Source: Heliocidaris tuberculata (taxonomy: Eukaryota; Echinodermata; Echinoidea; Camarodonta; Echinometridae). Taken from it: a DNA stretch of 64,000 bases. Below, in pieces: positions 1-64,000 of this stretch. A model generated the notes under the pieces. It ran no database searches. It saw nothing but the letters and a program-made list of their open reading frames with translations, and was not told where the DNA came from. The stretch's first letter is position 1. Every line of letters starts with the position of its first letter. A program made the position numbers and the translations under genes. The DNA lies in NCBI GenBank assembly GCA_025618425.1, contig CM046842.1, positions 26,382,552-26,446,551 of the forward strand. Direction: 5' to 3'.

Positions 1-38
1 TGTATTAAACTATTTTGTGCATTATAATCGATATAATC

Positions 39-261
39 GGGGGAGGGGGGGGGGGGGGGGGGTGTTTCGCAAAGAGTTAAGTTTGACTTAAAGTGCCAAT
101 GCGCATACGGTAATACGTAATCTCATTGGTAGATTACCCAATAGCACGCATCCCCTGAGCATGATCTGACCAATGCGGTGATGTGTCATATACCGCACGC
201 AACTAGGAATTAAGTGCGACTTTAAGTCAATCTTAACTCTTTGTGAAACCCCCTCCCCCCG
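39..261. mobile_element. MITE with about 45-bp terminal inverted repeats
   Basis: The two ends are inverted copies: a G-rich tip followed by TTTCGCAAAGAGTTAAG on the left and the reverse complement of TTTCACAAAGAGTTAAG on the right, continuing into GACTTAAAGT. The core of about 130 bp has no open reading frame. I see no clear target duplication. This is a nonautonomous DNA-transposon-like element; its superfamily is unknown. Confidence 0.7.
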
Positions 262-308
262 GCATTATTTTTGTCAGTTATTTGTACTTTGTGATGTCCA
301 ATCATGTA

Positions 309-944
309 GTCTGGGAGTCTGTCCCGAAATAGTCACCCCATTTTACATATGAGATTTGACGCCTTAAAGTTACCTAGACTATCCATGTCATTCATAAAAA
401 GTTTGTCAGCTCGAACGAAGCCGCCGGGTTTGGCCCCCAAGGCCCCCCAAAGGGGGCCCAAAGTCGGGTGGATTTCAACCCATCTAACATCTGCGCCAAA
501 CTTTATCAGAATGAAGGTATAAAACTATACATTACTAAAACACCAAAACTTACAAATTTTCCGTCGGCATGGGTTTTTATATTTTTGTAATGTACACTCA
601 TAACTCTTCCTTCTGACAAAATTTGGTCCATGAGCCTTAAGGGGAAAAATTTGCCCCAATTTTTAGGGGCGGTGTGACAACCCATCCCGACGGAAAATTT
701 TGTCAGTTTTGGTGGTTTGGTAATGTATACTCATACACCTTCCTTCTGACAAAGTTTGGCGCATATGTTAGATGGGTTGAAATTGAACCGACTTTGGAGC
801 CCCTTTTGGGGGCTCTGGGGGCCAAACCCTGCGGCTTCGTTCGAGCTGACAAGCTTTTTGTGAATGACATGGATGGTCTAAGTAAATTTAAGGGGTCAAA
901 TCTCATAATGTAAAATGGGGTGATTATTTCGGGACAGATTCCTG
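309..944. mobile_element. Foldback element with about 257-bp inverted arms
   Basis: Arms 309-567 and 687-944 are inverted copies with only scattered differences. Both outer ends read GTCCCGAAATAGTCACCCC (or its variant) and both inner ends read CCGACGGAAAATTT. The spacer of about 119 bp is unique. Short open frames inside the arms mirror each other on both strands and are not genes. Related sequence follows at 950-1172 and recurs at 36118-36500, so this is a dispersed family. Confidence 0.75.
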
Positions 945-949
945 GCCTA

Positions 950-1172
950 ATGTTTCATCCTACTGACAAGGTTTGGTGCATAGAGGATATGGGCTGAAAT
1001 AGACCCGACTTTGGGGTCTCTTTTTGTGCTCTTGGGGCTATACCCGAAGGCTGCCTTCAGGTTGACAACGTTTCTGTTAATGACTTAGAGGGTCTAAGTC
1101 ACTTTAAGGGGTCAAATCATATTGGGTAAAATTGGGTGACTATTTCGGGACAGGCTCCTGCCTAATAGTTAT
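950..1172 (+). repeat. Diverged single arm of the foldback family
   Basis: This segment is a third, more diverged copy of the arm at 687-944 in the same orientation. It shares the TGACAAxGTTTGGxGCATA start, the CCGACTTTGG core and the TATTTCGGGACAG terminus. It abuts the complete foldback unit directly. Confidence 0.65.
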
Positions 1173-1861
1173 AATACAGGGTGATAAATATCTACATATT
1201 GCATTAGAAAATAACTTAGTTACAACCATTTTTTCGCCATATACTGTGGCGGGCCTCATGAGTTCGTCTCGCAGGCTGCAAGTGGCCCATGGGCCACTTT
1301 TCAAGAACAGGGGATCTAGCATATGGATGAAACACTACTGAAAACATTTTTGATCTACTTTCTTCCCGTTCAAATTTATGAGATTTTTTTTTTTTTTTAC
1401 AATATAACTATTTTTTATCCTAGATGAGGTCGGTAGATAAACCGGAAGAATTCGAAATTGATGCCCTTTACAAAATGCTGCATTTATTTTCAAAGGACAT
1501 GAACAGAAAAGACATCTTTATAAAACTATTTCACGGTTTTACTTACATAGTTTGCAGAGATGTCATGTCAGCTAGTGCATTTGGTTGAATAAGACTTAGC
1601 TTCATATCTAAAAGAAATCTAGAAAACGATTACAGAGAATAATCTTTGGGTGAGTCTTTTGAAATGATGATGTGGGTGTGGGTGTGGGTGTTTGTGTGAG
1701 TGTGTCTTTTCGTGAAAGATACGAATTCATTTAATAGGCTACAATATCTTTTTGAAGACTTCAGGAAAGTCACAGTCTTAAAATCAATAAAGGAAAAACA
1801 AACTTTTTGTGGATGGGCAAGGACAGTAATAGACCTCATATACCTTTGTTTTGAAACCTAG

Positions 1862-3290
1862 TTCAGCAAGTTAAGATATTGGGTATTCATTTTTCTGTAG
1901 ATGTTAGAATAAAAGAAGATTTGAATTACAAAGAGATATTAAGTAAAATAAAAAGGCTATTAGGGTGGTGGAAAGAGAGGGATTTAACACTTATGAGTAA
2001 GATACACTTGTTAAAAACATAAGCACTGTCAAGGTTGAACTATGTCTCATCTGTCATAGTAGTCCCTCAGTGGTTGCTTAATGAGGTGGGGAGAAAAAAT
2101 GAAGTTTTATGGGCAGGAAAAGACCGTATAAAAAGGAAAGTAATGTATCAGGACTACGCTTACGGGGGTTGTGAATGATGAATTTTTGACTTTTTGTTAA
2201 GACACAACGTATAATGTGGTTAAAACATTTCTTATATGGAGAAAAAAATACTGGATGGAAACTGTACTTTGATTACTGTATTCGAATCGTAGGGGGGGGG
2301 GGGATTTTTTGTTTTTATGTAACTACGATACGTCCCAGTTAACACTAAAGTACCTCCATTTTATTTAGAAAATGCTGAGGGCTTGGCAGGATATGGGAAA
2401 ATTCAGATACTCTGAAAATGAAGTGAATCCTATGATATTTAATAGCAGAAATATATGTATGAAAGGTAAGATGATTTTTCATAAAGATTTATTTGATAAA
2501 GTCATAATCCATATTTTTGATAATAGTCATTTGAAATCTGTGGCCCATTCCCAAAATATTGGGTTAAACGCGAATCAATTGCTTCAGCTTCAGATTATCG
2601 AAATTGCACATGTTATACCTACTAGTTGGAAGAACGCCAACCCCTCTGTTAAATTTTAGCAAGTTGATTTGTTTGATTTCGATATGAACCTAAATATTTT
2701 TGGTCAGATTACAATGTTTCAGGCTAAAAAATCAAAGAAAATTTATGACTGTTTTTTTTTTATAATTTACGTGAATCATATACTTGCAAGTAAAGGATTG
2801 TAGTAGCAAATATGACTTAACGGATAAAGAAATAAGTGATCTTTTCGTAACAGTAAGATGCACAACACTTATCAGAAAACAGAGAGAATTTCAGTTCATA
2901 AAATTACACGCAGTCATATACACAAAAGTACAGCTAATGAAGTTTGGTTATGTTGAGGATGATTTCTGTTCATTCTGCAAAAAGGACAAAGGAACCTACT
3001 TACACTTATTTTCCGATTGTGGGAAGGTCAAAGAGTTATGGCAATTTACTATTGAACACTTTGATTTAGTTGAATTAGCTGATATGAAGTGGTGAGATAT
3101 ATTTTTTAGGATTATCGGGCAACTCAAAATTAATAGAATTAAGTGTGTGAATACCATCATAATTTGGGTGAAATATACAATTTTTAAATCAAGGGCAGAA
3201 GGTTATTTACCTTCCAGTATCAAGATACAGTCAGTACACTTCAAAAAATGGAAAGAACTAAAGGTAAATATGAGTTTGAACGGGTAAGCT
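1862..3290 (+). pseudogene. L1/Tx1-like LINE ORF2 3' relic
   Basis: This is the degraded 3' part of a non-LTR retrotransposon ORF2. Position 1866 onward encodes a reverse-transcriptase thumb-like stretch (KILGIHFSVDVRIKED, then LLGWWKERDLTLMSKIHLL) that ends in a stop. Positions 2372-2659 give the connecting region. Positions 2784-3095 give the C-terminal domain with FQFIKLHAVIYTK and a CSFCKK...HLFSDC zinc-knuckle-like motif typical of L1/Tx1-type ORF2 C-termini. Several stops and frame changes break it, so no functional protein is possible. Related relics on the minus strand at 13150-14165 and 42040-43610 confirm a dispersed family. The clade assignment rests on motif recognition only. Confidence 0.75.
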
Positions 3291-3302
3291 GACTGTAATT
3301 GT

Positions 3303-3365
3303 GTTTGGTGTGTGTGTGTGTGTATGGGGGTGTGGGGGTGTGAGTGTGTAAGAGAGAGAGAGAGG

Positions 3366-3412
<47 letters not shown>

Positions 3413-3420
3413 GGGGGGGG
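3303..3420. repeat. (GT)n and (GA)n microsatellite with G run
   Basis: Mixed TG and GA dinucleotide repeats, then a pure TG tract of about 40 bp and an 11-G run. The open frames over it are low-complexity artefacts. Confidence 0.95.
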
Positions 3421-3429
3421 GCTTTGGTA

Positions 3430-4500
3430 ATCTTTTATTTTGGGAAGGGTATAATTTGTTTTTATGGATTGATTTCATTTTTTTTTCTGACTCATTGTAG
3501 GCCTATTATTATGTAGCCCTAATTTAGGATATTTTTATTTCATGAGTATGATTGATAACCTATGAATTGTATCGTTTTTGTATAAAGTCATTCCGTATAA
3601 GTCAGTTCCATTTTGTAATGAAGAATTATTTTCATCATTTATAGACCTACACATGTATATACATATGTATTGTTTACCTTGTTCATGGGGGGGGGGGGCT
3701 ATTTTATGGAAAGATTTCATTCAATGTTTTATTACTTTCAAATTAAGATGAATATCGGTCACCAGATTGATATTACTCGACATGAACGGATGAATGGCAC
3801 GGATGAATGATGGTAATAATAATGACAACAAGGTAGTCAAATATATCCGATCTGGGGAACATTTACAATCCAACAACTTTGATTTCATAAAATTGTAAAA
3901 TAGGCTACAAATTTATTTCATTAAATGATTCGGTTGTGAAAATAAGCTTTTGGTGGTAACAAAGACAAAAACAAGAAATAACACTAATCATTGGCGGCAA
4001 CTTAAATCGCCTATAATAATCAGTAGGGTGCCACTCTTCTCTTTAAAGACAATACATTCTAGAAAAAAAAAAGTTAAATCAACATCTGAAAGGGTGATAT
4101 CGTTTTTAATACGTTGTATCACACTATGCATATTGTTGTATATAACACTACAAATGTTACAATCTGCATGTTTAAGATATTGTCAGTCCTTGGCCATGCT
4201 CATTGTTCATTTTCACAATATAAGTTTTAGTGTAAGGACGGCAAGTGCCGTTTTTTAATTTCCAAAACACTCCAAGAAGTATTTCCATTTTTGTTTTCAC
4301 TGCTGCATGATATATCTCTTGTTTTTGTTTATGCTTCTTTTTGTTCATCAGGGAAATGCCATTTTGGTATGTGGTAATTTTTTTAAATTGTATTTTATTA
4401 AGAAACTTCATTTACATTGACATCAACATTTTTACAATACAAAGCATTAGTATAAAGAAAAGTAACAATCATATGGAAATGAAATGGAAACAAAGAGAGA
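3430..4500. other. A+T-rich stretch, no gene seen
   Basis: No coding motif, RNA gene or strong repeat is apparent. A 12-G run lies near 3687. Short open frames here lack recognisable domains. Confidence 0.5.
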
Positions 4501-4507
4501 AAATATA

Positions 4508-4772
4508 GCAAATCATAATAGGACTACCCAGGTTTAATATCTGACAAATTATATAACATTATCAAATTGGATATCACATTGATATAAATAAAGAAATAGA
4601 AAATCATAATGTAACTGCTTATATTCAACATGTGACAAATCATATAACATTACATCAAACTGGATATCAAATTGATATAAACAATGGAGTAGAAAATCAT
4701 AATAGGATTAACATGAGACAAATCATATAACATAGTATATCAAATAGGAATATCATACTGATATAAACAATG
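4508..4772. repeat. Three tandem units of about 105 bp
   Basis: Three diverged head-to-tail copies share AAATCATAATAGGA, TGACAAATCATATAACATTA, then GGATATCA and TTGATATAAACAATG. The array lies just 3' (on the minus strand) of a LINE C-terminal coding relic at 4938-5460. It may therefore be part of that LINE's 3' untranslated region. This link is inference. Confidence 0.65.
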
Positions 4773-4937
4773 ACTGGGTCGAAACAATATAATCGGGGAT
4801 TCAAAATTCACCACGGGTATTTGTGATGGATTTGAAATATTTTACGGAGCAATCAATTGCATTTTCATTGTCCAATTTCATGATTTTTACGGATTTCTCT
4901 TCCTTATTAAAACCTTTGAATGCTTAATAAATTTCAG

Positions 4938-5465
4938 TCATTTCTGAAAAAAAAAAATTCTTTCAGTACTAAATCTTGTACACTCCATTATAATGTGAAG
5001 TTCATCTCCAACTTTTCCCATATTACATTCATTACAAATTCTTAGATGGGAGGGGATTTTTCCTGGACGCCTATGTCTTCCGCTTTCTATTGGTATATTG
5101 TGTGAGCTAATTCTAAGTTGACATATATTTTTGTGTAGGTTGAAATTTTTAAAATAGGACGAGTATTTTTTAGTGTTCATTAGCAACAACGAATGCCCAG
5201 TGGCGTAGCTAGGATTTTTTTACAAGGGGGCAAATTCTGCTTTCTGTTTTCCTCCATAATTCTCTGACAAGCCCCCCCCCCCAAAAAAAAAAGGTAAAAA
5301 AAAAAAAAAATTGAGGTAAAGTTGACTGGGGGGCACTCTGCCCCCTGCCCCCAGCTACGTTAGTGCGAATGCCCCTCAAAATATGCCATATCTCATTTAA
5401 TCCACCCTTCCGCAAATTTACAATAATTCCGGATAATCTATGATTGCAAGACAGGGTTCCCCCCA
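4938..5465 (-). pseudogene. LINE reverse-transcriptase C-terminal relic, split by a MITE
   Basis: The minus strand encodes LRISSHNIPIESGRHRRPGK followed by CNECNMGKVGDELHIIMEC. The cysteine/histidine pattern matches the extreme C-terminus of many CR1/Jockey-like LINE polyproteins. Upstream coding sequence continues at 5375-5460 (NLRKGGLNEIWHIL). Between them a hAT-like MITE (5198-5365) interrupts the frame. Without that insert the sequence is contiguous. It is only a fragment of a polyprotein. Confidence 0.6.
5198..5365. mobile_element. hAT-type MITE with 8-bp target duplication
   Basis: The ends are CAGTGGCGTAGCTAGG and, on the reverse strand, CACTAACGTAGCTGGG. The flanking octamer CGAATGCC is present at 5190-5197 and again at 5366-5373. 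A CAGTGGCG terminus with an 8-bp duplication is a hAT signature. The element is 168 bp and noncoding, with poly-C/poly-A stretches inside. It sits in a LINE relic. Confidence 0.8.
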
Positions 5466-5469
5466 ATAA

Positions 5470-6125
5470 AGTTAAATGTAGGAAATTAATTTTTTTTAAA
5501 TGAAGTGTTCTGTTCGGTCAACATGCAGCCTCATCTACAAACTTATATAATTATTCCATCTGAAAGTTGATGCCCCTCTTGTTTCCCCATTCTCTCTTTC
5601 TCCCCTCTCCCTTTCTTCCTCTCTCTCTCTCTCTCTCTCATCATTTCCCTCCTTCTCTCTTCTCTGCCCATATGCAATGTCGTTATTTCCATCTTATGTT
5701 ACATGACGACATATATTTTGAAATGTAATTATTTGCTGTAAACAGAGGGCGTCCTTGTAAGCTGTTGCTCAAAATCACGGATATACAAACACAATAGTTT
5801 GGTTCAAGCTGAGCACAATACGGTATAATAGGATGCTTTGTTGGACAACCACACAACAACAGAATGTTCATCAGGGTGTGTCCAACTGAAATTGACTTCA
5901 ACAATTTTTGTGTATAGTTGACACTGTTTTTGTTTACGTATAATGGCCGGAAATGGAAAATGTTATCACAGATTTTGGTATTTTTCGATACGTTCCACCA
6001 CTCGGATTCCTTAGGACTTTTTGTATGTTATAGAGGTAATATTCATGAAACCAGAACAGTGGAAATATTTTCTGTTGCAATTTTTGAGAGGTCATTTTCG
6101 TAAAATTACTAGATTACATGACAAT
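5470..6125. other. Intergenic, with (CT)n tract
   Basis: A CT-rich low-complexity tract covers about 5575-5665. The rest shows no recognisable gene or repeat. Confidence 0.5.
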
Positions 6126-6130
6126 TAAAG

Positions 6131-6845
6131 AAAACACACTCTGTCGCCTTGAAAGCGCAACACTGCAAAATCACCCTGCAAGCAGGCCCCTGGGAGCCGG
6201 GAGCGCTGGGGGTGCTGCAGCACCCCCAGAATTTTTTGAGGGGGTGCGCACCCCCTAGAAGCTGAGGATGCTGGGGGTGCTGTAGGGGGTGCCCCGGGTG
6301 CTGTAGCTAAAAAGTAGTTAAAAACAGACCCTAAAACGCTGATGACCTTTTTTTTTTCTTTTTTCTTTTTTCTTTTTTTTTTTTGCTTGTCAGAGTTTTT
6401 GGGACTTCAAAAGAGACCCTAAAATGCTGAGGAACCTTTTTTTTGTTTTTTGCTCACAGCACCCCCAGTAACAAAATCGTTCCCAGGTGCCTGCCTGCAA
6501 GTCGCGCTTAGTTCAGTGCACGCAGAACTCAAGTCGGCAAACTAGACGCTGAATAATTTATTTTTCAAGAACTTGTCTTTGCGTCAGATTAATTTTGACA
6601 TTTTGTTCACTAGATTGTTTAATCTGTTTAATCGTTCAAATCGAACGATTTTTTTTGGACCAGGGTCAGGAACACGAGCAAAAAATTACAATGCAAAATC
6701 GATGATGGGAAAAGGAGGAAAAATTACATTCAATTCAAACGCGCTCTGTCGTCTTAAAAGCGCAACACTGCAAAATCACCCTGCAAGTCGCGCTTAGTTC
6801 AGTGCACGCAAATCACTCAAGTCCGCAAGCAAGACGCCGAATAAA
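6131..6845. repeat. Local direct duplication, one copy interrupted
   Basis: A segment of about 115 bp (CTCTGTCGCCTTGAAAGCGC through ...GACGCTGAATAA) occurs at 6131-6182 plus 6494-6555, and again uninterrupted at 6741-6843. The first copy is split by the MITE at 6183-6493. The second copy serves as an empty-site control for that insertion. Confidence 0.85.
6183..6493. mobile_element. hAT-like MITE, 311 bp, with paralogous empty site
   Basis: The termini CAGGCCCCTGGGAGC and (reverse strand) CAGGCACCTGGGAAC are inverted repeats. The octamer CCTGCAAG flanks it at 6175-6182 and 6494-6501. The second copy of the host repeat at 6741 onward has a single CCTGCAAG and no insert, which establishes the boundaries. 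Internally it has GGGTGCTG and poly-T stretches but no coding capacity. Confidence 0.9.
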
Positions 6846-7292
6846 GCCTCATTAGCATAGGTGCTGCTGATTGACTGGTAAAATAATGAGCCAAAAGATT
6901 CAAATGCATACCAAAGTTGCTTAAGTATTTTATCTCAGCTGCAAACTAACTTAAGTAAAATACTCATACTTCGTATACTTAAGTACTGAACTGAATACGG
7001 GCCTCGATCCCTGGTGGTTGAGAACTAGAAAATACAAGATTTATTTTTCATAAATTCAGCATTATACTTTTTGTCAGAGGATACATAATCCCTTAAAATT
7101 AGTTCTGGGAAACATCCAAATGGTGTTTACCTGTGGCAGTTTCGATGTGTATTATATCCTAATTGTTCAGCAAGGACACACGATCATTTGCTGAACATAT
7201 CAAACCAAGATTATTCATGGAACGCTTTTTATTTAGTTAGCCTTTGTTTTTTGTTTTGTTATTGATATGTTTCTGATATATTTTGCATTACT

Positions 7293-7672
7293 CCCCCCCC
7301 CAAAAAAAAAAAATGGGGAAAATTTACCCACTATCGGTTCAAAAGGAAACATGCATGTTTGTTTTGTAAAATATTACCCAGTAGCCTACTGGCTAAGGTC
7401 AGGGGTGGCGATCGAGGGGGGGGGGGGGTGATGGGTGAGGTTGGAAAATTCCTCCCCCCCCCCAGAAATTTTGAAGAATAAATAAAAATGTATAGCAAAT
7501 AATGAGTGAAGACTTGCCGCGTCTCCTCGGTCGTGACAAAAAATTGCCGCGCCTGGGTAAGGGAATTTGGGGAACATTTTACCCAGTATCATGTTCAACG
7601 TTACCGAACAAACATGCATGTTCCCCTTTTTTAGTATTGGGTAATTTTTTACCCAAATATTTCTAGAGTGTA
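7293..7672. repeat. TTTACCCAxTATC-type inverted repeats
   Basis: Blocks resembling AAATTTACCCACTATCGGTT with GGAAACATGCATGTTT occur near 7315 and again near 7565, with an inverted TTGGGTAATTTTTTACCCAA close. A related unit is at 51612-51801. G-rich and C-rich runs (7414-7462) are embedded. The element boundaries are unclear. Confidence 0.45.
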
Positions 7673-7744
7673 CACATCATATTGTGATAATTAGTGTTAA
7701 ATTAGTTTTGAATGGTACTTTTTATATAGCGTATACATAATGTA

Positions 7745-7922
7745 CAGGGGCCGCGGAGCGTTTTTGAAAGTGGGGGCTGATCTGATTTCACTCAATGACA
7801 ATTTTCGAGCCTTTTTCCGATATTTTTTTAACGTTTCTACTAAAAAAAAAGTGTGTGTGTGTGTGCGTGGGGGGGGGGGGCTGCAGCCTCCCCCCCCCCC
7901 CCCCCCGGCTCCGCGGCCCATG
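7745..7922. mobile_element. GC-tipped MITE, 5-bp target duplication (copy 1)
   Basis: The termini are CAGGGGCCGCGGAGCG and (reverse strand) CATGGGCCGCGGAGCC. The flanks carry ATGTA at 7740-7744 and 7923-7927. The core holds GAAAGTGGGGGCTGATCTG and TTTTCCGATATTTTT, shared with copies at 52181-52339 and 63592-63744. A (GT)n tract and long G and C runs sit near the right end. It is noncoding. Confidence 0.85.
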
Positions 7923-8209
7923 ATGTAAATAGAATGACAACTTGCATTATCGCCAAGAAATCTGAAATCTGGGGTCGGACATGACGGGCACTTGTTCTAT
8001 TTTCTTGTTCCATTTTACCATTCTTTTTTATTGTTGTTGTTGTTGCCAACTTCAACTCGTATATTCACGCTCTATTGATTCTTGTTATTGGTAAATGAAT
8101 ACAATCATATCAATCATATCAATCATGATATCATATTATATCAGAGAGGTAGAAAAAGACAGAACCAGACGTGCAGAAATACAAACTTTAAAAACACTTA
8201 TAAAGGAAT

Positions 8210-8485
8210 ATGAAGAATTCTTTTAAAAGAGGAATGAGAAAAAGAAGAAGAAAAAGAAGAAGAAGAAGAAGAAGGAGAAGAAGAAGAAGAAGAAGGAGAA
8301 GGAAAAAAAAGGAAGAAGTCAAAAGAAGAGGAAGAAAATTCAAACTTACAGACATTTTAAAATTGTATGAGGTACTTCTTTGCGAACTACAATTATGGTT
8401 CCAATGTCAATATCTGTAAAAAAACAAAACAAAAACAAAAACAAAAAATCAAATAAAAGAGAGAGAGAGAGAGAGAGAGAGATAG
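8210..8485. repeat. (GAA)n and (GA)n purine tracts
   Basis: An AAG/GAA-rich tract covers 8228-8330 and a pure (GA)n tract 8459-8482. The arginine/lysine-rich frame across it is an artefact. Confidence 0.9.
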
Positions 8486-8547
8486 AAAATGTCATTAAGA
8501 ACCTCACTTACATCATACGAGGTTATTATTTAACGAAATGAATGTAA

Positions 8548-8756
8548 GTTTCTCCTCCTCCTCCTCCTCCTACTACTACTGCTACTGCTACTCCTACTAA
8601 CAATAATGATAATAATGATGATCATGATAATGATGATGATGATCATGGTGATGATGATGATAATGATAATGAAATAATGATAATAATGATAATGATAACA
8701 ATAATAATATTAATGATAATGATAACAATAATAATAACAACAACAATAATAATAAC

Positions 8757-8800
<44 letters not shown>

Positions 8801-8845
8801 TGATGATGATAATAATAACAATGATAAAAATTATGATAATAATAA

Positions 8846-8912
<67 letters not shown>
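8548..8912. repeat. Trinucleotide (CTC, TAC, ATA/ATG) repeat tract
   Basis: Interrupted CTC, CTA, GAT and mostly AAT/ATA trinucleotides run for about 365 bp. Long isoleucine, leucine or tyrosine frames over it are artefacts. Confidence 0.95.
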
Positions 8913-8913
<1 letters not shown>

Positions 8914-8914
8914 G

Positions 8915-9710
8915 TCAGGAAATGGAATTTTGATTAGCTTACTTGAGAAGAACGACTCAATTTGCATACTATTTGCGTACAGGTGGTTGGAATTCTTTTG
9001 ATTGACCAAATCACTTTGATAGAGTTGGGATGATCGATGTCTGTACGCTATGATAATATAATACTATGGTTATTATTTCTTATCATAATTATGTAATTGA
9101 TGAATTTGGGGGATTCTGTTATCTTATCATCGACTGAAACAAGAGTATGTATTTCTTTAGAAATATTGGCTGTTTTACAGTTTTACCACTCTGTAGCGGA
9201 GTGATATTTTCTTAGGGTGGTTCCGTGGTTGCACCGCTTGCAAGGCATTTTAGGTTAGCTAGTTCATTGCATGCTGCGGTTCTGGTGCAAGTCGGAACTG
9301 CAATCGAAGCAAGTCTGGAGAAGGGCTGATGTAAGTTCTGTTTTATCTTATTCCCAATTAGGGTTGTAATGAAATGTAATTATTTCAATAGTTGCAGTTT
9401 TAGGATAATTGAAAATGAAGACGACTCATTGTAATGTTGGATTTAATCGCTTTTACTTTTAATTCAGGAAAGAAAGTTAATTTGTCTCAAGGTTATTAGA
9501 GGTGGTTGGTAGCCTATATAATATAAAAATATTGATTTACGTTTTACTTTTTGCTAGACATTATCGTTAAGAATAATGTTGAGTGTAGAGAATACTGGAT
9601 TATTTAACAAGATCCAAAATTTATGACTATCTTTGAATTGAAGCGTAAAGTTTTAATAGATTATTAAAAAGACAACATAGAGGGCGTTCATGTATAAACA
9701 TTGTATTTCA
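8915..9710. other. Unannotated stretch upstream of a possible small gene
   Basis: I see no domain or repeat. The stretch is less repetitive than its surroundings. It could hold promoter or 5' UTR sequence for the candidate at 9713, but no TATA-type element stands out. Confidence 0.3.
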
Positions 9711-9712
9711 AA

Positions 9713-11005
9713 ATGGCGGCGCCCATGGTGAGTCATGCCCTAAGCGTTATCACGTTATATAGAAGTTAATATGAAGGTTTCTGATTTTGATTCTTACACT
9801 AAAACTTTATGCTTACTTCATTAGGAGCATGATCTGAACAGAGCACTTTAATTTTAACTACCAAAAGTTAAATCACTTATTTGATTGTATTGATTGAAAC
9901 AGTTGCAACTTGTATGTACACTCTGAGTTTATGTATGGGTATGTCTGTATTCGAGTTATGGGTATGTCCATATTTGGGTTGTGGCAACAATTATGAATTA
10001 CTTTTTCAATTGCAGTATCAGATGAGTAAACTATGACAATGTATGGTTGTAGAAAACTTAATAGACAGAAATATGCAATTTAATTGTGAGTTACGCTAGT
10101 TGATCACAATTCGGTGGGAATTAATGAACATGATTCCACTTATTCATTTGATTATTCATTATTGCAAAATAAAATAACACTAGTATAGTATCGGTGGTTT
10201 GATATCATGATTGATATTCATCTTGTTTGAAAGGAGTAAACTTATTGAGAAATATAATTTCTGCTTTGTTATTTAGGGAATCCAAAACAATTTCCATGGT
10301 TACCTCGTAGTTATGATTGTTTATTGCTTTCCTTATAGCTGATCCGATATCTGTTCTCGACTCCATCATGCAGCAATAGAATTTCTGCTGTGCACAGAGT
10401 ATCGCAGTGCTCGAAGTTTGGTATCCTGGATGGTGTTGGTGGTGGGTTACCACCAGTAGCCTCTTGACTTTGGGTAGGCATTAGTATTCTTATTGGACAA
10501 TTTTGTTTAGAGTGTCAATTATATCCTATGCTTGTATATTTTTGACAACAATTAATTTAGAGATGAAAGATAAAGTAAATATCTAATTGTTTCCAGAGAA
10601 TGCATGTAATTCAATATATGGATAACTGATAGAATTTAATACATGTACCTTTACAATAGCAATGTTTGAGTTTTATAAGACATTAATTGGTGGAAATTGT
10701 ATCATATTTAACATTTACAATTTATTATGTACTTGTGTGACCCATATGATACAATGTATTTGGAATGGTGTTATTCATCATTTGTTCTTTTTCTCTGTTT
10801 ATTGCAGGGTTTTTTGTTTTCGTTTTGTATACTCTACTTCTGCCATGCTTCAATAAAATCTAAGAAGCCAAGATCTGGTGTTCCTGAGCTTTCTTCCAAA
10901 GTTCTGTTCCCTAATATGGTACAACCCTGGGTATCTAATCCAAACCCACCCCACGACATAACAATAATAATAATAATAAAAATGATTATTCGTTCTGTCA
11001 TATAG
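9713..11005 (+). CDS. Candidate two-exon small secreted peptide (speculative)
   Basis: At 9713 an ATG in good initiation context (AAAATGG) begins a short GC-rich exon, ATGGCGGCGCCCATG, followed directly by GTGAGT, a consensus splice donor (9728-9733). At 10806-10807 an AG follows a pyrimidine tract (TTTTTCTCTGTTTATTGCAG), and the downstream frame is open in the matching phase 0 to a stop at 11003-11005. The joined start would be MAAPM plus GFLFSFCILYFCHA, which resembles a signal peptide. A basic region (KSKKPR) and a proline/serine-rich stretch follow. The tail runs into an (AAT)n microsatellite, which weakens the case. I recognise no homologue. Both splice sites could be chance. Confidence 0.2.
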
Positions 11006-11517
11006 TCATTTCAGGCAAACTAGATGTCATGTTGATGGTATCCCCGAAACCACAGGCAAAAGTAAAGCAAATGCCTTTGTCCAATGCATGGACCGTTAAA
11101 AAACTCCTAGTAACTACGTTCGCGCACATTCACACACTAGGTATATCAGCCCTCACTACAATTGTCTTTTATTCTAATAGTTAGCTACTGCAACTGTAAT
11201 AACGATTCATGAATATTACAGTATTGGATACAATCAGAGTGATGGAAGAAATACAAAATTACCACATTATAAACATATCAGCCAGCATAATAATTGGAAA
11301 ACTGTAAAGAGTGAACAAATAACTGAGTATCTAACTTCTTTAAAGGGAGAAATTGTTGACCCGTTAATGATATTAAATCTCGTTGATTAATTAACTCCAT
11401 GGAGAGAAATCTGTTCATATTGATATCTTAGCAAATGCCGTACTTGAATATTTTTTCGTGTACTAAAATTTGTGTTAATATGTTTATGAAAGAACATATT
11501 TCTTTTGATGAAATATC

Positions 11518-11519
<2 letters not shown>

Positions 11520-11549
<30 letters not shown>

Positions 11550-11808
11550 CTTTTAAAGTCCAATCCAAATTTTATTAAGTTAAACCGAAATGGAAATTCT
11601 TTTTGCCACATTGATCGTGAGCCCGGCAGCCACTGAGCAGCGCCAGATCGACGTTGCTCTATCCCTTATTGTTGAACGCCAAACAAGGTAGCAGCAACTC
11701 CCATCTTTTAACGTCTTTTGGTATGACGCGGTCGGGGTTCGAACCCACGACCTCCCGGTTGTGAGGCGGACGCTCTACTGACTGAGCCAACACACCGGTA
11801 ACATATGT
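11520..11808 (-). mobile_element. tRNA-derived SINE, apparently complete
   Basis: Read on the minus strand it starts with a tRNA-like head: TTGGCTCAGTCAGTAGAGCG (A box, with T-to-T offset typical of SINEs) and GGGTTCGAACCCC (B box). Next come GCGTCATACCAAA, a tRNA-unrelated body of about 150 bp, and an (ATT)n tail at 11520-11549. The anticodon loop reads CTCACAA. Acceptor pairing is poor, so this is a SINE rather than a tRNA gene. The same head occurs at 33592-33727. Confidence 0.85.
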
Positions 11809-11809
11809 T

Positions 11810-12554
11810 GTTTAGATTTGCTTCAGTGAAAAAAAAAAAATCTTTTTAATCACTTTCCCCTGGCAAAAAAAAAAAAGTACACCCCAAAACGCTGATGACC
11901 CCTTTTAGTTTTGCTTGTTATAATTTGTTATGAATTTTGTGCCCCCTCCCTCACAAAATCCTGAATCCGTCGTAATGTACATGGTCAATGTAACCAAATT
12001 ACCAAAGATGTGATAAGCACACGGACCTGGAATTGGTTGGCAAAATGATACTGTATGAGTAAACAGAGATAGAGTAACAAAAATTCTTTGAATTGTTTAT
12101 TACCTCTCCTCAATATAAATAAATCATATTTCAACTTAAACTTCGCATTATTCTAATCCTCCAAAATTTGAGATACTATTTACAGGCTTACAAAACTATA
12201 TTCTTGCAAGGTATATTCATTTGGTAATATTCATTCACAAATGTTTGTTATCATGGTACCTCAGTCAAAACATTATCCTGATTCTAAAAGAAATAGAATA
12301 AAAATGTTCGTTATTCATGTTTGTTATCTATATGTTGTCAGTTTCCCTTTAAATATTCAACCTTTTCAACTGCATCAAGCAATACATTGCACATTTGACT
12401 ACCTGTGTGTGTGTGCGTGTGCGTGTGCGTTTGTGATGGTGTGGGTGTGTGTGTATACATAATCTGAAGCTTATGATTGAAGTATAAATAAATGTTTAGA
12501 CCTGTATAGTTAGAATTATACATCCACATGTTAATCGATCATTAAAATGGTTAC
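11810..12554. other. Intergenic, no gene seen
   Basis: Contains poly-A runs near 11829 and 11866, and a (GT)n tract at 12404-12450. No coding or RNA signal was recognised. Confidence 0.45.
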
Positions 12555-12556
12555 AT

Positions 12557-12832
12557 GTCACTTTTCGGACGGCTCGTATTTCGGAAGGTTCGTAATTCCG
12601 AAAGGTTCGTAATTCCGAAAATGAATTAGGGTTTCATAATTCCGAATATGAAATAGGGTTCGTAATTCCGAAGGTTCATAATTCTGATATAAGCAACTGA
12701 ACCCTACATCATTTTTTTTTTTTTTTTGAATTACGAACCTTCAGAATTATGAATATTTTTGGAATTACGAACCCCCTGGTATGGGAAATGTGTGTTTCGA
12801 AAATAAGAACTTTCGGAAAAACTAGTACCCCC
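12557..12832 (-). mobile_element. AATTCCG-family palindromic element (copy 1)
   Basis: Left end TGTCACTTTTCGGACGG; right end TCGGAAAAACTAGTACCCCC. The interior is built from imperfect units of about 26 bp such as GGTTCGTAATTCCGAAA. The left half is in one orientation and the right half in the other, around a poly-T centre near 12711. Other copies lie at 19475-19969, 32075-32355, 32413-33086 and 48986-49203. Orientation is given relative to the copy at 48986. It is noncoding. Confidence 0.8.
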
Positions 12833-13149
12833 ATGAATATCATGGTGTTTACAGGAATTTAAAACAATGGTTTTATTTTGGGATAGATGCCCTTATTAAA
12901 ACTAACGAGGATCAAAACGTTGACAAACGACAAAACTATGAGCCATTATCGTATCGCATCTCTTCATTTCTTAAAGTATTATATTCATATAAAAGTTAAA
13001 CATAGCTTCATGCTTTAATCCAACGGTTGATTTATTTCTGTCACGAATTTCCTAGCGCCTTTAGAAAGTGATAATGACAAATTTTATCCTTGTAGCGTTT
13101 CAAAGGCAATGCGCAATTCACACATACACACACACACGCACATGCACCC

Positions 13150-14165
13150 ACACTTTTTTTCCAAATATTTTATTAGAGATTTCATTCAAAATAGATCATT
13201 ACATAAAATAAATGTAAATAATTTCAAACAAATACAAATCTTCATTTCGTTTTCATACCATAGTGTTAAATTATTCACAAGACAGGCATGGAAGAATGTT
13301 GGAATGAAATCACTCAGTAAATAATATATTGACAAACACTAACGTGTATACACCCACAATGTATAATATTCAATGTAAATGATATTTCATTCAAAATATG
13401 TTAATGTTCTTTTCTTTTTTGTTATTTTCCTAGAAATAATAAGATGTGCATTTAACAATTTACCCGAGAGAAGGGGAAAATGATAATTCATGAAAAGTAA
13501 CATAATGCATATTTTTATATAAACCCTTCATATACTTTGTTACCCCTTTCACTACTTAACCCCCCCCCCCCTTCTCAACATTCACATTCACACTCACTAA
13601 CATCCAACAAACATACCAAGATTTACACACAACACTAGACACATCATACCTGCTCACATTCACATCCTTATTCACTTTCAGTTCTTCCCATTTCTGTAAG
13701 TGTAAATGTAACTTCCCTGTCTTCGTTGCTAGATTTTTTTCTTCCTCTATACAATCAGCTATATATTTTTGTATTTTCGTAGATGAAGGAACCTGGCCTT
13801 GAGCCCTAGAATGGAAAATTGCATATTTGATAAACATGACCAAAGAATTTACACATTTATTTCTATTTGAATTACCAGGTAATCCCATGAATATATCCCC
13901 CCAATTCATATCTTTTAATTCAGCCAAGCCAAAATATTCAATACAAAATTGCCATAACGGTTTCACTTTCGCACAGTTCAGAAATATATGAAAGTAAGAC
14001 TCAATCTCCTTATAACAGAATGAGCAATAATTGTCCCTCACAAACCCAAACCTCATCAAATGTTCTTTTGTATATATAGCTCCATGTAAAAGTATAAATT
14101 GAAATTCCCTTTGTTTTCTAATGAGATTTGTGTTCCTTGCTCGGATAAAAAAGTACGTATTTCTT
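13150..14165 (-). pseudogene. L1/Tx1-like LINE ORF2 C-terminal relic
   Basis: On the minus strand 14059-13556 is open and encodes RFGFVRDNYCSFCYKE, HIFLNCAKVKPLWQF and a long C-terminal tail. Upstream (14165-14060) the same protein continues as NLIRKQREFQFILLHGAIYT, but a frame change in a T run near 14145 separates it from NKEIRTF. It aligns well with the plus-strand relic at 2784-3280. The element's 3' end probably reaches the T-run at about 13153. The stop in this frame falls at a poly-C tract (13559). Confidence 0.75.
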
Positions 14166-14169
14166 TATT

Positions 14170-15335
14170 TGTAAAGTTGACATTGCTGTGACCACACACA
14201 TACTCACACACACCCACACACATACACACCGGCATATTTGTGTATGATTTATTTCAAACGTTTCGTCCAGTATCTTTCATTTTAATTGTTATTGCCTAAA
14301 TGAATTAGTTTTTTTTATATTTTGAAATGTTAACGTGGCATTCCATACGAAGCACTAAAAATGTAGTATGGTCAAGAAAGTGACTTTGAAGCGTTATTTA
14401 TATGAAAATACTAAACCCTGATCTACCGAACGGATTTTGATAAATAAATACTGCTGCTGATAAGTTTGTTAGGAAAAAAAGGATTCTTACTGTTTGCTGT
14501 GCTTTCATTGGGGCAGATGGCAGGTTGGCAAAACTTGTACGTCCCAACTGAATCTACCAAAGAAAAATAAAGGAAAACAACTCATTGCTGTAAGTTGCAA
14601 GCGTATTTTTATAACTAGAAGTAAATCACGTATTGTTTAAAAAAATGAATCGGTGGGACATACATTGGTACATCATTATTAATCATTCACAATTACTTTC
14701 TATAGCTATTTCTGATGTTTGATAGATTCTAATTGATTATCTCTCCCATCATCCACTCTTTCCCTCTGGAAATGTGGCTATACTAATAAACTAGCTAGGA
14801 CAAATTCTGGGCCAGAGATGTCAACCTTCAGAAAATACATTTTTAAAACATGAATTCCCCTAGAAGTGCTGTAAAATATTCTGAAATTGCATGCGATAAA
14901 GTCAGCATGGTGTAAGTATGATAAACGTTTTCTATTATAAACACTTCACAAAAAGTAAGTTCCCCCTAAAAAAAATCTCTGTAATTTATGAATCAGGAAC
15001 TTTTGAGGAAACCTGAATACACAGACATGTAGCTGTATTTCTCAGCTAACTTTCATGTGGAATCTAGGGGAAATCATTTGGTCAAGCTTCAGCAGTGAGC
15101 ACGCCCTAAAAGCAAAATTGCCACTTTTTAAAGTTCACAAGCCCAATGTCATAACTTTGATTCAATGATATCGTAACAAATTTCAAATTTTCCGCAAAAG
15201 GCATGCAACATACGTTTTATGTCCTGCTAACATACCAAATGACTTGTCCGCAAAATTTCACGCTCGAGTGAGCACGGGGTGAAAATTGCCCAAACTGCAG
15301 TTTGGACATCTTTTAATAATAGAGGTTTTCGAATT
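14170..15335. other. Intergenic, no gene seen
   Basis: A short (CA)n-like tract lies near 14200-14230. Otherwise this is unique-looking A+T-rich DNA without recognisable coding capacity. Confidence 0.45.
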
Positions 15336-15337
15336 TG

Positions 15338-15590
15338 TCAACGTGAACGCCGTCCTAGATCCTCCCAGCTACAATGGAATGCCTTTGAATTAACTGCATA
15401 CAAAGTAGGGGAAGCGAGGTTCACGTTTTAGAGAAGACGGCAATACATGTTGGACGCGTTCTCGATCTGATTAGTGGACGAGGGAGAAGCCAGAGGACGG
15501 GTGAGCCGTTCTTGCACAAAGCGCAGTATGCAGTTAACACAAAAGCAGTCCATTGTAGTTGGGAGGATCTAGGACGGCGTTCAAGTTGAA
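15338..15590. mobile_element. MITE with about 65-bp inverted ends
   Basis: The left end AACGCCGTCCTAGATCCTCC, continuing to TTAACTGCATAC, is matched in inverse by the right end (GGAGGATCTAGGACGGCGTT). The interior of about 110 bp has no frame. No clear target duplication was found. Confidence 0.75.
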
Positions 15591-15841
15591 ACATTCTAAT
15601 AATTCTAATAATAATAATCGTGGTTTCTTGTATAGCGCTTAGGTCCGTCACGCTTACTCTTACTCTTACTGTGCCAAAGGGTTTAGCTCGCTTTAAAATT
15701 TTAGCAAAATGTAATCACTGCTTGCTTTTCAAATGTCTGCACTTCATTAACCATCTATTATTTCCCCTAATATTGTGTACAAAACTTGTAGGAAATTTAT
15801 TTACGTCCGTGGACTAAAATTCAATTGCTTCCTCTGGTTAA

Positions 15842-16350
15842 AGCTCACACACAGTCTCGGTAGCAAAAATCATGCTGGCAAGAAACTTATCTGAAATAGT
15901 CACATACTATTCTCCTTTTATCATAAGACACATGTACGAGATTATTTATCATTCCATTCACGATTTCGAACAAATTTTAGTGCAAATATCTGTAAGAAAC
16001 GCTTGGTAACGGCTTTTCACTGTCTCACGCTAAGACCATATCCACCCGAAGGTTCCCCGCACAATAAACCCAGCGCTTCGCACTATGTGTAGCGTATTGT
16101 ACACACACCACACACAACAATCCTCATGTACCGTAAGTAGTGTGTGTGTGGCCGTTGTTTGAATTTACATCCCCTCTTTTTTGGGCCAGGGATTTTTATT
16201 ACTTTTCACCTCTCATTCGATATATATTTCACTTGAGGAGGAAAAAACTTCACAGCATCTTAGTTATGTTAGTACCCTGCTGTTTATTAAGTAAAATCAA
16301 AGAAATCTCACGAAAAGTTTTTGAGGGCTTCCCAAAACTATCTGTTACCT
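15842..16350 (+). mobile_element. TTAA-flanked MITE (copy 1)
   Basis: TTAA flanks the element at 15838-15841 and 16351-16354. It starts AGCTCACACACAG and ends with GTTTTTGAGGGCTTCCCAAAA followed by ACCT. Copies with the same ends lie at 18000-18517 and, inverted, at 45732-46227. TTAA duplication is the hallmark of piggyBac- and Kolobok-type elements. The element is 509 bp and noncoding. Confidence 0.85.
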
Positions 16351-16359
16351 TTAACTATT

Positions 16360-17058
16360 ACAAGTTTTCTTGGGGAGTTCGTCTGATTTTATTTTGATAA
16401 AAATCCCAATGTGTTACGCTTCAGTGAGCACAAGAGATGAGCAAATTATGCAAAAGAGAATAAAGTTTAGGGCTTTAATTCGCTTTGATATTGCTAATGG
16501 ATATTAATTTGGTGTTAAGTACCTGCTTATTAGTGACCTCCTGAAGACATGTCGACAATTTCATACATTAACTCACGGTAGAAGGAACATAAATCATCAA
16601 AGAAAAAATGCCAAATTTCACTTCTGTTAAATATATAGACCTCGCAATTTTTTCTTGTATACCTTATAAAACATAAATTTTCATTCACTTATGAAAAGCC
16701 AATCAACACCCGTTTAATATTTCGCGCGCTTTGTTCCTTTAGTTTACGGTTATACTGTTCGAATTCGGCTTTCTGTTCATTCTTGCGGTATATTCTGATG
16801 AGTGCAATACGAAAAGCTTCAGTATGTCTCTCTTCAACGCCATTCTCTTATGATAACATTCAACAGAAAGAAAAAAGGTTGTGTTCTTGCATCGTTGCAA
16901 TTGCAAGCAGTGTCGACTGAATTTTATTGAATTTTATCATAAGTGAATAAAAATCGATTGTTTTGAACAAAACAAAAACAAAACAAAACAAAACAAAACA
17001 AACAAAAAACAAACAAATAAACACAAACAAAACAAAATAACAACAACAACAAAACAAC

Positions 17059-17089
<31 letters not shown>

Positions 17090-17530
17090 ACCAAAACCAA
17101 AAAAAACCCCCAAAAAACAAAGCAAAAAACAAAAACAAACAAACAAACAAAAAAACACAAATAAGATGAGGCATCTTTTTTTTTTTTTTTTTTTTTTGTT
17201 GTTCTTTCTTTCCATTCTGGACATATTTGCGATATGCGCATTATAAGTACTGTATATTATTATCATCATTATTATTATTATCATTATTATTAACTTTTTC
17301 ATTTCGTAACCGATTTCGATGGATTTTTTGAAATTAAATTGCTTCTCTCTGTCCTCTCTTTTCATTAAAATGGATATTTCCCCAGGGTTTCATTCTCCTT
17401 TAAGAAAGAAAAATTAACTCGACAACTCTGGGCCGGGAATGACATTATTTCTGCTATACGTTCCACCGCAGTGGTGGCGTTGCTGGTGGTAGAATAAGCA
17501 ACTAAAGAACTTACTTAGCTTTTGTTGTGT
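16360..17530. repeat. Intergenic stretch with (CAAAA)n tract
   Basis: A CAAAA/CAAA-type tract occupies about 16965-17160, followed by a 19-T run near 17177 and an ATT tract near 17262-17292. The aromatic, membrane-like frames on the minus strand are artefacts of the repeat. Confidence 0.8.
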
Positions 17531-17537
17531 TATTTAC

Positions 17538-17897
17538 CTGAACAATTTCCAAATTCACCAGCTGTAATTGTGATATTAAATCCCTGCGCCTGGATTGTGT
17601 CAGCTGAGGTAAATTTCAGCCACATCTCATTGTTGGTTGAAGTTACATCATACGGCTTATAACTACCGGACAATTTAGCCAACCGTGAGGCTATGTCGTT
17701 TGAATCCAGACCAGAACCGATTTGCAAGTAGGAAGAGTGACGTTCTAGATCAAACTTTTTGAATGTTACCATGATCTGGTAGGCAGATGGTGCAGAAAGA
17801 AGCCACGTGATGTTTGCATTTTTTGGATAGACGTCAGGATAGTTTGGTGAAACAATGGTCAACGACTCATTGTAACCAATGACTTTGCTGCTGATAT
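17538..17897 (-). CDS. CUB-domain exon (third of a tandem set)
   Basis: This exon is 360 bp, exactly 120 codons. It is preceded by an acceptor (TATGTTAG, AG at 17899-17898) and followed by a donor (CAG then GTAAAT at 17537 onward), both phase 1. It encodes one CUB domain: NESLTIVSPNYPDVYPKNAN, then ITWLLSAP, IMVTFKKFDLE, LQIGSG, MWLKFTS and GFNITI. CUB domains are extracellular beta-sandwich modules in secreted or membrane proteins. Unlike canonical CUBs it lacks the usual paired cysteines; only one cysteine, in NCSG, is near the end. The next exon would lie to the left, probably beyond the window. A TTAA MITE sits only about 100 bp upstream of the acceptor. Confidence 0.85.
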
Positions 17898-17999
17898 CTA
17901 ACATAATGTAAAAACAAAGATCCTTAGACCATAGAGTAAAGTAAGTATAAACCTTCTGTAGGCCGAACATAACATAATTTTCCGAATACAACTGATTAA

Positions 18000-18517
18000 A
18001 GCTCGTGTACAGATTTGGTGGCAAAAAGAAAATTGGAAAGAAACGTGTTAAATATAGTCTCATGTTGATTTCCATGTATCAAAAGTTGTTTGTACATGAT
18101 CATTTGATATTCCATCAATGATTTCCGGTGAATCTTACCGTAAATATATGTAGGAACGCCAGATCATGGCAATATGGCCCTACACTAGGACCTTTCTACC
18201 CCATGGCAATATGGTCTACACTAGGACCTTTCTACCCCAACGGCTCCCCGCACAGGAGATAGCATGTGTGTCACTGTGTGTAGGTTTTGTGTATAGTGTG
18301 GTGTACAGAATGGTGTATAGTGCACGCCGAATTTCTTGAGAGTTTATATCCCTGACCCGGCACCTAAATTATTGTTTGGATCTCATTTGTTTAATATACT
18401 TTAGGACGTGAAATCTTCACAGCCTCTTTGTATTGCCAATATCTAGCTATGATTAGTCTATGTAAGACAACAACAGTCTAATAGTTTTTGAGGGCTTACC
18501 AAAACTAAACATTACCT
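18000..18517 (+). mobile_element. TTAA-flanked MITE (copy 2)
   Basis: TTAA at 17996-17999 and 18518-18521. Starts AGCTCGTGTACAG and ends in TTTTTGAGGGCTTACCAAAA then ACCT. The interior contains GGCAATATGG and GCTCCCCGCACA blocks shared with the other copies. It lies in the intron just upstream of the CUB exon at 17538-17897. Confidence 0.85.
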
Positions 18518-18884
18518 TTAAAGAAGTAAGTGGCTTTTAAGGACTATCCCAGAATGACGGTACTGGATTATTAAAAAAAACAAAAAATAAAACAAATCAT
18601 ATCCATTTTACGCTCGTTTTAACGTGGTAAATACGTAGGCAAAGTTGAAACCAGTTTTCACATCGTTGTAGTTATAGCCTCCGTTACTTTTTTCTAAAGA
18701 TGTTATCATACTCTTCCTCAATTTTAACAGTATAATTTGAACTATTCTGATTAGTCTATGTAAGATAATTATTTCATTTGTGTCTAATACATATTTCAAA
18801 TATCGTAAAACAATATAGTACTTCTAAGTTACTCTGACTGAATCTGTTGATTTACTTATGATACATAAAGCGATATAGGAATGC

Positions 18885-20480
18885 TTATTTGAATATTTTT
18901 AGGTATGAAAGAAGGCAAAATCCTGTTTATGATGTAACTGGCATTAAAGTGGTGAGGAAAGTAATTCCTTTGATTTTAAACCCATATATTCAAAGTATCT
19001 TTACAACATGGGACAAAATTGAAAAAATGCTTTTGTATTGTCCATATTCAAGAGTGGGGACGAAAATATGCAAGAATTACCGTATAGACCAAACATCTGT
19101 CTTACCATTATTTTCTAAATACTTGAACAATAGTTTACCCCCCCCCCCCAAAAAAAAAAAACAAAACAAAACAAAACCAAAAAAAAACAAAAAACTTTTG
19201 TTACAATATGTTATTCTTTACAACAGACAATTCGGCCTTCGCTCGGGTCATTCTACGTATACTGCGCTGGTGATTTTTGTAAATACTATCATTAGTTCTT
19301 TTGAAAATAAAGATGTTATCGTAGGAATATTTCTTGATCTTTCTAAAGCATTCGATAGTATAAACCATGATATTATGGTGTAAGAGGTGAACCAGTTTAT
19401 CGGGCTAAAAAGTTATCTGAGTAACAACAACAACAACAAAGAATTATGTCAATTCATCAATATCGCAAATGATTACGTGTCATTTTTCGAAGGTTTATTA
19501 ATTCCGAAGGTTCGTAATGCCGAAAATTAAAAAGGGTTCATAATTTAAAAAATTAAATAGGGTTCATAATACGAAAATAGACAAAGGATTCATAATTTCA
19601 CAAATAAAAATGTGTTCATTATTCCGAAAGTTCATAATTACGAAACTAAAATAGAACAAAATATCGTTTTCGGAACTATGAACCTTAGGAATAATGGTCC
19701 CTATCTCATTTTTTGAATCATGAACCATTTTTCGTTTTGGGGATTACGAGCCCTTTTTCATTTACGGAATTAAGAACCTTATTTCATTTTCTGAATTACA
19801 AACCTTCGGAATTATGAACCCCATTTCAATTTCGGAATGACGAACCTTCGGAGTCATGCACCAAATGTTCGGAATTATGAACCCTCTTTTATTGCCGGAA
19901 TTATGAACCCCCTGGTATGGGAAATTTGTGTTTCGGAATAATGAATCTTCGAAAAAACGAGTACCCCCACCCCTCACAAATATCAGTAGGTGTATCCCAA
20001 AGTTCAATATTTGGCCCGCTCTTATTTTTGTTGTTAATTAACAATGCAAATACCTTGATCCAATTGTCTTTGTTGACAATACTACTTTATTCATGTTTTG
20101 TAAAAAAAATTCTGAAATAATATTAGCAATTCTAAAAACAGAAAATAGCAAAAATCGATGAATGGTTTGCTCTTAATAGTTTGCTTTTAACAACTTATGA
20201 TATGAATAAAATTTAACCAGATTCTTTCATGTTTTTATATTTTTTGTCAAATTGTTACTCCCAATGTTCCGCCGTCTGTTCACGTTAGATTGCAATTATC
20301 ACAACTATATAGACGCAAGACAGTCCAAAAATATTCATTTGCCCCTTTTTAGATATAAGTTTTCAAGATAATCATTCAAATTTCTCAGCCCCAAATTTGG
20401 TAAGACAAACCCGAGGACATTTCAAATTCTCCATCCATAAATTTTTTAAAGAAAAGTTTAAGGATATTTTGTATTGATTA
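18885..20480 (+). pseudogene. Jockey/CR1-like LINE reverse-transcriptase relic
   Basis: The plus strand encodes successive RT blocks with gaps. These are CKNYRIDQTSVLPLFSKYL near 19080, then FGLRSGHSTYTALVIFVNTI and GIFLDLSKAFDSINHD (19216-19375), then ISVGVSQSSIFGPLLFLL near 19980, and a C-terminal RQSKNIHLPLFRYKFS near 20310. The order matches a CR1/Jockey-type RT. It is broken by a poly-C/poly-A expansion (19138-19200), by an AATTCCG-family insertion (19475-19969), and by loss of much of the region after the catalytic block. It is nonfunctional. A minus-strand relative is at 28986-31090. Confidence 0.8.
19475..19969 (-). mobile_element. AATTCCG-family element (copy 2), inserted in a LINE
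   Basis: The left end GTGTCATTTTTCGAAGG and right end GAAAAAACGAGTACCCCC match the family ends. The LINE coding sequence on the two sides (AATATCGCAAATGATTAC, then CCCCTCACAAATATCAGTAG) fits together across the element, so it arrived by insertion. The internal units run in two opposed orientations. Confidence 0.8.
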
Positions 20481-20769
20481 GTCCCACATGCATCCCCATT
20501 CTGTTATAATTATATTGTATTTTGTCAATTTTTGTTGTTGCTGATTGTTTATATGACTTTCTGTACTAAAGTAATTCGCAGTTAGCCGTAAAAAGGCCAA
20601 GGGTCTACACTGACTCCTCTACTCCATTACTCAATCTCTGTCAGTGGTTTACATTGTCCGTAACTCAATATGTAATTCAGCTCTTGTACCTTCTTCGTAG
20701 CGTCCATCCTATTTTCTATACTTGTTGTATGCTTCATTTTCTATGTATTTATATTCTATTGTTTTTTAT

Positions 20770-20844
<75 letters not shown>

Positions 20845-20903
20845 AAGAACACAAAAGTAATGCCTTAATTGCCAACTGAAATTTATTGAATAAATAATTG
20901 CTG

Positions 20904-20943
<40 letters not shown>
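20770..20943. repeat. (CA)n-(TA)n microsatellites
   Basis: (AC)n at 20772-20805 runs into (TA)n at 20806-20842, and another (TA)n lies at 20908-20943. The second tract continues on the far side of the MITE at 20944-21484, so the MITE split it. Confidence 0.95.
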
Positions 20944-20947
<4 letters not shown>

Positions 20948-21484
20948 GCAATGGAAATACCCACATTAGAGTCTACACGGGTTAGGGCCCCGTGGGTAGA
21001 CCAACCCCGGGTCGATTAGGCGATTAGGGTAGATAACACTTCCAACCGTTTATATCACAGGTGTCCCAGATGTTTTAATTAATTGTCAACTGGTCAACCC
21101 AGAGTCGTATTTGTGACCATTTGGTCCACCCAGTGTAGACAAGAATCCCAACTGCCTATATCACAACCATGCTAGACACTTTAGTTTATTGTCAACCAAG
21201 AGCTGTCTTTGTGTCCATTAAGTCAAACCAGGGTAGAAAACAATTCCTACTCTCTATATCACAGGCATCCGAAAATACAAAGCTGGGTTAACAACAAACT
21301 GAAACATCTCAGACGTGTGATATAAACAGTTGGATTTGTTATCTACCCTGGGTTGAATAAATGGCCAGAAACATACGTAAAATGATTAAGTTACCTAATC
21401 GACCGGGGTTGGTCTACCGGGGGGGGGGGGGGGGGGGGGGGGCTGTCAAGGGTAGACTCTCATGTTGGTATTTCCATTGCTGCA
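20944..21484. mobile_element. MITE inserted in a (TA)n tract
   Basis: The ends TGCAGCAATGGAAATACC and its inverse GGTATTTCCATTGCTGCA are perfect inverted repeats. They extend imperfectly through AGAGTCTACxC. (TA)n lies immediately on both sides. Internal segments such as GTTTATATCACAGG and CTGTGATATAAAC also form inverted pairs, so most of the 541-bp unit can fold back. A 25-G run lies near the right end. Confidence 0.85.
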
Positions 21485-21687
21485 TATATATATATATATA
21501 TACACCCTTTCTTGCCATACGTATTGCATCATAGTCAATTTTGTTCGTTTTTTGGTAAATAAATATTCTTTGTTATAGCGGTGTTTTGTTCTAAATCATT
21601 GAATCATGACTAACGTTTCGGTATAAAAGGAAGGTGGACATATTCCACTTTCTCTTTTAAGGCTACTGAGCCATTCATGCACACACC

Positions 21688-22722
21688 ATGGTTGAAACAG
21701 CCGAGTTGTACGACGAGCAACGCCGAGAATTAGTCGCCCTGACATGTCTAATTTAGGAGGGGGTTTCGGTGGCTTAGATTGCTATACGCTTCCAGGTATG
21801 CCGTCAAACGGTGTACGCGGAGTGTGTAAACGCCATGGGGAAACGGGCAACTCTGACAAGCAACTAAGACCTGGATGAACGAAGAATGAAGGTAGAACGA
21901 ACACGCGTCAGGAAGATCGGTACCTCCTGCGTCAGGCGCGAGTGACCCGATTCGATTCTGCACAAACTTTGGCAGCTCACTTGAGCGAGAGGATTGGTAG
22001 GAGTATTTCAACGAGGACGACATAAAAATACTTTTAGTCTAACAATCTTCATGCCCGCATTTCGAGGAAGAACTTATTCTCATATCTCGTGTCAATCGCC
22101 AGAGACGCATCAGGTGGGCCACCAGAGCGAGGGATGGTGGAGGAAATTGGTGTCACTTTTCCGACGGAGCAGGTTTTGCCTTTCTTCCGACGATGAAATA
22201 GTGAGAGTCTAACGTGAACCCAACACCTCATACGACTCACGGAATCTGACCTACACTCAAAGAAATGTAGTTTCAGTCATGGTGTGGGGGTGTGTCGGCA
22301 TCTATGGAGTTGGCGATCTTGTTGTCGTGGACGGGAACATCGATAGCATTCAATATTGTGTGTTTATAGACTTCCACCTCTTTTCGTCCATTGATAACAT
22401 CTTGGAGACGCGCAACACCCTTTTATTTTCTAGGATGACAACGCACCGGCGCCTTGGGCTGCCCAAACGGACCAGTGGTATGGCGAAAACGGCGTCAACA
22501 GGGTGTAGTGACCGACGCAATCACCATATGGTAACCCGACAGAGAACCTGTGGGATGAAGAGAGCCCTCACCAAGGAAGGACCAACCACCAGGGAGGGTT
22601 TGATCCGCTCTATCTTCCGGGCCTGGGGCAGCATCACCCCAGAAAGATTGCATGGTCTCTTCCAAGGAGGATGTGCGCCATTAGCAGGATGCGCGGATAC
22701 CCGACAAAGTACTATAACTTGA
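21688..22722 (+). pseudogene. Degenerate Tc1/mariner-type transposase
   Basis: The start reads MVETAELYDEQRRELV. A helix-turn-helix-like region follows in another frame (RYLLRQARVTRFDSAQTLAA, then HLSERIGRSISTRT). Next comes MVWGCVGIYGVGDLVVVDGN (22279 onward), the hallmark block before the second catalytic aspartate of Tc1 transposases. Degraded remains of the NAPxH block and of the PDLNPIEhxWD block follow around 22440-22560. Several stops and frameshifts show it is dead. A TATAAAAG motif at about 21623 could be its old promoter. I could not identify terminal inverted repeats. Confidence 0.75.
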
Positions 22723-22894
22723 TGAACTTTACGTGAAAAATAATTCTTGACATGTTAATGAAATGTACCTTATAATAAGATCTTAAATCATGTACTATGA
22801 ATTCATTAAAACATTGCTTAATTACATGTCATAAATTGCCTCCTGCGTAATGCATTTGTCTATTTTTTTGTGTGTAATACTTTTGGCAAGGGAG

Positions 22895-22896
<2 letters not shown>

Positions 22897-22938
<42 letters not shown>
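22897..22938. repeat. (TA)n microsatellite
   Basis: Pure TA dinucleotide tract of about 40 bp. Confidence 0.95.
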
Positions 22939-22941
<3 letters not shown>

Positions 22942-23112
22942 CATCCTGTGGAATCGAAAATAAATACGCTTGTACATGCCCTTGAACTTAATTATATTGA
23001 ATTGTTGAATGTATTCATTAACTTGAAATAGTTTGAACTTCTGTTGGATTGATTAACTGCAATTTGAATTAACTTCACAAATAATGAAGAAAGACGTTGT
23101 TGAAATCTTCAC

Positions 23113-23484
23113 CTGGAATGATCTCCGTTTCGAAAACCTTAACTGTAAGATTAAATCCGTGTTGTGTTCCTGATTCATCTGAAATAAATCTTAGCCACAT
23201 GTGATTGTTGGTGGACTTCACATCTTCGGGCAAGTAACAACCAGTAAGACTAACCAACGATGATTTACGGTCGTTTGAATCCCAGCCAGATCCAATGTCC
23301 AGGGAGTCGCTGGGAAATTGAAGATCAAAAGCGTTGAAGGTGACCATGATCTTGTAGTCTGCTGGTCCAGCAACACGCCACTTAACGATTTTGTTGTTTG
23401 GATAGTTGGCAGGGTAGTTTGGCGACACGATGACCAAAGACTCGTTGTAACGAAAACTGATGACTTCCCCTCCACCAACAACAT
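23113..23484 (-). CDS. CUB-domain exon (second of a tandem set)
   Basis: This exon is 372 bp, exactly 124 codons, between a phase-1 acceptor (TTTTTTCTAAATCAAG) and a phase-1 donor (CAG then GTGAAG). It encodes YNESLVIVSPNYPANYPNNK, VKWRVAGPADYKIMVTF, NAFDLQFPSDSLDIGSG, TGCYLPEDV and GFNLTVKVFE. It shares layout with the other two exons, and its single cysteine is in TGCYLP. The 5.2-kb intron to the next exon (17538-17897) holds the Tc1 relic, the LINE relic and two MITEs. The symmetric 1-1 phase allows CUB exons to be duplicated without breaking the frame. Confidence 0.88.
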
Positions 23485-23889
23485 CTTGATTTAGAAAAAA
23501 GGATAAAGACTTAAATAGATCTGATAGTGTTCTAGAAAAAAAAAGTATATGTGTGTAGATCTTGCTTCACATTAAGACATCAGGATTAACATTCACACCA
23601 TCTAGATTACAAGAGGAACTTCATTTTGCGTAATTCAGCCAACACGCCCTGTTGTAGTGAAAGAACTATATAACTAAGTAATATCTTCATTCACATCTGC
23701 TTAGAAACAGTCAATCGTTTTGATTTTTCTTTTGTGCAGAATAATTTAATTTCAATTATTTTCAAGGTTGATACAGCCTACTTTTTTTTTCGAATATGTA
23801 AAATAAAGTACTAGATTATGGCACATCGCAGCAGTTCGTTCATATTTGTAATTTGTTGATTTTAATCCTTTTCATGTTTGCATCATTGG

Positions 23890-24040
23890 TGTCGCTGGCC
23901 TTCTGAAAAGATATTTGAGGGTTCACCAGACCGACCACACACGAGACTAACAGCCACCGATCAGCCAATAACGACATTTCGCTCTCTCGGGCCTTCAAAC
24001 AACTTTTCTCAGGGTTCACGAGACTAACGTCGTATTTTTA
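23890..24040. repeat. GGCCTTC...GGGTTCACxAGAC repeat
   Basis: Two direct units of about 75 bp each begin with a GGCCTTC block and end with GGGTTCAC(C)AGAC and GGGTTCACGAGAC. Related blocks occur at 39105-39425. Confidence 0.45.
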
Positions 24041-24602
24041 AAATAATTTCAGGGGATATATGTCTACTGAACTGTCCCTGCAAAATTGTATCAATATTTG
24101 CTTACCAGCTCATATTAGAGCGGAAGTGACCGGCTATGAACTAAAATGGTATTAAAAAAAAAAAAAAAATCAGGCTACGCCTGACACTCTCCCCCACCTC
24201 CCACAATTTGGGGGAATTGGTAGGAGAATTATACAACTTCGCAATGGCGTCTTTCTTTCAGTCTGCCAAGCTTAATTTAATGTGCATTTTATGATTATTC
24301 AAATATTATACTTTTAATCTTGCACTATTTTAATTTGAACCAAATTCTGGTTTTGTGATATTTAGGTGCTTAGTTAGGCTTTGTGTTTATGAAATTCGAT
24401 ATAGAACCTTATGATTTATTTGAATCGAATGTCAGTTTGAATATGTACGTGATGGAAATGTTATTACAATATTATTTCTTACACAATTTTAATTCAGTTA
24501 GGATACTATAAATGTGTAACCTTTCTATGATTAACTTATTCACTATAAAAAGGGATGTCACACATTAACCGTCTTCAGGATGACCAGAGTTCACTTTTAT
24601 AC

Positions 24603-24977
24603 CTGAATAGTTTTCAGGTTCAAAAACCATAACTGTGATGTTAAATCCTCGTCTTCTTGCCGAGTCATAGTCATCTGAGGTAAATATTATCCACAGAGTA
24701 TTGTCGTCGGATATTACATCATCGGGCAAGGTAAGACCTTGAAACAACCTTGACTCTACGTCGTATGAACTCGAACCAGATCCGATTTGCAAGAAGGCAG
24801 AGCCAAGTTCAAGATCACAAAAGTTGAAAGTGGCCATGATCTGGCAGTCAGCAGGTCCAGAAACAAGCCACCGGATATGAGCATTTTTTGGATAGCTGTT
24901 TGGGTAGTTTGGTGAAACAATGGTCAACGACTCATTGTGGCTGATCTCCTTCTTGTATTCCCTTCTCATGCCATAAT
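24603..24977 (-). CDS. CUB-domain exon (first of a tandem set)
   Basis: This exon is 375 bp, exactly 125 codons, with a phase-1 acceptor (TTGTCGTTACAG) and a phase-1 donor (TCAG then GTATAA). It encodes ISHNESLTIVSPNYPNSYPK, IRWLVSGPADCQIMATFNFC, LQIGSG, LWIIFTSDD and RRGFNITVMVFE. Its two cysteines (ADCQ, NFCD) do not match the four canonical CUB positions. The intron to the next exon is about 1.1 kb. Upstream exons of this gene would be to the right; the RPL34 pseudogene is only 245 bp upstream. Whether it is the first coding exon is not clear, because no signal-peptide exon was recognised. Confidence 0.87.
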
Positions 24978-25130
24978 CTGTAACGACAAATTGAATGATG
25001 AATTTATCCATTTGTGTGTAGTTACAATATTCTCCCCAAACAATGAAATCCCCCAAAACATGAGCTGATAATCTTGTGCAAAAATTGTTAGCATGTACAC
25101 AAAATCTTACTTACTACGTTTTGCTTACTT

Positions 25131-25156
25131 AGAAGAGAAAAATCTCTTCTAAGTTT
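25131..25156. repeat. Short perfect hairpin
   Basis: CTTAGAAGAGA, a short A spacer, then TCTCTTCTAAG: an 11-bp perfect stem. The role is unknown. Confidence 0.6.
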
Positions 25157-25221
25157 GCAGTTTCCTGCTTTTCGGACAGTTGTGGATTCTCCGCTGTGAA
25201 TCCCTGAAAGAACGCCACAAG

Positions 25222-25432
25222 ATGGTGCAAAGGCTCTGTTTCCGCCGTAGGCATACCTACAACACAAAGTCCAACAAGGTCAAAATTGTCAAGACACCAG
25301 ATGGTCTCCAGGGCCTATGGAGGATGTCTTTGTGCCAAGGCTGTCAAGCAGAGGATCGTCGGTGCTTTCTTGATTGAGGAGCAGAAGATCGTGCATAGAG
25401 TACTCAAGGCCTCCCAGGGAAAGAAGAAATAG
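25222..25432 (+). pseudogene. RPL34: Processed pseudogene of ribosomal protein L34 (eL34)
   Basis: The start MVQRLCFRRRHTYNTKSNKV matches the conserved N-terminus of eL34. After an internal deletion the end recovers in another frame as GAFLIEEQKIVHRVLKASQ-type sequence and KKK-stop, matching the eL34 C-terminus. The middle of the roughly 117-residue protein is missing. No introns are present, and the 3' flank resembles a 3' UTR with AATAAATT at about 25480. Loss of the core and the frame change rule out a working copy. A true poly(A) tail is not obvious. Confidence 0.85.
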
Positions 25433-25439
25433 ACGCCTA

Positions 25440-26280
25440 GCTTATCATGAGGGATGGGATACATTACTGTAAATATTAATAAATTGTGGGCACCAGCAAA
25501 ACATGTTTAAAAAACATATACATCTTTCCATAGTGGTTGCCATTTTCCATTTTCATTGACAAGCAGCGTTTTTACACACAGACCGAGTCTGATTGGGCAA
25601 TTTTTCTGTGTGTAAACAAAAAGCCGATTCTTCCCCGACATTTATAAACGCTAACATGGCTAACTTACGGAAAAGACCCCCTCTGACCAATATTGACCGT
25701 ATATTTTAATGAATTTTATCATAGATTAGTTCTAAACACCCCAAAGTCCCTTTATTTAGCCCTATTATACTTGAAAATGCAACATATGCACCGCCATGTC
25801 ACCAATTTGACCATTATATGACCTTTAGTACCTAAACTTGACCTTAAATTACAAAAATAGTATCAGAAATGAATTCTACGCCCCTCGAAACCCCTATACA
25901 CAAGTATCATATACACGAGTATGTGATGTGTAGTCAAAAGTTGGGTTTTGATTTGGCTACCAGGCGCAATTTGGGATTCATGGAATTTATGTAAATTGCT
26001 CAAAGTTGCCACTTGGGCAACAAACTGAAATAGTTCATGGACCACATAAAATCACAATCAACAACAAAAAAAAAAACTTTAACGGAAAGATTATTTCTAG
26101 GTTCGCTACTGACTACATTTTTTCCTTCTCATTTTCACTTTAATTACCAAGGTTGTAAACACATTATGTTATATTTGTTTACTCATTGTAATACGAGTTT
26201 TTGTGTAAGAACATGATGTCTTTACAGTGGAGTAGCATAGTGACAAAATAACCCCAATTGTGCAATTTGTGATAAAAGCG
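25440..26280. other. No gene seen; weak inverted repeat
   Basis: A short inverted pair (TTTTTACACACAGA and TCTGTGTGTAAA) lies at 25568-25618. The rest leads into the tandem repeat that follows. Confidence 0.4.
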
Positions 26281-27180
26281 CCAAATTTGGCACTCAGGTA
26301 GATACTGTATTATGTATTATAAGGAAATTTAGATGTGGATCCATCTCGATTTCGGCCCATGGAGGCCTTGGGGCCATCTTTAAAAAATGGCCGCCACTAA
26401 ACACAGTCCAAAATCACACGTGAAAAGTCAGACTGTTGTAAACTGATACCTAGAATTCAAATTTTAATGTTTCGGGGCCAAAATAGTTTAGGAAAAATGG
26501 TTTAGGTGTCAATTTTATGAAAAAGGAGTCATTTTCATTAATTTCAAAAATAGCCTCAAATTAGATGCATTTTATGTCAGGAGCACCAAATTTGGCATGT
26601 TTGTAGAAATATGTATCATTCAAAAATTTAGATGCGGAGACATCTAAAAATAAGCCGATGAGGGCTGCGGGGGCCATCTTTCAAAATGGTCGCCACCAGG
26701 GCGCTTTTCATTTAAACACAGTCCAAAATTAATTGAAAAAATGTAAAGTGATACACAGAATTCAAATTTCAATGTTTAGGGGCCGATATATTTCAGGAAA
26801 AGTGGTTTGGGTGTCCAGTTTAAGAAGAAAGGGCCATTATAATATATAGAAACACCAAATTTGGCATGTTTGTAGAAATATGTATCATACACAAAATTAG
26901 ATGTGGAGACATGTCAGATTCTAACCCTGAAGGCCATGGTGGCCATCTTTCAAAATGGCCGCCATCAAAACACCTTTACATTTGGGGGGACATTTGTTAC
27001 TCAGAGTTCAGTTCAGTTATTTCAGGAGAAGTGGTTTATGTGCCCGTTTTAGGAAAAAAGGGCCATTTTCAATAAATTGTATTAAGATAACCCCCAAACT
27101 AGATTCATTTTGTTTTGCCGTCCAAAATTACATGTAAAAGGTTATTTTACTGCAGAATTAAGAATGTTTCGGTGCTGAAA
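26281..27180. repeat. Three or more tandem units of about 270-305 bp
   Basis: Units begin near 26281, 26586 and 26855 with CCAAATTTGGCAxG. They continue with ATTTAGATGxGGAxxCATC, GGCCATCTTTxAAAATGG, AAACACAGTCCAAAAT, and an AAAGTGGTTTxGGTGTC close. A diverged unit is detectable near 27905-28140. It is noncoding and strongly diverged between units. Confidence 0.75.
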
Positions 27181-27737
27181 TATTTTAAAGGCATTGATTA
27201 ACTTTGCCCAGGATTGAAAAAAAAAAATCACTGTTCCAGCTAATGCTGTAATCATAATTGCAAACCTTTAGGTCAGACAGGAATCGCCTGAGTTTTATAA
27301 GCTGATCGGTCGTTTATATATCAAGATATTTACGATTGAATATTGATGTCGGGATAGAGTACCACCGAACCCTAAAGAACTCTTACGGTTGGCATACCTC
27401 GCTCTATCACAGAATACCGTACGGGCTGGAAACCCGCTCTGAAATCGCCAAGCGCTGGTGCTTGGTTTTTGTGACTGCAGCGCAGCGAAGAAGCCGAGCG
27501 ACTTGCGCTAACGATTGATCGCGATTTTCTCTTTTTTAGGATAGTAAACGGGTTCCATTTTCTCTCATACTTTCACATATCCTTAATTATATATGTAGTT
27601 AGAGGACTGCACACAATTCACTGGCATTTGAGCTGATTTTATAATTTTTCACAAAGTTAATCAATCACTTTAAGAAAAGTAATTTAGATGACCATTTTAC
27701 GGGAGGGTCATTTAGATGGGGTCTGCTAGATAGTCAT

Positions 27738-27855
27738 AAAAATCGCTAATATTAAAGGACCGCTATTCATTTAGTCGCGCGTTATGGATAGCGGTCGTTA
27801 TGAATAGCGGTCATTAAGACTAGTGGTCCTTATGACTAGCGAGGTTACCCCATTT
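27738..27855. repeat. GCTATTCATAAGGAC-family element (short copy)
   Basis: Repeated ATAGCGGTC and GACCGCTATTCAT units in both orientations surround a TCGCGCGTTATGGATAGC centre. The same units build the larger copy at 38775-39035. The architecture resembles the AATTCCG family, but the unit sequence is different. Confidence 0.7.
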
Positions 27856-28139
27856 AGATTAGGTCCCGTTAAGTCCAAAATAGCAACAAAATTTATTATA
27901 TTTTATTATGAGAACATCCAAATTGGCACATAGGTAGATATATGTATGATAAGCGCATTTGCATTTCAAATTCTGCCTTTCAGAGTCTTATTTGCCACTT
28001 TACAAAGGGACCGCCATTGGGTTCTTATACAAAAACACTTTAAAAAATTTGTTAGAATTGTAGATTTCACAGTATGATATCTAAAATTCAGGCAACACTA
28101 TTGGAAAGTAGACGGGGTGTCCATTCCATGAAAAAGGGT

Positions 28140-28675
28140 CATATTCACATGTAAGGCTAGATTATCATGATAAAATTTCAAACGAATCTGACGGAATTTG
28201 ATATACATAGAACTTATAAGTCTGGAATGTATTGCCAAAATGTGAGGTTTAGAAAAAAAATTGTTTATTTGAAGTAATTCATAAAAATATTCCAAACCTA
28301 ACGCATTTTGCAATAAAAAGTCAACTTCTACACTATTGATGCACTATATTATTGGATATTTACATATCTCACAACCTGATCAAATGCAGGGACAGCCACC
28401 TTTCCAAACAACCACAAACAATGGGGTTTTTCTCACGAAAATAGTCTACATTGATCTGAATATTACACATGGTGTACAGGAGAGCGGAAGTTAGTTGAAA
28501 CGTTGTCATTTTCTTGTAAATGTATGATAAATGTCATGAAGATATTATCTATATTTGAACCATTATGTCTGAATAATTTTTGAACCTCTAACATTAGATT
28601 ACATGAATCAATGTAACTTAGTGGAGTACTTTTACCAAAATTATTCAGCAACTTAATATCCAGTTCTGAATGATA

Positions 28676-28750
<75 letters not shown>

Positions 28751-28985
28751 AACTTTTAGATAATAATCTGGTATTTTTAGTTTTAAAATGCCTCTAATAT
28801 GAGAGGCTATTTCAGAAAATAATGAAAATGGTACCTTTTTCCTAAAGTAGGCACCGAACCCCTTTTCCTGATACATTTAGTCTTGAAATATTCATATCTG
28901 AATTCGCGATATTATCCTAAAATTACTTTTTAAATGTGATTTCGGACTGCATTCAAATGGAAACTGCAACATTTCATATCATATA
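28140..28985. other. A+T-rich intergenic with (TA)n
   Basis: Pure TA tracts span 28676-28750, with palindromic character. Otherwise no coding signal. Confidence 0.5.
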
Positions 28986-31090
28986 TTTTTTTTCATATTT
29001 TTTTTTTTTATTTCCAACATAATACAAATACAAAAGACAATTTTCATAATAATACCGAATACAATGCAAAATTTATAGAGAACATTACTACTGAAGCTAA
29101 GATAGATCAATAAAATGATTAATATCTTTGCAAAGAAAAGTAGAATAATTACGTATAACTTAATCTATATTCTGTGGAAATGGAGAGGTCCAATGAAAAG
29201 TAGAGCTTGTAAATTGTGAACCCCACAGATAATAATAACTGAAAAAAGTAAAAGTACATTAATAAACAAGAGAAGAAGCATAGTGGCCAACGGAGACAAC
29301 ATTTATAACTCCTGACTGGAAGCAACATAGTGGTACAAAATTATATGATGAAGAAACAAATTGAGTGAAGAGGGGGAAAAAGAAAGAAGGAAGTGTGGGT
29401 TGCAAGTGCATTGGAGAGAAAGAAACAGAGAAGGAGAAAAGGAGCGAGCAAGAAATAGAGAGCTCATAAAATCCTTTAAGAAAACAGTAGACAAAAAAAA
29501 AAAAAACACAGAGGGGAAAAAAGAAGGCAACTGGTGATGATTTTTCGAGATGAACAGAAGAATACAAAAGTTCAAAAACAGAAAAATGGGGAGGGGTGTT
29601 GTTACACACCACATTACATTGCTAAGTTTCATATGATTGTAATAAGAAATTCTTAATTTTCTTTTAAAAGCAGTGAGTGAAGAGGAGTTTTTCAGATTAT
29701 TATGCAGAGTATTCTATTAGGGGCTTCAAAAATGAAAGTAATTTGTGCGGAAAATGTACTCAAAAGAGGTGAGTGAAATTCATCTGACTGTCTAGTGGGG
29801 TATGTATGAACCGCTTGATTTTTAAGAAACATATTATGAAACACATAAGGCAGTATACCACCATTGTGTTTAAACATAAACTCACCAAGATAAAATAAGT
29901 ATAAATCCTCTGAAGGATTTATATTTATTTTATCTTGGTGAATTGTTATATTCGAAAAATAGAGGATCGGTATGGGAGCGTATGGGGGCATTACAGATAA
30001 TACGAAAACCTTTCTTTTGTAATAATAAAACTCTTTCTGACAATGTTTGATGTGTATTTCCCCAAACACCACTGCCAAACCAAAATACCGTAATTCAAAT
30101 ATGGTAAGATCAATGATGAACAAAGCATAAATAATGATGACTGTGGTAAGTGTAATTTTAGTCTGTTAAACCAATATTGCGAGAAATAGTTTTGCAAATA
30201 TTGTCAATGTGTAATTTCCATGAAAGTTTATTATCGACTATTACACCGAGGAATTTGGTATGAGAGAATTGTTTCAGAGGGGTATTATCAAAAACAATAT
30301 CGGTGGCTAAAGAGTCTAAGGAGTTACTAAATAGCATGTAATTCGTTTTCTGAAGATTAAGTGAAAATTTATTTCCTCTTATCCACTGTAATATATTCGA
30401 TAACTCAGCATTTATTCTCTCAGCTTGAACTGTGTGAAAAGAATGAATTTGTATCATCGTCAAATACAATAAACAAGGAGTTAAATGAATTATGAAATCG
30501 TTTATGTAAAGAATAAATAGTAGCGGCCTAACAGACTTTCTTGTGGGACACCGCAACTAATATTGCGTAATTCAAATGCCGCTTCATTTAAGAATACATA
30601 TTGCTTTCTCTTAAGTAGCTCCTGAACCACTCCAGGGCCTTTCCACATACACCATAATGAGAGAGTTTGTGAAAACTCTCATGGTTAATCGTATCAAAGG
30701 CCTCGGAGAAGTCCAGGAATATACCTATAGTGTGTGTGAAGATGTATCAATTGCATGGGTAACCTTCTCAAAAAAAAAGACATCAGAACATGAACAGTGC
30801 TGAAAGTTTGAAAAGATATATTTATTGAAAAAAGAATTCATCGGAGTATAAAAATTATCACTTCCAATTTTTTAGAAAAGGAAGATATAAAGAAATCAGA
30901 CGATAGTTACCGACATCCAGTTTATCACCCTTTTTTAACTAATGGAATATTATTTGTCATTCTCATAGAATTTGGAAATTGACCATGCAACAATGACAAG
31001 TTGAAGATGTGAACCAATGGATCTACAATAAAATGATTCATGATTTCAGTTTTATCACAGCATCAATATTAAACTATTATTACAATGAGA
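28986..31090 (-). pseudogene. Jockey/CR1-like LINE with poly(A) end
   Basis: From right to left the minus strand encodes RT blocks. They are VDPLVHIFNLSLLHGQFPNS (near 31010), [14 protein letters not shown] (near 30700), [31 protein letters not shown] (near 30530), FSLNLQKTNYMLFSN, TKFLGVIVDNKLSWKLHI, LILPYLNYGILVW and LPYVFHNMFLKNQ plus TYPTRQSDEF at the C-terminus. Several frameshifts and stops break it. The catalytic YADD-type box is degraded (LTMIQ region). The 3' UTR runs from about 29690 to a T-rich tract at 28986-29012, which is the genomic poly(A) tail. An inverted duplication sits inside the coding part at 29880-29942. Confidence 0.85.
29880..29942. repeat. 28-bp-arm hairpin inside the LINE
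   Basis: TCACCAAGATAAAATAAxTATAAATCC is followed by TCTGAA and then the near-perfect inverse. It lies in the LINE coding region where a paralogue would read straight through, so it arose by a local inverted duplication after insertion. Confidence 0.8.
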
Positions 31091-31199
31091 AATATATTTT
31101 AAACTTATATTTTAAGTAATGCAAATTTTCAACAAAAAAAAAATGGTTTCGAATTAAAAAACTTTTTACTGAATGATTGTGACACGCAAATTATTGTAT

Positions 31200-31760
31200 C
31201 ATTAGAGTGAAAGTCCACCCTGATATGGAGTTGGTTTTGAGAGAGGCGGAGGAGTTTAAGGGAGCGGTTTTAGCGCGGTCCAGGAGGGTTGGGGAAGTCG
31301 TGGGTTGGGGGGGGGGGGGGGTTGTAATCGGTCAGACGCAAGTTGGCGGCTCCGTGGCGTGTCTTGCGGGGTCCTTTTCCATTTGCTCCGTACACGGGAA
31401 TACATTGATTTCCATTTTCTTTCTGTTTATGGTGAGAGAGTGGGCTTGTGTCGTATAATTGAGGGTGCATGTGTGGTGGAATGTTTTCTTTGTAGAAAAT
31501 GGAAGTTTGTGATTTCTTCGGTGAGGGCGTGTGGGGGAGGACATCGCGGGATGCGTCACGGAGTTGCCAATTTCTGTTTGATTGGTTTCAGCCTTTGGGA
31601 TTTATTGCTTTCTTATTTCTATCTGATTTTGCTCGGGCTTTCGTTAATATGTTTCTTTAGTCTTGCTGCTTCTTTTGACATGTTTGAAGCCGAGTTGGTA
31701 TTTGGTGGACTTCCTCTTTAACTTGACAGTTCATTGATTTCAATGTCCATGTATATTTGT
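31200..31760. other. G+C-richer unclassified segment
   Basis: The composition differs from the A+T-rich surroundings, and a 14-G run sits at 31307-31320. A frame of 138 codons (31305-31721) begins in the G run and shows no domain. A hydrophobic stretch (LLLSYFYLILLGLSLICFFS) near its end is the only feature. It could be the 5' region of an unrelated retroelement; I cannot identify it. Confidence 0.3.
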
Positions 31761-32074
31761 TTGTAGTTTGTAAAGAACTACCAAAAATTTTGTTCAATTA
31801 CATATTTCATGCTGATTTGAGAATCAATAAAATACTATAAAAACAACAAAAAGCTTGGAACAGTAACGATTTAAAGGAGTAAACTTTACTTAAGGCGGAA
31901 CGAGAAGGACAATGTGACAGGTGGGGGTTAGTAAGGGGGGGGGGGGAGTGAGAAAGAGGCAGGATCTGGAAGGTTCTATTTAGTCTATAGATTTTACTGC
32001 ACAGGTAAACAAAAATCCTCAGTGAGGGATCAATGTCCATAAAACGCAATTAGCGATTTTTCCAATTTACGTTT

Positions 32075-32355
32075 GAGAGTACTCCATTTTCCGAAATATG
32101 AACTCTTTTCCATTTCCGGAATTATGAACCCTTTTTCATTTCAGGAATGATGAACATTCGGAAATATGAACCCTTATACATTTTCAGAATTATGAACCTT
32201 CAGAATAGTGCAACAAATGTTCGGAATTATGAATCCTTTCGCAATTATGAACCTCTTTTCATTTTCGGAATTTGAACCCCCAGGCATAGGAAGTTTGTGT
32301 TCCGGAATTATGAACCTTCGGAAATACGAACCTTAGGAGAAACGAGTGCCCCTTC
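32075..32355 (-). mobile_element. AATTCCG-family element (copy 3, left-truncated)
   Basis: Units of CATTTTCGGAATTATGAACC type end at GGAGAAACGAGTGCCCC. The forward-oriented half present in other copies is missing on the left. Confidence 0.75.
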
Positions 32356-32412
32356 CCCCGTTTATTTCCTACAGTATTAACACGCCTAATTTCATCCACT
32401 AAAATATGGCTA

Positions 32413-33086
32413 TATGTCGTTTTTCCGAAGGTTCATAATTCCAAAAGTTCGTTACTCCCAAGGTTCGTTTATTCTGAAGGTCCGTTACTCCGAAGGTTCA
32501 TAATTCCGAAGATGCAATAGGGTTCGTAAATCCCGAAAATGAAATAGGGTTTGTAATTCCGAAAATGGAATAGGGTTCGTAAATTCCGAAAATAAAAAAG
32601 GGTTCGTAATTTCGAAAATGAAAAACGGGTTAGTAATTCCGAAAATGGAATAGGGTTCGTAAATTCCAAAAATGATAAAGGGTTCGTAAATCCCGAAAAT
32701 GAAATAGGGTTCGTAAATTCTGAAAATGAAATAGCGGGGTTCATAATTCCAAAAAAAATGATAGAACCTACATCATTTTTTCGGAATTACAACTTTCAGA
32801 ATAATGACCCATATTTCTTTTTCGGAATTACGAACCCTTTTTCAATTTCGGATATATGAACCCTATTTCATTTTCGGAATTACAAACCCTATTTCATTTT
32901 CAGAATTATGAATCTTAGGATATTAACCTTCAAAATTGTGAACCTTCGGAGTAACGCCAAAAAATGCTCAGAATAATGATTCCCTTTTTCATTTTCGGAA
33001 TTATAAACCCCCTGGTATGGGAATGCTGTGTTTCGGAATTATGAACCTTCGGAATAACGAACTTTCTGGAAAAACGAGTACCCCCT
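32413..33086 (-). mobile_element. AATTCCG-family element (copy 4, longest)
   Basis: Starts TGTCGTTTTTCCGAAGG and ends GGAAAAACGAGTACCCCC. The left half (to about 32755) holds about ten units like GGGTTCGTAAATTCCGAAAA. The right half holds inverse units like TTTCGGAATTACGAACCC. At 674 bp it shows unit-number expansion relative to the 220-280-bp copies. The frame on the minus strand (NPISFSEFTNP repeats) is an artefact of the units. Confidence 0.85.
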
Positions 33087-33429
33087 AAAATATATGAACA
33101 AACAAGTTTATGTGCATCGGTGTTTATAATGTCATGAGACATCCCGCTCTTTAGTGATCATTTCAATAAGAACGTAATCTGAATGCCCAAAATATTATCA
33201 AAAAAGAGTCATTTGTCAGTTCATGAGTTGGATTTGGAAACCTATGGAGGTAATAAGGTTCGTTTGCATTTTCAACACCATCTCTTTCAACACCATCTCT
33301 TAATTCTTCTTAAGGTGCATTAACATCACAGAGTGAGAGTTTCTTTTTAAAATCTGTGTTTTTAATTCCCCTCGTAATATACTATGTACGATGGATTACG
33401 TCCATAACTGTATAATTTTTCACTTCATC

Positions 33430-33590
33430 CAAAATAATGATGAAGGTTATGATGATGATGATGATAATAATGGTAAAAACGATAATGATAATGATAATAG
33501 TAATGATAGTGATAATAATGATAATAATAGTAATAATAATAATGAGGATGATGATAATAATAACAATGATATTAATAATAATAACGATAA
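33430..33590. repeat. GAT/AAT trinucleotide tract
   Basis: Interrupted ATG and AAT trinucleotides for about 160 bp, ending at the head of a SINE. Confidence 0.95.
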
Positions 33591-33591
33591 G

Positions 33592-33727
33592 GACATGTTA
33601 GCTCAATCGGTTAGAGCGCCCGCCTCATGAACGGGAGGTCGCGGGATCAAACCCCGGCCGAGTCATACCAAAGACTTACAAAAATGGGACCTAACTCCAG
33701 TGCCTGTATTCTTATTGTGTTTACTAT
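33592..33727 (+). mobile_element. tRNA-derived SINE, 3'-truncated
   Basis: The A box is TTAGCTCAATCGGTTAGAGC and the B box GGGATCAAACCCC. The anticodon loop reads CTCATGA (CAT), then GAGTCATACCAAAGACTTAC. The sequence is colinear with the SINE at 11520-11808 but stops at a MITE. Mismatches in the acceptor and T stems argue against a functional tRNA-Met. Confidence 0.75.
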
Positions 33728-33880
33728 CTAGGGCTCGTTGCACAAAACTTGCGTTTGAACGCAACTCAGGAAAATCAAACGCAACTTTATTTTCAGCCAA
33801 TCAGAAGTGCGCATTAAAGGACTTGCGTTTGATTTTTCGGACTTGCGATTAAACGCAAGTTTCGTGTAACGGGCCCCTAG
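33728..33880. mobile_element. Short MITE with about 38-bp inverted ends
   Basis: The left end CTAGGGCTCGTTGCACAAAA matches the inverse of the right end (TTTCGTGTAACGGGCCCCTAG), and both continue into ACTTGCGTTTxAxCGCAA. The core has CAGCCAATCAGAAG. It is noncoding, and it cuts off the SINE on its left. Confidence 0.8.
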
Positions 33881-33984
33881 TGAAATAAAAAGACTTTCAA
33901 TTGATTCTGGAATAAATGTTAGTTCTTTTTTCGGTTTGAATTTTATTTTGAGTTTTATTTTGTCGATTGTTATATAAAAAGAAA

Positions 33985-34620
33985 AGAGAGAGAGAGAGAA
34001 GTAAAAGAGAGGGAGAAAAGTAAGGAGAGAGACAGGGAGAAAGAGTGGAAAGAAAGAGGATAGAGGGTTAGAAAACAGAAAAAGAAAAGGAAGACAAAAA
34101 AGAGAAAAGAAAAAGAAAGAGAAAATGAAAAAAAAAAGAAAAAGAAAAAGGGAAACAGAAAAGGAGGGGAGAGAAGGAAAGAAACGAAAGGAGAAAGAGA
34201 GAGAGAAAGAGGGAAAGAAAGAAACATGGGAAGAGAGCAAAAGCAAAGTACAAGAAGGAAGGAGAAAGAAAGAAGCAAGAGAAAATTACGAAGAAGGAAA
34301 GGAACGGAAACTGGCATTGATACCATGAGGTTGGAGCTTGCCAAGCTTTTTTCCTTGTTTCTTTCTTTCTCTCTTTCTCTCTCTCTTTCTCCTTTCGTTT
34401 CTTTCCTTTTCTCCCCTCCTTTTCTGTTTCCCTTCTCCTGTTCCTTTTTTTTTCTTTTTTCCCAAAATTTCTCTTTCTTTTTCTTTTCTCTTTTTTGTCT
34501 TCCTTTTCTTTTTCTGTTTTCTAACCCTCTATCTTCTTTCTTCCCACCCTTTCTCCCTGTCTCTCTCCTTACTTTTCTCGCTCTCTTTTACTTCTCTCTC
34601 TCTCTCTCTCTTCCTCTCTT
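33985..34620. repeat. Large polypurine/polypyrimidine inverted repeat
   Basis: The left arm (about 33985-34240) is almost pure A/G on the plus strand. The right arm (about 34355-34620) is its near-perfect inverse. For example, GGTTAGAAAACAGAAAAAGA and AAGGAAGACAAAAAAGAG on the left are matched by the reverse complements on the right. The loop is about 115 bp. A further CT-rich tract runs to 34715. Long frames on both strands here are artefacts. Confidence 0.9.
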
Positions 34621-34955
34621 CCTATCCTTTGCTTTCTTTCTTCATCATCACTGTGTGTTCTTTCACTCTCTCTCTCTCTCTCTTTCTCCCCCCCCCCCTC
34701 TCTCTCTCTCCCTTCTCGCGCCTTGACTCTGTTGTTTATTTTATGCTTGTTGTTTTGACAATAATTACGCGCTAAGCACTACATCCTTGGTGCATTTTTG
34801 TATTTGGTATCATTTCCTGAAGAAGCCTTATTGGCGAAATATTGAAACTTTTGTGTCCAACGGAGTAATTTGTTCTTTGTCTATATATATATATATATAT
34901 ATATATAAACCAGGTATAGAAAAGCATAGATAAGGAGTAGATGGATTGGCATCAA

Positions 34956-35111
34956 ATAATAATATCATATGGACTGGCCTTGAGGGGGATACAACATTTA
35001 TTGCCTGAACTAGAAGTGTATTGCCCTCGTCTTCTACTCGGGCAATACGATTCTAGTGAGGGCAATTAATGTTGTATCCCCCGAAAGTAGCCAATCCATA
35101 TCATTATTATT
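34956..35111. repeat. Imperfect palindrome with GGGCAATA motifs
   Basis: AATAATAATATCATATGGA... GGGGGATACAACATTTATTG on the left is answered by CAATTAATGTTGTATCCCCC ... TCCATATCATTATTATT on the right. The centre is at about 35030. It is part of a bipartite structure with the next entry. Confidence 0.75.
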
Positions 35112-35310
35112 AACAGAATCAGACATCTAGAGCGAACTCGAAAATATTGTAAAAAATGCAGTTTATTGCCCGCTCTTTACCACGCAAAATCCCATTGACT
35201 TTCGAAACCGGGCAATAAACAATTTTTCGGCCCGCAATTTTGTTGGCTTGTCAAAGCCGGGCAATAAAATGTAAAAACTGCATTGCTCAGATGTCTGATA
35301 TGGTTAATAA
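35112..35310. repeat. Second palindromic unit with GGGCAATA motifs
   Basis: CAGACATCTAGAGC ... TGCAGTTTATTGCCC on the left is matched by the inverse CAGACATCTGAGCAATGCAG on the right. TTATTGCCCG or its inverse occurs about five times here. A rearranged MITE is likely. Confidence 0.65.
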
Positions 35311-35399
35311 TTATTGTTATCACATAGCTTTCAATAGGCAAGTTCGCGGCAATAATATTCACTAATTTACAATATGTTGAAGGCCACTTTCACTGGTGA

Positions 35400-36050
35400 T
35401 GAGTTTCTTGATACTTTTTTCCACCACTAACAGGAACCAAGGCAATTATCCGTCCATCCGAAGACAAAGCGGCCAATATCCTTCAGTACCACGGGTCACT
35501 GCAAGCAACTTCTGATTCCTTGAAGTCAGGTGTTCTACGATCGATATTCCAGTATTTTTTAGCCTTTTCCTGTTATCCAAAATTTCTTTCCTTTTCTTGT
35601 AGCTTGTAAACTTCACGATTATTGATCTTCGTCGTGGTTTCTTCGCTTCTTTGGTGAATTCCACTTCGGTTTCGGATGCTGCTGCTCCTGGTAAAGCTGA
35701 TGCTGCTGAAGATGGCAGATATTTTACTTTCCCAACGTGGTGAGAGCGATCAATATCGCGTTCCACGTCAAGGGAGACACCGAGCGATTTTGTGACAACT
35801 TTGGCAACGGCAGCATCCGTGTTATCCCCTTTGATCTCATCTATACCGGAAATTCGGATGCATGCCCTTCTTGAATATTGTTCCATGTTATCATTGCATT
35901 TTCAAGTTTATCAATTAATTTATCACAGTGTGTCATCCTTCCTTCCAGCTTTTTAATTTCTTTATTTTTCATATCAACTACCTCTAGTCTTGTCAGTATC
36001 TCATTCATTTCCTTTTCTTTAAGGTCTTTAAGGTCTATTTTCAGGAGCAT
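35400..36050 (-). pseudogene. LINE ORF1-like (coiled coil plus RRM-like) relic
   Basis: From 36050 the minus strand encodes an acidic/basic coiled-coil-like stretch (EILTRLEVVDMKNKEIKKLE, then DKLIDKLENAM). After a frame change comes EQYSRRACIRISGIDEIKGD, DVERDIDRSHHVGK, RRRSIIVKFTSYKKRKEIL and ISIVEHLTSRNQKLL (35886-35446). This order, with the SRRxxxRIxGI and DIxRSHxxG motifs, is typical of ORF1 proteins of L1- and CR1-like retrotransposons (RNA-binding chaperones). The body is 146 codons and the frame break makes it a relic. No matching ORF2 lies directly downstream. Confidence 0.75.
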
Positions 36051-36117
36051 CTGAAATTATTGTACTCCTTTTGTAATTTTGCAATGTACAGTCTTATTAC
36101 TTTCTACCGATAAAATG

Positions 36118-36500
36118 TGGTGCATGGGCGAGATAGGGTGAAATCTACTCGACATTCTCGTCTTTTTAGGGGGCTCGGGAGCTAAACTTGGCGGCCACGG
36201 TCACACTGACAACTTTTTTTAATGACTTAAGGGCTGGTCAGACTTGTCCGATAACGATTACGACAACGATATTTTTTAAATTAAAGTTACCATCTAGAGC
36301 CTCTCTTCTATTAAGAGACACTGGCATACTCACCCGTACACACCATATAATAGGGTGTACCTTTACTTGAAAATCTGGTTATCGTTATCGTTATCGTTAT
36401 CGGACAAATGTGATCAGCCCTTTGATGGTCTTACTAACTATAAGGGATCAAATCTTATGGGCTGGATGGGATGACTCTTTCGAGACAGGCTCCTATGCTA
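36118..36500 (+). repeat. Foldback-family arm carrying a nested MITE
   Basis: Arm sequence like 950-1172 (GGTGCATGGGCGAGATAGGG ... CTCTTTCGAGACAGGCTCCT) is split by the 190-bp element at 36231-36420. The host continues from AATGACTTA to TGATGGTCTTAC, in register with the intact arms. Confidence 0.7.
36231..36420. mobile_element. MITE with TTATCG-repeat inverted ends
   Basis: The left end GGGCTGGTCAGACTTGTCCG then ATAACGAT is matched by the inverse of ATCGTTATCGGACAAATGTG then ATCAGCCC. The right end has four TTATCG hexamers. The core is noncoding. Degenerate tips like this also occur near 37195 and 40655. Confidence 0.8.
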
Positions 36501-36839
36501 ATACTGCTATTCCTTTACGATTCTATGCCGCATTGTTTAAAGAAAAAATGCTAGGGAGGGTATAAAATCAGCTGAAATGATGTAATATCAGTAACAAATG
36601 CTAAAAAACAAAAGTTTGCTTTCGTTTTCCTCGCAAATGCTTGTCTATCATGCTCTGAAAGGGATTTTTAAATTAAGTTAGTTTCAGCATTTATTGCATT
36701 GAAATTTTGAACCAAATTAAATGCAATGACATGGGTAAATTTAAATTCGTGATGTTTAATATATATGACATCAGATATCAGACTAAACTAACTTGCTTCG
36801 ATATTTTTTTGTTTTATAAGTGGTGTCAAAATTAGGGAT

Positions 36840-37068
36840 GAGTTCTGGGGATGTAATAGGGTTTGAGGATAGGGTGAAGGCTAGTGTTGAGTCTAAAAGT
36901 GAAATTATGCATTCGGAAAATCGAAGTAAATGAACACTGGCCAATTGTACAAGGAGCATTTGTCATGCAATTTATGAAGGAGGAGGAAAGAGACGAAAGT
37001 AGGAGAAATGGGGGAAAACAGAGAGAGGGACTATTAAGACGAAGACAGACGGGAAACGGTAAAGAAAG

Positions 37069-37099
<31 letters not shown>

Positions 37100-38770
37100 G
37101 GTGAGAGAAGGAAGGACAATTTGATTGGTGAGTGGAGGACAAAACAAATAAGGAATCTATTTAAAACAAAATAAACAGATCGAACTGTAAATGAATGGTC
37201 TGGTCAGACCTGAGCGATATCGATAACGACCACGAATGACTTGACTATGACAAGCCAAGTGGGATGCTCAATCATTTTTAACTGCATCAACTGAAGTTGA
37301 ACTGTGCAGATGCAGATTAACATTCTTTTTATAACAACCATTTTTAATGCAAAGTATATTTCTTGCCATGATTTAATTGAGGTTATTGGAAATACAGTCA
37401 CACTTTGTTAAAACATTAGGAAAAAACTTTGTGTATCCTATCTGGCACTTCATATTCAAGTCGTTCGTAAAGTCTTGTGTAACTTTATGAACAGCTTTAT
37501 GAAACACCCCCAGAAGCCTTTCTTTATGTGGAAAATGCACCAAAAAAAAAATTGTTGTTGTGGGGCACAAAAAGAGTACTTCGTTCGCTCGCGATGCATG
37601 GTAGACAGGCATAAGTACGATAATGTAATGGTAGCTGATCAAAAATGTTCATATAAAATTTAGTACTTGTCGGCTGTAAATCTATACAAGGGAAATTGTG
37701 TTTGGTAGTCACATTCTTTCATATTTCAACCCTATGCTGAAGCTAGTACGCTTGATGTATTTAAAATGAAATATTTGATCTGGATTGCATTACCACTGTT
37801 CCTAGCTGTGAGAAAACGAAGTTCGTGGTTAGGCTCGTTTCAGCCTTCATAGTGTTTGTTTGAGCCAATTAAGTACCCAAATAAAATACCTATTTTTGTA
37901 GATCCACAGATGTTGTTTCTTCTCTAAAAAAATAAAAACATGACATTTTGATGCGCTATATTCAACACGTATTTCTGTGAGACTGAATGACTCGCGTGAG
38001 CCCTTGTAGATTTCACCTGAACGATATATGCTAATGATTTTGTCGTCCTTTCCGGATCGCTCGGCGAGCGATTTTCTTTGGGCAGACCTCAACGACAATA
38101 TCTGTTAGCCAATCATCCCACTCCCTTGATGTGACGTCATCCCATTAGCTATGCCTCCTAAAAATGAAGGGCAGTTCCAAGTAAAACAGAACATGAACCC
38201 TAAAATTTCAAATATGTCTGATCATATCAAATTTGGTGTCAAATTTAAAATAAACATCCAAATTTCCCTATTCTAAAAACACTTAAGACCGGTATTTTCA
38301 CACTCCTGAATATTGAAATTTGTATAATCAATTTAAAAACATAATCTTGAAGTCAATAATTGGAACCAATTTTATCAAACAAAGAAGAGAAAATGTCATA
38401 CTTTTTTATGACCTGTTTGCTAACATACACTTGACACACAAAGTTTAAACAAATATTGGAACTTATGATAACATTAATTTCTGTTCTGCATAATTCCTCA
38501 ATCTTCTGTAACTTGGAAACTTATACACCGAAAAATTGTCATTCCCTAAGGCCCAAAACATATAATTTCAATTTATTTCATAAAAGAAGATTATTTTGTC
38601 ATGGAAGTAAAAAGGTAAATAAAGGTTGCTGATACCTAAAAAAAATATATATAATATACTTTTTAAATGAAGAAATATCTAAAATATGAATTATGATCTG
38701 ATCAATTCTGTGATTCCGTAAAAAATAATGTTACAGAATGACAACAAATTGAAATTTGCGCAAATTCATT
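36840..38770. other. Intergenic, no gene seen
   Basis: A (GA)n tract lies at 37066-37096. The rest is unique-looking A+T-rich DNA. Open frames up to 95 codons show no domain or coding character. Confidence 0.45.
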
Positions 38771-38774
38771 CAAC

Positions 38775-39035
38775 CCTGAATTCATAAGGACCACTTATTC
38801 ATAAGGACCGCTATCCATAACGCGTGACTAAATGAACAGTTGTTTTGTATGAATAGCGGTCCTTCTACATACCGAGCAAACCATAGACAGATTACCTCGC
38901 TATTCATAAGGACTTCCGTTCATAAGGAGCCGCTATTCACAACTATTCATAAAAAAACCGCTATTCATAACGCGTGTTAAATGAATAGCGGTTTTTATGA
39001 ATAGCGGTCCTTATGAATAGCGAGTGGACCAATAA
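38775..39035. mobile_element. GCTATTCATAAGGAC-family element (long copy)
   Basis: Many units of ATTCATAAGGACCGCTAT and its inverse lie around two ATAACGCG centres. The outer ends are TTCATAAGGACCAC and AGCGAGTGGACC. A relative is at 27738-27855. Confidence 0.75.
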
Positions 39036-39104
39036 TTGACTATAAACTTGAGATGACGGGCTCACTTTCTAAGACTGACAAATATATTTAATTCAATAAT
39101 TTTC

Positions 39105-39425
39105 ACATTTTGGGGGTTTTGTGTACGGCTACAACACACTAAACCCACAGCCCACGAGATCTACGGCCCAAGAAACCGACAATGTCGGTCTCCTGGGCCT
39201 TCTGACAACCTTTTGAAGGTTCACTAGACGGACAGCCAGCGAGACGGATAGCCCACGACACCGACAGTTTTCTATCTTTCTTTTGTATTTCTCTATTTTG
39301 TCGGTCTCATGGCCTGTCAGTCTTGCTGGCCTCTTGGAACTTTTTTCCCTATAATTATTTTCTTATGTTTGGTGTTCGCTCAAATGGGCTGTCGGTCTAC
39401 TGGGATGGCCCGTTTGTTTACAAAA
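39105..39425. repeat. GTCGGTCTxxTGGGCC repeat cluster
   Basis: CGACA/TGTCGG blocks occur in both orientations (near 39178, 39262, 39300 and 39390) with CTTTTGAAGGTTCACTAGAC. The GGCCTTCTGA and GGTTCAC blocks are shared with 23890-24040. The boundaries are not sharp. Confidence 0.45.
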
Positions 39426-39429
39426 CAAA

Positions 39430-40015
39430 TGGAAACAAATTGTGTTTTCTTTAGCATCAATTAGAACAAACAATGAATATTGAAAAACAAATAACATAAG
39501 AAATCCCTAAACAATGAAATACATACAGAATGATATGGAAATGAATGATTAAGTCTGTCTAAATGATCTTTAGAACCGTCAGAAGCCTTTTACACAAAAC
39601 ACTATTCTTCAGTATTTTTCAAACATCGAATTATCAACAAAAATAAGTATTTATGAATAAAATTTGCATGAATTATAACAAATGAATACACACTACCAGA
39701 GCTATTTTAAACACTGCTATCTTATGTCATCAATGATTATCAAATGAATTTGTTTTAAACAGTATTTTAGCTACTTATTCACACTATATGAGTCCTATAC
39801 AATACGTTATACATTATTTCCAAGTAGTTATTCCGTGACGGTCATTCTGCAATACTGTATATTTTTATAATTTGCACCATATTTCAATTATGTTCCAACA
39901 GATTTCCATATGAATGGTGACATAATTATAACAAACAATATGCTACAGAATGCCATGATGATCTTGAAAAAGGGGTTTACTTTTGAAGTTTACAGAGGAT
40001 GAGCAATGATTTATA
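39430..40015. other. A+T-rich, no gene seen
   Basis: No frame, RNA or repeat recognised. Confidence 0.45.
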
Positions 40016-40023
40016 TTCTGGAT

Positions 40024-40297
40024 CAGGGGCGGCGCCAGGGTATTTAAATAGGGGGGGGGGGGCAAAATGACGCGTATAGCAACGTCGCACGTCGAGGGTC
40101 TTGAAATAACAAATAGGACTATGACAGTTATGTCATAATTGCATGGCCTAGCCTTCTCTCTCCATTTCCCCTTCTCTTTCTCCCTTTTTCCCCCTTCTTC
40201 CTCTTTTTTTGTTTTGTTTTTTGTTTGCTCGCTTGAAAAATGATAGGGGGAGGCCGCCCCCCTGCCCCCCCCCCCCCTCCCTGTAGCGCCGCCCTTG
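40024..40297. mobile_element. hAT-like MITE, 274 bp, 8-bp target duplication
   Basis: The ends CAGGGGCGGCGCCAGGG and (reverse strand) CAAGGGCGGCGCTACAGGG are inverted repeats. TTCTGGAT flanks at 40016-40023 and 40298-40305. G and C runs lie inside each end. No coding capacity. Confidence 0.9.
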
Positions 40298-40672
40298 TTC
40301 TGGATGGAAAGTCATCCCTCTTTTTGCGTCATCCCGTAAGAAAGCTATTAATATGAAATTCAATACTTCATATCTTTGACGAATGATTGATAGGAAGATC
40401 AACAGTTGTGAGAGTAGCTCATATGTTAATATTTTTTACGATGTTCATAATATTTCAAAACTGAGCATGCTTTGTGAATGCCATTCCGTAACGCTTGGAA
40501 CTGTCCTGATGGAGAGATGTGGGTCAGGTCAGTCCTGAACAAAAACGACGACAATAAAATCGTCCTATGTAGAAATGTATAGTTCTCAGCGATAATGGTC
40601 CTTCAATACTTTTTCTACAGCGAAGGATTTCATCGTTAACGTTATTGGTCCGGTCTGATCAGGCCTTTACTA

Positions 40673-40752
40673 TTAACCTGTTGCCTACTGAATTATTTAA
40701 CTCTCATATGCTTAATACAGGAATCACCCTCTTCCCGGAGTCTATGGGTTAA
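40673..40752 (+). repeat. 80-bp TTAACC...GGGTTAA repeat (copy 1)
   Basis: Begins TTAACCTGTTGCCTACTGAA and ends GTCTATGGGTTAA, with CTTAATACAGGAATCACC inside. A direct second copy is at 41258-41337. The ends are short inverted repeats with TTAA at both tips. Confidence 0.85.
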
Positions 40753-41013
40753 ACTTTTGATTTATTTTAAATGGAAGTTGAAGGGGTTCAAAGTTCAGAG
40801 AAGGTCAAAGAAGGTCAGAGAAGGTCTGACATTATCATTTACAGTATTCAAGAGTATGGGCATTGTGTAACATATAAAGAAGGCGAATGCTATGCCCAGA
40901 TGACTGGAAAAATGGAAGGATTTCATCATTATCGTTATGGTTACGGTCTTTGCGTTTTCCTTTCTAAAGTTCACACACATCACAAGGCATGGACCCAATG
41001 ACACTATGGAGGA

Positions 41014-41160
41014 GGAGGAGGAGAAGAAGAAGAAGAAGAAGAAGAAGAAGAAGAAGAAGAAGAAGAAGAAGAAGAAGAAGAAGAAGAAGAAGAAGAAGAA
41101 GAAGAAGAAGAAGAAGAAGAAGAAGAAGAAGAGGAGGAGGAGGAGGAGGAGGAGGAAGAA
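41014..41160. repeat. (GAA)n then (GAG)n microsatellite
   Basis: About 35 uninterrupted GAA units (41024-41131) flanked by GGA/GAG triplets. It lies between the two 80-bp direct repeats. Frames reading it as poly-lysine, leucine or phenylalanine are artefacts. Confidence 0.97.
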
Positions 41161-41257
41161 AGTAATGGATAAATAGGAGTGTATATTCATTGAAGTACAT
41201 GACGATGGAGAACAAATAATAGGATATTTGCAGCGAATGTACGAACAATATCAGTTT

Positions 41258-41337
41258 TTAACCAGTTGACTACTGAATTCTTCACCACTCATAGGCTTAA
41301 TACAGGAATCACCCGCTTCCCGTAGTCTATGGGTTAA
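41258..41337 (+). repeat. 80-bp TTAACC...GGGTTAA repeat (copy 2)
   Basis: About 90 percent identical by eye to 40673-40752 and in the same orientation, 585 bp apart. Confidence 0.85.
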
Positions 41338-41339
41338 AT

Positions 41340-41820
41340 AACGTCATGGTACCAGAATTCAACCGACAATATTAAATCCTTGTAAACGAAGTTTCATTTT
41401 ACAATCTATTATTCCGCTGCACACAGGTTTTTCGCACACATCGTTAGTGTTTGATGATAAAAATGAGTAAGACCAAACGCTAATTATGATACTTAAATTA
41501 CTTGGTTTTTATTTTATTTCCGTTTGAAAAAAATAAAACAAAAATAATGATTTGCTTATAGAACTGAAACATAAATCCACACTGCAAATAAACTACCCTT
41601 TCTCGTGGCTCATATTAGGGTTTCGTAGTAATCATTTCCCTATATCAGATATTGTAAGTGGTATTCTAGACGGTAGTGATGGTACAATAATGTAATTCCA
41701 GATTCAAGATTTAAGTTCTATGATTCATATAACCGTATAATAACAATAATAACTAGACCAGTAATCGTGCGTACAATAGACGAGCGTTATCGCGGGAATT
41801 GATTTGAATGCAAAAATAAA
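41340..41820. other. Intergenic, no gene seen
   Basis: No coding or RNA signal recognised. Confidence 0.4.
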
Positions 41821-42045
41821 GTAATAAGGAAAAAAGTAATCCAGCAGAAACAGGTCACTATTCATGATGTGTGATTAGAATGCCTGAACATTACAGAGGT
41901 CAGGTCAATGTTAAGGTTGAGATATCACTTATATCAAGTAATAAGGAAAAAAGTAATCCAGCAGAAACAGGTCACTATTCATGATGTGTGATTAGAATGC
42001 CTGAACATTACAGAGGTCAGGTCAATGTTAAGGTTGAGATATCAC
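41821..42045. repeat. Recent tandem duplication, period 117 bp
   Basis: GTAATAAGGAAAAAAGTAAT through GTTGAGATATCAC is present at 41821-41928 and again at 41938-42045, with no difference that I can see across 108 bp. Confidence 0.95.
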
Positions 42046-43610
42046 CAAAGTTTTAGAGTAATGCAAGTCTTAAAACAAAAGTTAAGAGGAATACAGCATT
42101 TAGCATTAAGGGGAGGCTCTTCAAGATATTCGTGATTATCAATGCGTAAAAAATATGGATTTGGACAATGATAAAGTAAGGAAATTAAGAAACAACGACA
42201 GTTTTTATAGTCAAAACCAATCATAATGCAAGAGTTATAAAGAAGACGGAATTTAGAGGCATATTCAAAATATGCCTGACTATTCAGGCATGTTAATGGG
42301 TAATAATAAGCGTGAACTATGACCAAAGTTTCAGAGTAATAGCAGGCTTATATCAAACCTAAAGTGCATAATCTCGGGGTCAAAAAGCAAGTAGCAATTC
42401 CAGACGTATTATTCAAAGGTGTTATTTCCGCGTGTCTAAACGCAAATGTTTCCTTTTTGTTATCTATAAAGATTTTATAACCTAATTTAGAAGTCAGTCT
42501 TTCATATAATATTTTTTTATCGCCTACCTGTGTCATTTATCTCTTCGTCTTTTTTCCTTTTCTCTTTCAAATTCACCGGCAATGCTAAATAAATGTTACT
42601 AATATAGAATAAATCGTTGGCATCAAGACCTTTTTGTAGAAAATATCTAACTAGCCTTAAATGGCTTCTTTATCTACAACATGCTTCATATATGTCAGCC
42701 TCGAATAATTTTCTGTTAAAGAATGTTTTCCAGCCAAAACGGATTAAAGTATTATTAAAATTTGTTTGATTTCCTAAGTTACTAGTGATAATTCTGTTCT
42801 CTCTTAAGTCATGCGCAATATTCAAATATTCTAAGTACAATGGAGGCGCCTGAAAATTAATATTTTTCATATCATAATCACATAAAAATATAAATCTTCC
42901 TCCAATTCACTAGAATATATATAGTCAAAATAGTTTTTTCCATTTAATATTACCGTCTTCATAAATTATTTTCTTAATCCACATTATTCTTTGTGCATAA
43001 ATCATATCTCTAAATTTCATCATTTTCAAACCTCCATGGTTATAATTTAAATAAAGAATATTTCATTTAATCTCATCATGACTTCTCCATATGAAATCAA
43101 AACAATTTAAAAAAAAAAACTTCTTTATAAACCCAAGTTGGTACCAACAATACAGAAGAGACATAAAAATTATATAAGTTTAGATAAGGTTAATACTTTC
43201 ATCAATTGTATTTTACCAGTAAGGGTCAAATAAGTCTGCAAGCACAGACCCTAATTTGACACTTTATCAGAAAATCATTTTGTCTTGGGAGAAGCCTAGC
43301 CCATTTACCTACTGGTCGTGTCCGGAGCCTATGGTATAGTGCAGACACCTTTTACGACTGACCAGGGTTTGTGCCTGCAAACTAGGGTCAAATCGCGCTG
43401 TTTACACCAGCGAACTAATCTTTCGATTTTACTTAATAATATTTCTTTAGAATTCATCTCCCCCTTTATATTTACATTTACAATAAAATATATCCCAAGT
43501 ATTTTAACAACTTTTACCTTAGTCGGGTCAATATATGGTTTGACCCCTAAAAATTGCAACAAAGGGTTTTTAAACGGTTTTCAATAGTATTTGAACGTCA
43601 GGAATAACAT
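42046..43610 (-). pseudogene. L1/Tx1-like LINE ORF2 relic
   Basis: On the minus strand 43562-43385 encodes VKVVKILGIYFIVNVNIKGE, LLSKIERLVRW and CKQRDLTL. This continues past a MITE (43232-43383) as LTGK-type sequence. Farther on come MKFRDMIYAQRIMWIKKIIY (near 43000) and PPLYLEYLNIAHDLRENRII with FGWKTFFNRKLFEADIYEA (42870-42670). The order matches the plus-strand relic at 1862-3290. Stops and frame changes are frequent. Confidence 0.75.
43232..43383. mobile_element. MITE inserted in a LINE, 10-bp flanking repeat
   Basis: AGGGTCAAAT occurs at 43222-43231 and 43384-43393. The element ends AAGTCTGCAAGCACAGACCC and (reverse strand) AGTTTGCAGGCACAAACCC are inverted repeats. Removing it and one flank copy restores a contiguous LINE coding stretch. 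It is 152 bp. Confidence 0.85.
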
Positions 43611-43619
43611 ACTAAAAGT

Positions 43620-44930
43620 CTAAGAAAATCGAAACTTCGAATAGTGGTTATTTTGAAAATGGCGTCCGAGATGGAGGCCAGTACCTTAAAATAGCAATAA
43701 ATCATGAAATATCCATCCTAGAGATGTAATTTTGGTGTCTATACCCAGGTTTTGGGGGTCGAGAAATCCAATCAGACCACTTAAAATGTGTTGTGGTGGT
43801 TGGTTACCCTGGAAACCCAAGATGGCGTCCAAAATAGCCGTCAATTTCCTCAAAATGACCGGAAGTGAGTTACTATTTGCCTTGGATATATATAATTTAT
43901 TTATTTATTTATTTCTGATATCTTTTAGTTTAAAAGTGCACTTTTTTAGTTTCAGGATACTCAGTAATAATGCATTAAAGTAACAAAAAAGGATTTAAAA
44001 AATGATCAGAAATGACTTACGGTTTACCTTAAAGTGGCATTTAAAGTGCTAGAACTTGAACAGCGCCATCTTACAGTGAATGCTCAATTAGCATTATAAG
44101 TTGAAAATTAATTGCATTTTATTTTGAATTCTGACAAACAGCTTGTTTGGATAATAGGTCAATTATATATCTAAAACTATTATTTTAACTTGGCATTGTG
44201 GAAAATTGAGTTCAGGTACATTTTAAGCTTTTACAAGCTAGAATGGGGCATGATGGGGAAATGGGAGGCACAGATACTTATCAAATCCTGTTGAAAGATG
44301 GCGTTATTCATGAGCTTCAGTTTACTCTCACTTTAAGAGATGTAATGATAAGTGTAAAAGAGCATTTCAGGTTTGAAGATATTCATCAATGCGTGTTGTC
44401 AAAGTACAAAAAAGTATGACAATAGCCATACTTTCAAGACAGTACCTGAAATGGCCCCCATTTTGTCATCCAAGATGACTGCCAGCACCTAAAAATGGCT
44501 ATAAAATCATTAAATATTCGTCCTGGAGATATCATTTTGGTGTCAACACCAAGCTTTTGAGTTTTTTTAGGATCGAGAAATCCATTCAGACCACGTAAAT
44601 TGGCGATCAGGAAACCTACAAATCCAAGATGGCCCAAAATATTGACAGTAATGTCCAAATATGACCGGAAGAGGATTTCTACCTTCAGTACGAATTCAAT
44701 TGCTAGGTTAAAATTATATCCAATAATCCACATAAAAGTATGATTGAGTGTTAACGAAGGGAAGACGGTATCAAAATGGATGCCACTTTGCCATCAATAA
44801 ATTACTTTGTCACGTATCCTAGTGACTTTGGTGTCTGTCTCAAGGTCTCATGTATCTTTATAAGACCAGTTGATTTATCCTACATGTATAGAAGACAGGA
44901 ATGCATGGTGTAACCAAACCTTCATGTACA
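43620..44930. repeat. Dispersed AGATGGCGTCC-type repeats
   Basis: GAAAATGGCGTCCGAGATGG, TAAATCATGAAATATCCATC, GTAATTTTGGTGTC and GGTCGAGAAATCCA at 43650-43870 recur at about 44440-44680 and partly at 44760-44890. Between them (44025-44345) lies a stretch with inverted ends (ACCTTAAAGTGGCATTTAAA and TTTACTCTCACTTTAAG) related to 53505-54045. Confidence 0.65.
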
Positions 44931-45089
44931 ATTAAGACTGGAATCATACAAACATCTAAAATTGCATAATAAAAAAAAAAGGTAGGATAGTATGGATATT
45001 CACTATATTAAGAATGTATTAAAGTAATTGGTAGACCCATGTTTCCAGATGGTACTCAAGATAATCGCCATTATGACATTCAAGGTGGC

Positions 45090-45122
45090 CTCCAGTCAGG
45101 GGTGTCGATCCGTGTTCATGAT

Positions 45123-45154
<32 letters not shown>

Positions 45155-45485
45155 GGGGGGGGGGGTATCCCCTCTCCCACACCAGGGACTTTTTCAAAAA
45201 TCTATGAAACTTGCATTTTAGAGCATCCCAAAATGGTTTTTAATGAAAAGAAGGAATACACGGATCTACGCCAATGGACGGAACTCCTTAATTGAGAATA
45301 ACAATGCAAGCGATGTACCCCCCCTCCCCCATTCCCCCCCCCCCCCCTCTTTCTCGTGCACACACACACACACAAACGCACGCACTCGCACCCCCACACA
45401 TAAACAGGGGTCACCCTTATGTTCCAAGAATGTCCCTTTTCAGCGGATAAACATGAGGGGGATGATCCCGTGGCTACGCCTTTGT
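45090..45485. mobile_element. Possible hAT-like element with G and C runs
   Basis: The left tip CAGGGGTGTCGATCCGTG resembles the inverse of the right tip (CCGTGGCTACGCCTTTG), but no target duplication is visible. It contains G runs of up to 32 bases (45123-45165), C runs and a (CA)n tract. Confidence 0.4.
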
Positions 45486-45731
45486 AGTTGAGAAATGTTC
45501 CACTCTAATTTAAATACATTTATGCCTCAGCCACCTTGCCAAATCGAATTCGAACCGAGCGATTCTCGGTTCGGTTTAAAGTCGGTCTGATGTCGGTCTT
45601 GTCGGTGTGACTGGGGTATTAGTTGATGCTTCTCTCATCGTCCTCTGTTAATCCAAGGAGTTGGTTCAGCCCACGGGTTTTGCTTGAATGAAGGGATTAT
45701 GAATAAGCGCATAATCAACTCTTCTTTTTAA

Positions 45732-46227
45732 AGGTCATGTATAGTTTTGGTAAGCCCTAAAAAACTGTTCGTCAGATTTCTTCAATTTTTGTTGATGAAT
45801 AGCAAGATACTAGCAATACTAAGACACTATGAAGATTTCGCCTCCTCAAGTTTAATATTAAACAAATAAGAGGCAAAAAATAATTTATGTGCCGGGACAG
45901 GCACGTAAAATCCCAACAAAGGCAGCATGTGCTATACACTGTACACACGCGTGTAAAACCAATGAGTAGCTACACACAGTGATACACATGCTGTCTCTAT
46001 GCGAAGCCCCAAGATTGCTGTGCGGGGAGCCGTCGGGGTGGAAGGGTCCTAGCATAATGGCAGTGATCGAGCATTCCTTACAGATATTTACACTGAAATT
46101 CACCCTAAATCATAGATGGAATACCAAATGATCTCTTACATATTTTGATACAAGGAGAACAACATCAGACTATATTTAACTTCTTTCCTATTTCCTTTTT
46201 GCTACCATGCAATACTGTACATGAGCT
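45732..46227 (-). mobile_element. TTAA-flanked MITE (copy 3)
   Basis: TTAA lies at 45728-45731 and 46228-46231. It starts AGGTCATGTATAGTTTTGG and ends CTGTACATGAGCT, an inverted pair. It is the reverse-orientation counterpart of 15842-16350 and 18000-18517, sharing the GCGGGGAGCCGTCGGGGTGG block. Confidence 0.85.
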
Positions 46228-46599
46228 TTAACTAAAATGTAAATTCTTTCTTCTTCTCCCTCCTTCACTCCTGATTTTATCATTCTTTTTATGCTTTCTT
46301 CATTTCCTGTCTTTTCCCTCTCCCACAACCTTCCCCGTCTCACTCTCCCCCTCTCCCGTCGTCTGTGAATTTCTTTGTCTATCCTTTCACCCCCCCCCCC
46401 CCCCCCCCCCGTGCTTAAAGCCTTTTCTGCTGTGGGACTAAAGAGGGAGGCAGACTGGAATCATATTTCTAGCGCTTGAACACCACAAGCAGCAGATTCA
46501 AAGTGGATGTTTGGCGCGTATGTGGTTCCTTATTATGTGCATTCGACACTTTCTTTGTTTTTTTGTGTGTAAAATGACTTAAAAAAAAAAAAAGCACTG

Positions 46600-46630
46600 G
46601 TATAATAATAACAACAACAACAACAACAAT

Positions 46631-46680
<50 letters not shown>

Positions 46681-46750
46681 TAATAATACTAACAAAAATA
46701 ATTGTAATTATAACAATGATAATAATAATAATAATAATAATAACAACAAT
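46600..46750. repeat. AAC/AAT trinucleotide tract
   Basis: Mostly ATA/AAT units over about 150 bp. Confidence 0.95.
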
Positions 46751-46840
46751 GATATAAAAATGTATTTATTAAATTTCAATCTCATTATTTCACTCTTCTT
46801 TAACAATAGTACGGTGGACTGTACAGTACCCTGTCAATCT

Positions 46841-46979
46841 GGGGAACGTTTCATCAAGCGTTTTGTCAGTGATTTTTACAGACTACTGTTATAAGCTACT
46901 GAAATCCTTGCATCTGATTGGCTGAGAGCAAAATTTTCCGTAAAAATCACTGACAAGACACTTGATGAAACGCTCCCCA
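46841..46979. mobile_element. GTTTCATCAAGCG MITE (copy 1)
   Basis: The left end GGGGAACGTTTCATCAAGCG and the inverse right end CTTGATGAAACGCTCCCC bound a core with GCATCTGATTGGCTGAGAGC. The inverted repeat extends through GTCAGTGATTTTTAC (about 36 bp). Other copies: 51199-51340, 51421-51559, 63813-63953. Confidence 0.85.
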
Positions 46980-47124
46980 GAAATTGATAGTACCTTGCCT
47001 CATGTCATCCCTGATACACATCACTGTGTTTGTGAACTACGAGGATGAATGCAGTGTAACTGGGTTTTTACAGACGTGTATCAATCAGATATGAATATTT
47101 ATTTGGGGACCGACCTTTAACGTC

Positions 47125-47232
47125 ACCATCCGAAAGGCGTGACTACGTCTCGAACCTGGGTCCGCTGAATCAGTTTGTAACTTCCACTGTTAGCTGGATT
47201 ACAGGCGCACGCCACAACGCCTAGTTGTGGCG
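47125..47232 (-). ncRNA. 7SL/Alu-like SINE or 7SL RNA pseudogene fragment
   Basis: The minus strand reads GTTGTGGCGTGCGCCTGTAA then TCCAGCTAAC, closely matching the 5' domain of 7SL RNA and Alu (GGTGGCGCGTGCCTGTAATCC-type). About 45 bases farther comes CCCAGGTTCGAGACG, like the internal B box of Alu. The order and spacing agree with an RNA polymerase III promoter pair. Sequence beyond this does not clearly follow 7SL. The same locus continues at 47561 after an inserted MITE. It could be a 7SL pseudogene or a 7SL-derived SINE. Recent human contamination is unlikely because the match is short and imperfect. Confidence 0.4.
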
Positions 47233-47560
47233 GATGCGGGCTAACTCGGCACTTGGGCGAACTCGGCCTTGGCGGAAAATCGCCGCGGAGTGAGACCAGA
47301 GAGTTAAAGTGATCGCGAACACTTGTGGTGAATTTCGCATTTAATTGCACATTTCAAAACACTTAAATTCAAATTATTTGATATCACTGTGTAAAATGAT
47401 CAGCAAAGAAGTAATGTTGACAATTTCAAGAAGTAAAATTATGCAAAACATGAAATTTAAGGCTAAAAAAGTGTACGGTGCGTAGCGTGGACTTCAAGTC
47501 TTGAAACATAGTCACCGCGCAGTGCCGAATTCGCCCTAGTGCCGAGTTAGCCCGACCCCG
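47233..47560. mobile_element. MITE with CTAACTCGGCAC ends, 8-9-bp target duplication
   Basis: The left end GATGCGGGCTAACTCGGCAC and (reverse strand) the right end CGGGGTCGGGCTAACTCGG are inverted repeats that extend over about 40 bp. TTGTGGCG (with a shared leading G) occurs at 47225-47232 and 47561-47568. The element is 328 bp and noncoding. Confidence 0.85.
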
Positions 47561-47589
47561 TTGTGGCGTACACAGACAACAGCTATTAG

Positions 47590-47602
47590 GCTTCTACTAT
47601 TG

Positions 47603-47647
<45 letters not shown>

Positions 47648-48980
47648 TTTTTTAAAGTTTTTTTTAAAGTCCTTTTTAACTTAATGAACTTAGGAGACTT
47701 GTTAGCATAATGAAAACCGTTACATGCATGTTTTTATCATAATTATTATTATTATCTATATGGACATGTACATAATAACACCAAATGGTATTTTGGATAA
47801 TACCCATGAATCTGATTATAATGAATTGAATTGACACGAGTACATCACCATAGAAAATATTATAAATAGGTCCATATACATCATTTGAAAAAGTAACGAT
47901 GATATAGGCTAAACACCTGGCGAACAACACATAAATGTGTAATTACAGTTAATCTAAATACTACAAATAAAATGTGGTTATAACTTGAAATAATGTCTGG
48001 TGATTCTCTCTCTTATCTTGTATAATAATATCATAAACATATATATACTTTAACGTGATCTTTACATAAGAGTAGTTAAAACATACATTTTTCAAAGAAA
48101 TTCAATAAAGTATAATTGAAATTTCAGGACACGATAAATGCTCTGCCGCTATATAAGTCTTTACATAATCAATAGTCGGAAATACAAAAACACATTCTGG
48201 AGTATTAACTTTACAAGAAATGCATGTACTTTTTAAAGTCGAAGATATCCATTTGATTCAATATATGAATTAAATTCTGGGAATTTTCAGATTACTTATA
48301 CATCATCCCCAAACGTTTATCTAATATCCTTAAGGCCCTACCTTTTCTACATAGACGGATTTTGTTGTTTTAGATATCGTTATCCGTAATAGGTAAACGA
48401 AGCCCTGTCTCATAAAGGAAAAAAAAAAAAACCCCTAAAGAATTGTTATTAATCCGGATTGATCGCCAGTTCTCCAATCAATCGCAAACTTACAAACTTA
48501 CAAGTTGCGTTTGTTTTCAAGTTGCTATTGACTTAAATCAATGGAACTTTTTTTTTTTTTTAATGCGGTGCCCACATCTTCATGCTTTGATTCGCACAAG
48601 TGGGCCAATATGTAATTATATTAAATTAGTATCATAACAAAGACAACCATGATATCATCCGTTGGTAGTACGACACATGCTCCGGCGCCTTATTTCTCCG
48701 CTGTCAATGTCATGCACTAACCGATAGCTTAACTTAAACCCAGGACCAAACGCTATACCGAACCCTAACCCTCACACTAAACCTAACCTAAAACCTACTT
48801 GCAACCCGGATCCAATAATTCTACATCTTTCCTGAAATAAGCCCGGAGCAATTATTTCCGGAACACCCAGCTGTTACTTGACCAACTCATCGTGCTCATC
48901 GTCTGTATTATGTAGGGCAGTGTTGAAATGAATCCATTACAAAAAGTAACATTACATGACGTCGACTCCATCTTATGTTT
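47590..48980. other. A+T-rich intergenic, no gene seen
   Basis: (TA)n at 47603-47630 followed by a T run of about 24. A short AACCCTAACCC patch near 48763. No coding signal. Confidence 0.5.
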
Positions 48981-48985
48981 AGAAC

Positions 48986-49203
48986 AGGGGCACTCGTTTT
49001 CCGAAGGGTCGTATTTCCGACAATTTCATTTTCGGAATTATGAACCTTATGTAATTTTTGGAATTAAGAACCTTCGAAATTACGAACCGTCGGAGTTAAC
49101 GATCCTTTAGAATAACAAAGCTTCGGAATAACGAACCCTTTTGGAATTCAACCTTCGGAAAAACGAACCTTTAGAATTATGAACCTTCGGGAAAACGACA
49201 GGT
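48986..49203 (+). mobile_element. AATTCCG-family element (copy 5)
   Basis: Starts GGGGCACTCGTTTTCCGAAGG and ends CCTTCGGGAAAACGACA, the inverse arrangement of copies 1-4. The opposing tips TCGTTTTTCCGAAGG and CCTTCGGAAAAACGA define the family's terminal inverted repeat. Confidence 0.8.
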
Positions 49204-49569
49204 TACCTTTAATACCTGATTGTTTTATATTGATACGATGCCTTTGAACAGTGATCCAACACTCTGTAATACATGTACATGTAGTGTCCACCATCTCATA
49301 CGCTTCTCCATGCAGGCCTGGGGAGTCTACGATCTGGTTTTCTTGGCTGTATCTATAGTTTGAAATAATACATGATATAACGTTAAAGTCTTAATAACAA
49401 AATTTCTTAGAAATATTGATATTAGAATGGAAGTGAACTCAAGTGATTTCAGGGGATCATTGTTTCTTGTCCAGAACTCATGTAATGCATTTTGTACTTG
49501 ATGTCTCATTTCGCTTACGTTGTTACCTGCTATATCGACCCTGTGATGCCCGGCTTACAGGGGGGCGTC

Positions 49570-50230
49570 ATTTCGTTTCCTGAGAGTTGTGACCATAGGT
49601 TTCGACACGCGTATCAAAAAGCCTACGCGTACGTATCTTTGTTAACCCTTTCAGGACAGGAATTATTTAAGAGCTCAATTGATCACATTTTGTTCTGCAA
49701 ATTGGCAACAGTAATATTTTTCTTTTAGTGCTACGTGGTTCTAATAAGATGTAATGTCTTGAAAATAATATACATGGTTAGGAACTTTGTCGAAAAGTTG
49801 AAAAAGTTGCCAATTTGGACAAAGAACAATGATTTTGAATCTCTCAATGTGTTGCCAATTTAAGGATGTTCAATCTTATTCTCCTTTTTAAAATTCCTGG
49901 CATCAAACGCAATATGATCATGCAACAAAGATGGACACGGTATGTGCAGAATTTTTTGCTCTTTCTGCTCATGCATCTGGTATATTTTTTAAGGCTCTAA
50001 ATCAAAAGTTATTGGGCCAAACCACAAAATGTGGTCAATTGTCTTGAAAGGGTTAAAAACATGGTGGATCATGGAGCTCCCAATAGTTCCCTTTCACGTA
50101 CATTCAGTATTGGAGGGAAACTATTTGAAGCTCCATGAAATGAATGACCAATCAGAAGCGACCTCCAGTGTCGCGACTCTCTGTATGTATAGCTCTGGTT
50201 TCCTTCATTACCTGCGCCAATCGAGGCTCT
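49570..50230 (-). mobile_element. CATGGAGCTCC-family element, interrupted
   Basis: This is the reverse-orientation relative of 53780-54015. Shared blocks are GAGAGTTGTGACxxxxGG, GGATCATGGAGCTCCCA, GAAACTATTTGAAGCTCCAT and GTGTCGCGACTCTCTGTATG. It is split by the TTAA element at 49646-50052. Confidence 0.7.
49646..50052. mobile_element. TTAA-flanked element, 407 bp, with empty-site paralogue
   Basis: TTAA at 49642-49645 and 50053-50056. The ends are CCCTTTCAGGACAGG and (reverse strand) CCCTTTCAAGACAA. The related host copy near 53935-53965 reads straight through with one TTTAAAACATGG, so the insertion is exact. Noncoding. Confidence 0.85.
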
Positions 50231-50399
50231 TAATTAACCCATAGGCCAGTTATTAAAACTATTCTTAGCACTGCTCAGTTTGCAATCACTTTTTAAACAA
50301 AATAACTATTTCATGACGCGCAAGAGACCTTACCAGTCACTGACGCAGTCCTTACGTCATGACGCCCCATGTGAGCCGAGCTGTACGCTTGTAATTCAA

Positions 50400-50652
50400 C
50401 ACATTGGCTGATTTCAAGTTCGGTGTTGGTGTTGGTGTTGGTGTTGAGAGCGTGAAATGGGCTGCTGATTCTAGCCCCAACACCGAATTCGAGTTTATGA
50501 AAATAATACCAACCACATTATTGATAACTCAAAACCTAGTGAAGTCAATCCCAGCACCAGCTTCATTTGAGGTTCGGTGTTGTGGCTGGTGCTAGTTTTG
50601 CCCCAACACCAACACCAGCTTTCAACACCGAACTTGAATTCACACATTGTTT
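50400..50652. mobile_element. MITE with GGTGTTGGTGTTG inverted ends
   Basis: The left end TTTCAAGTTCGGTGTTGGTG and the inverse of the right end (CAACACCGAACTTGAATTC) pair over about 45 bp, with multiple GTGTTG/CAACAC hexamers. Noncoding. Confidence 0.8.
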
Positions 50653-51198
50653 GCACTGTTCATTTCGTATTTACTTTTAGTAGGGCGTCACTCTCATGTT
50701 TTGAAGACCGCGCTAGTCACTGACACTGTTCTACGTCGATGCCTTATGAGTGACGGGCATTAGATTTTTGAATAAGGAAATGAGTGCTCATACACTGAGA
50801 AAATGTGTCTTCCTCATTTCAGTGGCTACACAAGGCTATAGTCATCGGACTGTAGGCCTACTATATCCGGTCTCGCAGAACTTCCATCCAATTGAAAGAT
50901 TTGTTGTTTTCATCTTAGAAAAGGTGTCATGAAAGAGTGATATTGTTTTTGAAAGGGATTGCAAAATGAAAAGTGCAAAGGATAGGCCCATTTTTAATAA
51001 CTGGGGTATTAGTTAATTGCCTTCATAGGCTCCATACGTCCAGGTACAGACGCTTACGCCTGGCTCACACGAAGCCTAATCATGCTGACGTTAGAACGGC
51101 GTCAACGACTTTTCCGGTCTTTGCAAGTCATAAGAGAGTGATACTAGGCCTATCGTTCAAAGAGTGATTTCAAAGAGTGATTTCAAATTCATATGAAC

Positions 51199-51340
51199 AG
51201 GGGAGCGTTTCATCAAGCGTTTTGTCAGTGACTTTTATCCGACAACTGTTATAAGCTACTGAAATCCTTGCATCTGATTGGCTGAGAGCAAATTTGTCGG
51301 TAAAAATCACTGACAAAACGCTTGATGAAACGCTCCCCAG
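51199..51340. mobile_element. GTTTCATCAAGCG MITE (copy 2)
   Basis: Ends GGGGAGCGTTTCATCAAGCG and the inverse CTTGATGAAACGCTCCCC are near perfect. TGAAC(A/T) at the outer flanks may extend the inverted repeat. The core has TTGCATCTGATTGGCTGAGA. Confidence 0.9.
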
Positions 51341-51420
51341 TTCAATTAGCGCATGTAATGACGCAATCGAAATGAAGCCTCGTGTGAGCCGGGCTTTAGA
51401 ACTTCAGTTTCGTAGACTTC

Positions 51421-51559
51421 TGGGGAGCGTTTCATCAAGTGTTTTGTCAGTGATTTTTAACGACAACTGTTACAAGCTACTGAAATCCTTGCATCTGATC
51501 GGCTGAGAGCAAATTTGTCGGTAAAAATCACTGACAAAACACTTGATGAAACGTTCCCC
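51421..51559. mobile_element. GTTTCATCAAGTG MITE (copy 3)
   Basis: Same ends and core as copy 2, only 80 bp away from it, in the same orientation. Confidence 0.9.
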
Positions 51560-51611
51560 TGTTCAACGACCCTTCTAGAATAGCATTTTATCATTGGCCA
51601 CGTATCTGATC

Positions 51612-51801
51612 TAAAAAAAAGAAGCTGGTTGAAATTTTACCCAATATCGGATAAAAAGGGAACATGTAAGTTTCTTGGGTGAAATTTTAATCAGTATTAG
51701 GTAAACTTTGCGCAACATTGGGTAAAATTTACTCAACAGACATGCACAATTATTGCCTCTTTACCCAATATAGGGTATAATTTCACCCAACTTGTTTTCA
51801 G
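51612..51801. repeat. TTTACCCAATAT-type inverted repeat
   Basis: GAAATTTTACCCAATATCGG at the left and its approximate inverse (TTTACCCAATATAGGGTATA, TTTCACCCAA) at the right. Related to 7293-7672. Confidence 0.5.
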
Positions 51802-51837
51802 ATTGTTACTGATTGTTGTGTGCTGAATGAACTTACC

Positions 51838-52091
51838 TTACATCATGGGCAGGTCATCCCTTTGGAAAGGACCAATGATCTGGGAGACAATCTTAGGCTG
51901 AGAATTCGGGCCTTGCATTCTCCCGGAAGCACGCCTCCTACGACGACCCCTTCGTGGACAACCCTGGGAACACCTCGACTCGAGGCTGCCCGTGATGCAA
52001 ACGATCACTTCACAGTGAATGTACACCTTCGATAGGAAAGGGAACAAATACAAGGTCAACACGAAGGCATTGAAGCCTAGCTCACCCCGCT
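51838..52091 (-). CDS. ZP-domain gene, C-terminal ZP exon
   Basis: The minus strand encodes FNAFVLTLYLFPFLSKVYIH then CEVIVC, SRCSQGC and PRRGRRRRRA. This is the standard end of a ZP-C subdomain: the FxAF strand, the VYIHCEVxxC block, the last cysteine pair, and a polybasic consensus furin cleavage site. The sequence after it (QPKIVSQIIGPFQRDD) resembles the external hydrophobic patch that holds ZP proteins unpolymerised until cleavage. A strong donor lies at the left end (GTAAGG at 51841 or GTAAGT at 51836). Only the first avoids an in-frame TAA, so it is preferred. The acceptor at the right end is uncertain (an AG near 52090). A phase-2 exon with the expected CPxD segment between this and 54480 was not located. 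Confidence 0.7.
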
Positions 52092-52180
52092 TTCAGACTA
52101 GAGAGCTTTCTTATGGATATATATGTATATGGGACGTTTTTATGTGTCCGAATGGTCTTATATTGATACGTCGTATCTCA

Positions 52181-52339
52181 CAGGGGCCGCGGAGCGTTTT
52201 TGAAAGTGGGGGGGGGGGGGTCTGATCAGATTTCACTCATTAATGACAATTTTCGAGCCTTGTTTCCGATATTTTTGTAACTTATTTTTGTAACGCAGCC
52301 CCCCGCCCCCCCCGCCCCCCCGCGGCTCCGCAGCCCATC
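52181..52339. mobile_element. GC-tipped MITE, 5-bp target duplication (copy 2)
   Basis: TCTCA at 52176-52180 and 52340-52344. The left end CAGGGGCCGCGGAGCG matches copy 1. The interior has GTCTGATCAGATTTCACTCA, CGAGCCTT and TTCCGATATTTTT. Confidence 0.85.
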
Positions 52340-52344
52340 TCTCA

Positions 52345-53055
52345 TACGTCGTATATCGAAATGATGCTAAAATCATCCTTTCGTACGATAATCCTATATT
52401 CATACGACGTATATGTGTGTCTGGATGATTTCATATCCATCCGTCGTCGAAGTTGGCGGGGTTTATAAACACAATGCGCAAAGCCCGCGCATAGTTCGTA
52501 CTGCGCAAAGGAGAGACTCGTACATATTCATGAGCTTTCCATGAAACCTGACTGCGTGAGGTCTGAATACTGCCATACAATTATCGTATAACGTTAAGTT
52601 GTGTCTGAATGCACTCATATCAATACGTCGTATATCTATACGTCGTATGAATATATAGGATATGGTGAGTCTGAAAAGGGGGTCATTCACTAAAAGTCAT
52701 GTCGAGGTGAACCGCCTCAAAAAAAAAACAAAAAAAAACTAAAAAAACTAAAAAAAAAAAAAGGACAATTCGACAAACGAACAGACAAACAAATTTACTC
52801 TGCGATAAACTAATGCGACGTCGTACACCTCACAAGTTTGTAGATTTGTGTTGATCGAGGCCTTCTGATTTGTGCGCGAGGGTACTACGGTTTCTCATTC
52901 AAACTGCCATTCACTAAATCTTGTTTGCGACAGTTTGTAGCCCGGCGGTTACCGCTTACTATTGCAGGGTTTAAAACTCAATTTACAAACTTCGAGTCCC
53001 AAGTCGGAGGCTCCTGCTTGAGATGTTTGTACCTGGTGTAGCCGAATAACATTCA
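52345..53055. other. Intron-like stretch, no exon recognised
   Basis: CATACGTCGTATA motifs recur several times between 52340 and 52640, and an A-rich run lies at 52718-52762. A missing ZP exon could lie in 52345-54479, but I could not identify it. Confidence 0.4.
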
Positions 53056-53059
53056 ACCC

Positions 53060-53132
53060 GCCTCCGTGGTCTAGTGGTTAAGGCGTTTGGCGTACAGTGC
53101 CAAAGACCCGGGTTCGACTCCCGGCGGATACA
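53060..53132 (+). tRNA. tRNA-like gene or pseudogene (anticodon ACA)
   Basis: The A box is TGGTCTAGTGGTTAAGGCG and the B box a perfect GGTTCGACTCC. The D stem (GTCT/AGGC), anticodon stem (TTGGC/GCCAA) and T stem (CCGGG/CCCGG) all pair. The loop GTACAGT has U33 and gives ACA (Cys box). The acceptor stem pairs at only 5 of 7 positions, and one extra T precedes the anticodon stem. An ACA anticodon is not normally used, so this is probably a pseudogene, a SINE head or a damaged gene. A T5 terminator follows at once. Confidence 0.55.
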
Positions 53133-53133
53133 G

Positions 53134-53138
53134 TTTTT
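53134..53138 (+). terminator. RNA polymerase III terminator (T5)
   Basis: Five T residues start two bases after the discriminator position of the tRNA-like element. This is a typical Pol III stop. Confidence 0.55.
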
Positions 53139-53249
53139 GCAAACCCTGCAGTTATTTCCACAAAAAGGAAGTCAGTAAGGAGGAACAATGAATTTAGCTA
53201 CGCAAATTATTTCTCTTATTCAATTTAATTCATTTCTCACATTATATAT

Positions 53250-53252
53250 ATG

Positions 53253-53297
<45 letters not shown>

Positions 53298-53299
53298 AC

Positions 53300-53331
<32 letters not shown>

Positions 53332-53378
53332 TATATATATATATATACATATATATATATACATATATATATATATAT

Positions 53379-53440
<62 letters not shown>

Positions 53441-53446
53441 ATACAT
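53250..53446. repeat. (TA)n array with regular TATATTATATA and TATACATATA breaks
   Basis: About 195 bp of TA repeats broken at intervals. Frames across it are artefacts. Confidence 0.97.
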
Positions 53447-53504
53447 TCTGTCACAACTCACAGGAGAAAGTCTATGAATGCGGCTGAGATAACTTTTTAA
53501 AGTT

Positions 53505-54045
53505 GCCTTTTAACTGGTAGAACTGGGCCATTATGGTCTATCCAAAATTTTATATAAAAGATTATAATCAGTGATAAATTGCATTTTACTCCAAATTTTA
53601 AAGAACAACTCACTTGGAAAATATGCACATCTTTTTTAAAGTACTACTTTCATTAATTAAGACTTGCAAACTTAGAAAATTGCCTGCATGCATACATTTT
53701 AAGTTTTCTGCAAGGGAGAATGGCGCATGACGGGAAAATAAGATGCACCGAAGTTTTCAAAATCCTGTCAAATGATGGCACTATTTAGGAGGTTCCAGAG
53801 CTATGCATACAGAGAGTCGCGACTCTGGATGTCGCTTCTGATTGGCGAGTCATTTCATGGAGCTTCAAATAGTTCCCTCCCATGGAGAATGTACATTGAA
53901 ATGGAACTACTGGGAGCTCCATGATTCGCCATGTTTTAAACAAAGACCGCCTACGCATAGGCTTATTATGCGCGTGTCACAACTCTCTCTTTCAACGCGC
54001 TCTGGGAGGTTCATTTAAAGGCAACTTTAAAATGTAATCTTAAGG
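53505..54045 (+). mobile_element. CATGGAGCTCC-family element (uninterrupted copy)
   Basis: The outer ends TTTTTAAAGTTGCCTTTTAA and (reverse strand) TTTTAAAGTTGCCTTTAAAT form inverted repeats. The interior carries GAGAGTCGCGACTCT, ATGGAGCTTCAAATAGTTCC and GGAGCTCCATGATTCGCC. It is intronic within the ZP gene. Confidence 0.7.
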
Positions 54046-54479
54046 TTTTGGCCATAAAATTGCATTTCAAGAGTAACTGTTGGATTTACCTGCAAATGGT
54101 CACCAATGAATGAAAATGCTTCGAAAGAAAACGCCCTAAACCTGTTTCCATACGGAGAGAACATCTGCAATGTATCATCAGACCGACATCTTCAGAGAAA
54201 AAGAGAAATTGAAGTGATCTAGGTTCATCTAATCTCTTTCACTTCTAATAACAGAATAACAGACGCAAACCTTTACGGCTATCAAGAACCTTAAAACAAA
54301 CTATAAAAATATTACACATTTCCGGAAACTTCATATAAAAAGCGTTAATGTTTGGATTATTAGTAATTCAAAACAAGTTAAGTTTTGAGAAATTACATGA
54401 ACAGCCCCCCCCCCCCAAAAAAAAGGGGGGGGGGCAAAAAACAACAACAAATAAACAAACATGGTTGTCTCTTAATTAC

Positions 54480-54886
54480 CCATCTTTGATGAGATCGTAC
54501 TTAATCCGGTCCAAAGGATCTGCAGAGGGCGTGCTCCAACAGTGTTCAATGAACAGTGAGATATCGGTAGTCGCTGTCAGATTGATACCGTAGAATAGGG
54601 GTTCTCGGAGAGAAACAGGACCTACATCATCGGGGAACAGCTGGTCGAATCTCACGTCTGTATATCGTAGGAATTCAAGGATAAATTTCCCGAAACCGAT
54701 CTCTTCGAACACTAGTGGAGCGCTGGGAGGCCTAAGGTTGTAGAACCGATCCAGTACCTGATGGCGAGGTAACTTGCACTGCACTGCAATCCGCATGTCG
54801 CAGATATGACGGGTGATGACGGTGCCTTGAGCGGATTCTGAATGACAGGTTATTGTGTTAGAGAAAGTAATATCCTCTTCATCTTC
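54480..54886 (-). CDS. ZP-domain gene, central ZP exon
   Basis: This exon of 407 bp starts after TTTTGATACAG (phase 0) and ends at a GTAATT donor (phase 2). It encodes EDEEDITFSNTITCHSES, IAVQCKLPRHQVLDRFY, FGKFILEFLRYTDVRFDQ, GPVSLREPLFYGINLTA, FIEHCWSTPSADPLDRIKYD and LIKDG. The ...SNTxxC, VxCKxPR, LREPLFxGI and xEHCWSTPSxDPxDxxKYDLIxDG blocks are diagnostic of the linker and early ZP-C part of zona pellucida domains. ZP domains polymerise into extracellular filaments or matrices. The upstream exon 61243-61421 ends in phase 0, as required, across an intron of 6.36 kb filled with transposons. Confidence 0.92.
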
Positions 54887-55075
54887 CTGTATCAAAAGGT
54901 TGAAAATGGAAAGGTAAGGAACACTGTGTGGCGTATCTAGGGATTATGGCGCCCAAGGCAAACAATAAATTAGCGAGCCCCCTCTCCCCACTTAAAATTC
55001 AAATAAAATTAATTCAAGAGTATTATGTTTTTAACTTTGAAATGATTTTAATGCTCTTACACTGGGATTGGCTGT

Positions 55076-55140
55076 TTAAGCTCATGTACAGTTTCGCTAG
55101 CAAAAAGAAATTTGGAAAGAAACGTGTTAAATATATAGCG
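55076..55140 (+). mobile_element. TTAA-MITE left-end fragment (copy 4)
   Basis: TTAAGCTCATGTACAG and GGAAAGAAACGTGTTAAATA match the left end of 18000-18517. It stops where the gypsy sequence begins, so the junction cuts both elements. Confidence 0.7.
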
Positions 55141-56166
55141 TTATTTTAACCCCTGATTCAAATAACCCTTATATAGAGGCACTGGTGGAGGGGTAGGCAT
55201 TTCTGCTTGGCAGATTCTACACTCTTTCACAAGGTGTTCAGCTTGCTCATCGATATGTGGCCACCACACTTTGGTACGCAAGATCTGCTTTAGACGGACA
55301 ATGCCTTGATGCGATTCGTGAGCGATATCTAGGGTACGCTTTCTTAGCTCATTTGGGATCACAATTCTGGTTCCACGCACTAGAATTCCATCTGTCGATG
55401 TGAGCTCATTCGCGACATTACGATACACACTAAGTCGCTTGTCATCATGCCACTTGCCTGAGCGAATTGCTTCGATGACACACTTAATTTCCGGGTCATC
55501 CTGGGAGGCTTGCTTAATTTCCTCGCGAGACAGAGCACGGGGTACCGCGTATGCGACAATCGCTTCAACATACTCTTCAGCGATGTTATGAAGATCTCCT
55601 TGTGGCTGGTTACTAAGCGGCAGACGCGAAAGTACATCTGCTGGGTTTATCTTCCCAGACATGTGTCGAATCTTGATCCTGTACTGCTGTTGGCGTAATG
55701 CCCATCTCTCAATACGGGCATGAGGTTTACCGCGAGGACTGTAGATTACTTCCAACGGCTTGTGGTCTGTTAGGAGATCGAACTCCGCTCCGATCAGATA
55801 GAGGTGAAAACGCTCACACTCCCATACGACGGCTAACGCTTCGCGTTCAGTTTGCGAGTAGCGACGCTCGACATCTGTTAACGAACGGCTAGCGTACGCG
55901 ACCGGACGGCTGACGCCTTCTATGGTCTTTGTGAGAATAGCTCCCAGTCCGAAGGGACTTGCATCCACTCGAAGCTCTGTTGGTGCTCCGGTGACAAAAT
56001 GAGCCATGACTGTATCACTGGTAAGTGCTGCACAGAGGGTATTGAACGCTTCCTCCTGTCGTGGACCCCATGACCATGGCACATCCCCACGCGTCAATTC
56101 TCTAAGCGGCTCGGTGGTCGTCGCGAGATTCTGGATGAATCGGCCACAGTAATTGACCAATCCCAA
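55141..56166 (-). pseudogene. pol: Ty3/gypsy RNase H and integrase N-terminus
   Basis: The frame of 341 codons follows the reverse transcriptase. It starts at GLVNYCGRFIQNLATTTEPL (tether). It carries the RNase H catalytic acids in LRVDASPFGLGAIL, EREALAVVWECERF and LLTDHKPLE. It ends in the zinc-binding HHCC part of integrase (HESHQG ... CRIC). The DDE core of the integrase and everything 3' of it, including the second LTR, are absent because the element is cut at 55141. A frameshift separates it from the RT frame at about 56175. About 20 bp of the usual linker seem to be lost. Confidence 0.9.
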
Positions 56167-56179
56167 GAAAGAGCGAACT

Positions 56180-57432
56180 TCACTTGGCGTTTATCGCTTC
56201 TACCTTCTTCGCGTCTGGGGCGATGCCATTCTTGCCGATAGTGAAGCTGAAGAATGACAGGCTCTCTGCTCGGAAGACGCACTTCTCCGCGTTCAGCGTT
56301 AAGTTTCTTTCTTCCAGACTCTCCAATACTCTCGCTAACCTTCGGTCATGCTCACTGGTGTTGTCCGCGAAGACGATGATGTCATCAGATATATTCCTAA
56401 CGCCTTCAAGACCTGAAAGCGCTTGCTGGATTGCGTATTGGTAGACCTCTGATGCCGAAGACAGACCAAAGATTAGGCGTTTATATCTCATTACGCCCTT
56501 ATGAGTGACGAATGTTGTAATGTCTCTCGAGTCCTCGTCGATCTCAACCTGGTGATATCCCCATCTGAGGTCAAGTTTACTGAATACTGATGCTCCGTTG
56601 AGGGCCTCAAGTGTTTCCTCTAAGGTGGGGATGGGGTGCCTCTCACGAAGAACAGCTGCATTAGCCCTCTTCATATCGATACAGACTCTAACTTCACCAT
56701 TGGGCTTAGAGACGACGACTAGCGGACTGACCCACGATGTAGGTCCCGACACTGGCTCGATGATGTCTTTATCAATGAGTTCCTGTAACTTCGCTTCCAC
56801 CTTGTGTCTGAGGTGGAACGGGATTCGCCATGGAGGCTGAGCGACAGGCTTCACTTCGGGGTCGATGTGGACATGGACTTTGTACCCCTTAAGCTTGCCA
56901 AAACCGTTAAACACAGCTGGATATTTAGTCTTGATCTCATCAGCATAGTTGGAAGGGCTAGTGTCCATATGAACATGATGAACTGGCTCGGCACTTTCGA
57001 TACGAATGAGTCCAAGGAGTATCGATGTCGCTCTGCTGAGAAGACAGCCACTCTTTCCAGCAACAACTATGAATCGGGCTGTCGTTGAAGTGCCAGTCGA
57101 ACAGGATACAGTAGCGCTGAATTCCCCCTTCACTGGGAGAGGAGATGTGGCTCCATAGGGGAAAAGTCGAACGTGGCTGAGGGTCAATCTGAGTTCACTG
57201 GCGGCTGGACACTGGCCTCTCATCCAGTCATGTGTTGACGAATCAATAATGTTCACTGATGCTCCCGAATCAATCAGCATGTCGATGTCGACATCTGCTA
57301 CTCGAACACGAGTCTGAGGCCGTGAATGTCCGACAGTGAATAAATATTCCTCATAATTATGTCCATCACTCGTGTCTGGGGAACCCTGCTCCTGGTAAGC
57401 AGGCTGGAAATCACCATCTTCAGTGATATGGT
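56180..57432 (-). pseudogene. pol: Ty3/gypsy protease and reverse transcriptase
   Basis: An aspartic-protease block (DIDMLIDSGASVNIID) is followed by an RT with VCIDMKRANA, SKLDLRWGYHQVEIDEDSRD, KRLIFGLSSASEVYQ and the catalytic ISDDIIVFA. These are the family's metal-binding and template-grip motifs. The frame is open for over 400 codons, so the insertion is fairly young. The 3' end of this frame stops at a frameshift before RNase H. The N-terminal side is interrupted at 57433 by a MITE that separates it from gag. Confidence 0.92.
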
Positions 57433-57916
57433 CCCGGGGGGGGGGGGGCACTCACGTATATTGGTGGTACGGGGACGTGCCGCTTTGATGCCCCCCCCCC
57501 CTTTTTTCAGACCCCGATTTCCGTTCTCTAGATACTCAGTTCCGCTCAGGAGCCGCTCAGCCCCGCTCTGAAGACCCCCGTTATGAAACATATCCGTTCG
57601 CATGCGGCCGGGAGCGTGGCGGAAGCAGGGGTCGCTCGACCTGGTTTCGCGAGTCGCGCCCTAGGCCCTTTCGTCGCGCGAGCCTTGAAAACTGCTTCAG
57701 CTAGCTAGCTACTAGCGCTACACGGCGCGGGCGCGGCCCCCGGCGCGGCCCGTCCCGAGATCCTGCGATAGCGAAGGTGTACCGCCGATAAAGCGAGGTT
57801 AGTTTTGTAGTTCCCTAGACCCTGTTTTTCACTCTGCCCAATAGATCATAGTTCCCTAGACCCCGTATTTTACACCTTGAAGTCAGTTCCTTAGACCCCC
57901 TTTTCGGGGATTCGTG

Positions 57917-59176
57917 TAGCCTCTTGTCGAGGCCCTGGCGCTGTTGAAATCCTTGGCGATATGGAGGCAAAAAACCGAGGCGCTTGCGCCGAGGGCCTCT
58001 TGACACCCGATCTGAATTTCTTTTGTATTTCATTGTTTTGACGAATATTCCGACCAAATTTTGGTCGGTGAAAATCATCCAATAAGCGCGAGCTACCATG
58101 ACGTAATGTTAAATATTCATGACTCGACTGCACGCTATTTCTTACATGGCGTTCAACGTTTCTTCCCGACGAGTGATGACGATATTTGTAAGAGCTTAGA
58201 ATATGCCGCTAGAATGTTGAAGATTGACAGATTCAAAGATTTGCAAGTTGATGCAATCAAATCTGCACTTAAAGGACAAGATGTTTTTGTGAATCTGCCT
58301 ACTGGCTATGGAAAAAGTGTTATTTTTCACGCGCTACCGCTCTGTGCTGATTACCTCCGTGTGCCAGGGATGGAGAGTGAGGCTGCTGCTTCGCAAGGGC
58401 CAGGCGGATCCCCCGGGGCCTTGCCGGGCAGTGAAGTTGCTGGTAACTCCTTGGTTACATCATCATCTTCACGAAGCATTTTGTTGATTATTTCCCCTTT
58501 GGTGTCTCTGATGAGAGACCAGGTGAAGTCGCTCAAGAAACGTGGACTTCAAGCCATCTATCTTGGGGACGCTTCGTCACAAGATGTGACTTTAGAAGGT
58601 ATAATTTTGAATTTGACTCGGTCAAGATCTAAAAACTGTGTTAGTGTTATTTGTTAATAACACTGTAACAGTGTAAGACTAAGTCAACTTTTCAGAATTG
58701 ATGGAGATGCATCTATTGTTGAACGGTGACTTTTATCGCCCATCCTGCATTATTTGTAAATTATGATGATCTCTTGAGAAGTATGTACATTCGTCTTATT
58801 TCAAATTACCATGGTTTGTAAGCTAGAGATCGAATTCTTCATAATGTGCTTGTCGATCTGTGAATGTATTTTGAGCAAGAGATTTACGTAATCCCCCCCC
58901 CCCCAAAAAAAAATAATAGACTAGTCCAGAACTGAAGTAAGAAATCTTTGAGATTTCATTTGCCAATTTGCTGGGCGATCGCCGCGGTAATCTAACTATT
59001 CACGTTTTCATGCATAATTCAGTAGGAAATCGTGCCTCATGAATATATAATTCAGGTCGGGTGTCAAGAGGCCCTCGGCGCAAGCGCCTCGGTTTTTCTG
59101 ACTCGCTTCGCTCGCCACCAGAAATTTTGCCTCCATATCGCCAAGGATTCCAACAGCGCCAGGGCCTCGACAAGAG
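57917..59176. mobile_element. 1.26-kb inverted-repeat unit carrying a RecQ-type gene fragment
   Basis: GATTCGTG flanks at 57909-57916 and 59177-59184, while the intact MITE copy 2 has it once. The ends CCTCTTGTCGAGGCCCTGGC ... ATATGGAGGCAAAA and CCGAGGCGCTTGCGCC ... TTGACACCCGA are inverted repeats of about 95 bp on the left and 125 bp on the right. The left one lacks a 30-bp block. The left tip has four extra bases (TAGC). The unit carries no transposase. An open frame of RecQ helicase type lies inside. The structure is that of a transposon that captured host sequence. Confidence 0.85.
58106..58598 (+). pseudogene. Captured N-terminal part of a RecQ-type DNA helicase gene
   Basis: From the ATG at 58106 the frame shows a Q-motif-like start (FKDLQVDAIKSALKGQDVFV), a Walker A (LPTGYGKSVIF, residues 64-74) and motif Ia (ILLIISPLVSLMRDQVKSL, about 125-143). 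Motif II (DExH) and all later helicase motifs are absent. At 58598 a GAAG is followed by GTATAA, a plausible phase-1 splice donor. Open frame continues only to 58657 and then turns noncoding. This fits capture of a first coding exon plus part of its intron. RecQ proteins unwind DNA 3' to 5' in repair; this piece cannot do so alone. A chimeric transcript is possible. It lies antisense to the surrounding ZP gene and to the gypsy element. Confidence 0.75.
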
Positions 59177-59230
59177 GATTCGTGAGGCACACCCCCGTCA
59201 AAATATAATTCGAGTGCCCCCCCCCCCCGG

Positions 59231-60073
59231 GATATGGTAAATGTTGGAGCTACGGCAAACTCGAGCATAATGTCCCTTTTTGTGGCACTTCCTACAGTCT
59301 TGTCCTCGAGCTGGGCATTGGGAGTCACGTGCACGATGACCCTCGAGTCCACAATTGCCACAACACTTTTCCTGCTTAGGCTTATGATACCCCCGCCCAG
59401 GGGCTGGAGTGGAACAACCGGGGTGTCGAGAAGTCTGTGACCGGGGACGATCTGGCCGAACTGCTGGCGGCTTGGTTGGGGGCCGCCTCGCTTGAATGGT
59501 ATTCACTGCTGGAGAGGGTGAAGCATTAGACTGTTCGATCGACAAAGCCTGGTTGTCAGCTGCCTCGGCTGCTCGTGCAATCGATAAAAGTGTTGTAAGT
59601 GTCAGATTAGGCTCCCTTAGAAGACGTCTACGTAGCGGTTTCGATATGCACTTGTCTATGAATTGATCACGAATGTGTTCATCTTGCTGCTCTCCAAAGG
59701 CACATGTTGATGACGAAGAGCGAAGGCGAATATAAAAATCATCAACAGTCTCTGTAGTCTCCTGGATGCACTGACGAAATATGTGTCTCTGATAGGCTAC
59801 ATTCGTTTGTGGCTCAAAGTGCGTCGTTAGGGCCTGCACTTCCTGTTCATAGGTAGTTCCCGTATCAGGAAGGGTGTCGAAAAGCTGCTGCACCTCCAGG
59901 CCTGCACAATGAAGCAGCAAAGCCCTCCTGACATCTCCATCAGCTATCTCAGAAGCCTGCACATAGTAGTCGAATGACTTCTTCCACGTAGACCAGGCGG
60001 TCGAGGCACTGCCTCAGGCTGAGCTGGCAGCGAACGGTGGGGGCTGACTGAGCCCGTTCATCCTCGTCGCCAT
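59231..60073 (-). pseudogene. gag: Ty3/gypsy gag
   Basis: The likely start is the ATG at 60073. A TGA at 60014-60016 (codon 20) interrupts the frame. After it the frame runs open through a retrotransposon-gag core (STAWSTWKKSFDYY, RRALLLHCAG, FxRQCIQETTETVDDFYIRL) and two nucleocapsid-type knuckles (CGNCGLEGHRARDSQC and CRKCHKKGHYARVC). The second fits CX2CX4HX4C; the first is slightly irregular. The frame meets the MITE at 59231. Confidence 0.88.
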
Positions 60074-60783
60074 TTATTGTGTATTGGAGAGGGAGGCAGA
60101 GAGAGGAGACATGACAAGTTGACTTGGCTTGACGGTGACCAAATAACAAGTGTCCTTTATTAGCTGCTTCTCGTTCACATTAACTGTTGTGTGTATTACT
60201 TACACTGACATAATACATTCCCGGGGGGGGGGGGCACTCACGTATATTGGTGGTACGGGGACGTGCCGCTTTGATGACCCCCTTTTTCAGACCCCGATTT
60301 CCGTTCTCTAGATACTCAGTTCCGCTCAGGAGCCGCTCAGCCCCGCTCTGAAGACCCCCGTTATGAAACATATCCGTTCGCATGCGGCCGGGAGCGTGGC
60401 GGAGGCAGTGGTCGCTCGACCTGGTCTCGCGCCCTAGGCCCTTTCGTCGCGCGAGCCTTGAAAACTGCTCCAGCTAGCTAGCTACTAGCGCTACACGGCG
60501 CAGGCGCGGCCCCAGGCGCGGCCCGTACCGAGATCCTGCGATAGCGAAGGTGTACCGCCGATAAAGCGAGGTTAGTTTTGTAGTTCCCTAGACCCTGTTT
60601 TTCACTCTGCCCAATATTAGTAGATCATAGTTCCCAAGACCCTGTTTTTTTATACCTTGAAGTCAGTTCCTTAGACCCCCTTTTCGGGGATTCGTGAGGC
60701 ACACCCCCGTCAAAATATAATTCGAGTGCCCCCCCCCCCCCGGAATACATTATGGCATTGGTGGGAAAGTATACATGTTTACA
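60074..60783 (-). mobile_element. Probable gypsy 5' LTR and leader, split by MITE copy 2
   Basis: On the minus strand a TGTAAACATG start at 60783, an AATAAAGG polyadenylation-like motif at about 60157, and TGGTCACCGTCAAG (about 60139) just downstream fit an LTR followed by a leader. The MITE at 60220-60743 interrupts it. No second LTR exists in the window to test the boundaries, so they are provisional. Confidence 0.45.
60220..60743. mobile_element. hAT-like MITE (copy 2), intact, 524 bp
   Basis: AATACATT flanks at 60212-60219 and 60744-60751. Its left part matches 57433-57916 with few differences, through ATACTCAGTTCCGCTCAGGA, GAAACATATCCGTTCGCATG and GCTAGCTAGCTACTAGCG. Its right part matches 59177-59230. 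It contains one GATTCGTG where copy 1 has the nested insertion. Confidence 0.93.
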
Positions 60784-60885
60784 TCAAAGGAATGTAAATC
60801 GCGCGCACAGGAGTATCACATTTAGGGTCAAATGAAGTGCAATGGAAATAAACAAGATTGAAATGTAAACAATCAATGAACACAA

Positions 60886-60889
<4 letters not shown>

Positions 60890-60925
<36 letters not shown>

Positions 60926-60995
60926 GCTACTACTCCTACTCCTACTACTGATAACGATGATAATTAGAATAATAATAATAAGAAGAAGAAGAACA
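60890..60995. repeat. (ACT)n and AAT/AAG trinucleotide tract
   Basis: CTA triplets for about 50 bp, then mixed AAT and AAG triplets. Confidence 0.95.
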
Positions 60996-61242
60996 ATAAA
61001 ATGGTGATGATAATAAATGTAATGATAGAACACATAATTCATATTCAGTAACTTTCTGACAAACATGAGGATATTTGGGTACCCGTTTCCAGAGTATGAG
61101 GTGACGGTTGCCTGACTATCGGAAATTTAACCCCTCGGGGAGGCTGAAAGCATGAAATTCCCCCATCCCACCTCCCCTGCCTCGTTTACGCTTGTGACTT
61201 TAGCTATTAAAAATTATGTGCAAGTTTTATGGTATATAATAC

Positions 61243-61421
61243 CTGGGCTCTAAAATCGCACTCGTCGTACCGACTTTGGAGGACGATCTGACTGGTTCCT
61301 CTTCCGATACCGAAGCACCTCTCGTCCTCAAATTTGAGATCCCTCGGCTTGACTCTTCTATCGACCAATGACTTCTTTATATACACCGTCATGACTGTAC
61401 CGTTACACGTAACACGGATAT
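61243..61421 (-). CDS. ZP-domain gene, ZP-N exon
   Basis: This 179-bp exon has an acceptor (GATGCCTTCAG, phase 1) and a donor (CCCAG then GTATTA, phase 0). It encodes IRVTCNGTVMTVYIKKSLVD, DLKFEDERCFGI, TSQIVLQSRYDECDFRAQ. The VxCxGTxMxVxIxK start and the regularly spaced cysteines fit the ZP-N subdomain, the module that drives polymerisation. Its phase-0 end fits the phase-0 start of 54480-54886. Exons upstream (signal peptide, possible CUB domains) should be beyond the right edge. Confidence 0.85.
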
Positions 61422-61446
61422 CTGAAGGCATCGGTAGGTAAAGAGA

Positions 61447-61447
<1 letters not shown>

Positions 61448-61537
<90 letters not shown>

Positions 61538-61657
61538 AGGGTGTGTGGGGGAGAGTGTGTATGTGTGTGTGAGAGAGTGTATGAGAGAGGGTGTGTGTGT
61601 GAGAGAAAGAGAGAGAGAAAGAGAGAGGGATAGATAGAAAGGGGATGTATGAGGGAG

Positions 61658-61695
<38 letters not shown>
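61448..61695. repeat. (GA)n, (TA)n, (GT)n microsatellites next to the ZP-N exon
   Basis: GA at 61451-61481, TA at 61485-61533, GT/GA mixtures to 61695. These tracts start only about 27 bp upstream of the exon's acceptor. Confidence 0.95.
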
Positions 61696-61699
<4 letters not shown>

Positions 61700-62125
61700 C
61701 TTAATTAGGCGAATACTCTGACAGAGGGAGAAAGGCGCAACATCTCTGCCGAGAGCCAAAAAGCCATTAACTCAAATACGCCTACATAGAGTTAGCGCCC
61801 TTCTGGTTCTCTATATGACATTTTCAGCCCTCAAACTTAGTTTAGAAATTTGGAAGGGGGGAAAAAATAACCTTTTGAAATGCCTTTAGAAGCTGTGTTC
61901 ACCAGTACGCAAAATCTCTCTGTAACAGCTGTTCTAATCCTAAAGAGAAGAGTGAACTCTGGGAAAGGTAAAAATAATTTGTGAGCCTTCTCATTCCTTT
62001 CATGTCAGTTTGGAAGGACATCAAAGTAGAAATGTCCCCTGAAAAGGATTACTCTTTAAATGCCCTTATATTCAAAATTATGACAAGAAATAGCTGAAGT
62101 GTACTGGCCGAACATTCATGCCACA

Positions 62126-62947
62126 CAACCGCGTAGCCAGGATTTAGTTTTAGGGGGGCGGTTGTGAGCACGCGAAGCGTGCGAAATTGGTGACAAGCAC
62201 GCGAAGCGTGCTCCCCAGGGGGGTGGGTGCAGGGAGGAAGCGCGAAGCGCGAAAACTTTGACGTTTTAAAGCAAATTTGAGAGAAAGGTAACGGCTCGTG
62301 AAGCAAACTTTTTTAGGCGGAAACTTAGTTCGACGCACTGACTGCTTTTCAATTATTTGGACACAATACTGCACTGTATGTAACAGGGGTGGGTGCAGGG
62401 AGGGGGTGTTTCCCCCTTCCCGCGCGAAGCGTGAAAGCTCTGTCGTTTTAGCAAATTAGAGAGAAAGATAACGGCTCGTAGCACCTTTTTTAGGCGGAAA
62501 GTTAGTTTGACGCCCTGACAGCTTTTCAATTATTATTATTATACTGCACTATCATGTAATAGGGATGAGTGCTGTGAGGGGGGAGTTTCCCCCTTCCCGA
62601 GCGAAGCGCGAAAACTTTGACGTTTTAAAGCAAATTTGTCAGAAAGGTAAAGCAAACATTTTTTAGGCGGAAACTTAGTTCGACGCACTGACTCCTTTTC
62701 AATTATTTGGACGCAATACTGCACTGTATGTAACAGGGGTGAGTGCTAGGAGGGGGAAAATTTGACGTTTTAGCAAATTTTGAGAAAATGATAACGGCTC
62801 GTAGTGCCTTTTCAGGCCCTTTTCTTTCACTTCCCCCCGCTTTTTCGCTCTCCTTTTTTTTTTTTTTTTTTAGTTGGCGGTTTTTTTTTTTTTGGGGGGG
62901 AGGGGTGGCGACCGCCCCCATCGCCCCCCCCCCTGGCTACGCCCCTG
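62126..62947. mobile_element. hAT-like element with internal tandem repeats, 8-bp target duplication
   Basis: ATGCCACA flanks at 62118-62125 and 62948-62955. The ends are CAACCGCGTAGCCAGG and (reverse strand) CAGGGGCGTAGCCAGG. The interior holds about three and a half units of 166-176 bp starting near 62222, 62388, 62564 and 62738. Shared blocks are GGGTGxGTGCxxGGAGG, GCGAAGCGxGAAA, GATAACGGCTCGT, TTTTTTAGGCGGAAA and ACTGCACTGTATGTAACAGG. Noncoding. Confidence 0.88.
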
Positions 62948-63049
62948 ATGCCACATTAATTTGTGTGCAGTCCCATATCCCCATTTCTGCGTGCAGTGCA
63001 TTTGCTTTTCAGGGAGATTGGGTAAATTTCTTATCATTTTAATGATTCC

Positions 63050-63590
63050 AAAAACCTTACAGTATACACCAATTCCTTATGTTGACACATGATCAAACTT
63101 TCCCAATTGCTTTGAGCCAGTTTCTTTCACAATGTAATCTCAATTTATCTTTACCGATACCGATGATCTCAGCTAAGCCCGGCCCATACGAGGCGTTAGT
63201 TTACCATCGTCAATCGCTCCAACTTCAGTTAAATTCAATAGAATTCATGCTGCAGTAAGCAGGAAACAGTAGGCCCCACGCTTGCGATTGGCCTTGCGAG
63301 CACTAGAAGACAGGAGTTTGGCCGTATCTATTTGTGTTTCTGTGGAAATACTGCGCTTTGTTCAAAGAAGAAAATAGTGTCGGGAGCAAAACGAGCGTAG
63401 CTTGTATAGAAACCGATGGGGGCTTCCAAACGCTTGTCTTCGTACGCTAGCGAGGCCAAATGCACCCGGCGGGCCTACACTCCACAAAAGCACAGCCTGG
63501 TAACATCTTCTCAATCAGATTCTAGTCATTCTGACTAGGATTTTGTTCATTTTAATAGGATTCTGTTTACCTCAAACCCTACATGGGCCG
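63050..63590. other. No exon recognised
   Basis: CCCGGCCCATACGAGGCG at 63178 resembles the CTCACACGAAGCC/CCTCGTGTGAGCCGGGC blocks near 51065 and 51385, perhaps another old MITE family. No coding signal. Confidence 0.4.
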
Positions 63591-63591
63591 C

Positions 63592-63744
63592 GGAGCCGGG
63601 CGGGGGGGGGGGGGGGGGGGTCTTTTTTTAGTAGACACGTTAAAAAAATATCGGAAAAAGGCTTGAAAATCATCATTAATGAGTGAAATCAGATCAGCCC
63701 CCCCCCCCCACTTCCCCCACTTTCAAAAACGCTCCGCGGCCCTG
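63592..63744. mobile_element. GC-tipped MITE, 5-bp target duplication (copy 3)
   Basis: CCCTA at 63587-63591 and 63745-63749. It is inverted relative to copies 1 and 2: CATGGGCCGCGGAGCC at the left, ACGCTCCGCGGCCCTG at the right. Confidence 0.87.
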
Positions 63745-63812
63745 CCCTAAAGCTGGGACGTTGAACCAACCGAAGATAAAACTTAAGAGGTATCCACAGT
63801 TGAAGCCCTAGG

Positions 63813-63953
63813 ACTGGAAGCGTTTCGTCAAGCGTTTTGTCAGTGATTTTTACAGACAAATTTGCTCTCAGTCAATCAGATGCAAGGATTTCCGTAGCTT
63901 ATAACAGTTGTCGGTAAAAATCACTGACAAAACTCTTGATGAAACGCTCCCCT
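63813..63953. mobile_element. GTTTCATCAAGCG MITE (copy 4)
   Basis: Left GGAAGCGTTTCGTCAAGCG, right the inverse of GGGGAGCGTTTCATCAAG. The core is in the opposite orientation to copies 1-3 (GCTCTCAGTCAATCAGATGC). Confidence 0.88.
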
Positions 63954-64000
63954 AGCTTACCATAGAGATTTCGTAGTCTAGTCGATACGTCACCTGACTC

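Follow-up and report, generated by a model that had tools for sequence, protein, structure and literature searches.

A damaged copy of a young, high-copy DNA transposon family carrying the start of a RecQ-like helicase gene in Heliocidaris tuberculata

Within the window (the whole 64,000-bp stretch analyzed, C11:26382552-26446551, from an 897-Mb assembly of 69 contigs) lies a short inverted-repeat element containing the beginning of a RecQ-type helicase gene, and it raises the question of whether a transposon has taken up part of a host gene or has lost most of a helicase gene that was once its own. The initial annotation offered both models, capture of a host RecQ gene by analogy with Pack-MULEs and deletion from a larger transposon; the analysis described here favors the second without proving it, and leaves the first less likely, given a homologous fragment in a sister family. 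We call the family of the window copy F1 and the sister family F2.

The inverted repeats and comparison with an empty site delimit a unit of 1259 bp (57917-59175, Table 1). Its long inverted repeats, about 100 bp each, are real, as originally claimed: the arms are 98% complementary both between 57920-57972 and 59125-59177 and between 57970-58018 and 59049-59097. Because the sibling MITE, 2.8 kb from the unit, is uninterrupted, the empty site can be read directly, and the flanks match it as proposed, 57868-57916 with 60648-60696 and 59176-59232 with 60688-60744, overlapping on a single GGATTCGTG. The target duplication, initially given as 8 bp with the unit ending at 59176, is actually this 9-bp GGATTCGTG, so the unit ends at 59175. 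What made it look like 8 bp is a 5-bp loss at the right end of the window copy: the remaining 45 delimited elements terminate in ...GACAAGAGGCTA, but this copy and its duplicated twin (see below) stop at ...GACAAGA and are without the final GGCTA. The first MITE copy in turn interrupts a coding stretch that by eye looks Gypsy-like, so that three mobile elements are nested at this position. Judged by eye, both MITE copies end in inverted G/C runs and are flanked by 8-bp direct repeats (GATATGGT; AATACATT).

Table 1. Features of the F1 element and the adjoining MITEs, in window coordinates.
Feature	Position	Strand	Basis
F1 element, non-autonomous DNA transposon copy, right terminus 5 bp short	57917..59175	+	repeats, empty site, copy comparison
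Left terminal inverted repeat, begins TAGCCTCTTGTCGAGGCCC	57917..58018	+	
Right terminal inverted repeat; 27 bp (59098-59124) absent from left arm	59049..59175	-	
Left target-site duplication GGATTCGTG, 9 bp	57908..57916	.	
Right target-site duplication GGATTCGTG, 9 bp	59176..59184	.	
Open frame; ~58170-58598 homologous to N-terminal part of RecQ-like helicase	58016..58657	+	PTGYGKS, SPLVSLMRDQV
Family start codon position (MAFNVSS...), out of frame here by single-base loss	58146..58148	+	
Possible intron (GT...CAG) or small insertion within helicase remnant	58599..58695	+	family majority sequence and window letters
Outer MITE, G/C-run ends, split by F1 element	57433..59230	.	interrupts Gypsy-like coding stretch (by eye)
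Sibling MITE with uninterrupted (empty) site	60220..60743	.	

Genome searches with the inverted repeats, which might have met no other copy, returned many. The 17-mer at the terminus (TAGCCTCTTGTCGAGGC) occurs exactly at 240 forward and 240 reverse places in 897 Mb (reversed-pattern control, 0 and 0). The left repeat alone gave 529 candidates (40 scored) and the whole unit 315, of which the 40 scored have 90-100% identity, with 37 matching end to end, one covering positions 1-1246 and two starting near position 200. Of the first 100 listed 17-mer places, 84 fall into 42 pairs and the other 16 lack a partner; the pairs span 1262-1594 bp in 35 of the 42 cases, 142-586 bp in three and 1742-4253 bp in four. 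From 68 loci (L044-L111) we delimited 47 elements, including the window copy and its twin, and in the 45 others the 9-bp target duplication is exact in 40, has one mismatch in four and two mismatches in one, against 0 in a shifted-position control. The helicase fragment was matched by DNA in all 47 copies, 21 of which came from a protein search. The copies are 97.4-99.7% identical to their own majority sequence, a range that describes the best matches, in which older copies are under-represented. F1 is a young, high-copy and widespread family of short DNA transposons, and the window holds a damaged copy of it. The twin, at C11:26826197, was rejected as an independent insertion; 4.26 kb including the flanks match at 99.2%, with the same shortened right end, and it is a duplicated segment or haplotig. 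At C1:54899529-54902082, two F1 helicase fragments lie on opposite strands between F1 ends, possibly as a composite or an inverted duplication.

The frame inside the element does match RecQ-type helicases, as had been claimed with the reservation that a profile search might match no helicase: Pfam DEAD matches it at 1.4e-9, the best solved structure is RECQ1 (9.9e-10), and structures of BLM and WRN match too. PTGYGKS is its Walker A motif, and SPLVSLMRDQV its motif Ia. Of 179 candidates from a protein search with the frame, 36 are relatives at E 0.01 or better, the best of which (P0001, 85% identical) probably represents the F1 family in a relative, because its terminal residues resemble F1's own downstream sequence (by eye). 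Viral relatives were also considered and set aside; one search found none, and another found 43 loci, 24-63% identical in parts, which we regard as RecQ-type helicases in general. The ATG at 58106, originally read as the start, is not that of the family, whose majority sequence starts (MAFNVSS...) at the equivalent of 58146, 243 bp from the element end; in the window copy a single-base loss shortly downstream puts this start out of frame. As for the reported splice donor, AAG/GTATAA does exist at 58598/58599, but the unspliced majority frame runs 12 codons on to a stop. In the majority sequence a CAG-ending partner lies about 100 bp downstream, and some residues of the spliced reading past 58599 look faintly helicase-like by eye. 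Because neither the F2 copies that cross this point nor the longer helicase genes have an intron there, 58599-58695 may equally be an intron or a small insertion.

F2 surfaced when the same genome was searched with the longer relative P0037 (75 matches, with 69 of 765 candidates scored) and with the P0004 tail (16 matches, 26 candidates); it was read at L116, L117, L119, L120 (recognized by its left end only), L121 and the truncated L122. Its elements run from TAGCCTTTTGACAAGGCCTCG (one base different in L117) to CGAGGCCTTGTCAAAAGGCTA, their termini (TAGCCTTTTGACAAGGC) are related to those of F1, and their 9-bp duplications, read in four copies, are perfect in L117, L119 and L121, with a single mismatch in L116. 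The F2 helicase fragment (L117) is 47% identical to that of F1 over 152 residues and occupies the same place behind the 5' end; in three aligned copies its start codon lies 262-271 bp in from the end, versus 243 bp in F1. It extends beyond F1's fragment, to SPESVFERGFELLGF, uninterrupted at F1's donor-like site; the exceptions are L119, whose sequence diverges sooner, and L122, in which the front of the helicase is missing. The 21-mer end of F2 occurs at 168 and 163 places in the genome (control 0), and a joint F1/F2 end pattern (TAGCCTNTTGNCNAGGC) at 549 and 546 (control 0); 72 of the first 100 listed joint-pattern places are on contig C1, where they include 31 end pairs, all at most 2433 bp apart. 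That the two families have related termini, duplications of one length and homologous gene parts at matching positions finds its simplest explanation in a shared ancestor already carrying the helicase. The helicase would then predate both families, and both are probably non-autonomous deletion derivatives. Some intervals on C1, of 536-559 bp and 744-798 bp, are likewise flanked by F2-type ends and probably represent still shorter non-autonomous families of this lineage.

The truncated frame might instead have a function, such as dominant-negative regulation of transposition, for which both families have retained it; the similar fragments in F1 and F2, the intact frames in 26 of 47 copies and the pooled dN/dS of 0.68 would agree with this. 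We regard it as very improbable, since the high intact rate stems from the copies that a protein search brought up (18 of 21; N/site 0.0034, S/site 0.0125). Among the copies found by the terminal repeat alone, a set small in number and unbiased toward coding sequence, 8 of 26 frames are intact and N/site (0.0071) exceeds S/site (0.0044), with 0.0150 for non-coding sites. The purifying selection at which the pooled ratio hinted is not seen in the copies found by their ends only, and we take the pooled signal as an ascertainment effect. Coding rates are below non-coding rates in both the repeat-found and the protein-found sets, a difference to which non-coding alignment noise may contribute. In the end-found copies nothing suggests purifying selection; the frame is decaying, and the helicase remnant is most likely a passenger.

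F1 probably arose by internal deletion of a helicase-bearing transposon and is probably mobilized in trans. The ancestor would have been a larger transposon with its own RecQ-like helicase gene directly behind the 5' inverted repeat, from which an internal deletion would have spared both ends, the first part of that gene and some non-coding sequence on the 3' side; a transposase acting in trans would move the copies via their termini (TAGCCTYTTGWCRAGGCC), duplicating 9 bp of target, and the helicase remnant would ride along. The deletion origin, the mobilization in trans and the Academ assignment discussed below are what we infer from these comparisons; as a description of how F1 behaves, a trans-mobilized deletion derivative of a helicase-bearing transposon with 9-bp target duplications is well supported. 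Capture in the manner of Pack-MULEs and Pack-TIRs, in which the F1 ancestor would have acquired the beginning of a RecQ-like gene through gap repair or template switching before the chimera multiplied, seems to us improbable, even though the fragment is cut off inside the helicase domain and followed by non-coding sequence, a possible intron is present, and Pack-TIRs do exist in animals (370 in 100 genomes, according to passages of PMC8277862). The homologous fragment of F2, in the same position and 47% identical, would require two captures of the same gene part beside related ends, or else a single capture ancient enough to make the helicase part of the lineage. Animal Pack-TIRs as portrayed in those passages resemble F1 in being bounded by terminal inverted repeats, multicopy and equipped with a gene fragment; F1 differs in that no parent gene appeared in the searches made. 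A single copy looks like capture, and it is the related family's homologous fragment in the same position that reverses the reading.

Comparison with helicase genes, proposed at the outset as a way to decide between the two models, gave RecQ-like homology but no close full-length parent among the matches to P0037, the 16 matches to the P0004 tail or the three longer helicase genes aligned (L114, L115 and L123). One genome search covers the range of 76-100% identity spanned by the best 150 of 816 candidates, and a parent below that range would lie beyond them. The fragment is 31-34% identical to the three longer genes and 34% identical over 83 residues to a RECQ1-like host gene (L118), so that identity alone is indecisive; the Walker A of L118, PTGGGKS versus PTGYGKS in F1, speaks against capture. 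Some weight shifts from deletion to capture with a further helicase exon on C9 (L124, 19717043-19717474), because here a helicase start lies between unrelated repeats. This decayed first exon contains stops and, as in the longer genes, closes with DESHCVKKW ahead of a GT. It lies between 46-bp inverted repeats (AGGAGGTTTCTGATATTG...; L124:3989-4727) that show 97.8% similarity to each other over a distance of about 740 bp; they begin with AGGAGGTTTC, not TAGCC, and are unlike the F1 and F2 ends, and no target duplication was found around them. Two origins fit L124, shortening of another helicase-bearing transposon or capture of an exon by such an element, and it may represent a third family of transposons that has a helicase start.

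An autonomous source of the kind that deletion from a helicase-bearing transposon presupposes was sought among longer elements. Full-length copies with transposase and helicase, which would have spoken for this model, did not occur with F1 termini among the places listed, nor did any longer element with F1 or F2 ends and a transposase among the first 100 places per end pattern. Candidates rejected were three intervals examined in full or almost so, C8:24518000-24524900 (L112), which holds a LINE-like insertion (by eye), C21:20541000-20546500 (L113), which holds inserted sequence of another kind, and C2:6669895-6674147 (L125), with an inverted/tandem-repeat insertion; and also C5:7737296-7745954 (L126), whose first 1.4 kb are unrelated sequence behind an F2 end. 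Fused transposase-helicase proteins with an F1-type helicase numbered 0 among 2660 candidates.

For the superfamily of this lineage we lean toward an AcademH-like affiliation, the leading, though unproven, assignment. Kojima's 2020 article on AcademH (Mob DNA 11:15) reportedly names animals and fungi in its title. The hAT and P elements duplicate 8 bp of target, and an exact 8-bp duplication was found at the termini of 0 of the 45 F1 copies, versus exactly 9 bp in 40. The same counts disagree with Merlin, to which a passage of PMC10045372 assigns 8 bp. KolobokH, stated in PMC9587614 to be found only in fungi, has a RecQ helicase as F1 does, but Kolobok duplicates TTAA and F1 duplicates 9 bp of varied sequence. 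AcademH, with duplications of 9 or 10 bp (3 or 4 in AcademX; passages of PMC10045372) and a DEAD/Helicase_C-type helicase in its lineage (passages of PMC10045372 and PMC10799480), resembles F1 and F2 in duplication length and, as far as their N-terminal fragment goes, in the helicase; they differ from it in that the copies read are without transposase and contain only the N-terminal part of a superfamily II helicase gene.

A further likeness to AcademH is the presence of DUF6589, which we take to be the Academ transposase, beside RecQ-like helicase matches in this genome (18 DUF6589 matches among 26 candidates; 0 of 14 control genomes matched). Helicase and DUF6589 lie tail to tail, on opposite strands, at three loci: C1:56400015-56402151(+) with C1:56408750-56409658(-), C11:17251556-17252152(+) with C11:17252527-17252775(-) and 17254267-17254500(-), and C1:16766520-16767092(-) with C1:16755049-16755285(+). 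Only the C-terminal half of the helicase was matched at the C11:17.25M and C1:16.76M loci, and the DUF6589 match at the latter holds stops. At C11:17251556-17254500 the two are 375 bp apart, the most compact helicase-plus-transposase candidate seen. Random placement of 12 helicase and 16 DUF6589 loci gave a mean of 0.004 pairs and at least 3 pairs in 0 of 20000 runs, figures to be read with the clustering of real transposons in mind and with a recount of 13 helicase loci rather than the 12 used.

These loci differ from F1 and F2 in that no common termini were seen. No exact joint-pattern end lay near either of the two C1 helicase/DUF6589 loci among the first 100 listed places, no inverted pair of F1/F2-like ends was found at L114, L115 or L123, and none of the 18 genome-wide DUF6589 matches fell inside F1 or F2 end pairs among the first 100 listed places per pattern. 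A DNA query from upstream of the C1 helicase matched a repeat inserted there and was uninformative on termini. L114, the one C1 helicase/DUF6589 locus read, has 31% identity to F1 and clusters with L115 and L123, apart from F1 and F2, in a tree of about 150 columns with several weak nodes and its root imposed on L118; in the unrooted tree L118 falls beside P0037 and P0041, away from F1, F2, P0003 and P0004. We entertain, tentatively, that the genome hosts a two-gene, helicase-first AcademH branch in which a RecQ-like helicase at the 5' end and a DUF6589 transposase at the 3' end would be convergent, and in which recurrent internal deletion would have produced F1 and F2 as high-copy families by keeping the helicase start adjoining the 5' end.

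That F1 and F2 belong rather to MuDR, or to an undescribed superfamily with 9-bp duplications and a helicase accessory gene, would alter the superfamily only, and we think it unlikely. The roughly 100-bp inverted repeats and 9-bp duplications fit MuDR (4 to 10 bp in a passage of PMC10045372), as does the gene fragment inside when F1 is compared with Pack-MULEs, and MULE transposases are present in this genome (14 matches among 46 candidates). The two MULE matches on C1, however, fall in none of the 31 end pairs found there, no MULE transposase was linked to the F1 and F2 ends, and the F1 fragment is common to a sister family in the same place and so looks ancestral rather than captured. A helicase accessory is moreover described for AcademH and KolobokH, with none for MuDR in the passages that cover these.

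We found no report of F1 in the literature searched on RecQ and AcademH transposons, captured fragments and echinoderm elements; F1 or F2 may already be named in Repbase. They are new families of a known kind of transposon, and the window copy, largely ordinary in itself, points to a helicase-carrying lineage. Hundreds of near-identical ends with clean 9-bp duplications provide a handle for finding the autonomous partner, and also a way into the question of why some transposons need a RecQ-type helicase. Elsewhere in the window, repeated short open frames resembling CUB-domain exons occur on the minus strand (17530-18078, 23075-23566 and 24565-25110), and an open frame on the plus strand (22213-22722) resembles a piece of a Tc1/mariner-type transposase, all as judged by eye.
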